A stretch of 64,000 nt of DNA from Fundidesulfovibrio agrisoli. GTDB taxonomy: Bacteria; Desulfobacterota; Desulfovibrionia; Desulfovibrionales; Desulfovibrionaceae. The stretch is taken from the NCBI RefSeq assembly GCF_022808715.1, contig NZ_JAKZKX010000002.1, positions 198,623 through 262,622 on the forward strand, in the 5' to 3' direction. This document shows, piece after piece, positions 1-64,000 of this stretch (positions are counted from its first letter, which is position 1; every line of letters begins with the position of its first letter). The notes below the pieces were generated by a model. The model saw only the letters and a list, made by a program, of their open reading frames with translations. It was not told the DNA's origin and ran no database searches. Position numbers and translations under genes: made by a program.

Positions 1-2
1 TC

Positions 3-1013
3 CCCCTGCACTACGAGGTCTCCCCCCTGCGCGGGGCCAAGGGCCAGATGCTCGGCGTCATCGGAGTGCTCATGGACCTCACCGAAGAGGAGGAGGCCAA
101 GGTGCAGATCGAGATGCAGCGCGCCAGCCTGCTCGAGGTGGCGCGCGAGGTCATGTCCGTGTCGGCCAACCTCTCCGAAGCCGCCACCGAACTGGCCGGA
201 CAGATGGAAGTCGTGGCCCACAGCGTGGATGACACCGCTGCCCTCACGGCCAACCTCACCAAGGCCATGGACCAGATGAACGACACCGTGCTGGAGGTGG
301 CCCGCAACGCCAGCGAGACCTCGAAGGCCTCCGAGCAGGCCCAGGCCGTGGCCCAGAAGGGCGGCACCGAGGTGAAGCTCACCGTGGACGAGACGCGCCA
401 GGTGGCCTCCCGGGCGCAGTCCCTTGCCGAGTCCCTCAGCGAACTGACCGAGAGGGCCATGAACATCGGCCGCGTCATGGGCGTGGTGGGCGACATCGCC
501 GACCAGACCAACCTGCTTGCCCTCAACGCCGCCATCGAGGCGGCTCGCGCCGGGGATGCGGGGCGGGGCTTCGCCGTGGTCGCGGACGAGGTCCGCAAGC
601 TGGCCGAGAAGACCATGCAGGCCACGGCCGAGGTCAGCCACGCCGTGACCGAGATACAGGACGGCACCAGGCACGTGGCCGGGGGCATGGCCGGCACCAA
701 GGAGTCCGTGGAGCACGCCGCCAGCATGGCGGAGCGCTCCGGCTCCGTGTTCTCCGACATCGTGTCGCACTCCGGGCGCATCGCGGACATGATCCGCTCC
801 ATCGCCTCGGCCGCGGAGCAGCAGTCCTCCACCAGCGAGGCCATCAACGACAACGTCTCGCACATCAACGGCCTCTCGCAGGACGTGGCCATGCGCGTCA
901 TGGAGGCCAACAAGCGCATCACCGCCGTGAGGGACATGTCCCACCACCTGGCGAAGCTTGCCGGCCGTTTCTCCGGCAACGGCGATGGGGGGAAGCAGGC
1001 ACTTCCCTCTTGA
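3..1013 (+). CDS. Methyl-accepting chemotaxis protein, C-terminal part (5' end outside window)
   Basis: The reading frame is open from the first bases of the window, so the N-terminus is missing. The first 25 or so residues look like the end of a PAS domain (ending [13 protein letters not shown]). The rest is the long helical MCP signalling domain with the conserved hairpin tip ([18 protein letters not shown], then [16 protein letters not shown]), which binds CheA/CheW. It therefore transmits a sensory signal to the flagellar motor. No transmembrane segment is visible in this part, so whether the receptor is cytosolic or membrane-bound cannot be told here. There is no C-terminal CheR-binding pentapeptide: the protein ends in GKQALPS. 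Family assignment is secure; the ligand is unknown. Confidence 0.95.
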
Positions 1014-1256
1014 CAGGCGGGGCGATCACGCATGATAGATTTCGATAGTCGCGTGGTGCGCTCCGTAACCGGAGCCCCGCCGGCATGTCGGACCAGGAGT
1101 TTTTTCCGCGCCGCGCCTCAGGGCTTCGGCCGGTTCGCGCAACCGACGCATCGACCTCTTTGCCGCTCAGGCAAGGCTCGCCCCCGTGGCGGAGTCCGGC
1201 GCTGGGGGTAAAAAGATGGCGATTCGTCCTTCACCGTTTTCATCCGGAGGATATTC

Positions 1257-1415
1257 ATGGATAAATATGTCTGCAACGTCTGCGGATACGTGTACAATCC
1301 CGCCGAAGGCGATCCCGACAACAACGTTGCCCCCGGCACCCCGTGGGAGAAGGTTCCCGATGAGTGGACCTGCCCCGTCTGCGGAGCCTCCAAGGACGAA
1401 TTCTCCAAGGAATAG
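1257..1415 (+). CDS. rub: Rubredoxin
   Basis: This 52-residue protein starts [15 protein letters not shown] and has the two CxxC knuckles of rubredoxin (CNVCG near residue 6, CPVCG near residue 39) that bind a single iron. The length is the normal one for a small Desulfovibrio rubredoxin. A GGAGG ribosome site lies 6 bases before the ATG. It sits 59 bases upstream of roo, the usual rub-roo arrangement, where rubredoxin passes NADH-derived electrons to the oxygen-reducing flavodiiron enzyme in the cytoplasm. A strong hairpin with a T-run separates the two genes. Confidence 0.97.
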
Positions 1416-1428
1416 GCCCATTTTCCCA

Positions 1429-1462
1429 GCCCGCCGGGTATCCGGCGGGCCTCTCTTTTTTT
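1429..1462 (+). terminator. Intrinsic terminator / attenuator between rub and roo
   Basis: A 9-bp perfect GC stem (GCCCGCCGG / CCGGCGGGC) with a 4-base loop is followed by CTCTCTTTTTTT. It ends only 12 bases before the roo ATG, so it either ends a monocistronic rub transcript or allows partial read-through into roo. Confidence 0.75.
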
Positions 1463-1474
1463 GAGGAATCCCCA

Positions 1475-2680
1475 ATGAAATCCGTCGAGATTCTAAAAGA
1501 TATTCACTACATAGGTGCCGTCGACTGGGATCGCCGCAACTTCCACGGCTATTCCCTCTCCCCCAAGGGCACCACGTACAACGCCTTCCTGATCCAGGAC
1601 GAGAAGAACACCGTGGTCGACACGGTGGACGCCTCCTTCGCGGGCGACCTGCTGTGCAAGATCGCGCATGTGATGCCCGTGGAGAAGGTGGACTACATAG
1701 TGGTCAACCACGTGGAGCCCGACCACTCCGGCGCGCTGCCCCGGCTGGTGGCCGCCTGCAAGCCCGAGAAGATCGTCTGCTCGGTCATGGGCGAAAAGGC
1801 TATCAAGGAGTACTACGACGCCAAGGACTGGCCCCTGCACGTGGTCAAGACCGGCGACACACTCTCCATCGGCAAGCGCACCCTGCACTTCATGGAGACC
1901 AGGATGCTGCACTGGCCCGACTCCATGATGACCTACATCCCGCACGACAAGCTGCTCATCTCCCAGGACGCCTTCGGCCAGAACTACGCCACCTCCGAGC
2001 GCTTCGCGGACGAGGTGGACCAGGCCGAACTGGCCAGGCAGCTCTCCCGCTACTACGCCAACATCGTGCTGCCGTACTCCTCCGTGACCCTCAAGATCCT
2101 TGAGGAAGTGGGCAAGCAGGGCTGGGACGTCCAGATGATCGCCCCGGACCACGGCCTGCTCTGGCGCGGCGCGGGCGTGGGCCAGGTCATCGAGGCCTAC
2201 CGCAATTTCGCCCTGCAAAAGCCCGCCAACAAGGCCGTGGTGTTCTTCGACACCATGTGGCGCTCCACCGAAATGATGGCCCACGCCGTGGCCCAGGGCC
2301 TCTCCGACGCGGGCACGCCGGTGACGGTCATGTCCCTGAAGGCCAACCACCACTCCGACGTGATGACCGAGGTGTTCGAATCCGGAGCGGTGCTGGTGGG
2401 CTCGGCCACGCACAACAACGGCGTGCTGCCGCCCGTCTCCGCCATGCTCACCTACATGAAGGGCCTGCGCCCCCAGAACAAGGTGGCCGCTGCTTTCGGC
2501 TCCTACGGCTGGAGCGGCGAGTCCCTCAAGCTGGTCACCGAGCAACTCACCGCCATGCACTTCGACGTTATTGAAGGCGTGCGCGCCAAGAACAGGCCCA
2601 CCCACGACCAGCTCAAGGCCTGCGTGGATCTGGGACGCAAGGTGGCCGAGGCCTTGCAGGCCAAGATCGCCTCCTTCTGA
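1475..2680 (+). CDS. roo: Rubredoxin:oxygen oxidoreductase (flavodiiron protein)
   Basis: This is a 401-residue flavodiiron protein, the length typical of Desulfovibrio ROO. The N-terminal metallo-beta-lactamase-like domain carries the diiron ligands: HVEPDHSG (HxExDH), a His in the MLHWPDSM segment, Asp in SQDAFG and His in APDHGLLWRG. The C-terminal domain from about residue 250 (AVVFFDTMWRSTEMMA onward) is flavodoxin-like and binds FMN. It reduces O2 to water, or NO to N2O, using electrons from rubredoxin. I chose the ATG at 1475 because the protein then begins like the family (MKSVEILKDIHYIGAVDWDRR). The longer open frame upstream overlaps rubredoxin and the terminator. Confidence 0.97.
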   Translation: MKSVEILKDIHYIGAVDWDRRNFHGYSLSPKGTTYNAFLIQDEKNTVVDTVDASFAGDLLCKIAHVMPVEKVDYIVVNHVEPDHSGALPRLVAACKPEKIVCSVMGEKAIKEYYDAKDWPLHVVKTGDTLSIGKRTLHFMETRMLHWPDSMMTYIPHDKLLISQDAFGQNYATSERFADEVDQAELARQLSRYYANIVLPYSSVTLKILEEVGKQGWDVQMIAPDHGLLWRGAGVGQVIEAYRNFALQKPANKAVVFFDTMWRSTEMMAHAVAQGLSDAGTPVTVMSLKANHHSDVMTEVFESGAVLVGSATHNNGVLPPVSAMLTYMKGLRPQNKVAAAFGSYGWSGESLKLVTEQLTAMHFDVIEGVRAKNRPTHDQLKACVDLGRKVAEALQAKIASF

Positions 2681-2718
2681 CGCACCCGCCGCAACACGGC
2701 GTCGGCCCGATCAGCGAA

Positions 2719-2752
2719 GCCCTCTCTGAGTATTTCAGAGGGGGCTTTTTTT
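2719..2752 (+). terminator. Intrinsic terminator after roo
   Basis: An 11-bp stem (GCCCTCTCTGA paired with TCAGAGGGGGC, one wobble) around a GTATT loop is followed by a run of seven T. It lies 38 bases after the roo stop. Confidence 0.85.
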
Positions 2753-2967
2753 GCACTTCAAGTGATGACGGTAGTAAGCGTGGCGATATTACAATTTGGA
2801 AAATGTAGACAATAATCAGCTCAAACCGCACGCCGCCGGACACGAATTATCCCGCAATACTTGGCACTTCGCCGATGCTATGGCATCGTGCCGTCAAATG
2901 CGACCAGCCTGGCCGTCGCACAGAGGTGGCTGAAAACAGACGCTCACAAAACCGCTCCGGAGGAAGT

Positions 2968-4407
2968 ATGAAGCAAAACACGGCGTTTACGGAAGACAAA
3001 GTGGCGTTGCTGGTGGGGTCATTGATCTTCATCCTGTCACTATTCAACGTTGCAGGGATCGATTTGCTCGGATGGGCCGTCAAATCGAACATGTGGACTT
3101 CCTTCGACAAGGTTTTCACCGCCTCCACGGCGAATTATAAAGGCGTTTCCGGCTTTGCCGCATTGATACTCACCTATGTCGCGATCACGGCGGTGCTCTC
3201 TGTCGGCATCAAACTGCTTGGCGCCGACGTGGTGAAGTTCGTAAAATCGTTCACCGTCGTATTCTTCATCTGCTATTTCTGTTTCGCCCTGGGCAACGAG
3301 GCCCACATCGCCGCGACGCCCAACACCACGGCCAAGTTCGGCATCTCCTGGTCCATGGGCCTCACGGGTGAAGCGGGCTTCGTCATAGCGCTTCTCGCGG
3401 GCATCATCGTCGGCAACTTCATGCCGGGGCTGGCCGAGAGCATCAAGGATGCCTGCCGCCCCGAAATGTTCGTCAAGATCGCCATCGTGATCATGGGCTC
3501 GGAACTCGGCGTCAAGGCCGCCGACGCCATGGGCCTGGCCTCCTCCATCATCTTCCGGGGCCTGTGCGCCATCGTCGAGGCCTACCTGATCTACTGGGCC
3601 GTGGTGTACTACGTCTCCCGCAAGTACTTCAAATTCAGCAGGGAGTGGGCCGCCCCCCTGGCTTCGGGCATCTCCATCTGCGGCGTGTCCGCGGCCATCG
3701 CCACCGGCGGCGCCATCAGGGCGCGCCCCGTGGTGCCCATCATGGTCTCCTCCCTGGTGGTCGTGTTCACCTGCGTTGAAATGCTGGTCCTGCCCTTCGT
3801 GGCCCAGTGGTGGCTGCACGGCGAACCCATGGTGGCCGGCGGCTGGATGGGCCTGGCCGTGAAGAGCGACGGCGGCGCCATCGCCAGCGGCGCCATCACG
3901 GACGCCCTGATCCGCGCCAAGGCACTGGCCGTCGACGGCGTCAACTACAAGGAAGGCTGGGTGGTGATGGTCACCACCACGGTCAAGATCTTCATCGACG
4001 TGTTCATCGGCATCTGGTCCTTCGTGCTGGCCTACATCTGGTGCTCCAAGTTCGAGTGCAAGGACGGCCAGAGGATGAAGTTCTCCGAAGTGTGGAACCG
4101 CTTCCCCCGCTTCGTTCTGGGCTACATCATCTCCTTCGCCATCCTGCTGCTGGTCTGCACCAGCTCCGCCGGCGGCGTGAAGCTGGGCAACGCCATCATC
4201 GGCGGGCTTTCATCGTTCCGTCTGATCTTCTTCGTGCTGACCTTCTTCACCATCGGCGTGGTCTCCAACTTCCGCAAGCTGTGGGAGGAAGGGATCGGCA
4301 GGCTGGCCGCTGTGTACGTGGTCTGCCTGTTCGGGTTCATCATCTGGGTCGGGCTGTTCATCTCCTGGCTCTTCTTCCACGGTGTGAAGCCGCCGCTGGC
4401 CAGCTAA
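2968..4407 (+). CDS. YeiH/PF03601-type putative sulfate exporter family transporter, long form
   Basis: This 479-residue polytopic membrane protein starts at an ATG preceded by GGAGGAAG. From about residue 135 it matches the YeiH family (conserved hypothetical 698, putative sulfate exporter): GFVIALLAGIIVGN, the VIMGSELGVKAAD helix, and the diagnostic SGISICGVSAAIATGGAI. Ordinary YeiH proteins are near 330-350 residues; this one has an extra N-terminal block of about 130 residues with three or four hydrophobic helices. It is followed after 18 bases by a 56-residue membrane protein that is probably a partner. In a sulfate reducer a role in sulfur-oxyanion or sulfonate transport is plausible, but the substrate is not shown by the sequence. 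No close regulator is adjacent. Confidence 0.85.
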   Translation: MKQNTAFTEDKVALLVGSLIFILSLFNVAGIDLLGWAVKSNMWTSFDKVFTASTANYKGVSGFAALILTYVAITAVLSVGIKLLGADVVKFVKSFTVVFFICYFCFALGNEAHIAATPNTTAKFGISWSMGLTGEAGFVIALLAGIIVGNFMPGLAESIKDACRPEMFVKIAIVIMGSELGVKAADAMGLASSIIFRGLCAIVEAYLIYWAVVYYVSRKYFKFSREWAAPLASGISICGVSAAIATGGAIRARPVVPIMVSSLVVVFTCVEMLVLPFVAQWWLHGEPMVAGGWMGLAVKSDGGAIASGAITDALIRAKALAVDGVNYKEGWVVMVTTTVKIFIDVFIGIWSFVLAYIWCSKFECKDGQRMKFSEVWNRFPRFVLGYIISFAILLLVCTSSAGGVKLGNAIIGGLSSFRLIFFVLTFFTIGVVSNFRKLWEEGIGRLAAVYVVCLFGFIIWVGLFISWLFFHGVKPPLAS

Positions 4408-4425
4408 CCCCAAGGAGCGACACGT

Positions 4426-4596
4426 ATGTCCAACATCAACGACCTGAAGATCAGCGAAGAAATAAAGAAAATGGAGTATGAACCGCTGGACGACACCGAG
4501 AAGAAGCTCGTGGCCTGGAGCCTGGGCATCGGGGTGACCCTGCTGGTGGTGCTCTACTTCGTCAGCAACGCCTTCTTCCCCAGCGCCCACGGCTAG
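4426..4596 (+). CDS. Small single-span membrane protein, 56 aa, next to the YeiH-type transporter
   Basis: This short frame starts MSNINDLKISEEIKKMEY and has a strong ribosome site (AAGGAG, 7 bases before the ATG). Residues 1-27 are charged and helical. Residues 28-51 form one transmembrane helix (LVAWSLGIGVTLLVVLYFVS), and the tail is short. It begins 18 bases after the transporter stop and ends before a terminator, so the two form a two-gene operon. Such microproteins often stabilise or regulate a large transporter, but that role is inference. I recognise no named family. Confidence 0.75.
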   Translation: MSNINDLKISEEIKKMEYEPLDDTEKKLVAWSLGIGVTLLVVLYFVSNAFFPSAHG

Positions 4597-4634
4597 CCCG
4601 CCGGGCCGCGCGGAATACAGGCCAAGCAACCAAC

Positions 4635-4674
4635 GGCGGCGGCGCGACCCGCAAGGGGCGCCGCCGCCCTTTTC
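4635..4674 (+). terminator. Intrinsic terminator after the transporter operon
   Basis: A perfect 11-bp GC stem (GGCGGCGGCGC / GCGCCGCCGCC) around a 12-base loop is followed by CTTTT. Confidence 0.8.
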
Positions 4675-4697
4675 CGCCACGTGCAGGAGGGCGGCAC

Positions 4698-4922
4698 ATG
4701 CAGCAGTACCTCGTCCGTTACATTTCCGGGCCGCAGGGCGCCCTCAAGGCCACGGAGCACCGCGTCGTCATGGCCGACAACGTGGACGGCGCTCTCAGGC
4801 AAGTGAGCCAATGGCCCATCGAGCGCAGTTGGGACCAGCAGAGCGGCTGGGCCAAGAACCCCGGCACCAGCCTGTACCATGTGGAAGCCTGGGAGGCCGA
4901 GCTGGCCCCCGGAACCGAATAA
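4698..4922 (+). CDS. Small hypothetical protein, 74 aa
   Basis: This 74-residue soluble protein (starts MQQYLVRYISGPQGALKATE) has GGAGGG six bases before the ATG. Composition and codon use match the genes around it. It has no signal peptide, membrane segment or cysteine. It stands alone between a terminator and the acyltransferase gene. I do not recognise the family; the start site and codon pattern are the only evidence that it is real. Confidence 0.55.
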   Translation: MQQYLVRYISGPQGALKATEHRVVMADNVDGALRQVSQWPIERSWDQQSGWAKNPGTSLYHVEAWEAELAPGTE

Positions 4923-4958
4923 GACGGCAACAGGGAACACCGTTTGCGTCCGGCCGCG

Positions 4959-4987
4959 TTGACCATCCCCACCGTTTGATGTAGTTG
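4959..4987 (+). promoter_or_regulatory. Possible sigma-70 promoter for the acyltransferase gene
   Basis: TTGACC, a 17-base spacer and TAGTTG lie 65 bases upstream of the acyltransferase start. The -35 box and spacing are good, the -10 box weak. Confidence 0.3.
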
Positions 4988-5052
4988 CTGGGCGCCGCCC
5001 AATTCCTCATGACTCCGCCGGGCGGCTCCACAGCACAACACGCCGACACACC

Positions 5053-6102
5053 ATGACCTATACTCATATTCAAGCCCTCCGGGGCATCTTGTGCATCTTG
5101 GTGGCCTTCGTGCACGTCAAGATATACCTGCTGAAACAGGGCGACCCGTCGTACTTCATATACGTGCCCGACCTGATCGGCGGCGTGCCCTGCGCCTTCT
5201 TCGCCATCTCCGGGTACTTCATGGCCTTCCTGGTGGACAGGAACTCCAAGCACTTCCTGGCGCAGCGCCTGGTCCGCGTCTATCCCATGTATTTCATCGT
5301 GATAGCCATGGCTTTCGTGATGCGCGCCTTCACCAACCACCAGCTCAACCTGGACGACCTTCCCTTCGTCATGTCCCTGCTGCCTTTCGGCATGGGCAAG
5401 AGCTACAAGCTGGGCATCGAGTGGACCCTGGTCTACGAGATCTGGTACTATCTCATCTGCGCCGTGTTCGTGCGCCCGAAGCTGACCAGGTATTTCCCCG
5501 GGTTCCTGCTGGCCTGGCTGTTCGCCTGCATCCTGGTGCACATCTTCGCCTTCAGGCCGCCGCAGCCCGTGCCCAACGTGCTCAACATCTGGTTCTCCAT
5601 CTGGAACCCTTCGTTCATCCTGGGCGCGTTGACCTTCTACTACATTCAGCGCTTCAACGAACCCTTCACCCAGCAGATGATGCTGCTGGTGATGACGGCC
5701 GTGTCGCTGGCCTGCCTGGAGCTCTGGGCCGTGCGCTTTTCGGTTCTTTACATCATGGGCATGGGCTCTTGCTTTCTGCTCTACTGGCTCATCAAGCTGG
5801 AAAGCCGCGTAACCTCGCCGCCCATGCTGGCCCAATACGGTGACTATTCCTATACGCTCTACCTGATCCACACCAACGTCATCATTCTTGTGTTCGACCG
5901 CTGGAAGTATTTCACGGAAACGCCCCCGGGCCTCATCGCCGGGCTCATGGCCCTGGTGCTCTGCATCGGCGGGGCCTGGTTCCTTGGGCAGGTGGACGTC
6001 AACGTCCACGCCCGGCTGCGCGTCTGGCTGAACAAGTACCTCAGCCGCAAGGCCGCGCTGGCGGCCCCCCGCCCGCAGACGCAGACGCAGTCCGGCTCCT
6101 GA
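5053..6102 (+). CDS. Acyltransferase 3 family membrane protein (OafA/YrhL type)
   Basis: This 349-residue protein has about ten hydrophobic helices. Its opening (MTYTHIQALRGILCILVAFVHV) is the family signature: a conserved Arg in the first helix (LRG) and a His about ten residues later. These enzymes move acetyl or other acyl groups across the inner membrane onto sugars of O-antigen, capsule or peptidoglycan. A second family feature, YGDYSYTLYLIHTNVI, is present near residue 260. It is a single gene ended by a strong hairpin, with no sugar-modifying partners beside it, so the acceptor is unknown. The C-terminal 30 residues are a short hydrophilic tail. Confidence 0.9.
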   Translation: MTYTHIQALRGILCILVAFVHVKIYLLKQGDPSYFIYVPDLIGGVPCAFFAISGYFMAFLVDRNSKHFLAQRLVRVYPMYFIVIAMAFVMRAFTNHQLNLDDLPFVMSLLPFGMGKSYKLGIEWTLVYEIWYYLICAVFVRPKLTRYFPGFLLAWLFACILVHIFAFRPPQPVPNVLNIWFSIWNPSFILGALTFYYIQRFNEPFTQQMMLLVMTAVSLACLELWAVRFSVLYIMGMGSCFLLYWLIKLESRVTSPPMLAQYGDYSYTLYLIHTNVIILVFDRWKYFTETPPGLIAGLMALVLCIGGAWFLGQVDVNVHARLRVWLNKYLSRKAALAAPRPQTQTQSGS

Positions 6103-6130
6103 CCGGCCTCCACCGACAGGGAATAAATCA

Positions 6131-6165
6131 AAGGACCCTCGCGCTGGCGAAGCGCGAGGGTCCTT
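6131..6165. terminator. Bidirectional terminator between convergent genes
   Basis: A stem of about 15 bp (AAGGACCCTCGCGCT with its complement) has a 4-base loop. It is T-rich on both sides and lies between the acyltransferase (+) and the molybdoenzyme (-). Confidence 0.8.
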
Positions 6166-6205
6166 GTTTATTGGTCACAGTGTTTTGCCGTGTTGGCTCT
6201 GGGCG

Positions 6206-6916
6206 CTACCCCCTGGGGTCCTTGCGGCGCAGCCTCTTGGAAGGCACCGGCGCGTTGAGCGGATAGATGGGGTTGGCCACGGTCCACCAGCCGTCCTGAG
6301 GAGCGTCGGTGAATTCGATGCGCGTGACGAATTTGATGGACTTGTAAGCCAGGTCGAACGGACAGACCAGGCGCAGAGGAGCCCCCCTGTCCAGCGGCAG
6401 AGGAACGCCCCCCAGGTCCAGGGCCAGCAGATAGTCCAGCTCGGGGCGCAGCAGGTCCCCCAGGGGAAGGCACTCGTGATACTGCCTCAGGGCGCCCCGG
6501 CCGTAACCGGTCTCCCCTAGGGCGTGGAACACCACGTGTGTGGCCCCGGCGGCGGGCCGGGCCAACTCCGTGATCTCCTTGAAGCGCACCCCGCCCCAGG
6601 CCACGTCCAGTACGGACCAGCCCTCCACGCAATGGAAGTCGGAGGTCTGGGACACCTGGGGCAAAGCCCGCAGTTGGGCGTAATTCAGCTTGAGCGGGTG
6701 TTCGGCCATCCCGTCCACCACCAACTCGTAGGCCTCGCGGCTGCCGTCCGTGAGCACGAGTTCCCCCGTGACGGAATCGAACGCGGGAGGGCCTTCCTCC
6801 ACGGTGCGGGTCTGGAAGGCTTGGACGATCATACTCCAGGCCGCTCCGGGCCACGCGGCCACGGCTGCGGCGCAGGAGAGCGCCTTGAGAGCGAATCGGC
6901 GGGTCCACATGGGCAT
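6206..6916 (-). CDS. Exported molybdopterin-dependent oxidoreductase (sulfite oxidase / YedY-like fold)
   Basis: This protein of about 236 residues has an N-terminal signal with a twin arginine (MWTRRFALKAL, then a hydrophobic Ala-rich stretch ending GAAWS), so Tat export of a folded cofactor enzyme is likely. The core contains SDFHCVEGWSV, the segment that provides the Mo-coordinating cysteine, and the DLAYKSIKFVTRIEF segment near the C-terminus typical of the oxidoreductase molybdopterin-binding domain. It lacks the C-terminal dimerisation domain of true sulfite oxidases. The ATG at 6916 is preferred because GAGG lies five bases upstream; a GTG at 6922 would add two residues. No YedZ-type heme subunit is adjacent. 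The electron partner and substrate are unknown. Confidence 0.8.
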   Translation of the reverse strand: MPMWTRRFALKALSCAAAVAAWPGAAWSMIVQAFQTRTVEEGPPAFDSVTGELVLTDGSREAYELVVDGMAEHPLKLNYAQLRALPQVSQTSDFHCVEGWSVLDVAWGGVRFKEITELARPAAGATHVVFHALGETGYGRGALRQYHECLPLGDLLRPELDYLLALDLGGVPLPLDRGAPLRLVCPFDLAYKSIKFVTRIEFTDAPQDGWWTVANPIYPLNAPVPSKRLRRKDPRG

Positions 6917-7058
6917 ACGCACCTCGGGTTCCTATGAATGACCCTTCCCTACCCCCGAACCGGCATCCGGTAAATAACGGCGCGCAACCCGGCGGGTCGT
7001 GCCGGTCTGGGCGGGAGGAACCGATTCGTTTTTCTTGTGCGAATTTCCGCATGGATTG

Positions 7059-7087
7059 TTGACACCCAGGCCTCGCCTCGATATAGG
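7059..7087 (+). promoter_or_regulatory. Strong sigma-70 promoter for the rrf2-cydAB operon
   Basis: A consensus TTGACA, a 17-base spacer and TATAGG lie 37 bases before the regulator start codon. This is one of the best sigma-70 matches in the window. Confidence 0.7.
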
Positions 7088-7110
7088 ACAAATCAGCTCT
7101 TAATTATCCT
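7085..7110. promoter_or_regulatory. Imperfect dyad overlapping the -10 region; candidate Rrf2 operator
   Basis: AGGACAAAT and AATTATCCT form an inverted repeat (7 of 9 positions) separated by 8 bases. It begins inside the -10 box, a position suited to autorepression by the Rrf2 protein encoded just downstream. Confidence 0.35.
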
Positions 7111-7123
7111 GTTTCGAGGCAGC

Positions 7124-7606
7124 ATGAAACTCACACGCGCCGCAGAATACGCCATCCGTTGCGTCCTGTACCTCTCCAAGCAGCCGTTTGGACTGGTCGT
7201 CAGCCGCCGCGAGATCGCCGAGGCCATGAGCATCCCCCAGGCGTTCCTGGGCAAGATCGCCCAGAGCCTGGCCAAGGCCGGCGTCGTGGTGGTGCGCCAG
7301 GGCGCACTGGGGGGAATGGAATTGGCGCTTCCCCCGCGGGAGATTTCTTTGCTAATGGTGGTGGAGGCCGTAGACGGCGAGATACTGGTGAACGAGTGCC
7401 TTTCCCGCCCGCAGGATTGCGAGCGCAGCTCCTGCTGCGCGGTGCACCGCGTGTGGCACAAGGCCAGGGCCCAGTTCCGCCAGACGCTGGGAGCGGCGAA
7501 CTTCGAAAGCCTCGCCAGAACGGACAGCAACTTGGACCCCGCAGCGCAGTGCGATGCGGCATGCACCGGCGGAAAATCCGCCACAACTTCAAAAGGCCAG
7601 GCATAG
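7124..7606 (+). CDS. Rrf2 family regulator with IscR-like iron-sulfur ligands
   Basis: This 160-residue protein starts MKLTRAAEYAIRCVLYLSKQ, the usual Rrf2 opening, with a winged helix over residues 1-80 (REIAEAMSIPQAFLGKIAQSLAKAG). It has Cys92, Cys99, Cys104, Cys105 and His108, nearly the positions of the [2Fe-2S] ligands of E. coli IscR (C92, C98, C104, H107). A second Cys pair near residue 143 (CDAAC) is extra. It ends 12 bases before cydA, so it very likely controls cytochrome bd in response to O2, NO or cluster state. An upstream in-frame start at 7037 lies before the promoter and is unlikely. Confidence 0.9.
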   Translation: MKLTRAAEYAIRCVLYLSKQPFGLVVSRREIAEAMSIPQAFLGKIAQSLAKAGVVVVRQGALGGMELALPPREISLLMVVEAVDGEILVNECLSRPQDCERSSCCAVHRVWHKARAQFRQTLGAANFESLARTDSNLDPAAQCDAACTGGKSATTSKGQA

Positions 7607-7618
7607 GAGAGAAGGCGC

Positions 7619-8920
7619 ATGGACACCTTGATGCTTTCCCGTTTGCAGTTCGCCGCGGCCACCTTCTTTCACTTCATCTTCGTCCCCCTGACCCTGGGCC
7701 TCTCCATTCTCGTTGCCTTCATGGAGGTCCGCTACGTCAGAACCGGTGATGAGATGTATAAGAAGATGGCCAAATACTGGGGCAAACTCTTTCTCATCAA
7801 CTTCGCTATCGGCATCGTAACCGGCATCACCCTGGAATTCCAATTCGGCACAAACTGGTCGCGCTACTCGGCCTATGTGGGCGACATCTTCGGCCCCCTG
7901 CTGGCGATCGAGGCATCGGTGGCCTTCTTCCTCGAATCCACCATGATCGGCGTGTGGGTCTTCGGGTGGGACAAGCTCTCCAAAGGGATGCACGCCGCCG
8001 CCATCTGCATGGTGGCCTTCGCCGCAAACCTCTCCGCGCTGTGGATCATCATCGCCAACGGCTTCATGCAGAACCCTCTGGGCTACGTGATGCGCAACGG
8101 CCGGGCAGAGCTTGAGGATTTCGGCGCGCTCATCACCAACCCCTTCGCCTGGAGCCAGTACGTGCACGTGCTCTCGGCCGCGTTCCTGCTCTCCGGCTTC
8201 TTCGTGGCGGGCGTCTCGGCCTGGCACCTGCTGCGCAAGAACGAGGTGGAGTTCTTCACCCGCTCCTTCAAGATCGGCGCTGTCTTCGCCTTCATCTTCT
8301 CGGTGGTCGTGGCCGTGCAGGGGCACCACCACGGCAACCAGGTGGCGCTGATCCAGCCCGCCAAGCTGGCGGCCATGGAGTCCCACTGGCACACCCAGAA
8401 GAACGCCCCCATGTACCTGCTGGCCCTGCCTGACGAGGCCAACAGCCGCAACTCCGTGGAAGCCATCGGCATCCCGAGCCTGCTCTCCATCCTGGCCTTC
8501 AACAACCCCGACGCCGAGGTCAAGGGCCTGCTCGACTTCAAGGCCGAAGACCGCCCGCCCGTGGCCCTCACCTTCTGGAACTTCCGCATCATGGTCGCAC
8601 TCGGCACCATCATGCCGCTGCTGGCCCTGTTCGGCCTCATAAAGTCCAAGAAGCTGCAGGACTACCCCGGCTACCTGCGCCTGATGCTCTACGCCATCCC
8701 CCTGCCCTACATCGCCATCCAGGCGGGCTGGGCCGTGGCCGAGGTGGGCCGCCAGCCCTGGATCGTGCACGGGCTGATGCGCACCAAGGACGCCGTCTCC
8801 CCGGTGGAGCCGCAGCAGGTGGCCTTCTCCCTGCTGGCCTTCGTGGTGGTCTACACCCTGCTCGGCATCGTCGACATCTACCTCTTGGTCAAATACGCCA
8901 AGAAGGGCCCGGCCCACTAA
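7619..8920 (+). CDS. cydA: Cytochrome bd quinol oxidase subunit I
   Basis: This 433-residue integral membrane protein has nine hydrophobic helices. The opening MDTLMLSRLQFAAATFFHFIFVPLTLGLS carries the His that ligates the high-spin heme, and the GRQPW motif (EVGRQPWIVHG) near residue 379 is diagnostic of CydA. The quinol-binding Q loop is of the short type. With CydB it oxidises quinol and reduces O2 to water, and in sulfate reducers it serves O2 protection as well as energy conservation. It follows the Rrf2 gene by 12 bases and precedes cydB by 15. The ribosome site GGAGAGAAGG supports the start. Confidence 0.97.
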   Translation: MDTLMLSRLQFAAATFFHFIFVPLTLGLSILVAFMEVRYVRTGDEMYKKMAKYWGKLFLINFAIGIVTGITLEFQFGTNWSRYSAYVGDIFGPLLAIEASVAFFLESTMIGVWVFGWDKLSKGMHAAAICMVAFAANLSALWIIIANGFMQNPLGYVMRNGRAELEDFGALITNPFAWSQYVHVLSAAFLLSGFFVAGVSAWHLLRKNEVEFFTRSFKIGAVFAFIFSVVVAVQGHHHGNQVALIQPAKLAAMESHWHTQKNAPMYLLALPDEANSRNSVEAIGIPSLLSILAFNNPDAEVKGLLDFKAEDRPPVALTFWNFRIMVALGTIMPLLALFGLIKSKKLQDYPGYLRLMLYAIPLPYIAIQAGWAVAEVGRQPWIVHGLMRTKDAVSPVEPQQVAFSLLAFVVVYTLLGIVDIYLLVKYAKKGPAH

Positions 8921-8935
8921 ACGGAGGAAACGGAC

Positions 8936-9964
8936 ATGGAACTCGGAACCATATGGTTTCTGCTCTGGGGCGTGTTGTGGGCCGTCTACTTCATACTGGA
9001 CGGGTTCGACCTGGGCGTGGGCATGCTCGCCCCGGCCATAGCCGCCACTGACAACGAAAAGCGCATCCTCTACAACTCGGTCGGCCCCTTCTGGGACGGC
9101 AACGAGGTCTGGCTGATAACCGCCGGCGGCGTGACCTTCGCGGCCTTCCCCGGCACCTACGCGGTGATGTTCTCCGCCCTGTACACGCCGCTGATGCTCC
9201 TGCTGTTCTCCCTGATCTTCCGGGGCATCAGCTTCGAGTTCAGGGCCAAGGTCGAGAGCGCCGGCTCCAAGAAGATCTGGGACGTTATCCACGCGGTGAG
9301 CAGCTTCCTTCCCGCGCTGCTGCTGGGCGTGGCCTTCGCCAACATCTTCAAGGGCGTGCCCATCGACCAGAACGGCATCCTGCAGGGCAACCTGTTCACC
9401 CTGCTCAACCCCTACGGCCTGTGCGGCGGCGTTCTGTTCGTCTGCGCCTTCCTGATGCACGGGGCGCTGTTCCTCTCCTGCAAGACCGAAGGCGTGCTGC
9501 ACGACAGGGCCCTCAAGGTGGCCGAGAAGCTCTGGCCCGCCCTGCTGCTGGTGGCCGTGGTGTTCCTGGTGCTCTCCGCCGTCTACACCAAGCTGTTCGC
9601 CAACTACCTGGCCAACCCGCTGCTGTTCGTGGTGCTGCTGCTGCCCGTGGGCGGCCTGCTGATGCAGCGCGTGTACATCGGCCAGCGCCGCCTGGGCCTG
9701 GCCTGGACGGCCTCCGCCGTGACCATCGTGGGCGTGGCCCTGTTCGGCGTGCTGGGCATCTTCCCGGCCCTGCTGCCCTCGAGCCTGAACCCGGCGTGGT
9801 CCATGACCATCCAGAACAGCTCGTCCTCGCCGCTGACGCTCAAGATCATGCTCATCGTGGCCCTGACCTTCGTGCCCATCGTCATCCTGTACCAGGCCTG
9901 GGTCTACAAGACCTTCAGCCACAAGGTGACCGAGAAGGAGCTGGATTACGACGAAGCCTACTAG
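8936..9964 (+). CDS. cydB: Cytochrome bd quinol oxidase subunit II
   Basis: This 342-residue membrane protein with about eight helices begins MELGTIWFLLWGVLWAVYFILDGFDLGVGML, the CydB signature, with the FWDGNEVWL motif near residue 56. It is the structural partner of CydA. It starts 15 bases after cydA with a GGAGG site and is followed by a strong terminator, so the operon is rrf2-cydA-cydB. No CydX-like microprotein was found in the 130 bases after cydB. Confidence 0.97.
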   Translation: MELGTIWFLLWGVLWAVYFILDGFDLGVGMLAPAIAATDNEKRILYNSVGPFWDGNEVWLITAGGVTFAAFPGTYAVMFSALYTPLMLLLFSLIFRGISFEFRAKVESAGSKKIWDVIHAVSSFLPALLLGVAFANIFKGVPIDQNGILQGNLFTLLNPYGLCGGVLFVCAFLMHGALFLSCKTEGVLHDRALKVAEKLWPALLLVAVVFLVLSAVYTKLFANYLANPLLFVVLLLPVGGLLMQRVYIGQRRLGLAWTASAVTIVGVALFGVLGIFPALLPSSLNPAWSMTIQNSSSSPLTLKIMLIVALTFVPIVILYQAWVYKTFSHKVTEKELDYDEAY

Positions 9965-9987
9965 GCCCAGTCGCCTGAACGATACCG

Positions 9988-10024
9988 AAGCCCCCGTCGC
10001 GCAAGCGCCGGGGGCTTTCTTTTG
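9988..10024 (+). terminator. Intrinsic terminator after cydB
   Basis: Stem AAGCCCCCG / CGGGGGCTT with a GC-rich loop, followed by TCTTTT. It separates the cyd operon from ppsA. Confidence 0.8.
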
Positions 10025-10096
10025 GCGGCCCGTCCTTCCCATGCGCCCCGCCCGCGTGCTATCCTCGCCCCAATCCCACCTCCCCGGAGGCTTGCA

Positions 10097-12505
10097 ATGA
10101 GCAGAGACGACGCACTGATCCTCTGGTTCGACGAAATCACCAGCGAGGACGTCCCCCTGGTGGGCGGCAAGACCGCCTCCCTGGGCGAGATGTACCGCGA
10201 GCTCGGCCCCAAGGGCGTCACCGTGCCCGGGGGCTTCGCCATCACCGCCACGGCCTACCGCCTGCTTTTGGAGCGCAACAACGCCCGGGAGGCCATCCGC
10301 TCCATCCTGGCCGGCCTGGACACCCACGACATGGAGAACCTGGCCCTGCGCGGGCGCAGGATTCGCGCCCTGGTCCGCTCCCTGCGCTTCCCCGACGAGT
10401 TGCGCGCCGCCATCGAGCAGGCCTACGCCAAGCTGGAGGCCCGCTACGGCGCGGGCTGCGACGTGGCCGTGCGCTCCTCCGCCACCGCGGAGGACCTGCC
10501 CGACGCCTCCTTCGCGGGCCAGCAGGAGACCTATCTTAACATCCACGGCGTGGAGGAGCTCCTGGAGGCCTGCCAGCGCTGCTTCGCCTCGCTGTTCACC
10601 AACAGGGCCATCTCCTACCGGGTGGACAAGGGCTTCGACCACTTCGCCATCGCGCTCTCCATCGCGGTGCAGAAGATGGTTCGCTCGGACTTGGCCTCCT
10701 CCGGCGTCATGTTCACCATCGACACCGAATCCGGCTTCAAGGACGCCGTGTACATCACCGGGGCCTGGGGCCTGGGCGAGAACGTGGTGCAGGGCGCCGT
10801 CTCCCCGGACGAGTATTACGTGTTCAAGCCCACGCTCAAGGCCGGGTTCAAGCCCGTGCTCATGAAGAAGGTGGGCGAGAAGGCCATCAAGATGGTCTAC
10901 ACCGACGACGCCAAGTCCCCCACCAAGAACGTGGACGTGCCCCAGGCCGACCGGGGCCTGCTGGTGCTGAATGACGAGGAGGTGCTGTCGCTTTCGCGCA
11001 TGGCCTGCACCATCGAGGACCACTATTCCGCCAAGGCGGGCTACTTCAAGCCCATGGACATCGAGTGGGCCAAGGACGGACGCACCGGCGAGCTGTTCAT
11101 CGTGCAGGCCCGGCCCGAGACCGTCCACTCCCGCAAGGACGCGAACGTCCTGCGCACGTACGTGCTCAAAGGCTCGGGCGCGGTTGCCGCGCGGGGCAAG
11201 GCCGTGGGCGAGGCCATCGGGCGCGGCGCGGCGCACGTCATCAAGGAGGCGGCCAACATCCGGGAGTTCCGCAAGGGCGAGGTGCTGGTCACGGACATGA
11301 CCGACCCCGACTGGGAGCCGATCATGAAGATCGCCTCGGCCATCGTGACCAATCGGGGCGGGCGCACCTGCCACGCGGCCATCGTCTCGCGGGAGCTGGG
11401 CATCCCCTGCGTGGTGGGCACCCTGGACGGCACGGACCGCATCCCCGAAGGCCAGGACGTCACAGTGGACTGCTCCCAGGGCTCGGAGGGCGTGGTCTAC
11501 ATGGGCCTGCTGGACTTCGAGGTGCAGGAGCTCAACCTGGAGGGCATGCCCCGGCCCAGCACCAAGATCACCATGAACCTGGCCTCCCCGGAGCAGGCCT
11601 TCGAGAAGAGCTTCATCCCCTGCGACGGCGTGGGCCTGGCGCGCGAGGAGTTCATCATCAACTCCTACATCCGCATCCACCCCCTGGCCCTGCTGCGCTT
11701 CGGCGAACTCACGGACAAGGCAGCCAAGGCCGAGATAGCCCGCATGACCCAGGGCTACACCGACCTTGCCCAGTACTTCGTGGACAAGCTGGCCGAAGGC
11801 GTGGGCATGATCGCGGCGGCCTTCCACCCCAAGCCGGTCATCGTGCGCCTCTCCGACTTCAAGAGCAACGAGTACGCCAACCTGATCGGCGGCGCGCAGT
11901 TCGAGCCGAAAGAGGAGAACCCCATGATCGGCTGGCGCGGGGCCAGCCGCTACTACTCCGACAACTATAGGGAGGCCTTCGCCCTGGAGTGCCGGGCCAT
12001 CCTCAAGATCCGCAACGAAATGGGGCTTACCAACCTTGAGGTGATGATCCCCTTCCCGCGCACCGTGGAGGAGACCCGCAAGGTGCTTGAGACCATGGCC
12101 GCCTACGGCCTGAGAAAGGGCGAGAACGGGCTGCGCGTGGTGGGCATGTGCGAGATCCCCTCCAACGTGATTCTGGCGGAGGAATTTTTGGAGGTGGTGG
12201 ACGGCTTCTCCATCGGCTCCAACGACCTCACCCAACTCATCCTCGGCGTGGACAGGGACTCGGCCCTGGTCTCCCACGTGTACGACGAGCGCAACCCCGC
12301 CGTGCTCAGGATGGTCAAGCAGGTCATCGAGGTCTGCAACCGCATGGGCAAGTACATCGGCATCTGCGGGCAGGCCCCGTCGGACTACCCGGAGTTCGCT
12401 CGCTTCATCGTGGAGTGCGGCATCCAGAGCATGTCGCTGAACCCCGACACGGTGATCAAGACCACCCTGGCCGTGGCCGAGCTTGAGAAGAAGCTGGGGC
12501 GGTAG
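10097..12505 (+). CDS. ppsA: Phosphoenolpyruvate synthase (pyruvate, water dikinase)
   Basis: This 802-residue enzyme has the three PpsA domains in order. The N-terminal PPDK/PEP ATP-grasp domain contains VGGKTASLGEMYREL near residue 22 and AVRSSATAEDLPDASFAGQQ near 132. The central phosphohistidine swivelling domain has the catalytic His in GGRTCHAAIVSRELG. The C-terminal TIM-barrel PEP-binding domain ends with GSNDLTQLILGVDRD and ICGQAPSDYPEFA. It converts pyruvate and ATP to PEP, the entry to gluconeogenesis in a cell growing on lactate or pyruvate. GGAGG lies 6 bases before the chosen ATG. It is a single gene at the left border of a low-GC island. Confidence 0.96.
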   Translation: MSRDDALILWFDEITSEDVPLVGGKTASLGEMYRELGPKGVTVPGGFAITATAYRLLLERNNAREAIRSILAGLDTHDMENLALRGRRIRALVRSLRFPDELRAAIEQAYAKLEARYGAGCDVAVRSSATAEDLPDASFAGQQETYLNIHGVEELLEACQRCFASLFTNRAISYRVDKGFDHFAIALSIAVQKMVRSDLASSGVMFTIDTESGFKDAVYITGAWGLGENVVQGAVSPDEYYVFKPTLKAGFKPVLMKKVGEKAIKMVYTDDAKSPTKNVDVPQADRGLLVLNDEEVLSLSRMACTIEDHYSAKAGYFKPMDIEWAKDGRTGELFIVQARPETVHSRKDANVLRTYVLKGSGAVAARGKAVGEAIGRGAAHVIKEAANIREFRKGEVLVTDMTDPDWEPIMKIASAIVTNRGGRTCHAAIVSRELGIPCVVGTLDGTDRIPEGQDVTVDCSQGSEGVVYMGLLDFEVQELNLEGMPRPSTKITMNLASPEQAFEKSFIPCDGVGLAREEFIINSYIRIHPLALLRFGELTDKAAKAEIARMTQGYTDLAQYFVDKLAEGVGMIAAAFHPKPVIVRLSDFKSNEYANLIGGAQFEPKEENPMIGWRGASRYYSDNYREAFALECRAILKIRNEMGLTNLEVMIPFPRTVEETRKVLETMAAYGLRKGENGLRVVGMCEIPSNVILAEEFLEVVDGFSIGSNDLTQLILGVDRDSALVSHVYDERNPAVLRMVKQVIEVCNRMGKYIGICGQAPSDYPEFARFIVECGIQSMSLNPDTVIKTTLAVAELEKKLGR

Positions 12506-12999
12506 GACGCACAATCTGGTGAAGATAGATAGTCATAACGTGATGGTCCCACCCGAAGAGGAAGTGGTCATGCCGAGCCTGGCTGGGGTTCGCATGGGGT
12601 TACGACACGTCACCCGATTAAGCGAAGTGACCGCCATGAGCACCGATATGAGTGGAAGGCAGCCGTACGCCGCCATCTTCAATGACCTTCTTTCGACGAG
12701 AGGGGAGCACCGACTATGAGGGCGAGTTAGCCTAATAGCGGTTCGCCAGGGCGCGGTGTCAGGCAGCAACAATCAATGCACAAATCTTGGCAGCTGGCAC
12801 CGAACACTTTCCTTGCAACATAAGTACAATTAAGTTATAAATTTATACGACAGGCAGTAGCGACGTGGACATATATCTAAGTTGCAGTTCAACATTAGCA
12901 GCCGGAAATTAGGCGACATCCCCCCAAAAAGCACACGGCTTACTAACGTCGACACGCTGTACGCACTAACACTAAAAGCGGGCCATTTTCTACAATAAT
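12506..12999. other. 494-base gene-free stretch at the left edge of the low-GC island
   Basis: The first 220 bases still have moderately high GC and can be read as short frames in both directions, but none has a ribosome site or a recognisable product. From about 12780 the DNA turns AT-rich. It holds a good promoter at 12813-12841 for the sulfotransferase gene and no other feature I can name. It may be debris from the event that brought the island in. Confidence 0.4.
12813..12841 (+). promoter_or_regulatory. Sigma-70 promoter for the sulfotransferase gene
   Basis: TTGCAA, a 17-base AT-rich spacer and TATAAA. The predicted start near 12848 would give a leader of about 150 bases. Confidence 0.5.
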
Positions 13000-13662
13000 A
13001 TGGAAAAGCTACATTTTATCCACGTTGGCAAAACGGGTGGCTCTGCAATAATGACGACCCTCCAGAAGCATTCATCGTTCATTCCATACGACCTTCAATT
13101 TCATCCACACTCAACGACACTGAAGGATATTCCTGTAGGGGAAAAGGTGTTCTTCTCCATCAGAAATATTCACTCCAGGTTTTGCAGTGGATTCTATTCC
13201 AGGAAAAGGCAAGGTAAACCACAAGGGAAAACACCATGGAGCGAAGCCGAAAAAATCGTTTACACGCGTTATCAAACTCCAGACGAGATGCTTTATGGCC
13301 TCACCCATGGCACACCTGAAGACTTCCATATCGCGAAGATTGGGCTAACAGAAATCAATCACATAAAAAGAAAACTTTCTTACTGGCTCATTGACTGCCC
13401 ATACCTATTGAAGCGCTACAATGATATTGTTTACATACTTGAACAGGAAACATTAAACAGTGATTTTAAAGTACTTTTAAGTACAATCTCTAGCGGGGTG
13501 CAGATTGAACTTCCATCCGGAGAAGAAGCTATACATAGAAATCTTGAAAGGGATTACGCACTCTCCCCTTCCGGAATTGAATATCTATCCACATTCTACA
13601 ATTACGACCTAAGCCTACTTCAACTCTGCAGAAATATAAAATCTTCAAAGACTGCACCTTGA
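13000..13662 (+). CDS. Sulfotransferase family protein
   Basis: This 220-residue soluble protein starts MEKLHFIHVGKTGGSAIMTTL; HVGKTGGSAI fits the 5'-phosphosulfate loop of PAPS-dependent sulfotransferases. FSIRNIHSRFCSGFY near residue 52 fits the 3'-phosphate loop (R-x6-S). It is therefore likely to move sulfate from PAPS to a glycan or polysaccharide. Codon use is unlike the surrounding genes (many ATA, AGA, AAA codons) and the DNA is AT-rich, indicating recent transfer. The ribosome site is weak. It is convergent with a hexapeptide acyltransferase, which suggests that the island modifies a surface glycan. The acceptor is unknown. Confidence 0.8.
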   Translation: MEKLHFIHVGKTGGSAIMTTLQKHSSFIPYDLQFHPHSTTLKDIPVGEKVFFSIRNIHSRFCSGFYSRKRQGKPQGKTPWSEAEKIVYTRYQTPDEMLYGLTHGTPEDFHIAKIGLTEINHIKRKLSYWLIDCPYLLKRYNDIVYILEQETLNSDFKVLLSTISSGVQIELPSGEEAIHRNLERDYALSPSGIEYLSTFYNYDLSLLQLCRNIKSSKTAP

Positions 13663-13854
13663 TGATCGGCAACAAATTTGCGACTGCGACTATGCACGCA
13701 GAGCATTCGTCGCTCGACGGCGCTCTCCACCTGCCACCGTCTAAGTAGAGGCGTTAGGCGACAGGCATCTTCGTGCACGAATTAAATGACATCACACAAC
13801 TGGGTTAATCGACAAAACATAGGAACCACGAGCGCTCAACCCTGAAAATAACGA

Positions 13855-15069
13855 CTATATAATTCTGCGTTTTTCTTTAATGCCGTACTTAATCCAGTGG
13901 TGAAATCCGGATTTAATTTCACAACGACTAACGGCCATTGCGACGTCTGGATTCAAACGCAAGTAGGCAGCATCGTCGAAATTGATCCTGCCCCAAAACA
14001 TGTCAATTAGTGAGCATGCCTCTGAATCGTCCACAAGAAAATTGGACAAGATTGACATACAATTATACAAATACGCCTGCTTTGCATCAAAACCATGCTT
14101 CTCAATATCTTGCCTTCCATCGCAAATGCTTTGCCTGACAGTATGGAAATTACCTGGGGGGTGCCCGGTGGTGAGGTTGTCGAGATTTCCCGACTCGACA
14201 TTGAGCAGGCTATCAAGAAACCGGTAATTGTTTGTGGCAGTTGGCTCACTGCATACGTCAGCAATGCGAGTGATATCATCCAGCAAAAATCTTTCTTCGT
14301 CGCTGAGGCCACTTGGCAGCCTCGCCCAACTTACGCCAGACTTGATCAACCTTCCAGGGTTCCCACCAATTACCGAAAATCTTGGATAAGACTTCGTTAT
14401 CAAGGCAGATGCTCCGACAATTGAGCCGTCCCCGACAACCACATTTTTTAAAATGAACGCCCTCCTCCCCACCCATACATGGCGTCCAATGCAAACATGG
14501 CTCCGACCCTTTGGCCCCGAATGATTTGTCTTGCAATCTACTATTGCATGCTCATCAGAAGCTTGAATAACGATCTCTTCAGAGAGCATTGAATCCAATC
14601 CAATAGTGCAAGAGAATTCATATCCATCCAACTTTGCATCAACACACGATGTGTCCTGACCTATCACAAAAACTGACTTACCCCGGAGCTTACAGTTTAG
14701 TTTGATGTACTTTGATGAAAAATTAAACAAATAATTACTGTCATTAAACATCATAACATCAATACAACCAGCATATGGAAAATCGACCAAATATACATTG
14801 CAATTGCTAAAAACGCAGCCTGGCTTCGATCGAACCCTAACACCAGCCAATCTATGGCACTCAATACTTGTTGGGCAGTAAACAAATGAATCAAGAGCGG
14901 AATTTGCAGAGTTACAGTCAATAATACCTGACCGTTCGATCGGCAATTTCCAAAATGTATCAGGTAGGTCATGAGTGTAGAAATTTGAAATTGGCAAACC
15001 AACATGAGTTTCAAACGAAGATAAAAAGTCACTTTTGGTAATAACGTCCGGACACGCAGCAAGATCCAT
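13855..15069 (-). CDS. Hexapeptide-repeat acyltransferase-like protein with a C-terminal NPDVA module
   Basis: This 404-residue protein lies in low-GC DNA. Residues about 165-250 form a left-handed beta-helix acyltransferase segment (CIGRHVWVGRRAFILKNVVVG, then GASALITKSYPRFSVIGGNPGRLIK), the pattern of xenobiotic/CatB-type O-acetyltransferases. The N-terminal 160 residues are of unknown fold. The last 45 residues contain the module FDDAAYLRLNPDVAMAV...SGFHHWIKYGIKEKR, seen at the ends of many surface-glycan and RTX-type proteins. It probably acylates a sugar or amino sugar. It is downstream of, and co-oriented with, the next gene (92-base gap), so the two are likely co-transcribed. Confidence 0.7.
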   Translation of the reverse strand: MDLAACPDVITKSDFLSSFETHVGLPISNFYTHDLPDTFWKLPIERSGIIDCNSANSALDSFVYCPTSIECHRLAGVRVRSKPGCVFSNCNVYLVDFPYAGCIDVMMFNDSNYLFNFSSKYIKLNCKLRGKSVFVIGQDTSCVDAKLDGYEFSCTIGLDSMLSEEIVIQASDEHAIVDCKTNHSGPKGRSHVCIGRHVWVGRRAFILKNVVVGDGSIVGASALITKSYPRFSVIGGNPGRLIKSGVSWARLPSGLSDEERFLLDDITRIADVCSEPTATNNYRFLDSLLNVESGNLDNLTTGHPPGNFHTVRQSICDGRQDIEKHGFDAKQAYLYNCMSILSNFLVDDSEACSLIDMFWGRINFDDAAYLRLNPDVAMAVSRCEIKSGFHHWIKYGIKEKRRII

Positions 15070-15161
15070 CCTTACACCCCACTTTCAGATCAACCAGCAG
15101 TGCGAATTTCAACGACGGCAACTTCCAAAATTAAACATATCAACGAGTAAGTCATCAGTTC

Positions 15162-15965
15162 TTAAATGTTTCGTAATTGCCTGCAGACAGGACAAAACTT
15201 TTTTTGGGTTGCGTCGTATACTGGATGATAAATCAGACTGTCCGCAACACCAAACCTGTCATCATCCGTATAATGTGCGCCAGCCCTCTTCCCTTTTAGT
15301 GAATCTGGCGTATAGAATTGCTTGCCGAAATTGTTAATGTCAGCGCAGTCAAAACCAAATTTCTGCAAGGCGGTAGGACAATAAGCCTCCGCATGTGGCC
15401 AGCATTTACGATCTAACCCAAGTCTCACAAACTGCTGACCACAAAGCACACGCGAATAGTACAACATATTAATTGCTCGCCGACTGACGCGAACGACCGG
15501 AAAAAACGACCCGTAAACGTCAGATGAAAACCACTCAAGGTTATTGGCCCAAATCCAGTCCTTGTCTGCTTTTCGAAATCTAGCAGAAATGAAATCACAA
15601 TCGATTTCTTGGAAATGATCAAAAAAATCACGTATATCATCAAAATTTAGGAGCACGTCGTACTCAATAAACCAATAGTCATCATACTGCCTATCAATCA
15701 TTCGGCACGCAATATACAACGAATAGTCACCATTATACCACTTGCTATATTCGAATATATTATTATCGAACAACAACCCTGCCCTTCTAATATCAGCCGA
15801 CCCGTACAGCAATACATTACTCAACCCTGAACACTGACATACCGAGTCAGTATCGAGAACTACAAATTGATCTTCGCCAAGAAGCTTATTGAATTCTGCA
15901 ACGACTGCTGAAACATGCTCATCAATATAATGAGCCCTAATAACCACGCAATATGTCTTAGCCAT
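15162..15965 (-). CDS. Unknown protein, possibly a glycan-related enzyme
   Basis: This protein of about 267 residues starts MAKTYCVVIRAHYIDEHVSAVVAEF. It has no signal peptide or membrane helix. The pattern of an N-terminal Rossmann-like strand (YCVVIRAHY), a central acidic DYWFIEYDVLLNFDDI segment and a Cys pair near the C-terminus (FCPVCRQ) resembles GT-A glycosyltransferases in outline, with EYDV perhaps standing for the metal-binding DxD. I cannot place it in a named family. An upstream ATG at 15992 lies inside the predicted transcription start, while the ATG at 15965 has GGGTGGGG before it, so the shorter form is preferred. Low GC, as its neighbours. Confidence 0.6.
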   Translation of the reverse strand: MAKTYCVVIRAHYIDEHVSAVVAEFNKLLGEDQFVVLDTDSVCQCSGLSNVLLYGSADIRRAGLLFDNNIFEYSKWYNGDYSLYIACRMIDRQYDDYWFIEYDVLLNFDDIRDFFDHFQEIDCDFISARFRKADKDWIWANNLEWFSSDVYGSFFPVVRVSRRAINMLYYSRVLCGQQFVRLGLDRKCWPHAEAYCPTALQKFGFDCADINNFGKQFYTPDSLKGKRAGAHYTDDDRFGVADSLIYHPVYDATQKKFCPVCRQLRNI

Positions 15966-15992
15966 CCCCACCCCGCTATACACATATATCAA

Positions 15993-16021
15993 TAATGAAG
16001 GCGATTAACATTCCTGTCAAC
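15993..16021 (-). promoter_or_regulatory. Sigma-70 promoter for the two-gene (-) operon of the island
   Basis: On the minus strand: TTGACA, a 17-base spacer and CATTAT. The predicted start near 15986 supports translation from 15965. Confidence 0.55.
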
Positions 16022-16113
16022 AAAAACATGAGAACAGGTGCGCCCACCTTGAAATTCACAATTCTCAAAAGAACTACATGTAAAACGAACTTACTCCTGA
16101 CACAGCAATCCAA

Positions 16114-16143
16114 GGCGGGGCCGGGCATACGCCCAACCCCGCC
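16114..16143 (-). terminator. Stem-loop downstream of larA at the island border
   Basis: Nested perfect stems (GGCGGGG / CCCCGCC outside, GGGC / GCCC inside) lie 25 bases past the larA stop. The T-run on the minus strand is weak, so termination may be partly factor-dependent. High GC resumes here, marking the right edge of the island. Confidence 0.4.
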
Positions 16144-16167
16144 CTGCACATTAAGGCTGCCGATCCG

Positions 16168-17448
16168 CTACTTACCCTGCAAGGGCACCACGTACGGCCC
16201 CTCGGGAATCACCACCACGTCCTTGTCGCCGCAGGCGGCCAGCCACTTGGCCAGGGCGGCCTCCAGGTCGTCAACGACCTCCACGCCGGTCAAGGCCTTG
16301 TCCTCCTCCTTGAGGCCGCGCGTGTACAGGCAGATGGAGCCCTTGCGCATGGGCTTGAGCTGCATCTCGGTCTGCCACTCGTCGATGCTGGCGCGCTGCT
16401 TGGGCATGATGTCACTCAAAAAGCCGTCCACCCCAAGGGCCACCAGGCGCTTCTGGGCGTCCACGTATTCGGGCGAGCCCATGCCCTGGGTGCAGGCGCT
16501 GGCGATGAACAGCTTGCCGCCCTGCTCCAGGGCGTCCATGGCGCCCACCATGCCCTTGACGGTCTGGTAGTAGGTGGAGTCCAGCGGGTACCCGGCCGCC
16601 GAGGTGACCACGGTCTTCCAGGTGCGGTCCAGCTTGATCTCGGAATAGGGCCGGGTGAAGGCCACGGTGTCCAGGTGGCTCTCCTCCAGGGGGCCGAAAT
16701 TGAGGTAGGAGACGCGCCTGTGCTCGTCCAGCACGGTGTTCACGGCCCAGACGTCGCCCAGCATGGCCACGCCGTCCAGTTGGTCGCGGTGCAGGGGGTT
16801 GCCCTCCAGCACGCAGTTGGCCGAGGCCGGGCACTCCAGGAAGGTGGCGGTGTGGAAGCGGGTGATGGTGTCGTGGTGGGCCACGCCCGGCAGGATCACC
16901 TTGCGCCCGCCCGAGTAGCCCGCCATGAAGTGCGGCTCCACCAGGCCGGTGACGAGCTTGAGGTCGGCCTCCACGAAGCGCTTGTCCACCTTGATCTGCG
17001 TGCCCTGGCTGGAGGTGCCCAGCAGCACGTGGTCCTCGTCGTTGCGGGCGAAGTGGTTCTCCACGCGCACGGTCTTGAGCACCCAGTCCGAGCCGATGAG
17101 CTCTCGCAGCTCCTCGCCCTCGTTGGGGCGGTGCAGGCCGGTGGCCACCAGCACGGTGATGGCCTTGGGGTCCATGCCGGCGTCCATGAGCCGCTTGATG
17201 ACCACCGGCAGGATCATGCCGTTGGGCACCGGGCGGGTGATGTCGCAGATGAGGATGCAGGCCGACTTGCGGCCCTTGGCGGCCTCGGAGAGGGTCGGGC
17301 CGGAGGTGGGGTTGTCCAGGGCGCGCTCCAGGGCCTGGGCGGGGTCGGCCAGCACGGGCATGGCCTGCTTTCGTATGACGGTGACGTTGCAGTCCTCCGG
17401 CAACGCCAGTTCGTAACCTGTCTTCCCGTAGTTGAGGGTCACTTTCAT
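16168..17448 (-). CDS. larA: Nickel-pincer lactate racemase family protein (LarA / DUF2088)
   Basis: This 426-residue protein has the length of LarA. Residues that bind substrate or the nickel-pincer cofactor in the family are visible: His in ATGLHRP, His in VEPHFMAGYSGG, and the Lys of SGGRKVILPG that covalently holds the cofactor. It would interconvert D- and L-lactate, useful to a sulfate reducer growing on racemic lactate. The chosen ATG (MKVTLNYGKTGYELALPED) has GAGGT nine bases upstream; longer starts add a sequence unlike the family. The cofactor makers larB, larC and larE are not beside it. Some LarA homologues act on other 2-hydroxy acids, so the substrate is not certain. Confidence 0.85.
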   Translation of the reverse strand: MKVTLNYGKTGYELALPEDCNVTVIRKQAMPVLADPAQALERALDNPTSGPTLSEAAKGRKSACILICDITRPVPNGMILPVVIKRLMDAGMDPKAITVLVATGLHRPNEGEELRELIGSDWVLKTVRVENHFARNDEDHVLLGTSSQGTQIKVDKRFVEADLKLVTGLVEPHFMAGYSGGRKVILPGVAHHDTITRFHTATFLECPASANCVLEGNPLHRDQLDGVAMLGDVWAVNTVLDEHRRVSYLNFGPLEESHLDTVAFTRPYSEIKLDRTWKTVVTSAAGYPLDSTYYQTVKGMVGAMDALEQGGKLFIASACTQGMGSPEYVDAQKRLVALGVDGFLSDIMPKQRASIDEWQTEMQLKPMRKGSICLYTRGLKEEDKALTGVEVVDDLEAALAKWLAACGDKDVVVIPEGPYVVPLQGK

Positions 17449-17627
17449 CGGCTGGAAACCTCGCGATAGGGTTGAACCGGGGGAATGCGCTCCCACGATA
17501 CGACGCAAGCCGTCCCAATGTCACGCATTTCCGACACGGCCCGTCGGCAATCCAGGAAGGGTGGTTAACAAGCGGCCCAGCTCCTGTTACGTGTGCCACC
17601 GGAAACGAACACCATGAGAGTTTTAGC

Positions 17628-18650
17628 ATGAGCATCGCCGCCGCCGTATCCGGCGGCATGGACAGCCTGCTGGCCCTGGCGCTCCTGCGCGACCGGAAGC
17701 CGGACGTGCTGGCCCTGCACGCCCATTTTCTGCCGCCCGACGACGCGCAGCTGGCCCTGGCCGAGGCCCTGGCCCGTCAGTGCGCCGCACTGGGCGTGGC
17801 CTTCGAGGCCGTGGATCTCTCCGGGGAGTTCCGCAGCAGGGTGATCGAGCCCTTCGTGGCCGCCTACGTCGAAGGCAGGACGCCAAACCCTTGCGCGGGC
17901 TGCAACCGGGACATGAAGTTCGGTCTGCTGGCGGAGCACGCGGCCCGACTGGGCGCGAAGCGCATCGCCACTGGGCATTACGCGCGCCTGGGCGAGCACG
18001 GGGAATTGCTGCGCGGCGCGGACCCCGTGAAGGATCAGAGCTATTTCCTTTCCCTGGTGCCCGCCGCCTCCCTGGCCCGGGCGGTGTTCCCGCTGGGCGG
18101 CTGGCGCAAGGCCGAGGTGCCGGCGGAGCTTGCCCGGCGCGGCCTGGCCCCGCCCCTGCCGCGCGAGAGCCAGGAGGTCTGCTTCATCCCCGGCGACGAC
18201 TACCGCGCATTTCTTGAAGCGCAGGGCGCACGGCTCCCCGGCCCCGGCCCCATCCTGCTGGAGGACGGCAGGCGCGTGGGCCAGCACCAGGGCCTGTGGC
18301 GACACACCATCGGCCAGCGCAAGGGCCTGGGCGTGGCCTGGAGCGAGCCTCTCTACGTGCTGGAGAAACGCGCGCGGGACAACGCCCTCATCGCAGGCCC
18401 CAAGGCCGCCCTGGACGTGCTGGAGTGCTCCACGGAGGCGGCCAACGTGCTCGTGCCCACGCGGGACTGGCCGCGGGAGACCCTGGCCCAGACCTGCTAT
18501 CGCCAGCGTCCCCGGCCCGTGAGTGCCGAATTGCGCGAGGGGCGGCTGCGCCTGCGCTTCCACGCCCCCATCCCCAGGCCCGCGCCAGGGCAGACCGCCG
18601 CCCTGTACGACGCCTCCGGCCGCGTGCTGGCCGCCGGGGTCATCGACTGA
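17628..18650 (+). CDS. mnmA: tRNA-specific 2-thiouridylase MnmA
   Basis: This 340-residue enzyme has the PP-loop SGGMDS at residues 8-13 (SGGVDS in most MnmA), PNPCAGCN with the catalytic Cys89, and a second catalytic Cys in SQEVCFIPGDDY near residue 184. GQHQGLWRHTIGQRKGLGV is the conserved central segment. It installs the 2-thio group on U34 of Lys, Glu and Gln tRNAs. It begins the plus-strand group mnmA-gmhB-flippase-thiL. A five-codon frame (ATG at 17614) ends in a TGA that overlaps this start codon as ATGA, which may couple translation because no clear ribosome site precedes 17628. Confidence 0.93.
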   Translation: MSIAAAVSGGMDSLLALALLRDRKPDVLALHAHFLPPDDAQLALAEALARQCAALGVAFEAVDLSGEFRSRVIEPFVAAYVEGRTPNPCAGCNRDMKFGLLAEHAARLGAKRIATGHYARLGEHGELLRGADPVKDQSYFLSLVPAASLARAVFPLGGWRKAEVPAELARRGLAPPLPRESQEVCFIPGDDYRAFLEAQGARLPGPGPILLEDGRRVGQHQGLWRHTIGQRKGLGVAWSEPLYVLEKRARDNALIAGPKAALDVLECSTEAANVLVPTRDWPRETLAQTCYRQRPRPVSAELREGRLRLRFHAPIPRPAPGQTAALYDASGRVLAAGVID

Positions 18651-18868
18651 GAGCCTGAACGGAAGCAGCCCGAACGTTGGGCGGGGGGGGTGAGCCGCGC
18701 AAACCGGGAGCCGGGCGAGTGCCGGGCGCGGGGCTTGAAGCGCCGCCCCACTTCAGATAACTGCCTGGGGGCATCCCCAACCAAAGGCACCGTGGTGAAA
18801 TCCCTCCTCGAAATGAACATACCCTCCCCGCCCCTGAGCGCCCTCGCGGACATGCACGGGAGGAAAAG

Positions 18869-19474
18869 ATGACAGCCCTCAAGAACGTGCTCATCGACCG
18901 CGACGGCACCATCATCGTGGAGAAGCACTACCTGCACGACCCGGCCCAGGTGGAGCTGGTGCCAGGCGCTGGCAAAGCCCTGGCCCGGCTGACCGCAGCC
19001 GGGGCGCGGCTGTTCGTGGTCACCAACCAGTCGGGCATCGGGCGCGGCTACTACGCCCTGGAGGATTTCCAGGCCGTGCAGGAGCGCCTTGCCGAACTGC
19101 TGGCCCCCTACGGCGTGGCCTTCGAGGCCGTGGCCCACTGCCCCCACGCCCCGCAGGAGTCCTGCGGCTGCCGCAAGCCCGCACAGGGCATGTGGTGCGA
19201 GCTGCGGGACCGCTTCGGGCTGAACGCGGCCGAAACGGCCATGATCGGGGACAACGCCTCCGACGTGGCTTTCGGGCTGGCCTGCGGGCTGGCCGAATCC
19301 GTGCTGGTGCTCACCGGGCACGGCAGGCGCTTCGCGGCCCAACTGGAACTGCCGGAGCTGGCCTCGGGCTGGCTGCGCCTCGAGCCCGGCCGGGAAGGCA
19401 GCCCCACCGCCCTGGCCGTGGACCTGCCCGCCGCAGTGGACTGCCTGCTGCACCCCGGGAAGACGACGCCGTGA
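18869..19474 (+). CDS. gmhB: D-glycero-beta-D-manno-heptose-1,7-bisphosphate 7-phosphatase
   Basis: This 201-residue HAD-family phosphatase has the nucleophile motif LIDRDGTI near residue 8 and motif II VVTNQSGIGRG. The GmhB-type zinc loop (CPHAPQESCGCRKP, near residue 91) is followed by MIGDNASD, the acidic motif. It makes heptose-1-phosphate for the LPS inner core, so the cell has heptose-containing LPS. GGAGG precedes the ATG. The stop overlaps the GTG start of the flippase gene (GTGA), so the two are translationally coupled. The 218 bases between mnmA and gmhB hold no recognisable gene. Confidence 0.9.
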   Translation: MTALKNVLIDRDGTIIVEKHYLHDPAQVELVPGAGKALARLTAAGARLFVVTNQSGIGRGYYALEDFQAVQERLAELLAPYGVAFEAVAHCPHAPQESCGCRKPAQGMWCELRDRFGLNAAETAMIGDNASDVAFGLACGLAESVLVLTGHGRRFAAQLELPELASGWLRLEPGREGSPTALAVDLPAAVDCLLHPGKTTP

Positions 19475-20685
19475 GCGCGGCCAAACGCTTCGCCTCGGCC
19501 CTGGCCGGGCAGTGGGGGGCCACGCTCTACAACGCGGCGCTCTCCACCCTGCTCTCCTTCGCGCTGGGCCGCTTCCTGGGGCCGGAAGCCTTCGGCGGGT
19601 ACAGCTACATCCTGACCATCGCCTCCCTCTTCGCCATCCTGCAGGACGGCGGCTTCTCCACCCTGATCTTCCGCGAGTCCGCCCACCCCACGCAAGGGCT
19701 TACGCATAAGATACCGCTCATGCGCCAGGCCCTGGGCCACGCCGGGCTGGTCACCCTGGCGGGCGCGCTGCTGGTGCTGGCCCTGCCCCTGCGCGACAAG
19801 CAGGCCATGTACCTGGCCCTGGCGTATTACGCCCTGTTCTCCGCCGGGAATTACGTTTCGGCCGAGCTGAAAGGGCACGGCCTGTTCGAGCGCGAGGCCC
19901 TCTGGCGCATGTGCGTGCGCACGCTCACCTGCGCGGGCGTGGGCCTGGCCCTGTGCCTGCCCTCGCCCGGCCCGGCGGCAATCTTCGCGGGCTGGCTGGC
20001 CGGTCAGGCCGTGGCGTTGGCCCTGCCGCAGGCCGCGCCCGCCCGAGTGCTCCCGGCCTTGCGCATCGAGCCCTCGCTCTACCGCAGTTGCGGCTCGTTC
20101 CTGCTCATCAGCGCCGCCACCACCATCTACTTCAAGTCCGACATCATCCTGCTCACCCAGCTGAGCGGCGACCAGGCCGCCGTGGGCCAGTACGCGGCGG
20201 CCTACAGGCTCATCGAAGCGGCTGTGCTGTTCTGCACGCCGCTGACGCACCTGTTCTTCCGCAAGCTCCGGGTGGGCCTGAATCAACCGGGGCAGTTCCG
20301 GCGCTCGCTGCGCATCATGCTGGCCGTGATGTGCGCCCTGGCCGTGTGCGGCACGGCCCTGGCCATGTGGCTCGGCCCCTGGATCATCCGCCTGGCCTTC
20401 GGGGAGCGCTACGCCCACGCCCAGACCCTGTGCCTGTGGCTGCTGCCCTCGCTGCTGTTCATCCTGCCCAACGGCGTGCTCACCCAGGCCCTGGTGGCTG
20501 TGGGCCGCGAGGGCTTCTACGCCCGCGTGACCATCGGCACGGCCCTGGCCAACGTGGCGCTCAACGTGGCGCTCATCCCCTTCCTGGGCGCGGAAGGCTC
20601 CGCCCTGGCCACCGTATGCACGGAAGCCGTGCTCACGGCCGGGCTTGCCGCCGGGCTCTGGGTGGGCTACCTCAGGCGGACATGA
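19471..20685 (+). CDS. Polysaccharide/oligosaccharide flippase (Wzx-like, MOP superfamily)
   Basis: This 404-residue membrane protein has about twelve hydrophobic helices and is typical in length for Wzx. The opening is family-like (LAGQWGATLYNAALSTLLSFALGRFLGPEAFGGYSY). It is expected to flip a lipid-linked sugar chain across the inner membrane. The GTG start at 19471 overlaps the gmhB stop by four bases, and the stop overlaps the thiL ATG by four. Sitting after the heptose gene gmhB, it is likely part of LPS or surface-glycan assembly. No glycosyltransferases are adjacent. Confidence 0.85.
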   Translation: MSAAKRFASALAGQWGATLYNAALSTLLSFALGRFLGPEAFGGYSYILTIASLFAILQDGGFSTLIFRESAHPTQGLTHKIPLMRQALGHAGLVTLAGALLVLALPLRDKQAMYLALAYYALFSAGNYVSAELKGHGLFEREALWRMCVRTLTCAGVGLALCLPSPGPAAIFAGWLAGQAVALALPQAAPARVLPALRIEPSLYRSCGSFLLISAATTIYFKSDIILLTQLSGDQAAVGQYAAAYRLIEAAVLFCTPLTHLFFRKLRVGLNQPGQFRRSLRIMLAVMCALAVCGTALAMWLGPWIIRLAFGERYAHAQTLCLWLLPSLLFILPNGVLTQALVAVGREGFYARVTIGTALANVALNVALIPFLGAEGSALATVCTEAVLTAGLAAGLWVGYLRRT

Positions 20686-21650
20686 AAACTTCCCCGTTCC
20701 AGAGCGAAGACCACTTCCTGGAGGCCATCTCGGCCCGGTTCCCCAACGCCCACCCGCACATGACCGTGGGGCGCGGCGACGACTGCGCCGTGCTGGCCTG
20801 CCCGGAGACCATGGTCATGACCTGCGACATGTTCGTGGAGAACGTGCACTTTCGCCGGGCCTACTTCTCGCCCCAGGACGCCGGGCACAAGGCCCTGGCC
20901 GTGAACCTCTCGGACATCGCGGCCATGGGCGCCAAGCCCGTGGGCTTCTGCCTGGGCCTGGCCGGGCCGCCGGACACCCCCGCCGCCTGCTGGGAGGGCG
21001 TGCTGGACGGCATGGCCGAGTTGGCCAACCGCACGGGCATCCCGCTGGTGGGGGGCGACCTCAACGCCTGCTCCTCCATGGTCATCTCGATCACGGTGTG
21101 GGGCGAGCCGGGGGAATCCGGCAGGCTGTTCCAGCGCAGGATGTGCCACCCGGGGGACGTGCTCTTCGTGGTGGGCGAACTGGGCCTGGCCGCCGTGGGC
21201 CTCTCCCGGCTGGAATCGGAAGGCCCGGCCTGCGTCAAGAACTGGCCCGAGGCCGTGGCCGCGCACCTGCGCCCCGAGGCCAAGCTGGCCCAGGGGCTGG
21301 AGCTCTCCGGTTTCAGGGGCGTGCGCGGGCTCATGGACGTCTCCGACGGGCTGGCGCGCGACCTGCCGCGCTTCCTGCCCGAGGGCCTGGGCGCGGAGCT
21401 CTCCATCCCGGAGGACATGCTCCACGCCGAGGTGATCCGCCACGCCCACGCCACAGGCCGCGACCCGGCGGAACTGGCCGTCATCGGCGGGGAGGACTAC
21501 GCCCTGCTCGGGGCCTGCCACCGCACACTCTTCCTGGAGCTCTACGGCCGCATGCCGGACATGTGGCCCATCGGCCAGGCCGTGCAGGGCCAGGGCATCA
21601 CCATCAACGGGCGGCCCCTGCTGAGCAGAGGATTCGACCACTTCGGCTGA
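20682..21650 (+). CDS. thiL: Thiamine-monophosphate kinase
   Basis: This 322-residue AIR-synthase-fold ATP-binding enzyme has the DDCAVL motif near residue 31, the family segment CDMFVENVHFR, LAVNLSDIAAMGAKPVGFCLGL, and the C-terminal MDVSDGLARDLPR and GEDYALL. It phosphorylates thiamine phosphate to the diphosphate cofactor used by pyruvate:ferredoxin oxidoreductase and related enzymes. The ATG overlaps the flippase stop (ATGA). A terminator follows 16 bases after the stop. The link to the flippase appears to be operon position only. Confidence 0.93.
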   Translation: MKTSPFQSEDHFLEAISARFPNAHPHMTVGRGDDCAVLACPETMVMTCDMFVENVHFRRAYFSPQDAGHKALAVNLSDIAAMGAKPVGFCLGLAGPPDTPAACWEGVLDGMAELANRTGIPLVGGDLNACSSMVISITVWGEPGESGRLFQRRMCHPGDVLFVVGELGLAAVGLSRLESEGPACVKNWPEAVAAHLRPEAKLAQGLELSGFRGVRGLMDVSDGLARDLPRFLPEGLGAELSIPEDMLHAEVIRHAHATGRDPAELAVIGGEDYALLGACHRTLFLELYGRMPDMWPIGQAVQGQGITINGRPLLSRGFDHFG

Positions 21651-21666
21651 TCTTCCGCAAAATGAA

Positions 21667-21692
21667 GAGGGGGCCTAGGCCCCCTCTTTTTT
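21667..21692. terminator. Bidirectional terminator between thiL and the cytochrome operon
   Basis: A perfect 20-base palindrome (GAGGGGGCCTAGGCCCCCTC) is followed by six T on the plus side and preceded by an A-rich stretch for the opposite strand. Confidence 0.85.
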
Positions 21693-21710
21693 CTCCGCGC
21701 CCGAGCGGCT

Positions 21711-24191
21711 CTATTTCTTAAAGTGTTTCTTGAACCATTCGCTGTGATGCTCGGCCGCCCAGGCCCGGCTCACCTTGCCGTCCACCAGCGCCCGCCAGGT
21801 GCCGGGGTTGGCGATGGTGCCCAGGTAGGCGTGGGCCAGGGCCACGGCCACAAAGAGCACGCCGCCCACACCGTGGATGGTGGCCAGCACCAGCGCCGTC
21901 GAGGCCGAGAGGCTCTGCTTCCAAATGAGCGGGATGCCCGTGGCCGCCATGACCAGCGTCAGGGCGAGGCTCAACCAGAAGAACACCTTTTGCCCGGCGT
22001 TGAGCCGCCCGGCCGGAGCGTGCTCGCCCTCGATCTTGCGGCCGAGGTAGCCGCCGCGCAGGGCGAACCAGGTGCGGTCATAGCTGGTGAACACCGCGTC
22101 GCGCGCCCAGAGGATCGCCGCGTACAGCCCCGCGCCCGTGAACACCAGGCCCGAGACCCAGTGCCAGACCACGGCCGCCTTATAGGAGCCGAACAGGGCC
22201 TTGGCCAGGGTGGCGTTGCTGGTGAAGAACACATACCCCGTGGCCGCCAAGGCCAGGAAGGCCAGCATGCGCAGCAGGTGGGTCCAGCGTTCGGACAGGC
22301 TGAAGCGCTCGATCTCGCCCGGCTCGCAGCGGGCGTCCAGTCCCTTGGGCCCCTGGCCGGTGTAGTGCAGGGTCAGCATGAAGCCCACCAGCAGGATGAT
22401 CCAGCTTCCGTAGGGCACCACCGCCGCCTGGTAGAAGGCGTTGAGGCTGAACGCCGCGTGGCTCACGCCCAGCAGCCGGGCGTTGTCGGTGTACACGGGC
22501 TTGCCGTCCGGCCCGAACATGTCCGCCACCTGGCGGCCCATGAACATGTTGGCCTTCTCGGAATGGCAGTCCGCGCAGCCGTTCGCGCCAAGGGCCAACT
22601 TGGCCGGGGCCACGTTGTGGTTGATGTTGAAGCCCTCCACGTGGCCCACCCAGGTGTCGTCCTTGCGGGTGACGACCTTGCCGTCGGGGCTCAGTTCATG
22701 GATCTCGCCGCCCTTGTGGTAGGCCGGGGCCACGGCCTTGAAGCGCTTGTTTCCCTTGAGGGACTCGTTCAGGGCGGTGAGCATCAGCCCGATCTGCTCG
22801 GGGGTGTGCAGCTCGGGCTTGGCCGGGTTCTTGGCCTGGAGCTTGGGCGCGACCTGATCGTAGGCCTTCTTGATCTCGCGCATGAACAGCGGGGTGTACG
22901 TGCCGTCCGCGTCGCGGTTGGTCCAGGTGACCACCAAGAGCGGGTTCACGGGCGATATCTGCCCGCGCTTGAGCAGCTGGTAGCGCGGCTCCCACTTGAA
23001 TTCCGCGCCCATGCCCTTGGCCCCTATCTTGGGGTAGTTGACCATGGCCCCGCTGGTGACGTCGAAGCCCTCGCCCGCGGCCCGGTTGATGGCCGGGATG
23101 TGGCAGGCCTCGCAGGCCAGCTTCTCCAGGTGGCTGGGGCGAATGCCCGCGTGCTCGGGCCTGGGCGCGCCCATGTAGCCCGTGGTGTGGCAGTCCGCGC
23201 ACTTCTTGATGGTGTTGTCCAGGTCGTCCCGCACGGTGGAGACGTTCTCCTGCCCCTTGGCGAAGTTGTGGTTCTTGTCCGAGGGGTGGCAGCTCACGCA
23301 GGACATGCCGCGCATGTTGTGCACGTCGTGGTTCACGCGGTCGTTCCAGGAGAAGCCGCGCTTCTTCATGTCCGACATGCCGTGACAGAACACGCAGTTT
23401 TCGCTGGGGGGCTCGGAGGGGAAGTTCGGGGCGTACTTCCCGTCCTGGTTGAAGAGGCGCAGGTTGTAGCTCACGGCGGGCTGCTTGCCCTCGTCCACGA
23501 AGCCCTCCACCTGCCCGATGCCGGAGGCGGCCGTGGCGGCCCAGCGGAAGTTGAGCTTCTTGAGCTGCTTGTTGCGCTCCTTGAAGTCGTAGTTGGGCAG
23601 ATGGCAGATGAAGCAGTCGGCCTCCACCACGCCGGTCTTGTCCCACTGGCTCTTGAAGTAGTCGCCGTCCAGGGTGGTGGCCAGCTTGGGGTCATCCTTG
23701 AGGCGGGCGTCGTAGCGCTTGCCGTCGCGGTCGAACTCCAGGCCGCCGCCGCCCGGGTGGCAGCCGCCGCAGCCGGGGACGCCCATGTTCTTGGCGTCCT
23801 TCTCGCCCGCGGCCGCGAACATGAAGGGGGTCATGTCGATCTGGTCGGGATTGTCGTTGTTCTTTTTCGCCAACTGGCGAAAGGACGGGGGTCAGAACTT
23901 GCCCATCATGCCCGGGGAGAGCACCCAGGGCTTGTCCTTGCTGAAATCGTCCCGGATGACGTCCCAGCCTTGCTGGAAGTGGTAACCCTTGGTTATGGCC
24001 GCGTAGTCGTGGCAGCCCTCCGCGCCGCAGGTCTGGCGCGTGGATATGGGCTTGTCCGCATTCTGACCGGTTACAGGGTTGATGACCGAGCCGTCCTCGG
24101 CACGGAGCATGAACGGCGGGCAGCTCCCGGCCCAGGCGGACGACGCCGCCAGCGCCAGGAGCAGCCCCGCGAGCAGCCGCAACGCTTTCAT
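21711..24191 (-). CDS. Octaheme c-type / b-type cytochrome fusion with an in-frame TGA (candidate selenocysteine, residue 100)
   Basis: Read through the TGA at 23894-23892, this is one protein of 826 residues. Residues 1-22 are a Sec signal peptide (ending ASSAWA). One CX4CH heme site is at residues 55-61. Seven CXXCH sites follow near residues 141, 193, 266, 298, 331, 360 and 539. From about residue 585 five transmembrane helices with internal His form a FdnI/b561-like quinone-reactive b-type domain (HYTGQG, WHWVSG, IHGVGG). The TGA is followed in the same frame by PPSFRQLAKK. The downstream part has no ATG start (first plausible start is TTG) and no signal peptide, yet its hemes must be attached in the periplasm, so the two parts make sense only as one polypeptide. 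A SECIS-like hairpin follows the TGA. The alternative is a nonsense mutation. Last gene of a three-gene redox operon. Confidence 0.75.
23865..23894 (-). promoter_or_regulatory. Candidate bacterial SECIS element just after the in-frame TGA
   Basis: On the minus strand TGA is followed by nine bases, then TTTCGCC-AGTT-GGCGAAA, a perfect 7-bp stem with a 4-base loop. The loop begins 16 bases after the TGA and has G as its second base. Both fit the published loose consensus for bacterial SECIS hairpins (loop 16-37 bases after the UGA, G among its first two bases). This is a match to a loose model, not proof. Confidence 0.6.
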
Positions 24192-24195
24192 AACC

Positions 24196-24621
24196 TCACC
24201 TCCTGTTTATGCGTTCACGCGCATCGGCGCGTCTCTTGGCGAGCATGACCAGTGCGGCCAGCCCGATGGCCATGGCCGCGGCGAGGTGCGTCCAGTCCAC
24301 GAGCATGACCGTCAGCGGGGAGAAATCAACATCCGGCAGGTTCTTGAGCATCCGGATGGCCCCGGTGAGCACCAGCGCCCCGAGCAGCGCCAGCCGCGCC
24401 TTGCCCAGGGCGGCGGGGCCGTCCAGCAGGAGCCGCCTGACCAGCCAGAACAGCAGCAGCGCGGCGGCGACATAGTGCAGGCGGTGGGTGAAGAAATAGT
24501 CGGCTGTCCAGCCCAGGCCCGGGATGGAGGCGATGCCGTAGCGCTTGAAAACGGGCATCTGGGCCACGCCGGAGACGGCCAGCACGGCCATCGCGATTCT
24601 GTAGATCCAGGCGCTATTCAT
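24196..24621 (-). CDS. Small b-type cytochrome-like membrane subunit, 141 aa
   Basis: This 141-residue protein has four hydrophobic helices (about residues 5-24, 47-66, 76-92, 107-127). His residues near helix ends (THRLHYVAA, WTHLAAA) could bind heme b. It overlaps the Fe-S gene by 8 bases and ends 4 bases before the multiheme cytochrome gene, so the three are tightly coupled. It is likely a quinone- or electron-transfer subunit of the same membrane complex. I do not recognise a specific named family beyond cytochrome b-like. Confidence 0.7.
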   Translation of the reverse strand: MNSAWIYRIAMAVLAVSGVAQMPVFKRYGIASIPGLGWTADYFFTHRLHYVAAALLLFWLVRRLLLDGPAALGKARLALLGALVLTGAIRMLKNLPDVDFSPLTVMLVDWTHLAAAMAIGLAALVMLAKRRADARERINRR

Positions 24622-25600
24622 GGGAGCCTTCCTTGGTTTCTTTGGAAGCCAGTATTTTCTTCGTGCCCTTGAGCAGGGCCGAGGCCGCGCCCGCCAGAGG
24701 AGCCAGCAGCACGGCCCAGGCCAGCGTGTTGGAATCGGCCATGGAATCGGCCACTGAGGCCAGGTGCGGCTTGCCCGGCCCCTTGGCCACGGCCGCGTTC
24801 AGCTTCTCGAAGGGCACGGGCGAATAGTAGATCGTGTTGGTGCCGCCGTTGTCCTCCAGGCCGTAGAGGTAGCCGCCCCGCTCGCTGGCCATGCGCCTGG
24901 CCTGGGCCGCCAGTTCGTCCCTGGGGCCGACGCTCTGCACGGACTGGGGGCAGGCCTCCACGCAGGCCGGGAGCTGGCCCTTGGCCACGCGGTCCTGGCA
25001 GCGGTCGCACTTGAACATCACGCCGTTGCCCGCCATGGTGGGCAGGATGTGCAGATAGAGCCCCACGCCGGATTGCCGCTGGGGGATCTGCCAGGGGCAG
25101 ACGTCGCGGCACTTGGAGCCGCCCAGGCAGATGTCCGGGTCGATCTCCACCGTGCCGCTCTCCCGCTTGGAGGCGGCGCCCCAGGGGCAGAGGTTGGCGC
25201 AGGGCGGGTTCTGACAGTGCATGCAGCGCCTGGGGATGTGGACCTCCTGGCCGTCCACCGTGGCGCTCTGGATGGTGAGCCAGTTGTAGGGGGTCAGGCG
25301 GGTGTCGTCCCCGCGCTTGTCCGAGAAGTCCTCGTTCTTGGTGCCGGGGGGCAGCAGCGTGGGCAGGGGCTTGATCGGCTTGGGGTACCGTTTGCCGTTG
25401 GTTTCGCGGCAGGCCTCCACGCAGGCCCCGCAGCCGATGCACTTGCTCAGGTCCAGCAGGGTTGCGGTCTCGCCGCCTGAGGCGGGCAGGGCCGCCGCGC
25501 GGGCGCGGCCCGGAAACAGGGCTGCGGTTCCGCCCAGGCCGAGCGTCTTCAGGAGCGTTCTGCGCGTGATGCGGCTGTCGGGAGAGATGTGTTTGAGCAT
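24614..25600 (-). CDS. Tat-exported ferredoxin-like subunit with four [4Fe-4S] sites and a C-terminal anchor
   Basis: This 328-residue protein starts with a twin-arginine signal (ITRRTLLKTLGLGGTAALFPG). Four cysteine clusters follow: CIGCGACVEACRE near residue 54, CMHCQNPPCANLCPWG near 126, CLGGSKCRDVCPW near 158, and CDRCQ with CVEACPQS near 198-219. This is the DmsB/HybA type electron-transfer subunit. A C-terminal hydrophobic segment (TLAWAVLLAPLAGAASALL) should anchor it to the membrane facing the periplasm. It is first in the operon and probably carries electrons between the quinone-reactive b subunits and the hemes. The ATG has no well-spaced ribosome site: a G-run sits directly against it. 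Confidence 0.88.
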   Translation of the reverse strand: MLKHISPDSRITRRTLLKTLGLGGTAALFPGRARAAALPASGGETATLLDLSKCIGCGACVEACRETNGKRYPKPIKPLPTLLPPGTKNEDFSDKRGDDTRLTPYNWLTIQSATVDGQEVHIPRRCMHCQNPPCANLCPWGAASKRESGTVEIDPDICLGGSKCRDVCPWQIPQRQSGVGLYLHILPTMAGNGVMFKCDRCQDRVAKGQLPACVEACPQSVQSVGPRDELAAQARRMASERGGYLYGLEDNGGTNTIYYSPVPFEKLNAAVAKGPGKPHLASVADSMADSNTLAWAVLLAPLAGAASALLKGTKKILASKETKEGSHE

Positions 25601-25609
25601 GCCCCCTTA

Positions 25610-25627
25610 GAGCACGGAGCATGCCAA
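25610..25627 (-). promoter_or_regulatory. Candidate sigma-54 promoter for the cytochrome operon
   Basis: On the minus strand TTGGCATG-CTCC-GTGCTC has GG and GC elements exactly 10 bases apart, as in the -24/-12 consensus TGGCACG-N4-TTGCW. It faces the Fe-S gene and lies beside a sigma-54 activator gene. The predicted start falls on the A of the annotated ATG, which would make a leaderless message; this is a weakness of the call. Confidence 0.5.
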
Positions 25628-25657
25628 GTATAACCTGCTAATTTCATGGTGATTATT

Positions 25658-25686
25658 TTGAAGTTGCGTGTGTATGGGCGTATAGT
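25658..25686 (+). promoter_or_regulatory. Sigma-70 promoter for the PAS-sigma54 activator gene
   Basis: TTGAAG, a 17-base spacer and TATAGT, about 30 bases before the start codon of the regulator. Confidence 0.55.
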
Positions 25687-25707
25687 GCATATACATGTGC
25701 ATACACA
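25669..25707. promoter_or_regulatory. Inverted repeat in the divergent regulatory region; candidate activator binding site
   Basis: TGTGTATG at 25669-25676 and CATACACA at 25700-25707 are perfect inverted copies 23 bases apart. A near-palindrome (TGCATATACATGTGCA) lies between them. They overlap the regulator promoter and lie 42-80 bases upstream of the predicted sigma-54 promoter, so they could serve both activation of the operon and autoregulation. Confidence 0.45.
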
Positions 25708-25717
25708 GGTGGTCAAC

Positions 25718-27115
<1,398 letters not shown>

Positions 27116-27131
27116 ACAGGGCAACCTCTCC

Positions 27132-27160
27132 TTGACCGCCATGCATGCGAGGGATATCTC
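27132..27160 (+). promoter_or_regulatory. Possible sigma-70 promoter for the coiled-coil protein gene
   Basis: TTGACC, a 17-base spacer and TATCTC, 29 bases before the start codon. Confidence 0.45.
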
Positions 27161-27188
27161 ATGACAAAATGCAGCCAGGAGTAGAGCC

Positions 27189-27473
27189 ATGCCAGAGCGC
27201 GAAAAATTCCGCGCCCAGATGGAGGAGAAGCTCAGCCATCTGAAGGACCGCATCGAATCCACCAAGGCCAAGGCCGAAACCAAAGGCCAGGATTTCATCA
27301 AGAATTACGAGCAGGACCTGTCCAAACTCGAATCCAAGTACGATCTGGCCCGCTACAAGCTCTCCCTGCTGCGCTCGGGCAGCGCTTCGGCCTGGGGCGA
27401 GCTGCGCGACGGCTTCGAGAAGGCCTACCACGACCTCAAGGACGCCCTGAGCAAGGCCAAGGAAAAGCTCTAG
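27189..27473 (+). CDS. Small coiled-coil protein, 94 aa
   Basis: This highly charged, all-helical protein (MPEREKFRAQMEEKLSHLKDR onward) has a continuous heptad-like pattern over most of its length and no signal peptide, membrane helix or cysteine. AGGAG lies eight bases before the ATG. It has its own promoter-like sequence and a downstream terminator, so it is monocistronic. The function is unknown. Proteins of this kind are often stress or scaffold proteins, but nothing in the sequence decides this. Confidence 0.75.
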   Translation: MPEREKFRAQMEEKLSHLKDRIESTKAKAETKGQDFIKNYEQDLSKLESKYDLARYKLSLLRSGSASAWGELRDGFEKAYHDLKDALSKAKEKL

Positions 27474-27666
27474 GACCGCCCTCTCCGCCGGGCAGGCGGG
27501 ACACGCGGGAGCGCGGCTCGCCTCGAGGATCGGCTTGTGGCGGCTGGTTCCCTGAGGCGCCGCCTGGCTGATTCCCGGCCCCGGCGGATGGTACGCGGCG
27601 CGCTGGCGCGTCGGGCGGCATAACCCTTCTGGCCGGCCCTCTGAGGGTCATCCGCCTGTGACGGAA

Positions 27667-27700
27667 AAAACCGCGATGCGCCGGTGCGCACCGCGGTTTT
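27667..27700. terminator. Bidirectional terminator between convergent small genes
   Basis: AAAACCGCG / CGCGGTTTT outside and TGCGC / GCGCA inside form a nearly perfect 14-bp stem with a CGGT loop. A and T flanks on both sides suit both strands. The 190 bases between 27474 and 27666 are GC-rich with several small hairpins but no supportable gene. Confidence 0.75.
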
Positions 27701-27732
27701 ACGCGTCATGAGGCTGGCAACGGGACAGGCCG

Positions 27733-28230
27733 CTACTTTTTCTTGGGCCTGTTGATGTCGCCCATCTCCAGCAGCAGGCCGTCCGCGCCCAGGGAGAGCG
27801 CCAGGCCCTTGGTCTTGGTGCGCAGCTTGAGCACCACGCCGTTGGAGTTCTCCAGCCAGAGCACGCCCTTGCCGTCTCCGGCTGCGTACCCGGCCCGGGC
27901 CTGGAAGTAGGCTCCGGGGAAGTCTTCGAGTTTCTTGAGGTTGTACACCTCGCCCACCGCCGACACCTTGGATACGCCGAAGCCGCCGACACCCAGGCTG
28001 CCCACCTTGAACACGTGCTTGCGTCCCTTGAAGGTCAGCATGCCGTTGCCGCCGGAAGCGCTCAGGATGAAGCCGCCCTGGCCGAACTCCATGGTCAGCG
28101 TCCCGTCACTGATGGGCGTGCCGCTGGGCCCGGGCTTCTCGGAATTCTGTTGGGCCAGCGCTGGGCTGGCGCCGAGGGCTACAAGCAGGGCGATCACGCC
28201 CAGGAACAATGATAGCGTACGTGACGGCAT
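27733..28230 (-). CDS. Exported protein of unknown function, 165 aa
   Basis: The start at 28230 gives a clear signal peptide (MPSRTLSLFLGVIALLVALGASPALAQQ) with AAGGAG well spaced before the ATG. The mature part is beta-rich with several glycine-paired strands (GGFILSASGGNGMLTFKGRKHVFKVGSLGVGGFGVSK, then GEVYNLKKLEDFPGAYFQARAG) and no cysteines. The pattern faintly recalls EipA/DUF1134 envelope proteins, but I would not assign it. It is probably a periplasmic beta-barrel-like protein. It stands alone, downstream of hemW on the same strand. Confidence 0.75.
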   Translation of the reverse strand: MPSRTLSLFLGVIALLVALGASPALAQQNSEKPGPSGTPISDGTLTMEFGQGGFILSASGGNGMLTFKGRKHVFKVGSLGVGGFGVSKVSAVGEVYNLKKLEDFPGAYFQARAGYAAGDGKGVLWLENSNGVVLKLRTKTKGLALSLGADGLLLEMGDINRPKKK

Positions 28231-28306
28231 ATGCAGCTCCTTGGAAGGTGTTGGTTTCATAGCCACCTTCTGACAGCAACGCGGCATTTGCGCAATCCCG
28301 CCGGCC

Positions 28307-29440
28307 TCAATCGGGAAAGAGAAAACGCCCGATGATGAGGTTGCTCACCAGCATCCCGGGCCTGGTCAGGCGCAGACTGCCGTCGCGGATGCGGATCAGC
28401 CCCTTCTGGCTCAGGGCCCCCAGCAGCTTGCCCTCGGACGCGGCCAGGTCGCGCCCGGTGAGGCGCTTGTAGTCTGAGAGGCGCATGCCCTTGGCGGTCC
28501 GCAGGGCCAGCATGAGCAACTCCCGCGCGCGCACCTCGGGCGTGAGCGCCTCCGCGCCGGAGCCCCAGGCGTTCTTCGCGGCGGCTTGCAGGTAGGCGGC
28601 CACGGTGCGCGGGTTCTCCCAACGCCTGCCCTTGATGGTGGAGACCGCCGAGGGGCCGAGGCCCAGGTAGTCCTTGCCTTCCCAGTAGCCCTGGTTGTGG
28701 CGGGAGAAAAAGCCCATGCGCCCGAAGTTGCTGATTTCGTAGTGCATGTAGCCCATCTCTTCCAGGTAGTCCCCGCCGTTCACGTACATTTTCGAGGCCT
28801 CGCCCTCCCCGGGTTGGGCCAGGTTCCCGGCTTCGGCCTGGGCCGCCAGGGGCGTGCCAGGCTCCAGGGTGAGGCCGTAGGCCGAGATGTGCTCCGGGGC
28901 CAGGCGGACGGCCGCCTTGAGCGTGTCAATCCAGCCCTTGAGGCGCTGACCGGGCAGGCCCCACATGAGGTCCAGCGAGAGATTGGGCACCCCGGCGGCT
29001 CGCAGCCTCTCCACGGCCGCGTGCACGTGCATGGCCGTGTGAGGGCGGCCCAGCGCGGCCAGCAGGTCGTCCTGCAGGGACTGCACGCCAAGCGAGACGC
29101 GGTTCACCCCGGCGGAGCGCCACAGACCGATGAGTTCCTTCTCCACGCAGGATTCGGGGTTGGCCTCGATGGTGAACTCGGCGCCTGGCGAAATGTTAAA
29201 GTTGAACTTGATGGTTTGTGCCAGGCGCTCGAAGGCCCAGGCGGGCAGCAGGCTTGGCGTTCCGCCACCCAGGTAGACCGTTTCAAAGCTGGGATTGCCC
29301 AGGAGCTTGGCGTAGTGGGCCGCCTCCTTGGCCAGGGCCTTGCCCCAGGCCTCCAGGGCGTCCATGTCCATGACCTCGGAGGCGAAGGCGCAGTAGCGGC
29401 ACTTGGAGACGCAGAATGGAACGTGGATGTATAGCAGCAT
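28307..29440 (-). CDS. hemW: Radical SAM heme chaperone HemW (coproporphyrinogen oxidase-like)
   Basis: This 377-residue radical SAM protein starts MLLYIHVPFCVSKCRYCAF, giving the CxxxCxxC cluster motif. ETVYLGGGTPSLLP and EFTIEANPES are the usual HemW segments, and a winged-helix C-terminal domain follows from about residue 300. It lacks the extra residues of a true HemN, so a heme-chaperone role is more likely than oxygen-independent coproporphyrinogen oxidation. The ATG at 29440 fits the family; the longer frame begins in a short tandem repeat. It is the last gene of the rng-queH-GGDEF-hemW group. Heme trafficking suits a cell rich in cytochromes. Confidence 0.9.
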   Translation of the reverse strand: MLLYIHVPFCVSKCRYCAFASEVMDMDALEAWGKALAKEAAHYAKLLGNPSFETVYLGGGTPSLLPAWAFERLAQTIKFNFNISPGAEFTIEANPESCVEKELIGLWRSAGVNRVSLGVQSLQDDLLAALGRPHTAMHVHAAVERLRAAGVPNLSLDLMWGLPGQRLKGWIDTLKAAVRLAPEHISAYGLTLEPGTPLAAQAEAGNLAQPGEGEASKMYVNGGDYLEEMGYMHYEISNFGRMGFFSRHNQGYWEGKDYLGLGPSAVSTIKGRRWENPRTVAAYLQAAAKNAWGSGAEALTPEVRARELLMLALRTAKGMRLSDYKRLTGRDLAASEGKLLGALSQKGLIRIRDGSLRLTRPGMLVSNLIIGRFLFPD

Positions 29441-29465
29441 GAACTCGCATCCGTCTGGCGTGCGG

Positions 29466-29501
29466 CCTGGCCCGCAACCTGGCCCGCAACCTGGCCCCCA
29501 G
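29466..29501. repeat. Three tandem 12-base repeats upstream of hemW
   Basis: CCTGGCCCGCAA occurs twice in tandem, followed by a third copy with changes (CCTGGCCCCCAG). They lie between the GGDEF gene and hemW, outside the chosen hemW start. Confidence 0.7.
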
Positions 29502-29560
29502 CGGGGCACGGGGCGTGGACCGGAGGGGGCTGCCCCGAAAGACCGCTTCGGCCCTGGCCC

Positions 29561-30310
29561 CTAGGCCTGCTTCATGGCGTCGCGGCAGGGGTTGCTGGGG
29601 CTGCGCAGGGCCGCATCCGCTTTCTGGACAACGTCGATCAGCGTGTCCTCCGGGCCCACCGTGGCGACCCCGCAGGTCACCCCCGCCAGCACGGCCGTGT
29701 CCCCGTGGTTGAACTCCAGAGCGGCCAGGTGCGCGCCCATGCGTTCGGCCACGATGCGGGCGGCGCTCTCGTTGGTGTTGGGCAGCAGAAGCAGGAACTC
29801 GGATCCGCTCCAACGCGACACCACGTCGTAGGGGCGCACCGTCAGGGCCGACTCTCTGCCCAGTTTCCTGAGCAGCTGGTCTGCCGCCTCCTGGCCGTGC
29901 CGCTCCCTGATCTCATCCAGGCGGTCGACTCCCACGAGGATCACGGAGAACGGCGTGCTGTTGCGCTGGAAGCGGGAGAACTCCTCCACCATGCGCTCCT
30001 CGATGTGGCGCCGGTTGAAGAGGCCCGTGAGGGCGTCGGTGCGGGTGCCCAGGTCGAACTGGCGGTGGAGCTGGCCCAGGCTGGCCTTGGCGTCGTGCAG
30101 GTCGGTCATGGCCTGCTGCAGGTCGCGCGAGCGCTCCAGCAGGGCGTGCTCCAGCTCCGCGCTGGTCATGAGCAGGCGTTTCTCCGCCCGGACGCGCCTG
30201 CCCCTGTCCAGCCAGAGCCAGACGAGCAGCACTGCCTGGAGGACCAGGAGCCCGATGCCCACGACGACATTGAAGGTGGAGAAACCCCAGACGGATGCTT
30301 CGTTGACCAT
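29561..30310 (-). CDS. Membrane-anchored GGDEF protein with degenerate active site
   Basis: This 249-residue protein has one transmembrane helix (residues 11-34), a coiled-coil linker (about 40-85) and a GGDEF domain. The signature motif reads SGSEF (residues 168-172) instead of GG(D/E)EF, so the metal-binding acid and first glycine are gone and diguanylate cyclase activity is unlikely. The allosteric I-site RxxD (RPYD, 159-162) is intact at the correct five-residue distance. That suggests a c-di-GMP receptor. AAGGAAGG precedes the ATG. The gene starts 40 bases after queH on the same strand. Confidence 0.85.
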   Translation of the reverse strand: MVNEASVWGFSTFNVVVGIGLLVLQAVLLVWLWLDRGRRVRAEKRLLMTSAELEHALLERSRDLQQAMTDLHDAKASLGQLHRQFDLGTRTDALTGLFNRRHIEERMVEEFSRFQRNSTPFSVILVGVDRLDEIRERHGQEAADQLLRKLGRESALTVRPYDVVSRWSGSEFLLLLPNTNESAARIVAERMGAHLAALEFNHGDTAVLAGVTCGVATVGPEDTLIDVVQKADAALRSPSNPCRDAMKQA

Positions 30311-30350
30311 GGCCTGCCTTCCTTGGGGCCGAGCGGCCTGCCTGCCGCGT

Positions 30351-30932
30351 TCAGCTCTGGGTGGCGCAGCGCCCGTCCCGTGCGGCCGGGGCGGGCTTGC
30401 CCAGTTTCTTCCTGTACCGGTCGAACTCGGAATGGATGCATCCGCAATAGGGCTGGCGGTAGAGCCCCCACTCGCGGGAGAGGCGCACGCCCTCGTCCCA
30501 GCCGCCGCGGAAGTCCTCGTAATGGAAGGCCACCCCGTGGGCTGCGGCGGCCTCCTCGCCTGCGGCGCGGATGGCGGCGTGATCCTGGTATTTGCTGTAG
30601 AGCAGCGTGCTGGTGAACGCCTCGCAGCCCAGGGCCCTGGCTTCCCGCGCGGCCCGGTCCAGCCGGAGCGCGTAGCAGCCGGGGCAGCGGGCGGCCTCCC
30701 GGAAGGCGCTCAGGCGCAGGAACAACGCCAGGTCGTACTCGGCGTCGGCGCAGTCCAGCGGGACGTCCAGGCGGGCGCAGACGGCCTCCAGGGCCTCCTT
30801 GCGGCGCAGGTACTCCATGAGGGGGTGGATGTTCGGGTTGTAGTAGAACACCCGGACCCGCTCCCCCCCGCCCGCGAGCGTCTGGAGCACGGTGATTGCG
30901 CAGGGGCCGCAGCAGGCGTGCACCAGGATCAC
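30351..30932 (-). CDS. queH: Epoxyqueuosine reductase QueH
   Basis: This 193-residue protein has the QueH cysteine pattern: HACCGPC at the N-terminus, RCPGCYALRL near residue 82, and YRQPYCGCIHSEFDRYRKK near residue 157. QueH is the cobalamin-independent iron-sulfur enzyme that performs the last step of queuosine synthesis in tRNA, replacing QueG. It starts with GTG four bases after the rng stop, so the two are co-transcribed and probably translationally coupled. Confidence 0.92.
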   Translation of the reverse strand: MILVHACCGPCAITVLQTLAGGGERVRVFYYNPNIHPLMEYLRRKEALEAVCARLDVPLDCADAEYDLALFLRLSAFREAARCPGCYALRLDRAAREARALGCEAFTSTLLYSKYQDHAAIRAAGEEAAAAHGVAFHYEDFRGGWDEGVRLSREWGLYRQPYCGCIHSEFDRYRKKLGKPAPAARDGRCATQS

Positions 30933-30936
30933 GGCG

Positions 30937-32394
30937 CTACTCCGGCAGAATCTGGATGGCCTTTCCGTAGTGCTCTTCCATGGCGCGCAGCCGCTGGCGC
31001 TTGTGGTTGAGCAGGTAGAAGGCCAGTTCCGGCGTTGCCCGGTAGATCACCGCGTCGGCCCCGCCGCCCTTGCGCAGCAGCCTGTAGAGTTCCCGCAGGG
31101 ATTGCAGGGCCTGCCACTCCAGGTTGCGCCGGGTTCCCGAGCCGTGGCAGCAGGGGCACAGCTCCGTGCTCACGGACATGGCCGAGGAGCCCATGCGCTG
31201 CCGCACGATCTCCATCAGGCCGAAGCGCGAGATCTTGCCCACGTCGTGCCGGGCGCGGTCGTTCTTCATGGCCGCCTTCATCACCTTCTCGACCTCGGCC
31301 ACGTGCTTGCGGTCCTTGAGTTCGATGAAGTCGATGACCACCTGCCCGCCGATGTCGCGCAGGCGCAGCTGGTTGGCCACCTCCACGGCGGCCTCCAGGT
31401 TGGTCTTGAGGGCCATTTCCTTGAAGTTGGTCTCTCCGCCGATCTTGCCGGAGTTGACGTCCACGGCGGTGAGGGCCTCGGTGTGGTCGATGACCAGGCG
31501 CCCGCCGGAGGGCAGGGTCACGTCGCGGCCGTGCAGCTGGTCGATCTGCTTGCGCAGGCTGAACCGCTCCCACATGCTGTGGTCGGTGTCGGGGTGCAGC
31601 CTGACCAGGCCCTGCCTGCGCGGGAAGACCAGCGCGGCCATCTCGGTGACGCGCTCGGCGGTCTCCTTGTCGTCCACCCAGACCTCGGCCACGTCGTCGG
31701 TGAGGTAGTCGCGCACGGCGCGGGCGGAGAGGTCGGGCTCCTGGTAGATCATGTTCGGCGTGGAGACGGAGGTGCCCCTGGCGCGGACCTCTTTCCAGAG
31801 GCGCTTCAAGTAGCTGATGTCGCGCTCCAGCGCCGCCTTGGACTGGCCGATGGAGGCCGTGCGCACGATGACGCCGATGCCCTCGTCCAGCTTGACCCCG
31901 GCGGCGATCTCCTTGAGGCGCTTGCGTTCTTCCTCTTCCTCCACCTTGCGGGAGATGCCCTTCTGCTCGCGCCCGGGGGTGAGCACGAAATAACGGCCCG
32001 GCAGCGACAGGTAGGAGGTGACGAAGGCGCCCTTGTTGCCCGTGGGCTCCTTGACCACCTGCACCAGCACTTCCTGCCCCTTCTTGAGCACCTTCTGGAT
32101 GGGGGGATACTTGCCCCGGCGCTCGCCGCTGGGCTCTTCCAGGTAGTATTCGGGGTGGACCTCGTCGATCTGGAGGAACCCGTTGCGCTCGGCCCCGTAA
32201 TTGATGAAGGCCGCCTGCAGCGAGGGATCGACGTTGTGGATCTTGCCTTTGTAGATGTTGCCGCGCGTCTTGGCCTGGTGCGTCATCTCCACGTAGTATT
32301 CCTGGAGAGCGCCGTCCTCAGAGACCGCCACCTCCACTTCCTCGCCGGGAAGCACGGAGATGAACATCTTACGCTTGCGCTTCTTTGTCGCCAT
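30937..32394 (-). CDS. rng: Ribonuclease E/G family protein
   Basis: This 485-residue protein is the size of RNase G. The N-terminal S1 region follows a Lys/Arg start (MATKKRKRKMFISVLPGEE; ARGNIYKGKIHNVDPSLQAAFINYG type segment). The catalytic DNase-I-like domain has LVIDHTEALTAVDVNSGK and VVIDFIELKDRKH, and the zinc-link motif CPCCHGSG lies near residue 405. It processes rRNA and initiates mRNA decay. AGGAGA precedes the ATG. It leads the group rng-queH-GGDEF-hemW, downstream of a radical SAM gene on the same strand. Confidence 0.93.
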   Translation of the reverse strand: MATKKRKRKMFISVLPGEEVEVAVSEDGALQEYYVEMTHQAKTRGNIYKGKIHNVDPSLQAAFINYGAERNGFLQIDEVHPEYYLEEPSGERRGKYPPIQKVLKKGQEVLVQVVKEPTGNKGAFVTSYLSLPGRYFVLTPGREQKGISRKVEEEEERKRLKEIAAGVKLDEGIGVIVRTASIGQSKAALERDISYLKRLWKEVRARGTSVSTPNMIYQEPDLSARAVRDYLTDDVAEVWVDDKETAERVTEMAALVFPRRQGLVRLHPDTDHSMWERFSLRKQIDQLHGRDVTLPSGGRLVIDHTEALTAVDVNSGKIGGETNFKEMALKTNLEAAVEVANQLRLRDIGGQVVIDFIELKDRKHVAEVEKVMKAAMKNDRARHDVGKISRFGLMEIVRQRMGSSAMSVSTELCPCCHGSGTRRNLEWQALQSLRELYRLLRKGGGADAVIYRATPELAFYLLNHKRQRLRAMEEHYGKAIQILPE

Positions 32395-32484
32395 GCGAAA
32401 TTCTCCTACCGCGGGGCCATCTGCGCCGGAATTGTGGCGCGAGGGGTACGGAGCGGCCCTGTGGCGTGGGCCCGGCCCTGCGGA

Positions 32485-33462
32485 TCAGTTTCTGCCACAA
32501 AAATAAAATATGTCGCCCTGGAGCTCGGTAGCCTGCACGAGGCCCCTGCGCAACAACTCGTCCAGCAAATTCCTCAAGGGTTCTTCCGGCAGGCCAAGGG
32601 CCGAAGCGAGACCGGATAAGGTCTGCGGCCGCCTGGCAAGGGAATCGAGCACCCTCATGCTCATGGTATGTAGCCCGTCACCCGTGCTGTTGTCCAGTCC
32701 GGGGGCAAAATGTCGGGCTTTTTCCGGCACTTCCACCTGGCTTGCCGTCAAGGGGCACAGCCGCTGGCGGAAATGCTCCAATGTGGCAGGCGGGGCGGGC
32801 AGGGCCTGGGGGTAGGCGCCGGGGCGGGTCATGGTGGTCACGTCCACCCTGTCCGGGCCCAGTTCGGCGCAGAAGGCGGCCAGGCGCTCCAGGTTCTCCT
32901 CGGAGTCGTTGACGCCCGCAAGCACCAGCACCTCCAGGTACATCCTGCCGGTGAACTCCTGGCGCAGCTGCAAAAGCCCGCGCCGGATGTCCACCATGGA
33001 GACGCCCCCGGCGGGCCGGTTCACGGCGTTGAACTCCAGCGGCACCAGCGCGTCCATGGAGGGCAGCAGGATGTCCGCCTGGCACAGCTCGGCGCGCACC
33101 TGCGGGTCGGAAACCAGGCTGGAGTTGGTCAGCACCGCCACGGGCACGCCGGGAACCAGCTCCCGCACGCCCTCGATGATGCGCCCCATGTCGGAGTTGA
33201 GCGTGGGCTCGCCCATGCCGCCCAGGGTGACCACCTCGAACTCGGGGTGGTCGTGGAAGAGCCAATAGGCCAGCTCGCCCAGCAGCTTGTCCGCGGGGAC
33301 GTAAGGCTTGCGCTTGGTGGTCAGCGCCCTGGTGGCGCCCACCTCGCAGTACAGGCAGTCGAAGGAGCAGATCTTGGCCGAGAGCAGGTCCAGCCCGAGG
33401 GATGCGCCCAGGCGGCCGGAGCGCACCGGCCCGAAGATGAGTCCCGGGTGCTCAACGGACAT
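32485..33462 (-). CDS. Radical SAM protein with C-terminal winged-helix domain
   Basis: This 325-residue protein starts MSVEHPGLIFGPVRSGRLGASLGLDLL with the radical SAM cluster motif CSFDCLYCE near residue 34 (CxxxCxxC). VVTLGGMGEPTLNSDM supplies the GGE-like SAM-binding segment. The last 75 residues look like a winged helix (LDSLARRPQTLSGLASALGLPEEPLRNLLDELLRRG). It belongs to the COG0731-type Fe-S oxidoreductases, which have no settled function. The shorter start is preferred since the 20 extra residues are not family-like. It is divergent from trmI across an 86-base region with a perfect palindrome. Confidence 0.85.
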   Translation of the reverse strand: MSVEHPGLIFGPVRSGRLGASLGLDLLSAKICSFDCLYCEVGATRALTTKRKPYVPADKLLGELAYWLFHDHPEFEVVTLGGMGEPTLNSDMGRIIEGVRELVPGVPVAVLTNSSLVSDPQVRAELCQADILLPSMDALVPLEFNAVNRPAGGVSMVDIRRGLLQLRQEFTGRMYLEVLVLAGVNDSEENLERLAAFCAELGPDRVDVTTMTRPGAYPQALPAPPATLEHFRQRLCPLTASQVEVPEKARHFAPGLDNSTGDGLHTMSMRVLDSLARRPQTLSGLASALGLPEEPLRNLLDELLRRGLVQATELQGDIFYFCGRN

Positions 33463-33503
33463 GGCTAAACCCCGGCTTGACAGGTGGAGCCTGGAGGGAC
33501 ACA

Positions 33504-33522
33504 GTGTCGTGCTCGACGACAC
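33504..33522. promoter_or_regulatory. Perfect palindrome in the radical SAM / trmI divergent region
   Basis: GTGTCGT-GCTCG-ACGACAC, a 7-bp perfect inverted repeat with a 5-base centre, lies 27 bases before the trmI start and downstream of a TTGACA box at 33477. It could be an operator or a leader hairpin. Confidence 0.35.
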
Positions 33523-33548
33523 CGAAGAAAAAAAGGATGCATTCCGGC

Positions 33549-34370
33549 ATGATTGAAACCGGAGAATTGGTACTGCTCATAAGCCCCGAGGGCAAGCGCT
33601 ATCTTCGCACGCTGGTGCCTGACACCACCTTCCACACCCAGGACGGTCTGCTGCACATGTCCGAGGCGGCCCAGGCCGGGTTCGGGGCGGTGGTGCGCAC
33701 CCACAAGGGCAAGCCCTACCGCGTGATGCGCCCCACCCTCTACGACTGCATCAAGGGCGTGCGCCGCGCCACCACCATCATGTACCCCAAGGAGATCGGC
33801 TACATCCTGCTCAAGCTGGGCGTGGGCCCGGGCAGGCGCGTGATCGAAGCGGGCAGCGGCTCCGGCGGGCTCAGCACCGCCCTGGCCTGGATGGTGGGCG
33901 ACAACGGCCGCCTCTACACCTGCGAGAAACGCACGGAGTTCTACGAACTGGCCGGGGAGAACCTGGAGCGCGTGGGCCTGGCCCATCGCGCCACCCGCTT
34001 CAACCTCGACATCGCCGACGGCTTCCCCGAGGAGGCCCGGGGCGCGGACGCCCTCTTCCTGGACGTGCGCACCCCCTGGGACTACCTGGAGCAGGCCGCC
34101 GACATCATCTGTCCCGGCGCGCCCGTGGGCTTCCTGCTGCCCACCGTGAACCAGATCAGCGACCTGCTGCGCGGCCTGGAGAACTCCCCCTTCGAGGACA
34201 TCGAGGTGCTGGAGATCATGCTGCGGCGCTACAAGCCCGTTGCCGACAGGCTGCGCCCCGAGGATCGCATGGTGGCGCACACCGGGTTCCTTGTTTTCGC
34301 CAGGCACAGGGGCCTCGACGTTCAGGAGGAACAGCCGCATGACGAAGACGCTGCTGAAGTACCTCAATGA
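33549..34370 (+). CDS. trmI: tRNA (adenine-N1)-methyltransferase, TrmI type
   Basis: This 273-residue enzyme starts MIETGELVLLISPEGKRYLRTL. The N-terminal beta domain is followed by a Rossmann methyltransferase domain with the SAM motif VIEAGSGSGGLSTALAW near residue 98 and DALFLDVRTPWDYLEQA, the TrmI-type motif. It makes m1A58 in the tRNA T-loop. Two in-frame ATGs (33537 and 33549) are possible; the later one gives the family N-terminus. The end overlaps the next gene by 32 bases. Confidence 0.88.
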   Translation: MIETGELVLLISPEGKRYLRTLVPDTTFHTQDGLLHMSEAAQAGFGAVVRTHKGKPYRVMRPTLYDCIKGVRRATTIMYPKEIGYILLKLGVGPGRRVIEAGSGSGGLSTALAWMVGDNGRLYTCEKRTEFYELAGENLERVGLAHRATRFNLDIADGFPEEARGADALFLDVRTPWDYLEQAADIICPGAPVGFLLPTVNQISDLLRGLENSPFEDIEVLEIMLRRYKPVADRLRPEDRMVAHTGFLVFARHRGLDVQEEQPHDEDAAEVPQ

Positions 34371-34758
34371 GCAGCTCCAGACGGAGATAGCCTCCTTCCT
34401 GGAGTACTCGCTGCGCTCCGCATCCTGCGGGGACCCTTGCATGGAGCGCGAGCTGGCCGCCTTCGCCCTGGAAGAGGCCGAGCACATCCGGCAGCTCATG
34501 GCCCTCATCGCCCGCAACGGCGGCGAGGTCTCCATGAGCGCCCCTCAGAGCTTTCCGGCCGACTCCCTGGACGACTTCTTCGAGCGCAGCCTGGCCCGCG
34601 AGGATGACGCCATCCTGCGCTACACCGTCCTGCTGCCGCTGCTCCCCACCGAGGCCGACCGCGCGGTGTTGCAGTCCTCCATCGACCAGGAGGCCCTGCA
34701 CCGCGAACAGATCCTCCGGCTGCGTTCGGCCTGCGGGCACTCGGCGGACCGTTCCTGA
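34339..34758 (+). CDS. Ferritin-like diiron protein (bacterioferritin / rubrerythrin-like), 139 aa
   Basis: This 139-residue four-helix protein starts MTKTLLKYLNEQLQTEIASFLEYS. It has Glu in QTE, EEAEH near residue 47, Glu in LAREDDAILRY and Glu/His in DQEALHREQ, the pattern of carboxylate and His ligands of a ferritin-like diiron site. It has no rubredoxin domain. It probably stores iron or removes peroxide. AGGAGGAA is well placed before the ATG, which lies inside the end of trmI, so the two overlap by 32 bases. Confidence 0.8.
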   Translation: MTKTLLKYLNEQLQTEIASFLEYSLRSASCGDPCMERELAAFALEEAEHIRQLMALIARNGGEVSMSAPQSFPADSLDDFFERSLAREDDAILRYTVLLPLLPTEADRAVLQSSIDQEALHREQILRLRSACGHSADRS

Positions 34759-34975
34759 ACGCCCCGCACATGAACACATTGTAATCAAGCGGCCCGAATT
34801 TCCGTAGGCCCTGACATCCCGGCGTGTTAGCTATTCCGGCTGAACGCGGATGCGCGCCTTGGGGCCCGCCGTGGGGTGGCGGCCCTTTGCAGCCCCGGCC
34901 CAATCTGCTACCGCCGCGCAGGGCGGCGCAGCGCCGGAAAAGCCTTCGTCGCATGAATGGAGCGACCGATACAGC

Positions 34976-35737
34976 ATGGATGTGATCGAGCAGATAGCGA
35001 AGTTGTGGCCCCGCAACGGCAAGGCTGTCGCCCTGACCGGAGCGGGGATTTCGGTGGCCAGCGGCATCCCGGACTTCCGCAGCCCGGGGGGCCTGTGGTC
35101 CCGCTACGACCCCATGCGGGTGGCCACCGTCGAGGCCCTGGACGACAACCCCGCCGCCGTGTGGGACTTCCTGATGGACGCCGTGCGCGTGATGGACGCC
35201 GCCAGCCCCAACCCGGCGCACCTGGCGCTGGCCCGCCTGGAGCGGGAGGGCCTGCTGGAAGCGGTCGTGACCCAGAACATCGACGGGCTGCACCAGCGCG
35301 CGGGCTCCTTGAACGTGGTCGAATTCCACGGCGGCATGGCCAGCTACCACTGCAACGCCTGCAAGGAGGCCTACCCAGCCTCGCAGGCGTCCGCGATCAC
35401 GGCGGCCACCGCTCCCTGGCGTTGCTCCTGCGGCGGCGTGGTCCGGCCGGACATCGTCTTCTTCGGGGAGGCCATCCCACTTGACGCCTTGAACAAAAGC
35501 GGTCAATTGGCCTCCGGTGCGGAGTTGCTGCTCATCGCCGGGACGTCGTGCGAGGTGGCCCCGGCCAATGCATTGCCCGCGCTGTGCAACCGCACCGGCG
35601 GGAAAGTAGTCGAGATAAACGTCCAGTCGAGCCGCATGGCGCACTTGTGCGAGGCCGTGGCCAGCGGCAAGGCTGAAGAACTCCTGCCCAGGCTGGCCGA
35701 CCTGCTGCTGGGCACGCGAAACCATACCGCAAGGTGA
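34976..35737 (+). CDS. cobB: NAD-dependent protein deacylase (sirtuin)
   Basis: This 253-residue Sir2 enzyme has the NAD-binding motif GAGISVASGIPDFRSPGGLW near residue 24, TQNIDGLHQRAG near residue 100, the catalytic His in EFHGG, and the zinc site CNAC...CSCGG. It removes acetyl or other acyl groups from lysines. Upstream in-frame starts would add about 40 residues unlike the family. It ends only four bases before tolQ, so it is very probably the first gene of the tol-pal transcript. There is no obvious functional link, which makes the arrangement notable. Confidence 0.92.
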   Translation: MDVIEQIAKLWPRNGKAVALTGAGISVASGIPDFRSPGGLWSRYDPMRVATVEALDDNPAAVWDFLMDAVRVMDAASPNPAHLALARLEREGLLEAVVTQNIDGLHQRAGSLNVVEFHGGMASYHCNACKEAYPASQASAITAATAPWRCSCGGVVRPDIVFFGEAIPLDALNKSGQLASGAELLLIAGTSCEVAPANALPALCNRTGGKVVEINVQSSRMAHLCEAVASGKAEELLPRLADLLLGTRNHTAR

Positions 35738-35741
35738 TACT

Positions 35742-36482
<741 letters not shown>

Positions 36483-36483
36483 C

Positions 36484-36933
36484 ATGGGCATGTCCACAGG
36501 GGGCGGCGGGGAGGGCTTCCTCGCCGAGATCAACGTCACGCCCTTCGTGGACGTGATGCTGGTGCTGCTCATCATCTTCATGGTCACCGCGCCCATGATG
36601 ACCCAGGGCCTCGAGGTGGACCTGCCCCAGACCAAGGCCGTCACCACCCTGCCCAAGGACTCCGAGAACATCGTGCTGACCATCAAGAAGGAAGGCACCC
36701 TGCACATTGACGAGTACACGGTCACCATGGACGAGCTGCCCGGCCACATCAAGCGCCTGGTCACCGACCAAAAGAAGCTCATGTTCCTGCGCGCCGACAA
36801 GGAAGTGCCCTACGGCCTGGTGGTGCAGGTGATGGGCGTGCTCAAGACCGCGGGCGTGGACAAGCTTGGCGTGGTGGCGGAACCCGACGCCCCCGCCAAG
36901 GAAGAAAAAACCCAGGCCCGTCAGAAAAAGTGA
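36484..36933 (+). CDS. tolR: TolR/ExbD-type biopolymer transport protein
   Basis: This 149-residue protein has the N-terminal INVTPFVDVMLVLLIIFMVTAPMM segment, a single transmembrane helix with the functional Asp. A periplasmic domain follows (LPQTKAVTTLPKDSENIVLTI onward). It begins one base after the tolQ stop. The C-terminal 12 residues are Lys-rich. Gene order makes it TolR. Confidence 0.93.
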   Translation: MGMSTGGGGEGFLAEINVTPFVDVMLVLLIIFMVTAPMMTQGLEVDLPQTKAVTTLPKDSENIVLTIKKEGTLHIDEYTVTMDELPGHIKRLVTDQKKLMFLRADKEVPYGLVVQVMGVLKTAGVDKLGVVAEPDAPAKEEKTQARQKK

Positions 36934-36970
36934 CGCCGCCACGCCTTAGCGGCGGCGCCCTCAGATAAAC

Positions 36971-38116
36971 ATGCGCTATCTTAGCTGGCTTTTTTCCATA
37001 TTCCTCCACCTCACGGTGGTGTTGGGGAGCATCCTGCTCACCAATCTGGAGATGCGCACCATCCGCCTGGACGTCCCCGTCTACGAGGTGGAGCTCATCG
37101 ACCTGCGCACCCCCGGCCCCGCCCTGAAGCCCGACGCCGCCCCTGGCTGGGAAGGCGAGGGCCAGCCCGGCCAGCCCAACACCCCCGAGCCTCCCGGCCC
37201 CAAGGCCGACGTGCCCCCCGGCCCGCAGGAGGCCAAGCCCATCCCCGAACCGCCCAAGCCCGACCAGGCCGAGCTCAAGGCCCAGCAGGAAGCGGCCAAG
37301 AAGGCCGCCGAGGACGCGGCGAAAAAGGCGGCCGAAGAGGCTGCCAAGAAGGCCGCGGCCGAAGACGCCGCCAAGAAAGCCGCCGCCGAGAAGGCAGCCG
37401 CTGAAAAGGCGGCCGCCGAGAAGGCCGAGGCCGCGCGCATTGCGGCTGAAAACGCCAAGCGCGAGAAAGAGGCCGCCGAGAAGGCGGCCAAGGAAAAAGC
37501 CGCCAAGGAGGCCGCCGACAAAGCCGCCAAGGAGAAGGCGGCCAAGGACGCGGCTGACAAGGCAGCCAAGGAGAAGGCCGAGAAGGAAGCGGCCGAGAAG
37601 GCCGCCAAGGAGGCCGCCGACAAGGCAGCCAAGGAAAAAGCCGCCAAGGACGCTGCCGACAAGGCCGCCAAGGAACGTCAGGACGTGCTCAACCAGGCCC
37701 TCAAGGACGCCAAGTCCAAGGCGGGCGGTTCCGGCTCGTCCAACGCCAACACCGTGGCCCAGGAGCTGGCCAAGCTGCGCCAGCAGGCCGGCCAGGGCGG
37801 TGGCGGCGGCGGTGGCGGTGGCGGCGGCGGTGGCGCGGGCGCCACGTTGCAGGTCTACGCCGCCATCGTGGAGAAGCTCGTCAAACAGAACTGGCGCTTC
37901 CCGCAGTTCGCCAACCTGAAGCTCGTCTGCCAGGTGGAATTGCAGATCGCCAGGGATGGACGAATCCAGAATATGAGAATAGTCCAGTCATCGGGTCGCG
38001 CGGATTTCGACAACTCGGCGCTGCGGGCCGTGCAGGAGACCGAAAACCTGCCCGCTCCGCCCTCGCCCACGTTGAATCTGCTCACACTCAATTTCAACTC
38101 CCAGGAACAGCGTTAA
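36971..38116 (+). CDS. tolA: TolA-like energy transducer with long Ala/Lys/Glu helix
   Basis: This 381-residue protein has a cytoplasmic/transmembrane start (MRYLSWLFSIFLHLTVVLGSILL), a Pro-rich stretch (about 50-95), and a periplasmic helix of about 140 residues almost entirely of Ala, Lys, Glu and Asp in 11-15 residue units (AAKEKAAKDAADK type). A Gly tract of 13 residues follows, and then a TonB/TolA C-terminal domain (LQVYAAIVEKLVKQNWRFP to the end). It spans the periplasm and contacts TolB and Pal during outer-membrane constriction. The helix coding DNA is internally repetitive. Confidence 0.92.
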   Translation: MRYLSWLFSIFLHLTVVLGSILLTNLEMRTIRLDVPVYEVELIDLRTPGPALKPDAAPGWEGEGQPGQPNTPEPPGPKADVPPGPQEAKPIPEPPKPDQAELKAQQEAAKKAAEDAAKKAAEEAAKKAAAEDAAKKAAAEKAAAEKAAAEKAEAARIAAENAKREKEAAEKAAKEKAAKEAADKAAKEKAAKDAADKAAKEKAEKEAAEKAAKEAADKAAKEKAAKDAADKAAKERQDVLNQALKDAKSKAGGSGSSNANTVAQELAKLRQQAGQGGGGGGGGGGGGGAGATLQVYAAIVEKLVKQNWRFPQFANLKLVCQVELQIARDGRIQNMRIVQSSGRADFDNSALRAVQETENLPAPPSPTLNLLTLNFNSQEQR

Positions 38117-38119
38117 GAC

Positions 38120-39442
38120 ATGACAGCTCCCCGCGGCATCATCAAACTGCTGGCCACGGCGTGTGCGGCGCTCTGCCTCTGCTCCGCCGCCTTCGCTCAG
38201 GACAATCTCTCCGTGGACATCCACGGCCCGGGCCAAGCCCGTATGAACGTGGTCCAGGCGCAGCCCTTCGGAGACCCGAACCTGCCGAGCGACGCCCAGT
38301 ACCTCAACGAGCTCATCCGCAAGAACCTCTCGTTCATGCCCTTCCTCAAGGTCATGAGCGACGCCGACATTCTCGGCGGGGCGCGCCTCTCCGGCCCCAA
38401 GGCCGACCAGATCGACTTCAAGCCCTTCTCCCTTGCCAAGGTGGACCTGATGATCACCTCGGTCTGGAAGCCGGGCAAGGGCATGGGCGACGTTGAACTG
38501 CGCGCCTTCGAGGTGTTCTCCCAGAAGCTCCTGCTGGGCAAGGTGTACTCCGGCGTCACCCGTGACCAGCTGCCCGAGGTGGCCGACCGCTTCTGCATGG
38601 AGCTCATGGCCCTGCTCACCGGCCAGGGCACCATCTTCAAGGCCAAGCTGGCCTTCGTGCGCCCCTCCGGCAAGGGCAAGGACATCTGGATGGTCGGGGC
38701 CATGGGCCGCGACCTGGCCCAGGTGACCCGCTACGGCGACCTGGGCATGGCCATCTCCCCGGCCTGGTCCTGGGACGGCTCGCGCATCTGCTTCACCCTG
38801 ATCGGCTCCACCTCGCACTATCTGGGCGTCTGGGGCGGGGGCAAGGCCAACGTGTACACGCTGCCCAGCTCCACGGTCATCAGCCCGCACTTCACCCCCG
38901 GCGGCTCCATCGCCGTGGCCCTGAACATCCGGGGCAACACCGACATCTTCACCCTCGACGGTTCCTACAAGAACACCGCCGGCACCCTGGTGGCGGACTC
39001 CTCCATCGACGTCTCCCCCAGCTTCGACCAGTCCGGCAATCTGATGGCCTTCGTCTCCGACCGGCTGGGCAACCCCAACGTGTTCATCAAGGACCTCTCC
39101 TCCGGTTCGGTGCGCCGGGCCTCCAAGAGCGGGTACAACACCAACCCCTCCATGAGCCCGGACGGCAAGTTCGTCACCTACTCCAAGCAGGGCGGCGGCG
39201 GCCACCGCATCTACGTGTACGAGGTGGCCACCGACTCGGAAAAGCAGGTGAGCTTCGGCCCCGGCTCCGATGAGAACCCCAGCTTCGCGCCGGACAGCTA
39301 CTTCATCGCCTTCTCCTCCAGCAGGGCGGGCGGTCGCAAACTGTACCTGACCACCCGCAACGGAGACGGCGCAGTGCAGATTCCCACCGGTGAAGGCGAA
39401 GCCCTGATGCCCGCCTTCAGCCCGGTCGTCGGAAAGGATTGA
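38120..39442 (+). CDS. tolB: Tol-Pal system protein TolB
   Basis: This 440-residue periplasmic protein has a signal peptide (ending CSAAFAQ), an N-terminal TolB domain and a C-terminal WD40-like propeller (repeats such as GNLMAFVSDRLGNPNVFIKD and DGKFVTYSKQGGGGHRIYVYE). It starts three bases after tolA and binds Pal and the TolA C-terminus. The length matches the family. Confidence 0.93.
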   Translation: MTAPRGIIKLLATACAALCLCSAAFAQDNLSVDIHGPGQARMNVVQAQPFGDPNLPSDAQYLNELIRKNLSFMPFLKVMSDADILGGARLSGPKADQIDFKPFSLAKVDLMITSVWKPGKGMGDVELRAFEVFSQKLLLGKVYSGVTRDQLPEVADRFCMELMALLTGQGTIFKAKLAFVRPSGKGKDIWMVGAMGRDLAQVTRYGDLGMAISPAWSWDGSRICFTLIGSTSHYLGVWGGGKANVYTLPSSTVISPHFTPGGSIAVALNIRGNTDIFTLDGSYKNTAGTLVADSSIDVSPSFDQSGNLMAFVSDRLGNPNVFIKDLSSGSVRRASKSGYNTNPSMSPDGKFVTYSKQGGGGHRIYVYEVATDSEKQVSFGPGSDENPSFAPDSYFIAFSSSRAGGRKLYLTTRNGDGAVQIPTGEGEALMPAFSPVVGKD

Positions 39443-39505
39443 TACACGCTAAGATTTCCATCGTGAAAGACTGAGGCATTAGTTTGGATTCGCCCCCCGG
39501 CGGAC

Positions 39506-39533
39506 TTGCCTTTTTCATCTAAGAGAGTATGAG
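39506..39533 (+). promoter_or_regulatory. Possible separate promoter for pal
   Basis: TTGCCT, a 16-base spacer and TATGAG lie in the unusually long 177-base gap between tolB and pal. A strong independent promoter would fit the high abundance of Pal, but the match is moderate. Confidence 0.3.
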
Positions 39534-39619
39534 TTTCGCCCGTTGGCGGATCAATTTTCCGTACAGCGTAACGCGGTAATGGGTGGCCGCGTCATCTACC
39601 GCAAGAGGAGGATCAACTC

Positions 39620-40126
39620 ATGAAGAACAGACTGTTATTGGCTATTTTGGCTCTTATGTGCGTCTCGCTGCTGAGCTTCGGCTGCGCCAGCAAGAAGGTC
39701 GCCGGACCCGACAAGGACTCCTGGGAAGAGCAGGAGCGCGAGCGCCTCGCCAAGGAGCGCGAACTGCGCGAAAAGCTGGCCAAGGTCGCCGGTGAGCTCG
39801 GCTCCATGATCTACTTCGATCTGGACCGCTACGACCTCAAGCCCGAATCCCGCCAGATCCTGACCCGCAAGGCCGAGATCCTGAAGCAGTACCCCGAGAT
39901 CAAGCTGGTCGTCGAGGGTCACTGCGACGAGCGTGGCACCGCCGAGTACAACCTCGCCCTGGGCGAGCGCCGCGCCCGCGCCGCGGCCGACTACCTGGCC
40001 AACCTGGGCGTCACCGCTTCCCGCCTCTCCATCGTGAGCTACGGCAAGGAGCGTCCCCTGGATCCCGGCCACAACGAAGCCGCCTGGTCCAAGAACCGTC
40101 GCGACGAGTTCAAGCCCAGCTACTAG
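39620..40126 (+). CDS. pal: Peptidoglycan-associated lipoprotein Pal
   Basis: This 168-residue lipoprotein has a signal peptide ending LLSFGC; the Cys is the lipidation site although the residue before Gly is unusual (Phe). A charged coiled stretch (about 35-55) and an OmpA-like peptidoglycan-binding domain follow, with EGHCDERGTAEYNLALGERRARAAADYL, the classic motif. AAGAGGAGGA precedes the ATG. It tethers the outer membrane to the cell wall and completes the Tol system. Confidence 0.95.
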   Translation: MKNRLLLAILALMCVSLLSFGCASKKVAGPDKDSWEEQERERLAKERELREKLAKVAGELGSMIYFDLDRYDLKPESRQILTRKAEILKQYPEIKLVVEGHCDERGTAEYNLALGERRARAAADYLANLGVTASRLSIVSYGKERPLDPGHNEAAWSKNRRDEFKPSY

Positions 40127-40150
40127 ACCGCACGAGCATCTGCTGACAGA

Positions 40151-40180
40151 AAGGCCGCAGGGTTTCCTGCGGCCTTTTTT
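40151..40180 (+). terminator. Intrinsic terminator after pal
   Basis: Stem AAGGCCGCAG / CTGCGGCCTT with a 6-base loop and a T-run. It ends the tol-pal operon. Confidence 0.85.
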
Positions 40181-40276
40181 CTTTGGCCTGCGGATTGCCC
40201 AGCCCCGTTTCGCCCGCAGCGTGGCGACAGACAGCCGAGACACCCCGGGCGGCAGCCCGGTCAGGAGAACGCAACG

Positions 40277-41266
40277 ATGATACCCGAACATATCGCCCAG
40301 TCCCTGGAACCCGACGCCCTGGCGCACTTGCAGGCGCGCTTCGCGGCGCAACTGCCCCCGGTCTATTCGGTGCCGGTCGCGGCGGCCCGAAAGGGCGTGG
40401 AGGCCGCCCAGGCCCTCCCGCCGGGAGCGGCCCCCGCAGCCGACGTGCGTGAGATAGAGGCCGCGTGCGGCCCTTCCGGCATGCTGCGCCTGCGCCTGCT
40501 CAAGCCTGAGGGCGCTTCCGGGAAGCTGCCTGTGCTGGTCTATTTCCACGGCGGCGGCTGGGTGCTGGGCAGCCCCGACAGCCACGACAGGCTCGCCCGC
40601 GACCTCATGACCGCGAGCGGCGCGGCGGTGCTCATGGTGCGCTACTCGCGCGCCCCCGAGGCCCGCTACCCCGTGGCCGTGGAGGAAGGCTACGCTGCCT
40701 TGCGCTGGCTTGCGGAGAACGCCCCGGCCCTGGGGCTGGACCCCGCGCGAATGGCCGTGGGCGGCGACAGCGCCGGGGCCAACGTGGCCACGGCCGCGTG
40801 CATGCTCAGCAAGCAGCGCGGCGGACCGGCCATCGCCCACCAGACGCTGCTCTACCCCGTCACCGACGCCACCTGCTCCCAGCCCAGCTATGAGCAATTC
40901 GCCACCGGGCTCAACCTGACCCGGCAGGACATGCTCTGGTACTGGGAGCAGTACGCTCCCGACGCCGCCCAGCGCGCCCTGCCCACCTCCTCCGTGCTCC
41001 AGGCCCCGGCCGAGACCCTTGCGGGCCTGCCCCCGGCCCTGGTCATCACGGCCGAGTTCGACGTGCTGCGCGACGAGGGGGAGCTCTACGCCCGCCGCCT
41101 GGCCAACGCGGGCGTGCCCGTGTGCGCGGTGCGCATGCTCGGCACGGTCCACGGTTTCGCGGCGAACAACGCCCTGGCCCGCTCCCAGGCCACCTTGGCG
41201 GCGCTGGGCATGGCCGGGGACGCCCTGCGCAGGGCTTTCTGTCCGGCTGTGGCTCCTGCCCTGTAG
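40277..41266 (+). CDS. Alpha/beta hydrolase of the hormone-sensitive lipase family (esterase)
   Basis: This 329-residue enzyme has the oxyanion-hole motif YFHGGGWVLG near residue 92, the nucleophile elbow GGDSAGAN near residue 163, and the acid and His of the triad in ITAEFDVLRDEGE and LGTVHGF. These are the marks of HSL-type carboxylesterases. It has no signal peptide, so it acts in the cytoplasm on short-chain esters or similar substrates. GGAGAACG precedes the ATG. It is a single gene; the physiological substrate is unknown. Confidence 0.9.
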   Translation: MIPEHIAQSLEPDALAHLQARFAAQLPPVYSVPVAAARKGVEAAQALPPGAAPAADVREIEAACGPSGMLRLRLLKPEGASGKLPVLVYFHGGGWVLGSPDSHDRLARDLMTASGAAVLMVRYSRAPEARYPVAVEEGYAALRWLAENAPALGLDPARMAVGGDSAGANVATAACMLSKQRGGPAIAHQTLLYPVTDATCSQPSYEQFATGLNLTRQDMLWYWEQYAPDAAQRALPTSSVLQAPAETLAGLPPALVITAEFDVLRDEGELYARRLANAGVPVCAVRMLGTVHGFAANNALARSQATLAALGMAGDALRRAFCPAVAPAL

Positions 41267-41374
41267 AATACCGGACGATACCCCTTTCGCTACGAATCGG
41301 CCTTGTGCGGGAAGAGGCCAGCCTATATGTTGGGAGCGGGGACGCATGCCCCATCACCTGAACGGAGCGAGCTC

Positions 41375-41812
41375 ATGGCCAGCAATCTGTACATCGTCTG
41401 GAACGAATCCAACTGCCTCGGCATACCCATCATCGACGAGCAGCACAGGGGCATCGTCTCGATCATCAACTCCTACTACTCCTTCGTGCACGAAGGTCGC
41501 GGCGAGAAGATCATCGTCCCCACCCTGATGGGGCTGCTGCACTTCACGTCCGTTCATTTCCTCGTGGAGGAGGAATTGATCGCCGCCGCCGGATACCCCC
41601 ACATGGAACAGCATGTGACCCTGCACAGGGCGTTGATGAAGCGGACGAAGGCCATCGCCCAGGAGGCCTCCACGAACATCGATACGGACATGAAAGCCCT
41701 GGCCTTCCTCAAGGAATGGTGGCTCACCCACATCAACAAGGAAGACAGGCAATACGCCCCCTTCGTGCTCGATCAAGCCGGAAGGAACGGTATCGCAGGA
41801 CGCAGGGCCTGA
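41375..41812 (+). CDS. Bacteriohemerythrin
   Basis: This 145-residue protein starts MASNLYIVWNESNCLGIPIIDEQH. All seven expected diiron ligands can be placed: His in DEQH, His and Glu in HFLVEEEL, two His in HVTLHRAL, and His and Asp in WLTHINKEDRQY. It binds O2 reversibly and may deliver or sequester oxygen, as shown for hemerythrins in related anaerobes. GGAG lies 8 bases before the ATG. It has no fused signalling domain. A bidirectional terminator follows. Confidence 0.92.
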   Translation: MASNLYIVWNESNCLGIPIIDEQHRGIVSIINSYYSFVHEGRGEKIIVPTLMGLLHFTSVHFLVEEELIAAAGYPHMEQHVTLHRALMKRTKAIAQEASTNIDTDMKALAFLKEWWLTHINKEDRQYAPFVLDQAGRNGIAGRRA

Positions 41813-41960
41813 CCGGGTGAGTTCCGGGCCCGCTCGCGTTCCGTGTCCCGGGGCGCAGGGGCCGACGGCATGAGGCATCCGCTTCCAGGCCCTTGTGCAT
41901 CCAGCCTTCCGGGGCGCGGCGCCCAGCCTTCAGGCTGGAAAACACCCGGCTCAAGCGCAA

Positions 41961-42000
41961 AAAAGGGCCGCCGAACACACTGCTCGGCGGCCCTTTCCTT
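41961..42000. terminator. Bidirectional terminator between hemerythrin and PhoU-like genes
   Basis: A 13-bp stem (AAAGGGCCGCCGA / TCGGCGGCCCTTT) with a 9-base loop has A and T tails on the two sides. Confidence 0.8.
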
Positions 42001-42027
42001 ATTTTCCGGCCTGGCCCCTTCCGGGCT

Positions 42028-42699
42028 TCAGCGCGCTATCATGGCCCGCAGCACGTCCGCCGAGCCCTCGGCGTTGTGGCTCATGGCGTGCATGTGCTCC
42101 ACGAATTTCAGGAACTGGTACACGTCGCGGAAATCGCACTCCACGTCGTAGGCCTCGCGGATGAGCTTGCGCCAGGCCTTTGAGGCCTTGTGGTGCTGCA
42201 GGCGGATGTTGTGAAAGGTCTCCTTGACGGCGGAGCGGTCGTCCACCTTGCCGTACACCAGGTCGATGGTGGCCTCTATGGCGGGCTTGAGCAGCTCGAC
42301 CGAATGGCATGTCTCCTTGGTGGCGGCCTTGGCTCCGAGCAGCAGCTCGCAGGGCAGGTTCATGGGGCGCATTCCCAGCCAGTTCAGGGCGTGCTGGGCC
42401 TCGTCCAGGATGTTGTCCTGGCTGCGGGTGTAGTTTAGGAAGAGGGTCTTATCCACCTCCAGGAACATGGCCCTGGGCAGGTGGTTCCTGATCCTGCGCT
42501 TGATCTTGTCCGCCTGCCCCTCCAGGGTGTCTATCTGGGCGGAGAGGGTCTGAAAGGCCAGGCTGAAGCCGGTCTTGGAGTATTCGCTCATGGCGGCCTG
42601 AACCACCACGACGCCCTTGGCCACGGGCTCGTAATGTTCGTAGAGCCCTTCCAGGCATTTACGGCCGGTAATCTTCACCAGCAGACGTGAAAGTAACAT
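42028..42699 (-). CDS. DUF47 / PhoU-like phosphate transport regulator (TIGR00153 type)
   Basis: This 223-residue all-helical protein starts MLLSRLLVKITGRKCLEGLYEHYEP. The segment RRIRNHLPRAMFLEVDKTLFLNYTRSQDNILDEAQ is typical of DUF47 proteins, relatives of PhoU that usually sit next to a Pit-type phosphate permease. No permease is adjacent here. GGAGCTGAC precedes the ATG. The gene is divergent from a histidine kinase, with repeated TGTAACA elements between them. Confidence 0.85.
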   Translation of the reverse strand: MLLSRLLVKITGRKCLEGLYEHYEPVAKGVVVVQAAMSEYSKTGFSLAFQTLSAQIDTLEGQADKIKRRIRNHLPRAMFLEVDKTLFLNYTRSQDNILDEAQHALNWLGMRPMNLPCELLLGAKAATKETCHSVELLKPAIEATIDLVYGKVDDRSAVKETFHNIRLQHHKASKAWRKLIREAYDVECDFRDVYQFLKFVEHMHAMSHNAEGSADVLRAMIAR

Positions 42700-42751
42700 G
42701 TCAGCTCCTGTCGATCGGCGCGGGGTGTGCAGGATGGACCCCACGGTCCGC

Positions 42752-42802
42752 CTTGTAACACGCTTGTGAAACCTGTAACAGCAACTTGCCAAACGTTACA
42801 AG
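42752..42802. promoter_or_regulatory. Array of TGTAACA half-sites at 20-base spacing; Pho-box-like
   Basis: TGTAACA starts at 42754 and 42774, and its inverse CGTTACA at 42794, all exactly 20 bases apart. The outer elements form a perfect 8-bp inverted repeat (CTTGTAAC / GTTACAAG). The left part also reads as 11-base tandem units (CTTGTAACACG, CTTGTGAAACC), the spacing of PhoB boxes. It lies between the PhoU-like gene and the kinase gene. Confidence 0.4.
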
Positions 42803-42842
42803 AGGATATAGGAGCAATTCATACCCGACCAGAGGGTGATGC

Positions 42843-44390
42843 ATGCCATCGGCCGCACCGCCCCACGTGAGCCCCATGCGAGAAGCACTCGACGCCTTAT
42901 ACGGAAGCCTGCCGATGGCAGTCGTGCTCGCCGACGACGACTACCGGGTTTTCTACGCCAACCCCGCCTTTTTCACATTGACGGAATGCACCCTGGCCGA
43001 CCTGGAGCTCATGGAGTTCCGCGACGTGCTGAGCATGTTCTGCCTGGGCCTGTGCGGCGACATCTCCGAACTTCTGGAGTCCTCCGGGGGCTGGCGCGAC
43101 ATCGACAAGCCCGTGGCCATGCGCGACGGCGGCCTGGCCTGGGTCCGCGTGCGCACCGACATGAGCCCGCTGCCGCAGGGCGGCACGGCGCACCGCCTGA
43201 TGGTGGACAACATCACCCGCTACAAGGTGGCCATCGAGGGCCTGCTCAACCGCAAGAACCTCTACCAGTCCATCGTGGAGACCCGGCCCGACCTCATCTG
43301 CTGCTTCCTGCCCGACTGGAGCCTCACCTACGCCAACACGGCCGCCAGCCGGTATTTCAACATGGACCGCGAGACCATCCTGGGCCAGCACTTTCTGCTG
43401 CTGCTCCCGCCCGAAGTGCGCGAGCTGTTCGGCCAGGCCGTGGACACCATCACCACGGACAACCCCATCGCCGAGTTGGAGCTGCGCGTGGACGGCGACG
43501 AGGAAGGCCGCCCGCTCTGGCTGCGCTGGATCATCCAGGGCTTCTTCTACCGCACCGGCCACATCAAGGATTTCCAGGCCACCGGCCTGGACGTGACCGA
43601 CCAGAAGGTCACCGAGTCGCAGTTCATGCACGCGGACAGGCTGGTCTCCCTGGGCACGCTGGTCTCCGAGGTGGCGCACGAGATCAGCAACCCCAACAAC
43701 TTCATCATGCTCAACGCCCCCCTGGTGCTGGACCTCTGGAACGCGGTGAGCCCCCGCCTGCGCGAGCTGGCCGACAAGGAGCCTGGCGCGGCCCTGGGCG
43801 GCATCCCCCTGGACGACGTGACCGCCCACGTGCCCCAACTGCTCGGCGGCATCATCGAGGGCTCGCAGCGCATCCGCGACTTCGTGCGCGAGCTCAAGAA
43901 CTTCGCCCGGCAGGACATGGAGAGCGGCTTCGAGATGCTCTCCGTCAACGACGTGGTCCAGACCGCCGTGCTGCTCATGAGCAAGACCATCGGCATGCAC
44001 ACCAGCCGTTTCTCGGTGCGCTACGGCGCGGGCCTTCCCCCGGTGCGCGGCCGCAGGCACCGCCTGGAGCAGATCGTGGTCAACCTGGTGCAGAACGCCT
44101 GCCACGCCTTGCGCTCCCCCGAGCAGGGCATCGAGATCGCGACCACCCACGACGAGCAGTCCGGCAGCGTGCGCATCAGCGTGATCGACCAGGGCGTGGG
44201 CATACCCCCGCAGGACATCCCCCGCGTCACCGACCCCTACTACTCCACCAAGCGCGAGCAGGGCGGCACGGGCCTGGGCCTTTCCATCAGCCTCTCCATC
44301 GCCCGCGAGCACGGCGGCAGGCTCATCATCGAATCCGAACCCGGCGAGGGAACCACGGCCGCCATTGCCCTCCCCGCCGCCATGCAGTAA
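42843..44390 (+). CDS. PAS-domain sensor histidine kinase
   Basis: This 515-residue cytosolic kinase has no transmembrane helix. It has two PAS domains (about residues 15-125 with VVLADDDYRVFYANPAFF, and 135-255 with LICCFLPDWSLTYANTAASRYF). A HisKA-type dimerisation domain has the phospho-accepting His in SEVAHEISNPNNF, and the HATPase domain has NACHAL, DQGVGIPPQDI and GGTGLGLSISLSI. It ends 10 bases before a sigma-54 response regulator gene, its obvious partner. The signal is unknown. GAGGG lies six bases before the chosen ATG. Confidence 0.93.
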   Translation: MPSAAPPHVSPMREALDALYGSLPMAVVLADDDYRVFYANPAFFTLTECTLADLELMEFRDVLSMFCLGLCGDISELLESSGGWRDIDKPVAMRDGGLAWVRVRTDMSPLPQGGTAHRLMVDNITRYKVAIEGLLNRKNLYQSIVETRPDLICCFLPDWSLTYANTAASRYFNMDRETILGQHFLLLLPPEVRELFGQAVDTITTDNPIAELELRVDGDEEGRPLWLRWIIQGFFYRTGHIKDFQATGLDVTDQKVTESQFMHADRLVSLGTLVSEVAHEISNPNNFIMLNAPLVLDLWNAVSPRLRELADKEPGAALGGIPLDDVTAHVPQLLGGIIEGSQRIRDFVRELKNFARQDMESGFEMLSVNDVVQTAVLLMSKTIGMHTSRFSVRYGAGLPPVRGRRHRLEQIVVNLVQNACHALRSPEQGIEIATTHDEQSGSVRISVIDQGVGIPPQDIPRVTDPYYSTKREQGGTGLGLSISLSIAREHGGRLIIESEPGEGTTAAIALPAAMQ

Positions 44391-44400
44391 TCGCCAGGCC

Positions 44401-45809
<1,409 letters not shown>

Positions 45810-45810
<1 letters not shown>

Positions 45811-46007
45811 GGAGGAAGGCCTCCGGTGGCCAAAGAGGGCTCCGCCCTCTCTGGATTCTCCCGCCAAAGGAACTTCGTTCCTTTGGAATCCATTTCCGCT
45901 TCGCATTCATTGCGTATTACCGACGAGAACGCGACCACACCGATAGCAAGGCGAAGCTGTTTGGGAGTGCAGAGGGCGCAGCCCTTTGCCCGCCGGAGGC
46001 TCCTCCT
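45810..46007. repeat. Pair of ~40-base inverted repeats enclosing a hairpin; REP/MITE-like element
   Basis: Left copy 45810-45850 and right copy 45971-46007 are inverted and match at 34 of 37 aligned positions with two short gaps. Each contains a GCCTCCGG core and a GAGGGC/GCCCTC hairpin. Between them a perfect 10-bp stem with a TTC loop occurs at 45864-45886 (CCAAAGGAAC / GTTCCTTTGG). The element fills the space between convergent genes and encodes no protein I can support. Confidence 0.65.
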
Positions 46008-46024
46008 GAATCAAACCGCCCCGC

Positions 46025-47344
46025 CTACAGCCATCCTGGCAGCCCGTCCAGAATAAACTCCCCCGTCCGTAAGCTGAGCCGCAACCGCCAGTCCCGCGCC
46101 GTTTCCAGCCGCACCCGCACGTCCCACAAGAACTCCTGATGCCCCGGCCGTCCGCCCAGGACGGCGAACCGCGACAGCCCCTTCGCCAGCCAGCGCAGGC
46201 CTGCAATTCTTTCGGCGCGGTCGATGACGGGAGCCTCCCAGTCCGGGCCGCGCCCACCATCCGAGCCCTGCGCCAGCTCCGCCGCTCGCGTACCCGCCCT
46301 ATGCCCGAACACCTGCGTGGCCAGCACCATGCCTCCGCCGATGCGGTTGGCCCCGTGCATCCCGGTGGCGCACTCACCGCAGGCCAGCAGGCCCTGCACG
46401 CGGGTCTGCGCCCATTCGTCGATGACCGCCCCGCCGTTGCTGGCGTGGGCCATGGGCGCGACACGCCCCTCTTCCAGCCGCACCGTGCCGTCCTGCTCCA
46501 TCATCGCGGCCAGGGCCAAATCCACGGCCGAATCCTCCAGCCCGTAGCCGAACGGGCAGTGCCCCCGGCGCGCCCCTGCCAGCGCCGGGTCCGCGCCGCT
46601 CCAGTCCCCGGGTTGGAAGAAGCGCTTCCCCGGCACCGTGCCCCACATGTATTGCAGGTACCCGCAGTTGGCCATGTCCGCTCCTGCGTGCGCCAGCAGC
46701 CCGTGGCTGTACCCGGGCGCCCCCGGCCCGCTCATGGTGTGCCGGAACAGCCTCGCCGGGCCGCCCAGAGCCGCGACCACAGCCCTCGCACGCACCGGAA
46801 CGGCCGCGCCGCCGCCCACAGGCAGGAGCAGCGCGCCAGGCTCCCTACCGCCGCGAACGGATACAGGCAGGACACCCGGCACGAACAGGCACCCCAGGGC
46901 GTCCAGCCGGGCCTTGAAACAGCCCCAGGCGCGTTCAAGGCCCTTGAACACGTAGGCCCGGCGGGAATCAGGGGAGAAGCAGGAGGAACGGGGAATCAGC
47001 GCGCCGCGCTCGTCGCGCTCGAAGGGCAGGCCCAGCCCGATCAGGTCGGCCAGCCGCGCCGCGCCCTCCTCCGCCTGGATGGCGAGCAGGCGCGCATCGA
47101 GAACGGCCTGGCCCCGGTTCAGGGCCTGGACCTCACGCACGTATTGTTCGCGCTCGGAGTCGTTCAGGCAGACGTGGACGCCCAGGGCGTCGTTGCGGTT
47201 GGCGAAGGAGGAGCCGGAGGGGACTGAAGCGAGGGAGACGACCGCCACCCGCAGTTTCGGGGCGGCGGACAAACAACTCAGCGCGGCGCGCAGCCCGGCA
47301 AGGCCGCCGCCGAGGATCAGCACGTCCACCCGTGAGGGCGGCAC
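46025..47344 (-). CDS. FAD-dependent oxidoreductase related to fumarate reductase / L-aspartate oxidase
   Basis: This 439-residue flavoprotein has the N-terminal FAD motif VLILGGGLAGLRAAL and the C-terminal FAD-binding motif LLACGECATGMHGANRIGGGMVLATQVFGHRAG. SGSSFANRNDALG near residue 43 is the family's substrate-side segment. It is about 100 residues shorter than NadB and SdhA because the C-terminal helical domain is reduced, so I do not name it nadB. It starts with GTG six bases after the TPR gene stop, as last gene of a six-gene minus-strand group. No Fe-S partner subunit is adjacent. Confidence 0.8.
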   Translation of the reverse strand: MPPSRVDVLILGGGLAGLRAALSCLSAAPKLRVAVVSLASVPSGSSFANRNDALGVHVCLNDSEREQYVREVQALNRGQAVLDARLLAIQAEEGAARLADLIGLGLPFERDERGALIPRSSCFSPDSRRAYVFKGLERAWGCFKARLDALGCLFVPGVLPVSVRGGREPGALLLPVGGGAAVPVRARAVVAALGGPARLFRHTMSGPGAPGYSHGLLAHAGADMANCGYLQYMWGTVPGKRFFQPGDWSGADPALAGARRGHCPFGYGLEDSAVDLALAAMMEQDGTVRLEEGRVAPMAHASNGGAVIDEWAQTRVQGLLACGECATGMHGANRIGGGMVLATQVFGHRAGTRAAELAQGSDGGRGPDWEAPVIDRAERIAGLRWLAKGLSRFAVLGGRPGHQEFLWDVRVRLETARDWRLRLSLRTGEFILDGLPGWL

Positions 47345-47350
47345 GGGCCC

Positions 47351-48160
47351 CTAGGCTCCCTTGCCCTGCTTGTTCAGGGCGAAGGTGAGCATCTTCTGGG
47401 CCTGCACGAACTGCGGGTCGAGCTTGAGGGCCAGCTTGGCGGCCTTCTCTGTCTTGTCCCAGCGTTCCCAGTCGATGTAGAGGCGGCCCAGGTTGAAATA
47501 GAGGTTGGGGTCGTCCTTGGCGTAGTTCACGGCGCGCATGAAGTACTTCTCGCCCAGCTCGAACTGGCCGAGCTTGCGCAGCACGATGCCGATGCGGTTG
47601 TAGAGCCTGAGCTGGTCGGGGCTCAGGTTGAGGGCTTCGTCCAGGTAGCCGAAGGCGTCCTGGAACATCTCGGCCTGGATGTAGATCTCCGCGATTTCGG
47701 CGCGCAACTCCGCATCGTTGGGGAACTCCCGGCAGAGGGAGGCGAAGGTCTTGCGGGCCTGGTCGAAATCCTTGGCCTCAAGCTGCTGCAGGCCCAGGGC
47801 GATGCCCTCGGCCCGGCGCTTGGAGCGCCCCTCCATCTGATCCTTGGCCTCCTCCACGGTGTTGGCCTGCAGCTCGCGCAGCAGCTCCCGCAGAACTTCC
47901 AGGAGGCCTTTTTCGTCCCCCGCCACGTAGGGGATAATGAGCGGATACAGCTTGCGCAGCGTCCTGTTGTTGTTGAGCTGGTAAACGGCCTGTTCGATGA
48001 GCTTGCCGAACTCGTCGCGCTCCGCCTTCATCAAGGGGGCCTTGAGGATGGCGGCCACGGCCTCGTACAGGGCGTTCACCGCGGGAAGCGGCTTCACCTG
48101 CTTGAGGTACGAGTTGACCTCGCTGATCTGTTTCCTGGCCTTGGTGAGTTCGGCGGACAT
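47351..48160 (-). CDS. Tetratricopeptide repeat protein (paralogue 1)
   Basis: This 269-residue helical protein has an N-terminal helical region (1-115) and four or five TPR units from about residue 125 (AEIAEIYIQAEMFQDAFGYLDEALNLSPD, VLRKLGQFELGEKYFMRAVNYAKDD, LGRLYIDWERWDKTEKAAKLALKLDP). It is related to the TPR protein at 50921-51748 in length, layout and repeat phrases. No signal peptide. It lies 21 bases after carA. The function is not clear; a scaffold for protein assembly is usual for such repeats. Confidence 0.85.
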   Translation of the reverse strand: MSAELTKARKQISEVNSYLKQVKPLPAVNALYEAVAAILKAPLMKAERDEFGKLIEQAVYQLNNNRTLRKLYPLIIPYVAGDEKGLLEVLRELLRELQANTVEEAKDQMEGRSKRRAEGIALGLQQLEAKDFDQARKTFASLCREFPNDAELRAEIAEIYIQAEMFQDAFGYLDEALNLSPDQLRLYNRIGIVLRKLGQFELGEKYFMRAVNYAKDDPNLYFNLGRLYIDWERWDKTEKAAKLALKLDPQFVQAQKMLTFALNKQGKGA

Positions 48161-48181
48161 TTCCCACCTTCCTGACGGCTT

Positions 48182-49312
48182 TTAGCGACCAAGCTCCCTG
48201 CGCAACATCTCCCGGTAGCGGACGAAGAAGGACCGGCTGTCGTGGGGTCCCGGCCCGGCCTCGGGGTGGTACTGGATGGCGATGATGGGCTTCTTGGTGT
48301 GCGCGAAGCCTTCCAGCGTGTTGTCGTTCAGGTTCACGTGGGTCATCTCCACGTTGTCCAGGCTGGCCAGGTCCACGCAGAAGCCGTGGTTCTGGGAGGA
48401 GATCTCGATGTGCCCGGTGGCGATCTCCTTCACGGGGTGGTTCAGGCCGTGGTGGCCGAACTTGAGCTTGTAGGTCCTGCCGCCGAGGGCCAGGCCCAGC
48501 AGCTGGTGGCCCAGGCAGATGCCCGCCGTGGGGTAGTCGTTCACCAGCAGGCTGGTGGCGTGCACCATGTCGGTGAGGGCGGCCGGGTCGCCGGGGCCGC
48601 TGGAGAGGAAAATGGATTCGGGGTTCAGCTTGCGCACCTGCTCGGCGGTGAAGAAGGCCGGAACCACCAGCAGATCGAGCCCCTGGGCAACCAGCAGACG
48701 CAGGATGTTCCACTTGATGCCGCAGTCGAAGGCCACCACGCGCGGGCCGGTGCCGGGCCAGTCGTACCCGCCGTCGGGCTTGAGGGCCACGATGCGGGGC
48801 CTGCCGTTCTCCCAGACGTAGGGTTCCTTGGGGGTCACCGCGTCGGCCAGGTTCAGGCCTTCCATGGAGGGCAGCTCCTGGGCCTGGCGCACGAGGTCCC
48901 GCGGGTCGGAGCATTCGGTGGAGATGATGCCGCGCTGCGCGCCGTGCAGGCGCAGGTGGCGGGTCAGGGCGCGGGTGTCGATTCCCTCGATGCCCATGAC
49001 GCCGTGGCGCTCCAGGTAGGCGGGAAGGCTCTCCTTGGCGCGCCAGTTGGAGGGGGTCTTGCAGCATTCCTTGACGATGAAGGACGCGACCCGGACGCGG
49101 TCGGACTCCACGTCCTCCAGGTTGACGCCGTAGTTGCCTATATGGGGGTAGGTCATGCAGACCATCTGGCCGGTGTAGGAGGGGTCGGTGAGGACCTCCT
49201 GGTAGCCGGTCATGCCGGTATTGAAGATGACCTCGCCGCCTGCGCGGCCCGAACCGGTGAAAGAGGCGCCTTCGAACCAGGTGCCGTCCTCAAGGGCAAG
49301 AAAAGCTCTCAT
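48182..49312 (-). CDS. carA: Carbamoyl-phosphate synthase small subunit
   Basis: This 376-residue glutamine amidotransferase has the N-terminal CPSase domain ([36 protein letters not shown]) and the class I GATase domain with the catalytic Cys in [16 protein letters not shown] and His/Glu in [14 protein letters not shown]. With CarB it makes carbamoyl phosphate for pyrimidines and arginine. The ATG at 49312 has GGAG seven bases upstream, preferred over one seven codons earlier. carB is not in the window. Confidence 0.95.
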
Positions 49313-49373
49313 TGATGCTCCAGAAAACCGCATGAGCGGCGTGAAATGGCGGGGCCTTCGGCCGGACAGGTGC

Positions 49374-49401
49374 TGTATAATGCCGGGGGCCTGTTCGTCC
49401 A
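49374..49401 (-). promoter_or_regulatory. Possible internal promoter for carA
   Basis: On the minus strand TGGACG, a 16-base spacer and TATACA, in the 99-base gap between ddl and carA. Confidence 0.3.
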
Positions 49402-49411
49402 GTGCGTTGTT

Positions 49412-50317
49412 CTATTCCCTACCGGAAAGGCCCAATTCTATCAGCCGCCCCACCAGGGCCGTATAGTCAAGCCCCACGGCCCCCGCAGCCCTGGGCAGCA
49501 GGCTGGTGGAGGTCATGCCCGGGAGGGTGTTGACCTCCAGCAGCACCGGGGCCTGCCCGGTGAGGATGAAGTCGGAGCGGCTGCAGCCCCGCAGGCCAAG
49601 GGCCTTGTGAGCGGCCAGGGAGGCGCGCTCCACCGCCGCGAGAATCTCGCCGGGCAGGGGCGCGGGGCAGATCTCCTCCGCGGCGTCCTTCACGTACTTG
49701 CTTTCGTAGTCGAAGAAGACTCCGGCCTTGGGCTTGATGAGGATGGGCGGAAGGGCTTCGTCGCCGAGCACGGCGCAGGTGACCTCCAGCCCGTCCAGGG
49801 CGGGCTCCACCAGCACCTCCCGGTCGCGCTCGAAGGCGGCGGCCAGGGCGGCGGGCAGGCCGGACTCCTGGCGCACCAGGCTCATGCCCAGGCTGGAGCC
49901 GCCGTTGTTGGGCTTGAAGAACGCGGGCAGGCCGAAGCGGGGCCGCCAGGCCTCGCCGGGGTGGGCCACCAGCAGTTCCCAGTCGGCCGTTTCGAGGCCG
50001 CAGGCGCGGAACACCTGCTTGGCGGCGGCCTTGTTCAGGGCCAGGAAGGAGGCAGCCGGGCCGCTGCCCTGGTAGGGGCAGCCGGCCGCGTCCAGGATGG
50101 CCTGGATCAGGCCGTCCTCGCCGGGGGAGCCGTGCAGGTTCAGGAAGGCGAAGTCGTGCCGCCGGGCCTCGGCGGTGAGGGAATCGAAGCTGTGCAGCGG
50201 GTCGAGGAAGGTGACCGCGTGCCCCAGGGCGCGCAGGGCGGCGTCGATGTTGCGCGCCCCGCTCAGCGAGACGTCGCGTTCACTCGACCATCCGCCCGCT
50301 ATCAAAAGTATCTTCAT
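49412..50317 (-). CDS. ddl: D-alanine--D-alanine ligase
   Basis: This 301-residue ATP-grasp enzyme starts [21 protein letters not shown], with [19 protein letters not shown], the [17 protein letters not shown]-binding segment and [19 protein letters not shown] at the C-terminus. It makes the D-Ala-D-Ala dipeptide of peptidoglycan. Its start overlaps the end of the HD-domain gene by 38 bases. The length is normal. Confidence 0.95.
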
Positions 50318-50924
50318 GGAGGTCCACCCCGAGTAGGTTTCCGAAGGCCTCTTCTATCATCGCGGACTGCTGCCGCGATTCGGCCAGCCTGTCGCGCACG
50401 TATTGCGTGCTGCCGTAGCGGGAGTAGAGGTCCTCGAAGCGTTCGTCAAGCGTGACTACCGTGTCGTGGCGGACCCGCTTGTCCCCGTAGATGATGGCCA
50501 GCGGCAGGAAGAAGGCCCGCACGTCTACATGCCAGGGCCAGTGCACGTGGTGCACGATGCCCATGGAGAGCAGCGGATTGCCCGTGGCCTGCTCCATCCA
50601 GGCTCCGCCCAGCTGGCTGTGGTTGCCTCCGTGGCGGATGGTGTAGGTCTTGGCGATGTCGTGCAGCAGGGCCGAGGCGCGCACCGTCTGCACGTCCACA
50701 TCCAGCCCGGCCCGCTTGCCCAGCAGGGCCAGCCGGGTGGCCACCCGGGCCACGCCCAGGCTGTGCTGGCGGATGTGGGGCAGCATGCAGTAGCGGTCCC
50801 AGAATTCGTAGCACTGCATGTCCGTGGGCGCGGGGGGCATGTCGGCGGGGCTGGGCAGGCACGGAGCCTCCAGCCCGCCGTAAACCTGCCAGGGCGCGAG
50901 GGGCTGGGCGGATGCGGGCTTCAC
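50280..50924 (-). CDS. HD-domain hydrolase-like protein, 214 aa
   Basis: This protein has the HD signature: His in [18 protein letters not shown] in [12 protein letters not shown], and later His-Asp residues ([14 protein letters not shown]). This is the metal-dependent phosphohydrolase fold of nucleotide or c-di-nucleotide hydrolases. The GTG start at 50924 overlaps the preceding TPR gene stop (GTGA), so translation is coupled; longer starts lie inside the TPR gene. The end overlaps ddl by 38 bases. The substrate is unknown. Confidence 0.85.
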
Positions 50925-51748
50925 AGCAGGTCCCTGCAATGGCGGGTGGCAAATTCCAGGGCCTTTCGCGCCGGGCCGAGCGTGGGGTCGATCTCCAGTA
51001 CGCGGCGCAGCGTCTCCTGGGCGTGGTTCCATTTCCCCGCGTCGATGTAGACCCGCGACAGGTTGAACAGATAGTTCACGTTGTTCTCGTCCTTCTCCAG
51101 CGCGGAGCGGTAGGCGCGCTCGGCGTTGTCGAACTGGCGGATCTTCCGGAAGGCCACGCCCATCATGGCCATGCTCTTGTGATCCTGCCGGTCGATGGCC
51201 ACGGCCTTCTCAAGAAAGGTGATGCACTCGATGTGATTGATGTCGAAGAGCATCTTGCCGATCTCGGCCTGGAGCGGCGCATCGCCGGGGAAGTCGGCGC
51301 TCAGGCGGCCAAGGTGCTGCACGGCCCCGTCGAAGTACCTCTGGGCGATGAGCTGGCGGCCCTTTTCCATGCGGTCCGTGCGGGATTGCAGCCGGGCCTC
51401 CTCGGCCTCGCGCTGCCGGTCCTGGCGCAGGGAGCGCATCTTTTCGGGCAGCTCCCGCAGACGCGAGAGGAGCTGGAGCTCGTTGCGGGGCACGTATTCC
51501 AACGGCTCCGGGCACATCTGCTTCACCACTGGATCAAGGCTGATGAGGTGCACCGCCTTGGTGAGCAGATCCTGGTATTCCTTCTTTTCCTGACGGATCA
51601 GGACTCCGCCGTGCTTTATGTAGGCGTACAGGCCGTAGACAGCCGCCTTTATGGCGTCTTCCACCGAGCCATCCTTGAGGATGGAAACGATGTTCAACAA
51701 ATGTTTTCGCGCCTGGACAATGATGTCCTGGGGTTCCAGCTCGCTCAT
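50921..51748 (-). CDS. Tetratricopeptide repeat protein (paralogue 2)
   Basis: This 275-residue helical protein (starts MSELEPQDIIVQARKHLLNI) has an N-terminal helical region, a charged linker (about 95-115) and TPR units from about residue 125 (GRQLIAQRYFDGAVQHLGRLSADFPGD, GVAFRKIRQFDNAERAYRSALEKDENN, LSRVYIDAGKWNHAQETLRRVLEIDPT). It is a paralogue of 47351-48160. It is the first gene of the minus-strand group TPR-HD-ddl-carA-TPR-flavoprotein. Confidence 0.85.
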   Translation of the reverse strand: MSELEPQDIIVQARKHLLNIVSILKDGSVEDAIKAAVYGLYAYIKHGGVLIRQEKKEYQDLLTKAVHLISLDPVVKQMCPEPLEYVPRNELQLLSRLRELPEKMRSLRQDRQREAEEARLQSRTDRMEKGRQLIAQRYFDGAVQHLGRLSADFPGDAPLQAEIGKMLFDINHIECITFLEKAVAIDRQDHKSMAMMGVAFRKIRQFDNAERAYRSALEKDENNVNYLFNLSRVYIDAGKWNHAQETLRRVLEIDPTLGPARKALEFATRHCRDLL

Positions 51749-52093
51749 ACGACACCGTCTGAAGGCCACATCGGCCGGATTACCTGACTTAAGAGCCATT
51801 ACCACGCCACGCGAGGCTTTTGCAAGCCAAATCTGGCGGCATGGAATGCCTGGGAGCCGATATACTGCATCCGGGCAACAATCCGCCCAAGAGAGACGAC
51901 AGTCTCCGCCATGAGGGGGCTCCCGGCAGAATTATGTACCCCCCGGGTATGAATTCCAGATGTCAGAACCATGTAAGGAGGTTCATCTTCCGCCTCCCGG
52001 CCTTGACTTGCCCGCTTGGAGCCACCATATACCCGTGCATCCAGTCGCGGCGCTTCCATTTCACAACGCCGCATCATTTTGGGAGGTTCACCC
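51749..52093. other. 345-base divergent intergenic region between the TPR operon and hypCDE
   Basis: No supportable gene is present. A promoter-like TTGACT with CATATA at 17 bases lies at 52003-52031, directed at hypC. I see no strong promoter for the minus strand and no convincing sigma-54 site. Confidence 0.5.
52003..52031 (+). promoter_or_regulatory. Candidate sigma-70 promoter for hypCDE
   Basis: TTGACT, a 17-base spacer and CATATA (or TATACC at 19 bases). It lies 63 bases before the hypC start. Confidence 0.4.
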
Positions 52094-52321
52094 ATGTGCC
52101 TGGCAGTCCCCATGGAAGTGAAGCACATCGAAGGAGAGGTCGCCGACGTTGAAATCGGCGGCGTCCGCAAGCAGATCCGTCTCGACCTCATCGAAGACAA
52201 ACCCGCCGTGGGCGAATTCGTCATCATCCACGCAGGATTCGCGATCAGGATTCTCAACCGCGAAGAAGCGCTGGAAACGTTGAAGATTTTCCAGGAGGGA
52301 TGGAATCTTGACCTCATCTGA
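52094..52321 (+). CDS. hypC: Hydrogenase maturation chaperone HypC
   Basis: This 75-residue protein starts MCLAVPMEVKHIEG; the essential Cys2 and the MCLAVP start identify HypC/HybG. It carries the Fe(CN)2CO unit with HypD during assembly of the [NiFe] hydrogenase active site. GGGAGG precedes the ATG. It overlaps hypD by 14 bases. Confidence 0.96.
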   Translation: MCLAVPMEVKHIEGEVADVEIGGVRKQIRLDLIEDKPAVGEFVIIHAGFAIRILNREEALETLKIFQEGWNLDLI

Positions 52322-53414
52322 TCCCCTCCGCGACCCGGCGCGTTGCAAGGAGCTCCTGGCTCAGATCGAAGAATCCGTCAAAGGCTCCACCCTTCGCTTC
52401 ATGGAAGTCTGCGGCACCCACACCGTGGCCCTGTTCCGCAGCGGCGTGCATTCGCTGCTGCCGAAATCCGTGGTGCACCTCACCGGCCCTGGCTGCCCCG
52501 TGTGCGTGACGCACGAATCCGAGGTGGCCGCCTATCTCGAGCTCGCAGGCAAGGAGGGCGTCATCATCGCCACCTTCGGCGACCTGATGCGCGTGCCCGG
52601 CCCCGGCGGCGCCAGCCTGAAAAAGGCCCACGCCGAGGGAGCCCGCGTGGAGGTGGTCTATTCGCCCTTCGACGCCCTGGCCATCGCCCGCGACAACCCC
52701 GGCGACAAGGTGGTCTTCCTGGGCATCGGCTTCGAGACCACCACCCCCACCGTGGCCGCCACCGTGCGGATCGCCCGCCAGGAGGGGCTCAAGAACTTCC
52801 TGGTCATGCCCTTCCACAAGCTGGTTCCCCCGGCCCTGGACGCCCTGCTCTCCGACCCGGACATGGCCGTGGAGGGCTTCATGCTGCCCGGCCACGTCTC
52901 CGCCATCATCGGCATGGAGCCCTACAGGCCCCTGGCCGAGCGCTACCGCATCCCCGCCGTGGTGGCCGGTTTCGAGCCGGTGGACCTGCTCCAGGCCATC
53001 CTGCTCATGGCGGAGATGAAGCGCCAGGGCAAACCCAAGGTCATCAACAACTACAAGCGCGTGGTGGCCGACGAGGGCAACCCCAAGGCCCGGGCCATCG
53101 TGGCCGAGGTCTACAAGCCCGTGGACGCCCTCTGGCGCGGCATCGGCACCATCCCGCTCTCCGGCCTGGGCTTCACGGACGCCTACCGCGCCTACGACGC
53201 CTTCGAGGTGCTCGGCGTGGAGCTCAAGGCCTCCAAGCCGCTGCCCGGCTGCCGTTGCGGCGAGGTGCTCAAGGGCATCATGCGCCCCGACGAGTGCCCG
53301 CTGTTCGGCAAGGCCTGCACCCCGGCCCAGCCCGTGGGCCCGTGCATGGTCTCCACCGAGGGCAGTTGCGCCGCGTACTTCAAATACCAGATCGACCTCA
53401 ACTCCGACCGGTAG
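52308..53414 (+). CDS. hypD: Hydrogenase maturation protein HypD
   Basis: This 368-residue Fe-S protein has the HypD signatures FMEVCGTHTVALFRSG, GPGCPVCVT, GIGFETTTPT, GHVSAIIG and, at the C-terminus, the four-Cys cluster region (PGCRCGEVLKG, DECPLFGKACTP). It reduces and assembles the Fe(CN)2CO moiety with HypC. The start is a TTG inside the end of hypC, suggesting translational coupling. Confidence 0.96.
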   Translation: MTSSDPLRDPARCKELLAQIEESVKGSTLRFMEVCGTHTVALFRSGVHSLLPKSVVHLTGPGCPVCVTHESEVAAYLELAGKEGVIIATFGDLMRVPGPGGASLKKAHAEGARVEVVYSPFDALAIARDNPGDKVVFLGIGFETTTPTVAATVRIARQEGLKNFLVMPFHKLVPPALDALLSDPDMAVEGFMLPGHVSAIIGMEPYRPLAERYRIPAVVAGFEPVDLLQAILLMAEMKRQGKPKVINNYKRVVADEGNPKARAIVAEVYKPVDALWRGIGTIPLSGLGFTDAYRAYDAFEVLGVELKASKPLPGCRCGEVLKGIMRPDECPLFGKACTPAQPVGPCMVSTEGSCAAYFKYQIDLNSDR

Positions 53415-53420
53415 GGCTCC

Positions 53421-54425
53421 ATGAGCGACAAGATTCTTCTGGATCAAGGCAGCGGGGGCCTGGCCTCCCACCGGTTGGTGGCCGACGTGTTCTTCAAGCA
53501 CCTGGGCAACCCCATCCTCAACCGCATGGACGACGCGGCCCTGCTCAACGCCTCCGGGCCTCTGGCCGTCAGCACCGACTCCTTCACGGTGGACCCCATC
53601 TTCTTCCCCGGAGGTGACATCGGCGCCCTGGCCGTGCACGGCACCGTCAACGACGTGGCCATGCTCGGGGCCAGGCCGCTCTACCTGACCTGCGGCTTCA
53701 TCATCGAGGAAGGCTTCGCCGTGGCCGACCTGGAGCGCATCGTGGCCTCCATGGGGCAGGCCGCGAGAAAGGCCAAGGTCCGCATCGTGGCGGGCGACAC
53801 CAAGGTGGTGCCGCGCGGCACGGCGGACAAGATCTTCATCAACACCACCGGCATCGGCCAGGTGCTGGCCAACCCCGCCCCCAGCGGGCACAGGGCCAAG
53901 CCCGGCGACGCGGTCATCATCTCCGGCACCCTGGGCGACCATGGCCTCACCGTGCTCTCCCACCGCCAGGGCCTCTCCTTCGAGGCTCCGGTGCAGAGCG
54001 ACTGCGCCTCGCTCAATCATCTGACGCTCAAGCTCATCGAGGCCCTGCCCAAGGTCCACGTGCTGCGCGACCCCACCCGCGGCGGCCTGGCCACCTCGCT
54101 CAACGAGATCGCCCAGCAGTCCTCCGTGGGCATCGTGCTGGACGAGCCCGCCATCCCCGTGAGCGACGTGGTGCGCGCCGGCTGCGACATCCTCGGGCTG
54201 GACCCGCTCTACCTCGCCAACGAGGGCAAGCTCATCTGCGTGCTGCCCCAGAAGTACGCCCAGCAGGCCCTGACCATCATGCGCCGCGACCCGCTGGGCC
54301 GCCAGGCCAGGGTGATCGGCTCTGTGGTGGCCGACAGGCCTGGCAAGGTGGTGCTGCGCACCGGCATGGGCGGGCACAGGATGCTCGGCATGCTCGAAGG
54401 CGAGCAGCTGCCCCGCATCTGCTGA
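53421..54425 (+). CDS. hypE: Hydrogenase maturation protein HypE
   Basis: This 334-residue AIR-synthase-like protein starts MSDKILLDQGSGGLASHRLVAD, has GDIGALAVHGTVNDVAMLGARP and RDPTRGGLATSLNEIA, and ends PRIC. The C-terminal Cys is the residue that is carbamoylated and dehydrated to thiocyanate, the cyanide donor. It follows hypD by six bases. hypA, hypB and hypF are not in the window. Confidence 0.96.
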   Translation: MSDKILLDQGSGGLASHRLVADVFFKHLGNPILNRMDDAALLNASGPLAVSTDSFTVDPIFFPGGDIGALAVHGTVNDVAMLGARPLYLTCGFIIEEGFAVADLERIVASMGQAARKAKVRIVAGDTKVVPRGTADKIFINTTGIGQVLANPAPSGHRAKPGDAVIISGTLGDHGLTVLSHRQGLSFEAPVQSDCASLNHLTLKLIEALPKVHVLRDPTRGGLATSLNEIAQQSSVGIVLDEPAIPVSDVVRAGCDILGLDPLYLANEGKLICVLPQKYAQQALTIMRRDPLGRQARVIGSVVADRPGKVVLRTGMGGHRMLGMLEGEQLPRIC

Positions 54426-54447
54426 CGCTCCCTGAAATCGCACATGC

Positions 54448-54482
54448 AAGCCCGGAGGCCCCCCGCCTCCGGGCTTTTTTTG
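54448..54482 (+). terminator. Intrinsic terminator after hypE
   Basis: A 12-bp stem (AAGCCCGGAGGC / GCCTCCGGGCTT) with a short C loop and a T-run. Confidence 0.85.
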
Positions 54483-54550
54483 CCGCCGGATTTCCGACAC
54501 ATGCGGCAACCCTTCGCGCCAACACCTCGGAATAACATACCAGGCCCACA

Positions 54551-54566
54551 TGGCATGGATACTGCT
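54551..54566 (+). promoter_or_regulatory. Candidate sigma-54 promoter for the YbjQ-like gene
   Basis: TGGCATG-GATA-CTGCT keeps GG and GC elements 10 bases apart, as in the -24/-12 consensus. The predicted start near 54577 leaves a leader of 58 bases before a well-spaced GGAGGAG and ATG. Confidence 0.5.
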
Positions 54567-54634
54567 ATGCTTTTGGGACGACACACACCGGCCCAGGCCG
54601 GAGCGACATACTCTCTAAGCCGCAAGGAGGAGCC

Positions 54635-55012
54635 ATGCTCTCGATCTTCACCGGTTCGGACCGCAAAGCGAAGGATCCCAACGAGGAACTCAAGCAGGGC
54701 AAGCGCCTCCAGCACGCCAAGGAGATGTTCTACTCCGGCAAGTTCCTGATGGTCACCACACCGAGCATCAAGGGCCGCCGCGCCAAAAGCGTGCTGGGCC
54801 TGGTCCACGGGCGCGGCTACGACGCCGAGTGCGCCATGCTCTCCCTGGCCGCATCCGCCATGGAGATCGGCGCGGAAGCCATCGTGGGCTATCAGGAGGC
54901 CGTGGCCTTCCATCCCGACGGCTCCAAGTTCTTCAGCTGCTACGGCACCGCCATCACCCTGGACAAGACCGCCCAGGCCAGGACCGCCATCCGCAGGGCC
55001 ATAACGCACTAG
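54635..55012 (+). CDS. YbjQ/UPF0145-like small protein, 125 aa
   Basis: This 125-residue soluble protein has a charged N-terminal extension of about 35 residues. The remainder resembles the YbjQ fold in outline: LMVTTPSIKGRRAKSVLGLVHGRG, a helix AMLSLAASAMEIGAEAIVGYQEAVAF, and CYGTAITL at the end. YbjQ proteins form pentamers and are of unknown role. GGAGGAG precedes the ATG. It is monocistronic, with a sigma-54-like promoter and its own terminator. The assignment is tentative. Confidence 0.65.
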   Translation: MLSIFTGSDRKAKDPNEELKQGKRLQHAKEMFYSGKFLMVTTPSIKGRRAKSVLGLVHGRGYDAECAMLSLAASAMEIGAEAIVGYQEAVAFHPDGSKFFSCYGTAITLDKTAQARTAIRRAITH

Positions 55013-55043
55013 GCCCCGCACCAGCCGCCTGCGGACGATTTTT

Positions 55044-55082
55044 GCCCGCCCGGCCCCTCCGCGGGGGGACGGGCGGGCATTT
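55044..55082 (+). terminator. Intrinsic terminator after the YbjQ-like gene
   Basis: GCCCGCCCG / CGGGCGGGC with an inner CCCC/GGGG hairpin. The T-run is short. Confidence 0.6.
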
Positions 55083-55220
55083 CGCACCGTCCGTCGCCAG
55101 AACAATCCCTACCGTGGCGCTCCGAGATAAAAATGAATTGGCCTGAGCCTTGTTTTCGCGTATCGATGACGTGACTTATGCCGTGGAGTTACGACGTCCA
55201 ACGTTTGCAAGCGACACACA

Positions 55221-55601
55221 ATGCGCACCGATGAAGCCGAACTTCTGGTAGTTGACGACGAAGCCCCCGTGCGGCTCAGTCTGGCCGCATACCTCGAGGA
55301 CGAAGGCTTCATGGTCCGCACCGCCGATTCAGCCGAACAGGCGATCGACGTCGCGCGCTCGAACCCGCCGCATCTGGCCGTCGTGGACCTGCGCCTGCCC
55401 GGAATGGACGGCGCGGCCCTGATTCTCGAGCTTGCCCGCGACCATCCGGGCATGAAGTTCCTCATCCACACCGGCTCCACCAAGTTCAGCCTCTCGGAGG
55501 ACCTCAAGTCCGCAGGGCTCGACGACAGCCACGTCTTCTTCAAGCCCGTGCTGGACATGGGGGAAATGGTGCGCAAAATCACGACTCTCCTCCAGGAATG
55601 A
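55221..55601 (+). CDS. Single-domain response regulator (CheY-like)
   Basis: This 126-residue receiver domain has the acidic pair in LLVVDDEAPVR, the phospho-Asp in LAVVDLRLPGMDG, a Thr in IHTGSTK and the conserved Lys in VFFKPVLD. It has no output domain. It lies four bases upstream of a receiver-PAS-GGDEF-EAL gene, so the two form an operon. It may act as a phosphate sink or in a phosphorelay with the same kinase. The ribosome site is weak. Confidence 0.92.
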   Translation: MRTDEAELLVVDDEAPVRLSLAAYLEDEGFMVRTADSAEQAIDVARSNPPHLAVVDLRLPGMDGAALILELARDHPGMKFLIHTGSTKFSLSEDLKSAGLDDSHVFFKPVLDMGEMVRKITTLLQE

Positions 55602-55605
55602 CCCC

Positions 55606-57813
55606 ATGACATATGAGCCCTTGGCCACGCTGCTGACCATCGACGATGAAGATGTCATCCGGCGCTCCTTCCAGGCCTACCTCGAAGACAGCGGTTTCAA
55701 GGTGCTCCAGGCCTCCAACGGCCGCCTCGGCCTTGAAGTCTTCCGCGCCGAACACCCCGACATCATCCTTGTTGACCTGCGCATGCCCGAGATGGACGGC
55801 CTCGAAGTGCTGGCCACCGTGGTTCGCGAGGCCCCGGACGTGCCCATCATCGTGGTCTCCGGCACCGGCATGATCCAGGACGCCATCGAGGCCCTGCGCC
55901 TCGGCGCCTGGGACTACGTGCTCAAGCCCGTGGAGGACCTGGGCATCCTGGAGCACTGCGTGCGCCGCGCCCTGGAGCGGGCCAAGCTCCTCAAGGAGAA
56001 CAAGGCCCACCGCGAGAACCTGGAAAAACAGGTCCGCCGCAGGACCGTCGAGCTCCACGACCGCACCCTCCAACTGGAGGAGACCAACAAGCGCCTCCAG
56101 ACCGAGATCAACGAGCGCAACGCCGCCGAGGCCAAATACCGCTCCATCTTCGAGAACGCCATCGAGGGCATCTTCCAGGTGGACCACCAGGGCCGCATGG
56201 TGAGCGCCAACCCGGCCATGGCCCGCATCCTGGGCTACGCCTCCCTGGAGGAGATGGCCGGTTCGGTCAGCGACCTGGCGGAGCGCATCTGCAGCGACCC
56301 CAGCAAGCGCGAGATATTCCAGCGCGTCATGAGCGACCACGGCAGCATCCAGGCCTTCGAGGTGCAGACCGTGCGCCAGGACGGCAGCCCCCTGTGGGCC
56401 TCCATCAACGCCCACCTCGTGCACGGCCCCACCGGCGAGAACGTGCGCTACGAGGGAACCCTGGAGGACATCAGCGAGCACAAGCGCTTCGAGGAGCAGC
56501 TGCTGCACCAGTCGCTGCACGACGCCCTCACCGGCCTGCCCAACCGCGCCCTGTTCATGGACCGCCTCTCCCAGGCCATCACGCGCTGCGCCCGGCACAA
56601 CAGCTTCTTCGCCCTGCTCTACCTTGACGTGGACCGCTTCAAGGTCATCAACGACAGCCTCGGCCACGCCCTGGGCGACCAGTTCCTCATCAAGCTGGCC
56701 GAGCGCCTGAAGACCGTCACCCGCGAGGCCGACACCCTGGCCCGCATGGGCGGCGACGAGTTCGCCGTCATCTCGGAGCAGGTGCGCAGCCTCTCCGGGG
56801 CCACGCTGGTGGCGGAGCGCATCCTCGAGGAATTGAGCGCGCCCTTCAACATCGACGGGCAGGAGATCTACAGCACCGTCTCCATCGGCATCATCTGCTG
56901 CACGGGCTACTGCGGCACCGCCGAGGAAGTGCTGCGCGACGCGGACCTGACCATGTACCGCGCCAAGAGCATGGGCAAGTCGCGCTACGAGGTGTTCGAC
57001 AACGCCCTGCACGAGCAGACCATCCGCCTGCTCACCATGGAGAACGAGTTCCGCAGGGCCCTGGCCAAGAACGAATTCGAGCTGCACTACCAGCCCATCG
57101 TGGACGTGAACACCGGCGCGACAGTGAGCCTGGAGGCCCTGCTGCGCTGGAAGCACCCCGAGCGGGGCTACATCCCGCCCCTTGAGTTCATTCCCCTGGC
57201 CGAGGAGAACGGGCTCATCGTGCCGCTGGGCTGGTGGGTACTGGAAGAGGCCTGCCGCATGCTGGCCCTCATCCAGAAGCGCTTCCCGCTGCCCACGCCC
57301 CTCTCCATGACCGTCAACATTTCGGCCAAGCAGTTCTCCCAGACGGACCTGGGCCAGAAGCTGGCGGGCCTGCTCCAGACGGCGGAGATCGCTCCGGGCA
57401 GCCTGGAACTGGAGATCACCGAGAGCGTCATCATGGATCGCGGCGAAGCTTCCATCGAACGCCTGGAGGAGCTCAAGGCCCTGGGCCTGCGCCTTTTCGT
57501 GGACGACTTCGGCACGGGCTACTCCTCGCTGTCGTACCTGCACCGCTTCCCCATCGACATGCTCAAGATCGACCGCTCCTTCATCCGGGAGATCGACGCC
57601 ACCGGCGGCCACGCGGAGATCGTGCGGGCCATCGTGGGCCTGGGGCGCAACCTGGGCCTGGGCCTCATCGCCGAAGGCGTGGAGACCGAAGCCCAACTCG
57701 CCGTCATCAGGACGCTGGGCTGCCAGATGGCCCAGGGGTTCCTGTTCTCCAGGCCGCAGCCGGCCGAGGCCATCATGAACTACCTGGAGAAGGACTTCGC
57801 CGAGCGGCGCTAG
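55606..57813 (+). CDS. Response regulator with PAS, GGDEF and EAL domains
   Basis: This 735-residue protein has a receiver domain (TIDDEDVIRRSF, Asp in IILVDLRMPEMDG, Lys in DYVLKPVEDLG), a coiled-coil linker (about 125-165), a PAS domain (KYRSIFENAIEGIFQVDHQGRMVSANPAMARILGY), a GGDEF domain with intact RMGGDEF and the inhibitory site READ five residues before it, and an EAL domain with EALLRW, EITES, DDFGTGYSSL and EGVET. Both catalytic domains look complete, so it may make and degrade c-di-GMP under phosphorylation control. It is soluble. It starts four bases after the single-domain regulator. Confidence 0.95.
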   Translation: MTYEPLATLLTIDDEDVIRRSFQAYLEDSGFKVLQASNGRLGLEVFRAEHPDIILVDLRMPEMDGLEVLATVVREAPDVPIIVVSGTGMIQDAIEALRLGAWDYVLKPVEDLGILEHCVRRALERAKLLKENKAHRENLEKQVRRRTVELHDRTLQLEETNKRLQTEINERNAAEAKYRSIFENAIEGIFQVDHQGRMVSANPAMARILGYASLEEMAGSVSDLAERICSDPSKREIFQRVMSDHGSIQAFEVQTVRQDGSPLWASINAHLVHGPTGENVRYEGTLEDISEHKRFEEQLLHQSLHDALTGLPNRALFMDRLSQAITRCARHNSFFALLYLDVDRFKVINDSLGHALGDQFLIKLAERLKTVTREADTLARMGGDEFAVISEQVRSLSGATLVAERILEELSAPFNIDGQEIYSTVSIGIICCTGYCGTAEEVLRDADLTMYRAKSMGKSRYEVFDNALHEQTIRLLTMENEFRRALAKNEFELHYQPIVDVNTGATVSLEALLRWKHPERGYIPPLEFIPLAEENGLIVPLGWWVLEEACRMLALIQKRFPLPTPLSMTVNISAKQFSQTDLGQKLAGLLQTAEIAPGSLELEITESVIMDRGEASIERLEELKALGLRLFVDDFGTGYSSLSYLHRFPIDMLKIDRSFIREIDATGGHAEIVRAIVGLGRNLGLGLIAEGVETEAQLAVIRTLGCQMAQGFLFSRPQPAEAIMNYLEKDFAERR

Positions 57814-57851
57814 CCGCCCTGGAACACTCCAGGCGGCCATACCGCAATGAC

Positions 57852-57886
57852 AAAGCCCCCGCGCATCGGCGATGCGCGGGGGCTTT
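57852..57886. terminator. Bidirectional terminator
   Basis: A perfect 16-bp stem (AAAGCCCCCGCGCATC and complement) with a GGC loop lies between the convergent GGDEF-EAL gene and the lipoprotein gene. Confidence 0.85.
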
Positions 57887-57987
57887 TAGCTGCATCAGGC
57901 CCGGGAGGCCTCCGTCAGACGGCCGCCGCGCTTGGCGCGCCCGCCGGTCACGAAGGCCCGGGAGGGATCATCCCGCAACTTCGGCAC

Positions 57988-58281
57988 TCAATAGGTTTCG
58001 GCCGGAGGGGGGGGAGCTTGCTTTTTCTTCTTGTAGGTGCTGGGCGCGGCCTTTTTCTCCTGCTCGTGGCCGTAGAGGCCGCCCGCCACCGCGCCGAGCG
58101 CGCCGCCCACGGCCGCGCCCACGCCCACATAGCCGCCGGCGATGGCCGCGATGCCAGCGCCGGCGCCAGCGCCGATGACGCCGCCGCTCAACGCGCCCTG
58201 CTGGGTTTTGGTCATGTTGGTGCATCCGGCGCCCAACAACAACGAAAGGACAAGGACACCCGTGGTGAGAGTTCTGCTCAT
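57988..58281 (-). CDS. Glycine-zipper lipoprotein, 97 aa
   Basis: This small lipoprotein has a signal peptide ending LLLGAGC (lipobox). Its Gly/Ala-rich zipper (GALSGGVIGAGAGAGIAAIAGGYVGVGAAVGGALGAVAGG) forms two packed membrane-inserting helices, as in YMGG/Rcs-type glycine-zipper proteins. A Lys/Pro tail follows (KKKKQAPPPP). It is likely in the outer membrane. It starts 11 bases after the next gene upstream, so they are an operon. Confidence 0.85.
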   Translation of the reverse strand: MSRTLTTGVLVLSLLLGAGCTNMTKTQQGALSGGVIGAGAGAGIAAIAGGYVGVGAAVGGALGAVAGGLYGHEQEKKAAPSTYKKKKQAPPPPAETY

Positions 58282-58292
58282 GGTTTCACCCG

Positions 58293-58691
58293 CTATTTGG
58301 CTGGAGTCTCAGGGATGGCCACTTCGTACCACAGAACCTCGACCACCGGCTTGGACTTGAGCTCGGGCTTTGTGGCGAAGGCCTTGTCCATGGCCGCGAC
58401 GATCTCCTTGAGGGTGTAGCGCGACAGGCCGCGCACCCAACTCGGGACAAGGCTCTTCTGGACAGGGGGGAGACTGTCGCCCTGGACTTCCTTTTCCAGC
58501 TCCACCATGGTCGTGAGCCCGGCGATGAAGGCCAGGCGCTCGCCGTCGGTGGCGTTGACCCAGTTCTCGCCCGTGATGACCGGGAAGGTGGTCTTGTCCT
58601 GGGCCATGGCCTGGGCCTGGGCCGCGCCGCATGCGAACAGAGCGACGACGGCGACCATCGCCGTCAGTAGGATCGTCCTGCAAATCGCCAC
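58293..58691 (-). CDS. Exported protein of unknown function, 132 aa
   Basis: The start is GTG with AAGGAGG upstream. A signal peptide (MAICRTILLTAMVAVVALFACGAAQAQA) precedes a mature domain of about 100 residues with a helix-rich pattern (GERLAFIAGLTTMVELEKE, WVRGLSRYTLKEIVAAMDKAF, PVVEVLWYEVA). It has no cysteines in the mature part. It is co-transcribed with the glycine-zipper lipoprotein. No function is evident. Confidence 0.78.
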   Translation of the reverse strand: MAICRTILLTAMVAVVALFACGAAQAQAMAQDKTTFPVITGENWVNATDGERLAFIAGLTTMVELEKEVQGDSLPPVQKSLVPSWVRGLSRYTLKEIVAAMDKAFATKPELKSKPVVEVLWYEVAIPETPAK

Positions 58692-58706
58692 ACCGTACCT
58701 CCTTGG

Positions 58707-59792
58707 TTACTGATTTCTAGTTGATTCGGTAAGCAACGTTACGTTGGACTTGGTGAAGAATCCGTCGAACCCGTCGTAGCGCTGGATGTATTCGTTCACC
58801 AGCAACGTGTGCGGGCTCATCTTGCTGAAAATCTGCTTGAGCCCCTCCTCGCGGGAGCCGACCAGCTCGGAAAGGAAGCCCAGCCCGTCGGCGCGCAGGG
58901 CCTCCACCGTGCTCTCGATGTTGGCGGTGTTGAAGGCCATGTGGTGGCTGCGCGGCCCGTAGTTGTGGATGAACAGCTCCGTGGGGCCGGAGGTCTCCAC
59001 GCTCTGGAAGGGCTCGATGCCCGAGGTGAACACCTGGGCGTAGTCTTCCGGGGTGAGCCGGGCCACGTTGGTGATGGAGTTGAGCGGCTCCACGTAGACC
59101 GAGAAGGTGAAATTGTAGCCGGTGAGCTGCATGAACTCCAGGATGGCGGCGTCGCGCTCCTCGGCGCGCACGCGGGTGGCCACGTGGTCCAGTTCGCCGA
59201 TGTTGGCCAGGTAGGCTTTGGCGGGTTTGGTCACGGGCAGGGCCAGGGGCCTGCAGTCGTCCGTCAGGTAGTCGGACTCACGGGTTTTCCACTCCACCAG
59301 GCCGATGGCGTTGCCGGTGAAGCGCGAAGGCATGGTCTGGGCGTAGCGATAGCGGGAGTTGTCGAACACGTGGTCCTTCAGGAAGAACACCCCGCGTTCG
59401 CGCTGGATTCGAGTGTATTCACGAACGTCCCGGCACTTGAAGACGAACGTCTCCAGCCGGGTGTTGGGCATGGCGGCGGTCTTGGCCCCGCGGTTGGCCT
59501 CGCGGAAGGGGTTGTCGGCGCCGGTGCGGGTCTGCACGATGAGGTCGGCTGAGCCTTCCAGGGCCAGCACGGCCACGTCGCGGTCACCGTCGGAGAAGGC
59601 GTACTTGAGCTGGTGCCCCGTGGTGGAGAGCAGTTGCAGGACGGCTGGCTGGAAATGATCCTGCTCGGTGGAGATCACCACGGCCTCCAGGCCGCCCACC
59701 AGGCCCTCCAGGCCAAGCTTGCGACGCTCCTGGATGATGGCCTCGGAGGTGGCCAGCAGGACGTTGTCGTCGTTCTTCAAAAATACGGACAT
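58707..59792 (-). CDS. 4-hydroxyphenylpyruvate dioxygenase-like protein (VOC superfamily)
   Basis: This 361-residue protein has two VOC half-domains. The C-terminal half has the iron triad pattern of HPPD: His in ELDHVATRV, His in RSHHMAFNTANIESTVEALRADG, and Glu in NEYIQRYDGFDG, preceded by GLKQIFSK. HPPD turns 4-hydroxyphenylpyruvate and O2 to homogentisate, a reaction unexpected in a strict anaerobe, and no other tyrosine-degradation gene is adjacent. The overall similarity is in motifs rather than continuous, so the substrate may differ. GGGGG lies five bases before the ATG at 59792. Confidence 0.7.
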   Translation of the reverse strand: MSVFLKNDDNVLLATSEAIIQERRKLGLEGLVGGLEAVVISTEQDHFQPAVLQLLSTTGHQLKYAFSDGDRDVAVLALEGSADLIVQTRTGADNPFREANRGAKTAAMPNTRLETFVFKCRDVREYTRIQRERGVFFLKDHVFDNSRYRYAQTMPSRFTGNAIGLVEWKTRESDYLTDDCRPLALPVTKPAKAYLANIGELDHVATRVRAEERDAAILEFMQLTGYNFTFSVYVEPLNSITNVARLTPEDYAQVFTSGIEPFQSVETSGPTELFIHNYGPRSHHMAFNTANIESTVEALRADGLGFLSELVGSREEGLKQIFSKMSPHTLLVNEYIQRYDGFDGFFTKSNVTLLTESTRNQ

Positions 59793-59879
59793 GGAACCCC
59801 CGGGATGTTGAGTCATGGGGGTATCATAGCGCTTTCGGGCAGGTTGTCCAGCCGGGAGTGATTTTCCAGGAAGTGAGTG

Positions 59880-62237
59880 TTACATCATATCCACCGGATC
59901 CAGATCCAGCTGTAGCCTGAGCTTCCCGTTGCCGGTCATGGCCCGCAGGGCCTGGGCGTAGCTCTGGCGGATGGACGGCCAGTCCTGCGCCTTGAGCAGG
60001 CAGTTGAAGCGCCTGCGGTCGCGCAGCACGGCGATGGGCGCGGGCGACGGCCCGAGCACGCGCACCCCGGCCACGCCCCGCAGCGCGCGCGAAAGCTCCG
60101 TGATGGCCTCCGGCCCCTGCTCCCAGTCCCGTGGGTAGCTGGCCCGCACAAGGCCCAGCTTCACGAACGGCGGATAGCCGTACTTGCGGCGCTTCTCGAT
60201 CTGCTGGGCGAAGAAGCCCTCGTAATCGGCGTTGCGCACCAGCTCCCAGAAGGGGTCGCCGGGGGTGCGCGTCTGGATGAGCACCCTGCCCGCCTTGCCG
60301 CCGCGCCCGGCGCGCCCCGCCACCTGCACCAGCATCTGGAAGCTGCGCTCCTCGGCGCGGTAGTCGGGCATGTTGCGCCCCATGTCCCCGTCGGCCACCA
60401 CCACCAAGGTCACATCCGGGAAATCGTGCCCCTTGGAGAGCATCTGCGTGCCCACCAGCACCTGGGAGCGGCCCTGCCCGAAATCATCCAGGATGGCCTC
60501 GGCCCTGCCCGCGCGGCGGGCCACGTCGCGGTCCAGCCGGGCCACCGCGGCGTCCGCGGGCAGCACGGCCTGGAGCTGCTCGGCCAGCATCTCCGTGCCC
60601 TCGCCCATGGGCAGGAAGTTGCACCCCCCGCACGCGGAGCACGGGCGCGGAAAGCCCAGGCTCAGGCCGCAGTAATGGCAGACCAGGCGCTCCCGGCCCT
60701 TGTGGTAGGTCAGGGAGACCTCGCAACTGGGGCAGCGCTGCACCTGCTCGCAATCCAGGCAGAAGATCAGCGGGGCGTAGCCGCGCCTGTTCAGCAGGAT
60801 CATGGCCTGCTCGCCCTTCTCCACCGTCTCGGCCAGGGCCGCGAGCGTCTGCGGGGCCAGCAGGCCCGCGCCCTCCCGGCCCAGGCAGGCGTCCAGGTGC
60901 ACGGCCTTGTCCCGGGTGGACATGTCCACCAGCTCCACATCCGGGAGCCGCCCCGCCCCGGCGCGCCCGGCCATGACCACCTTGGGCGTCGCGCCGTCCA
61001 GCGCGGACTGGTAGGTCTTCACGTCCGGCGTGGCCGAGCCCAGCAGCAGCAAGGCCCCGGCCTGGCGGGCGCGGAAGAAGGCCACTTCCTTGGCCTGGTA
61101 GGGCAGGCGCTCGTCCTGCTTGAAAGAGGCGTCGTGCTCCTCGTCGAGGACGATCAGGCCAAGGTCCGCAACGGGCAGGAACAACGCGGAGCGCGTCCCC
61201 ACGTACAGATGGGGGGAGCGGGCCTGGGCCGCCTCGCGGAAGACGCGCTCGCGGCGCACCGGGGTCTGGTAGCCGTGTGAGAACACCGGCTCGAACCCGA
61301 ACCAGGCCCGAGCTCTTGCTCGCAGTGCCGAGGCCAGGGCCACCTCGGGCGCGAGCAGCATTACGGACCTGCCCCGGCGAAGCGTCTCCAGGGCCAGCTC
61401 GAAATACAGGCGCGTCTTGCCGCTGCCCGTGACCCCGTGCACCAGCCGCTCCCCGCCGGGGCCGGGGGGCAGCTGGGGCGCAAGCTCCTCAAGCGCGGCG
61501 GCCTGCTCGGCGGTCAGGGGGGGGCGGTCTTCGGGTTCGCAGGGGTCGCAGGGTTCGTCGGGCTCCTCCGGCGGCGGGCCGAGCACGATGCAGCCCTTGC
61601 CCTCCAAAGTCTTGAGCGCGGCACCCACGCCCGGCCCCAGGGAATCGCGCAGCTGCGACGGGGTGGCCTGGCCCCTGGCGAAGAGCATCTCCAGCACGGC
61701 GATCTGCACGGAGGCCGCCGGGCGCACGGGCCAGGGCGGGTCCACCAGCAGGCGGTAGGCGGGCTCCGGCTCGGCGGCGGAGACGGAGAGCACGGCCTCG
61801 CCCCCGCGCCAGGCCACGGCCAAATCCGCCAGAGGCACAGGGCAGTCTTCAACCTTGGAGAGCGGCACCTTCTGTCTGCGCCCGCCCTGGCGCACGGTCA
61901 GGCTGGCCTTGGCCGAACGCAGCCCCGCCGGAAGCAGCGTGGCCAGCACCTGGCCGGGGTGGGCCATCTGGCGGGCGGCCAGGTTCTCCACCAGGGTCAC
62001 ATAGCCCGGCGCAAGCAGGGGCGACAGCTCCAGGGGCCAGACGAAATCGCGCAGGGCCACGCCCTCGGGCAGGGGTTCGCCCGGGCCGAGCACCACCCCG
62101 GCGCGCAGGGAACGGCCCATGGGCACGGCCACGCGCAGGCCGGGCGGCAGATCCCAGCCCGCGAAATGCGGGGGGACGCCGTAGGTCAGCGAGGCGAACG
62201 GCGGTGAGAGCAGCGCTACGCGCACAAGGGTGGACAT
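59880..62237 (-). CDS. priA: Primosomal protein N' (replication restart helicase PriA)
   Basis: This 785-residue superfamily 2 helicase has an N-terminal 3'-DNA-binding domain (SLTYGVPPHFAGWDLPPGLRVAVPMG), Walker A VHGVTGSGKTRLYFE, the DEEH box, the zinc-binding region (CLDCEQVQRCPSCEVSLTYH, CHYCG, CSACGG) and the helicase motifs ILVGTQMLSKGHDFPDVTL and QVAGRAGRGGKAGRV. It reloads the replisome at stalled forks. Length and motifs are normal. Confidence 0.96.
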   Translation of the reverse strand: MSTLVRVALLSPPFASLTYGVPPHFAGWDLPPGLRVAVPMGRSLRAGVVLGPGEPLPEGVALRDFVWPLELSPLLAPGYVTLVENLAARQMAHPGQVLATLLPAGLRSAKASLTVRQGGRRQKVPLSKVEDCPVPLADLAVAWRGGEAVLSVSAAEPEPAYRLLVDPPWPVRPAASVQIAVLEMLFARGQATPSQLRDSLGPGVGAALKTLEGKGCIVLGPPPEEPDEPCDPCEPEDRPPLTAEQAAALEELAPQLPPGPGGERLVHGVTGSGKTRLYFELALETLRRGRSVMLLAPEVALASALRARARAWFGFEPVFSHGYQTPVRRERVFREAAQARSPHLYVGTRSALFLPVADLGLIVLDEEHDASFKQDERLPYQAKEVAFFRARQAGALLLLGSATPDVKTYQSALDGATPKVVMAGRAGAGRLPDVELVDMSTRDKAVHLDACLGREGAGLLAPQTLAALAETVEKGEQAMILLNRRGYAPLIFCLDCEQVQRCPSCEVSLTYHKGRERLVCHYCGLSLGFPRPCSACGGCNFLPMGEGTEMLAEQLQAVLPADAAVARLDRDVARRAGRAEAILDDFGQGRSQVLVGTQMLSKGHDFPDVTLVVVADGDMGRNMPDYRAEERSFQMLVQVAGRAGRGGKAGRVLIQTRTPGDPFWELVRNADYEGFFAQQIEKRRKYGYPPFVKLGLVRASYPRDWEQGPEAITELSRALRGVAGVRVLGPSPAPIAVLRDRRRFNCLLKAQDWPSIRQSYAQALRAMTGNGKLRLQLDLDPVDMM

Positions 62238-62286
62238 GGCGGTGGGAAAGGCCGGGCCGCGCAGGGCGGCCCGGCCGGGGGTGCGG

Positions 62287-63153
62287 TTAAACGGGCATGA
62301 AGTCCCGCAGCTTGGAGATGAGCGGGTAGCGCAGCTCCTCGTCCTGCAGGGCGAAGTAGATGTTGGCGGCCAGGTAGTCCACCCAGTCGCCCGCGTCGAA
62401 GCGCTGGCCCCGAAGCTTCACCGCCAGCAGGCGGCCCTTCTTGGCCTGGCCGCGCAGGGCGTCGGTGAGCTGGTACTCGCCCTCCTTGTTGGGGGTCAGG
62501 GCTTCCAGGTGCTCGAAGATCTCGGGGAAGAGCACGTAGCGGCCCACCATGGCCAGCTTGGAGGGGGCCTCGCTGGGCTTGGGCTTCTCCACCAGGTCGC
62601 GCACGCGGTACAGGCCGGAGGAGAACTCGTCGGCCTCGATGATGCCGTAGCTGGAGACCTTGTCCGCCGGGACCTCCATCACGCCCACCACGGACATGTG
62701 CTCGGACTGGGCCACGGCCATGAGCTGCTTGATGCCCGGCTCCATGCTGAACATCAGGTCGTCGCCCACCATGACCGCGAAGGGCTCGTTCTTGACCACT
62801 TCCTTGGCGCAGAGCACGGCGTGGCCAAGGCCCAGCTGCTTCTTCTGGCGCACGGTGATGATGTTGGCCATCTCGGCGGTCTGGCGCACGGTCTCCAGCA
62901 GGTCGAGCTTGCCGGAGCGCTCCAGGATGTTCTCCAAGGCCAGGTTGTAGTCGAAGTGGTCCTCGATGATGGTCTTGTTGCGGTTGGTGATGAACACCAC
63001 GTCCGTGAGCCCGGCCGCCTGGGCCTCCTCCACCACGTACTGCACCACCGGCTTCTTGAAGATGGGCAGCATCTCCTTGGGAACGTTCTTGGTGGCCGGC
63101 AGTGAGCGCGTGCCCCAGCCCGCCACGGGAACGACGACTTTCTTGATCTCCAT
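62287..63153 (-). CDS. galU: UTP--glucose-1-phosphate uridylyltransferase
   Basis: This 288-residue nucleotidyltransferase starts MEIKKVVVPVAGWGTRSLPATKNVPKEMLPI, the GalU signature loop, and has KKQLGLGHAVLCAKEVVKNEPFAVMVGDDL and LVEKPKPSEAPS. It makes UDP-glucose for surface polysaccharide. The ATG at 63153 has GGAGG nine bases before it; a TTG three codons earlier is less likely. It follows glmM on the minus strand, so sugar-nucleotide genes are grouped. Confidence 0.95.
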   Translation of the reverse strand: MEIKKVVVPVAGWGTRSLPATKNVPKEMLPIFKKPVVQYVVEEAQAAGLTDVVFITNRNKTIIEDHFDYNLALENILERSGKLDLLETVRQTAEMANIITVRQKKQLGLGHAVLCAKEVVKNEPFAVMVGDDLMFSMEPGIKQLMAVAQSEHMSVVGVMEVPADKVSSYGIIEADEFSSGLYRVRDLVEKPKPSEAPSKLAMVGRYVLFPEIFEHLEALTPNKEGEYQLTDALRGQAKKGRLLAVKLRGQRFDAGDWVDYLAANIYFALQDEELRYPLISKLRDFMPV

Positions 63154-63238
63154 CGGACTCAACCTCCAGGCTCGCGCCTTTATTCCTCTAGCGATTTTCT
63201 ATGGGAATCGCCTAGAAAGTCCAGTGAAAACGGCCTGC

Positions 63239-64000
63239 TCAGCGCAGGTGCTCCTTGAGGGTGCCCGCCAGGCCCTCCGCCAGGGAGCGCACCAGGGCGT
63301 CGTCCGACCCCTCCACCATGACCCTGGCCACCGACTCCGTGCCGGAATAGCGCAGGAGCACGCGGCCCTTGCCCGCCAGGGCGGCCTCGCACTCGGCCAC
63401 GGCCTTGGTTACCGCCGGGACGCGGTCGAAGGGGATCTTGCGCTCCACGTGCACGTTGATGAGCAATTGCGGGTAGGGCCTGAGCAGGTTGGCCAGCTCG
63501 GAGAGGGGCTTGCCCCGCTCCAGCATGATGCGGATCAGCTGCAGGGCGGCCAGGGTGCCGTCGCCGGTGGTGGCGTGGCGCCTGAAGATAATGTGGCCGG
63601 ACTGCTCCCCGCCCAGGGTGGCGCCTTCGCGCTGCATGGCCTCGAAGACGTAGCGGTCGCCCACGGGGGTGCGCAGCAGCCTGCCGCCGCGCTCGTTCAT
63701 GAACACCTCCAGGGCCATGTTGCTCATCACGGTGGCCACCAGCAGGTTGCCGGGCAGTTCGCCCCGCTCCATCATGTCCAGGGCGCAGATGGCCATGATC
63801 TGGTCGCCGTCGAGCACGGTTCCCTTCTCGTCCACCACGATCACGCGGTCCGCGTCGCCGTCCAGGGCGATGCCGATGTCGGCCCCCGTCTCCCGGACCA
63901 TCTGGGCCGCCACGGAGGGATAGAGCGAGCCCACCTGGCGGTTGATGTTCTTGCCGTCGGGCTCCACGCCCGCGCGGATCACCTTGGCCCCCAGCTCCTC
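63239..64000 (-). CDS. glmM: Phosphoglucosamine mutase, C-terminal part (5' end outside window)
   Basis: The frame is open to the window edge. The visible 253 residues cover the second half of a phosphohexomutase: the metal-binding loop [15 protein letters not shown], the sugar-binding GGEQSGHII and the C-terminal phosphate-binding [18 protein letters not shown]. The RYSGTE form indicates GlmM (glucosamine-6-P to glucosamine-1-P for UDP-GlcNAc) rather than phosphomannomutase. The catalytic Ser lies outside the window. Confidence 0.93.

Follow-up and report, generated by a model that had tools for sequence, protein, structure and literature searches.

The in-frame UGA at positions 23892–23894 in the window (the whole stretch of Fundidesulfovibrio agrisoli DNA analysed here, 64,000 nucleotides) is, on the strength of sequence comparison, almost certainly decoded as selenocysteine (Sec) by means of an adjacent hairpin and SelABCD, and the coding sequence on its two sides would belong to one selenoprotein gene. 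Sequence and predicted models support a product that is exported, bears eight c-type heme sites arranged in an octaheme tetrathionate reductase (OTR) fold and uses a b-type domain as its anchor. As an explanation of the whole locus, a selenoprotein with a quinol-linked reductase mechanism is likely.

Gene structure and the in-frame TGA

The frame at 21711–24191 (minus strand; Table 1) runs from the ATG at 24191 through 99 sense codons, the TGA and 726 open codons to a TAG, which gives 826 residues including Sec, and no other in-frame stop is present, in agreement with the lone TGA in an otherwise open frame that the preliminary description had reported. A plain ORF finder splits the gene at the TGA into ORFs of 99 and 720 amino acids, so that the octaheme part seems to have no signal peptide and could pass for a broken gene. 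By eye, neither a Shine-Dalgarno sequence nor a signal peptide is visible for the 720-aa ORF, which begins with TTG at 23873. The layout described earlier, with a signal peptide (by eye) and a CX4CH site (C55 to H61) upstream of the TGA, and seven CXXCH sites and a b-type domain in a downstream half devoid of signal peptide and ATG start, was found again in the sequence.

By itself, the observation on this single sequence is weak. In the high-GC window, 20 TGAs are preceded by at least 90 and followed by at least 300 open codons, and 135 of the 1560 TGAs on both strands (8.7%) have a 3′ hairpin of at least 7 bp under loose rules that allow G-U pairs, which is why the hairpin alone was rejected as proof of Sec. 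Long frames and hairpin coincide at 2 of the 20, one being the selenoprotein TGA; the other (45909, minus strand) lies antisense to the gene of a sigma-54 regulator and was discarded. It is the comparative data, namely the TGA shared among loci, purifying selection on both sides of it and a hairpin beyond codon constraint, that carry the case beyond chance.

Table 1. Features of the selenoprotein locus (window coordinates).
Feature	Position	Strand	Basis or remark
Selenoprotein gene: signal peptide, OTR-fold octaheme c-type domain (fold from predicted model) and FdnI-like b-type membrane domain; 826 aa with Sec100	21711–24191	-	
In-frame TGA, putatively read as selenocysteine (Sec100, codon 100)	23892–23894	-	TGA conserved in homologous loci
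Shine-Dalgarno AGGAGG, 7 nt 5′ of ATG 24191	24199–24204	-	by eye
N-terminal signal peptide, residues 1–21	24129–24191	-	by eye; predicted model shows helix 2–19
Heme 1 site CGAEGCH (CX4CH, C55..H61; CX2CH in most homologues)	24009–24029	-	sequence
SECIS-like hairpin TTTCGCC-AGTT-GGCGAAA, 7-bp stem, AGUU loop	23865–23882	-	starts 9 nt, loop starts 16 nt, after UGA
Heme 2 site CGGCH; aligns with the catalytic heme 2 of OTR	23757–23771	-	alignment
Heme 3 site CFICH	23601–23615	-	alignment
Heme 4 site CVFCH	23382–23396	-	alignment
Lys277, aligned with OTR Lys153 (heme-2 axial ligand)	23361–23363	-	hhalign, MAFFT
Heme 5 site CVSCH	23286–23300	-	alignment
Heme 6 site CADCH	23187–23201	-	alignment
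Heme 7 site CEACH	23100–23114	-	alignment
Heme 8 site CADCH	22563–22577	-	alignment
b-type cytochrome domain, residues 627–824; His638/677/773/787 align with FdnI His18/57/155/169	21720–22313	-	PF01292 E 3.5e-16
Small membrane protein, selenoprotein operon; stop is an ordinary TGA	24196–24621	-	
4Fe-4S protein, twin-arginine-type N-terminus (by eye), HmcB/HybA-like but below those models' cut-offs, selenoprotein operon	24614–25600	-	
Divergent PAS-sigma54 activator	25646–27115	+	

Conservation of the TGA among homologues

Of 16 homologous loci taken from named genomes, 15 have the TGA at the equivalent position, and the sixteenth (the second copy of L021) has TGT, which encodes Cys. The TGA loci span Thermodesulfobacteriota, Ammonifex (Bacillota) and one Eisenbacteria MAG, and a single TGA was also present in all five genus genomes found to carry the gene and in each of the 11 matches of a phylum sample that cover nearly the whole profile. 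The Sec/Cys site is unvarying across the 16 rows of alignment A1 and holds Cys or Sec in 38 of the 42 rows of alignment A2, and Cys homologues with an unbroken frame occur at L021, L047, L048, L053 and L058. The proposal that homologues should have Cys or TGA at this site within conserved flanks was therefore upheld; an unrelated residue, named beforehand as a sign against Sec, does occur (Gln or Ser in four distant homologues), but is confined to one separate clade without the b domain. Purifying selection acts on both sides of the TGA: pN/pS against four genus mates is below 0.5 on either side, and rises to 0.29–0.61 against more distant homologues, in part through saturation.

An in-frame stop in one assembly, in a window where 20 such interruptions arise by chance, could be taken for a nonsense mutation, a pseudogene or a sequencing error. 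This reading is refuted by the homologues and its probability is negligible, given that the shared TGA is also found in a complete chromosome (Desulfoluna limicola, L022) and in an isolate (Ammonifex thiophilus, L020), that selection persists 3′ of it and that no further stop breaks the frame.

The hairpin and the selenocysteine machinery

The perfect 7-bp hairpin with an AGTT loop that had been noticed nine bases 3′ of the TGA is indeed present (23882–23865), and its loop, stem, spacing of 16 nt and energy of –8.7 kcal/mol all lie within the bSECIS rules (loop of 3–9 nt, stem of 4–16 bp, G within loop positions 1–2, spacing of 16–37 nt, energy ≤ –7.5; PMC13188914, Fig. 2 legend). Its fold z is –2.6, with 4 of 200 shuffles equally good. 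The protein sequence does not explain the hairpin, as none of 300 synonymous resamplings of the window gene was as good, and among 36 distinct TGA genes outside OTR there were 33 in which no more than 10 of 300 were; L049 (19/300) and L056 (40/300) showed no clear gain over resampling. A hairpin is present in all 24 window-type TGA genes read and in 35 of those 36 genes outside OTR, the TGA fragment L033 having none; in 27 of the 36 the stem alone attains –7.5 kcal/mol. Six of seven Cys genes are without it, and the second copy of L021 keeps a fossil hairpin beside its TGT (0/300 resamplings as good). Of the SECIS search suggested earlier, the bSECIS rules and the selection on the hairpin spoke for Sec, while an Rfam scan of 23700–24200 returned no SECIS family, only weak matches below gathering scores.

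The genome was expected to encode the Sec machinery, and all of it was found: selA, selB and selD (603.9, 366.8 and 331.7 bits), selD containing a TGA of its own, and selC (tRNA-Sec, 79.1 bits; ARAGORN also calls tRNA-SeC). SelB was found in 37 of 37 chosen genomes, and therefore does not separate Sec genomes from Cys genomes. These genes bear on the idea that the locus encodes two separate proteins, or that a code change makes TGA specify another amino acid. The ORF finder output would agree with two proteins, but a downstream ORF that starts with TTG and has neither Shine-Dalgarno sequence nor signal peptide visible by eye argues against them, as does the use of TGA as a stop by the preceding operon gene against a code change; with the unbroken Cys homologues and with tRNA-Sec and SelB in the genome, both are very unlikely.

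Domains of the predicted protein and genomic context

The eight heme motifs had been likened to those of octaheme cytochromes, and the comparison is sustained by eight sites and by the match of the predicted octaheme domain model to 1SP3 (Z 11.8, with 327 residues aligned to the 436 of that chain; the runner-up chain has Z 4.2). Profile comparison by hhalign of the family with OTR gave 99.3%, and 1SP3 was recovered both by VIA-align and by the domain model. These results support a shared OTR (1SP3) fold, as far as predicted models indicate. The TIGR04315 score of the window protein is 40.3 bits, below the family cut-off of 375, and a Foldseek search with the whole model gave 1kqf_C as its sole match at E ≤0.001, 1SP3 being absent from the 50 matches listed. 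In the MAFFT alignment, the column of Lys277 is K throughout the 13 OTR-side rows and in 39 of the 40 family rows. Sec100 aligns with OTR Cys64 while the letter C is shown, and the match was lost in 4 of 4 runs with the site masked; the Sec loop is of low confidence in the predicted models (pLDDT <50 at 99–104; block mean 68 in another model). Sec100 may be the equivalent of Cys64, and since the masked alignments lose this match, its role in an active site is something that we only infer.

The C-terminal domain matches FdnI (1kqf_C) by profile (E 8.2e-29) and by predicted structure (Z 20.6), with a TIGR01583 score of 112.8 bits, just under the cut-off of 115.85. All four FdnI-type histidines (H638, H677, H773, H787), which in FdnI we take to be heme ligands, are kept in 23 of the 42 A2 rows, the b domain being absent, cut off or altered in the other 19; some b-heme histidines are lost in L021, L022 and L023, and the first and last are missing in L049–L055. 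A plasmid search found no record with a place covering 80% of the query, and the best 15 of its 127 matches are confined to the b domain, those with an annotation being called formate dehydrogenase gamma. Sequence and model together support a formate-dehydrogenase-gamma-like membrane anchor with four heme histidines.

Genes for the FeS protein and the small membrane protein were found beside homologues in the genus only, save for one weak FeS match in L014, and the neighbourhood consequently gives no clue to the substrate. Strong relatives of the PAS-sigma54 activator lie within the fetched DNA of four homologues (L017, L019, L023, L024), which is weak evidence because such regulators are common. 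A candidate sigma-54 promoter 5′ of the FeS gene (25612–25626, two mismatches) was rejected as no better than chance, the window having 62 matches where 87 are expected.

Proposed function and alternative explanations

The mechanism to which we incline is menaquinol-linked periplasmic reduction with Sec100 taking part near heme 2. Menaquinol would be oxidised at the b domain, electrons would travel by way of the c hemes to heme 2 with its Lys ligand, in whose pocket Sec100 would help to reduce a periplasmic substrate, with the FeS protein and the small membrane protein of the operon as possible partner subunits in the genus. The likeliest substrate would be a sulfur compound, e.g., tetrathionate, thiosulfate or polysulfide; nitrite/hydroxylamine or a selenium oxyanion could take its place. 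The substrate is a guess, because the function of OTR itself is described as cryptic (PMC11024163). A bolder and quite tentative version is a selenium-heme enzyme, in which Sec100, placed in the distal pocket of a heme 2 ligated by Lys, would attack a sulfur substrate to form a selenenyl-sulfide, reduced by menaquinol electrons through the b domain and the c-heme wire. If true, this would amount to a membrane-bound selenoenzyme in which one chain links quinone to substrate and which has neither molybdenum nor nickel nor a thioredoxin fold; exchange between Sec and Cys at the heme-2 pocket would then have occurred in both the b-fused family and OTR.

Sec100 might instead lie away from the catalytic heme, as a redox-active or metal- or substrate-binding loop residue of a protein that, as MmcA does, conducts electrons, here between the quinone pool and partners in the periplasm or outside the cell. 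This is rather unlikely; it would fit the loss of the Sec100–Cys64 match on masking, the low confidence of the Sec loop and the Gln/Ser homologues, while the retention of Cys/Sec in 38 of 42 rows counts against it. Sec is usually catalytic, which also weighs against such a placement. MmcA, a related protein, is a conduit without the OTR heme-2 site (PMC11024163), yet the present family conserves both heme 2 and the aligned Lys277. Electrons could also flow the other way, from a reduced sulfur compound (thiosulfate, sulfide) oxidised by the enzyme to menaquinone. The fold of the b domain matches FdnI, from formate dehydrogenase N, and domains of this type also serve quinone-reducing enzymes such as that one; several hosts are, moreover, named as sulfate-reducing lineages. 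The description of OTR as a reductase (PMC11024163) points in the opposite direction, and we hold the oxidative direction to be improbable.

The selenoprotein family proposed here would be new and is scattered across several bacterial lineages. In it Sec would belong to a respiratory protein with many hemes and probably a link to quinone, and would perhaps adjoin a catalytic heme, whereas the majority of characterised selenoproteins adopt a thioredoxin-like fold (PMC13188914). Its relatives with Cys, among them one that retains a fossil hairpin, offer a natural comparison of Sec and Cys at one site, and may assist in identifying what the cryptic OTR superfamily really acts on.

Comparison with known systems

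The preliminary description knew of no selenoprotein of this architecture, and the b-fused Sec octaheme type was indeed not found in searches confined to the open-licence PMC literature; Sec in multiheme cytochromes is nonetheless not wholly new, because ExtKL and members of OTR TIGR04315, the latter as “GenBank annotated”, are already catalogued (review PMC13188914). ExtKL (NF040886, Geobacter) is likewise a multiheme c-type cytochrome with a predicted Sec, whose gene is annotated in two parts (PMC5877670, PMC1914089), but it has five hemes, and NF040886 gave no match at 1e-3 with the window protein or at 1e-5 with 42 family members. The methanogen heptaheme cytochrome MmcA (TIGR04314) is weakly related to the heme 3–7 region (47.7 bits, far under the cut-off of 250); it is itself related to OTR and differs in having neither the heme-2 site nor its Lys (PMC11024163). 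With FdnI (formate dehydrogenase N gamma; 1kqf_C, TIGR01583) the b domain shares, besides the fold and the four aligned histidines, an NAGQK motif, and differs from it in being fused to an octaheme domain and in one extra helix before the b domain in the predicted model. Sec-containing OTR (TIGR04315, WP_331457571.1 per PMC13188914) also has Sec within an octaheme cytochrome, the TGA of the three genes read being at NNFU, the position of Cys64 in 1SP3; these genes differ in stopping soon after heme 8, without an FdnI-like domain, and in their hairpin (GCAACGA-GGC-TCGTTGC, spacing 20). OTR of Shewanella oneidensis (1SP3; TIGR04315) has its eight heme sites in identical order, the fold predicted for the window protein and a Lys at the aligned position, and its stretch from heme 1 to heme 2 contains a Cys, as that of the window protein contains the putative Sec; the window protein is set apart by longer loops, by Sec rather than Cys and by its fused b-type membrane domain.

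Reading frame of the gene

The ORF finder lists the gene as two ORFs of 99 and 720 amino acids. When the TGA is read as selenocysteine (Sec), the product has 826 residues and eight heme c motifs, one CX4CH and seven CXXCH, with a signal peptide at the N-terminus (by eye) and a b-type domain at the C-terminus. Both the single TGA in an otherwise open frame and the eight heme motifs expected with Sec, as given in the preliminary description, were borne out on re-reading. Taken alone, a TGA-interrupted frame followed by a hairpin is not rare in this window of 65% GC, in which 20 TGAs break frames that are open for at least 90 codons upstream and at least 300 downstream, and a 7-bp hairpin (loose rules) follows 135 of 1560 TGAs. 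In the small-membrane-protein gene that precedes the cytochrome gene in the operon, the TGA is a normal stop.

Features of the candidate selenoprotein gene (window numbering)
Feature	Position	Strand	Remark
Selenoprotein gene	ATG 24191 to stop 21711-21713	minus	frame read with TGA as Sec
In-frame TGA, codon 100	23894-23892	minus	sole interruption of the frame
Shine-Dalgarno AGGAGG	seven bases 5' of ATG 24191	minus	
Hairpin TTTCGCC-AGTT-GGCGAAA	nine bases 3' of the TGA	minus	fold z -2.6

Conservation of the TGA

A scan of the named records of GTDB 220, with one genome per species, returned 16 loci. In 15 of them a TGA stands at the position of the window gene, flanked as GKx-U-PPS or SPS, the sole exception being L021 with TGT (Cys); this is the pattern, Cys or Sec/TGA within conserved flanks, that had been proposed as support for Sec. 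L017 and L026 probably represent one gene that appears on two contigs of a MAG, which lowers the safe count to 14 TGA genes plus one Cys gene. Named Thermodesulfobacteriota are among the hosts, as are the isolate Ammonifex thiophilus (Bacillota) and an Eisenbacteria MAG, and the chromosome that carries L022 is complete. Of 348 genomes from the order to which the window belongs, 7 give a match at 1e-20 or below; within the genus, five of the seven listed genomes carry the gene, full-length and with one TGA only. The other two matches are fragmentary genes in another family of the order, each also with a TGA. In the phylum sample 157 of 395 genomes match at 1e-10, many of the listed matches being to the b domain alone; one TGA is present in each of the 11 matches, the own genome's among them, that span almost the full profile, and likewise in a twelfth gene, in two pieces. 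Repeated named-record loci (L036, L038, L040) and a repeat of the window (L028), recognised by contigs of equal length and by identical stretches, were left out of the counts.

The Sec100 column is invariant in the 16-row protein alignment and is Cys or Sec in 38 of the 42 rows of the wider family alignment. An unrelated residue at this site had been named as a sign against Sec; Gln or Ser does occur in four rows (L057, L059, L062, L064), but it is confined to a single clade without the b domain. In L057 there is also Arg where the heme-2 Lys is expected, which may point to lost catalysis and a role as electron carrier. Two similar genes without a TGA, L060 and L061, were omitted from the alignment. 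The 42-row tree, built with the site column omitted, requires four changes of Sec/Cys/other state and places L021 among Sec rows, on a long branch. The latter locus holds two tandem Cys versions in one MAG (1427-3796 and 5848-8415), and the genome has SelB. In L056 the TGA lies at GKWU-PPASASGQLA, in an open frame of 1480 with 15 heme motifs in the fetched part, an octaheme-type unit being joined to further multiheme sequence. As for purifying selection, pN/pS against four genus mates is 0.03-0.42 upstream of the TGA and 0.14-0.46 downstream; against three more distant genes, for which dS is high, the two values are 0.29-0.56 and 0.41-0.61.

SECIS-like hairpin and Sec machinery

The bSECIS rules in the legend of PMC13188914 were applied to 36 distinct non-OTR TGA genes (L026, too short, was omitted). 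The hairpin conforms to the loop, stem, G and spacing rules in all of them except L033, and in 27 the energy of the stem by itself is -7.5 kcal/mol or lower. When the post-TGA codons were redrawn 300 times from each gene's own codon usage, the native hairpin was equalled in at most 10 draws for 33 of the 36 genes, the exceptions being L033 (without hairpin), L049 (19/300) and L056 (40/300); for the window gene no draw equalled it. The bacterial SECIS search suggested beforehand was positive by the quoted rules, and a hairpin under selection in a conserved single frame is supported. The spacing from the TGA to the AGTT loop is 16 nt in 24 window-type genes and 22 nt in 12 longer-loop relatives; several of the latter show mismatches when paired in that register, and their loop may instead have five bases. 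Compensated stem changes are few (pair 5 in L020, pairs 4-6 in L056). Among seven Cys genes of the wider family, all with TGT, no such hairpin was found in six (L047, L048, L053, L058, L063 and the first L021 copy); the second L021 copy retains TCGCC-AGTT-GGCGA at 16 nt, with no draw of 300 as good, which we read as a putative fossil SECIS left by a recent replacement of Sec by Cys.

The genes advised as a check, selA, selB, selC and selD, are all present in the window's genome (G000; C, its contigs). The tRNA-Sec (79.1 bits, also found by ARAGORN) is encoded on the same contig, 5.3 kb beyond the window; selA and selB lie close together on another contig, both above cut-off; and selD, above cut-off, has its own in-frame TGA (L098, G000:C26:15306-16214), so that its product is probably itself a selenoprotein. 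SelB is above cut-off in 37/37 chosen genomes, Sec-gene and Cys-gene hosts alike. A second, weaker match to the tRNA-Sec model (G000:C2:82504-82593; 52.9 bits vs a gathering score of 47) may be a long-arm tRNA.

Domain architecture and operon

Family models assign PF01292 (b domain) and several general multiheme models to the product, with weak TIGR04314 and TIGR04315 matches over hemes 3-7. Comparison of the family profile with an octaheme tetrathionate reductase (OTR) profile of 13 rows (12 from TIGR04315 genes, plus L010, a relative within the window's genome) gave 99.3% (99.8% in global mode). An OTR fold of the octaheme part is supported by its AlphaFold2 model (mean pLDDT 86, pTM 0.86), which matches the Shewanella oneidensis octaheme cytochrome 1SP3 with a Foldseek E of 8.6e-7 and a Z of 11.8 (rmsd 4.3, 327 residues; next chain Z 4.2). 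The genome's second OTR-like multiheme cytochrome, L010 (G000:C20:3790-5040), carries Cys, lacks a TGA and scores 289.8 bits to TIGR04315, below cut-off.

In the alignment with OTR the eight heme sites pair one to one, and Lys277 stands opposite 1SP3 Lys153 (1SP3 numbering counted from the alignment). Global hhalign and two MAFFT runs, in which the site was shown as C, place Sec100 opposite 1SP3 Cys64 (via L067); with X at the site, three MAFFT runs and hhalign all lose this match. The equivalence is argued for by order, since no other Cys/Sec is conserved between the first two hemes, and by OTR genes of the same class with a TGA exactly at Cys64, a residue that has been noted near the active-site heme. 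Such a TGA, at NNFU, is present in 3 of the 30 OTR loci read (L065, L066, L089), which share the hairpin type GCAACGA-GGC-TCGTTGC; further TIGR04315 genes with one TGA are among the matches listed. The second heme of OTR is described as Lys-ligated and involved in catalysis (PMC11024163), the Lys ligand being also given in PMC12285233.

The b domain aligns structurally with the formate dehydrogenase N gamma subunit FdnI (1kqf_C) at Z 20.6, with H638, H677, H773 and H787 opposite FdnI H18, H57, H155 and H169, presumably the heme ligands. Of the 42 rows, 23 retain all four His; some are missing in L021, L022 and L023, and other rows have no such domain. The first and last are absent in L049-L055, of which L049-L052, L054 and L055 are Sec relatives with open frames of 810-912 codons and a C-terminal membrane part. 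An export signal, eight heme sites and a four-His b domain in the window product are supported.

Genes for a 4Fe-4S protein (HmcB/HybA-like) and the small membrane protein lie upstream of the cytochrome gene in each of the five genus members. Next to other homologues, many with short flanks, neither was found apart from one weak FeS match at L014. The operon is flanked by a divergently oriented PAS-sigma54 activator gene, which has strong relatives in the fetched DNA of four homologues.

Proposed function and comparison with known selenoproteins

In the mechanism that we infer, quinol would be oxidised by the b domain, electrons would move through the c-hemes, and catalysis would take place at heme 2 with Sec100. 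By analogy, the substrate can be guessed to be like those given for OTR, namely tetrathionate, nitrite and hydroxylamine (PMC11024163).

Of the 119 families/subfamilies of selenoproteins covered by a 2026 review, a term search finds ExtKL and the OTR family as the only entries named cytochrome, the OTR entry resting solely on GenBank annotation; the list also has a GSU2204 family that contains CXXCH (PMC13188914). A 2022 review lists one cytochrome c family protein (PMC9312934), and ExtKL is described as a five-heme protein (PMC5877670; PMC1914089). Since no b-fused octaheme selenoprotein was found in the open literature searched, the window product appears to be a new form among the already known Sec multiheme cytochromes.
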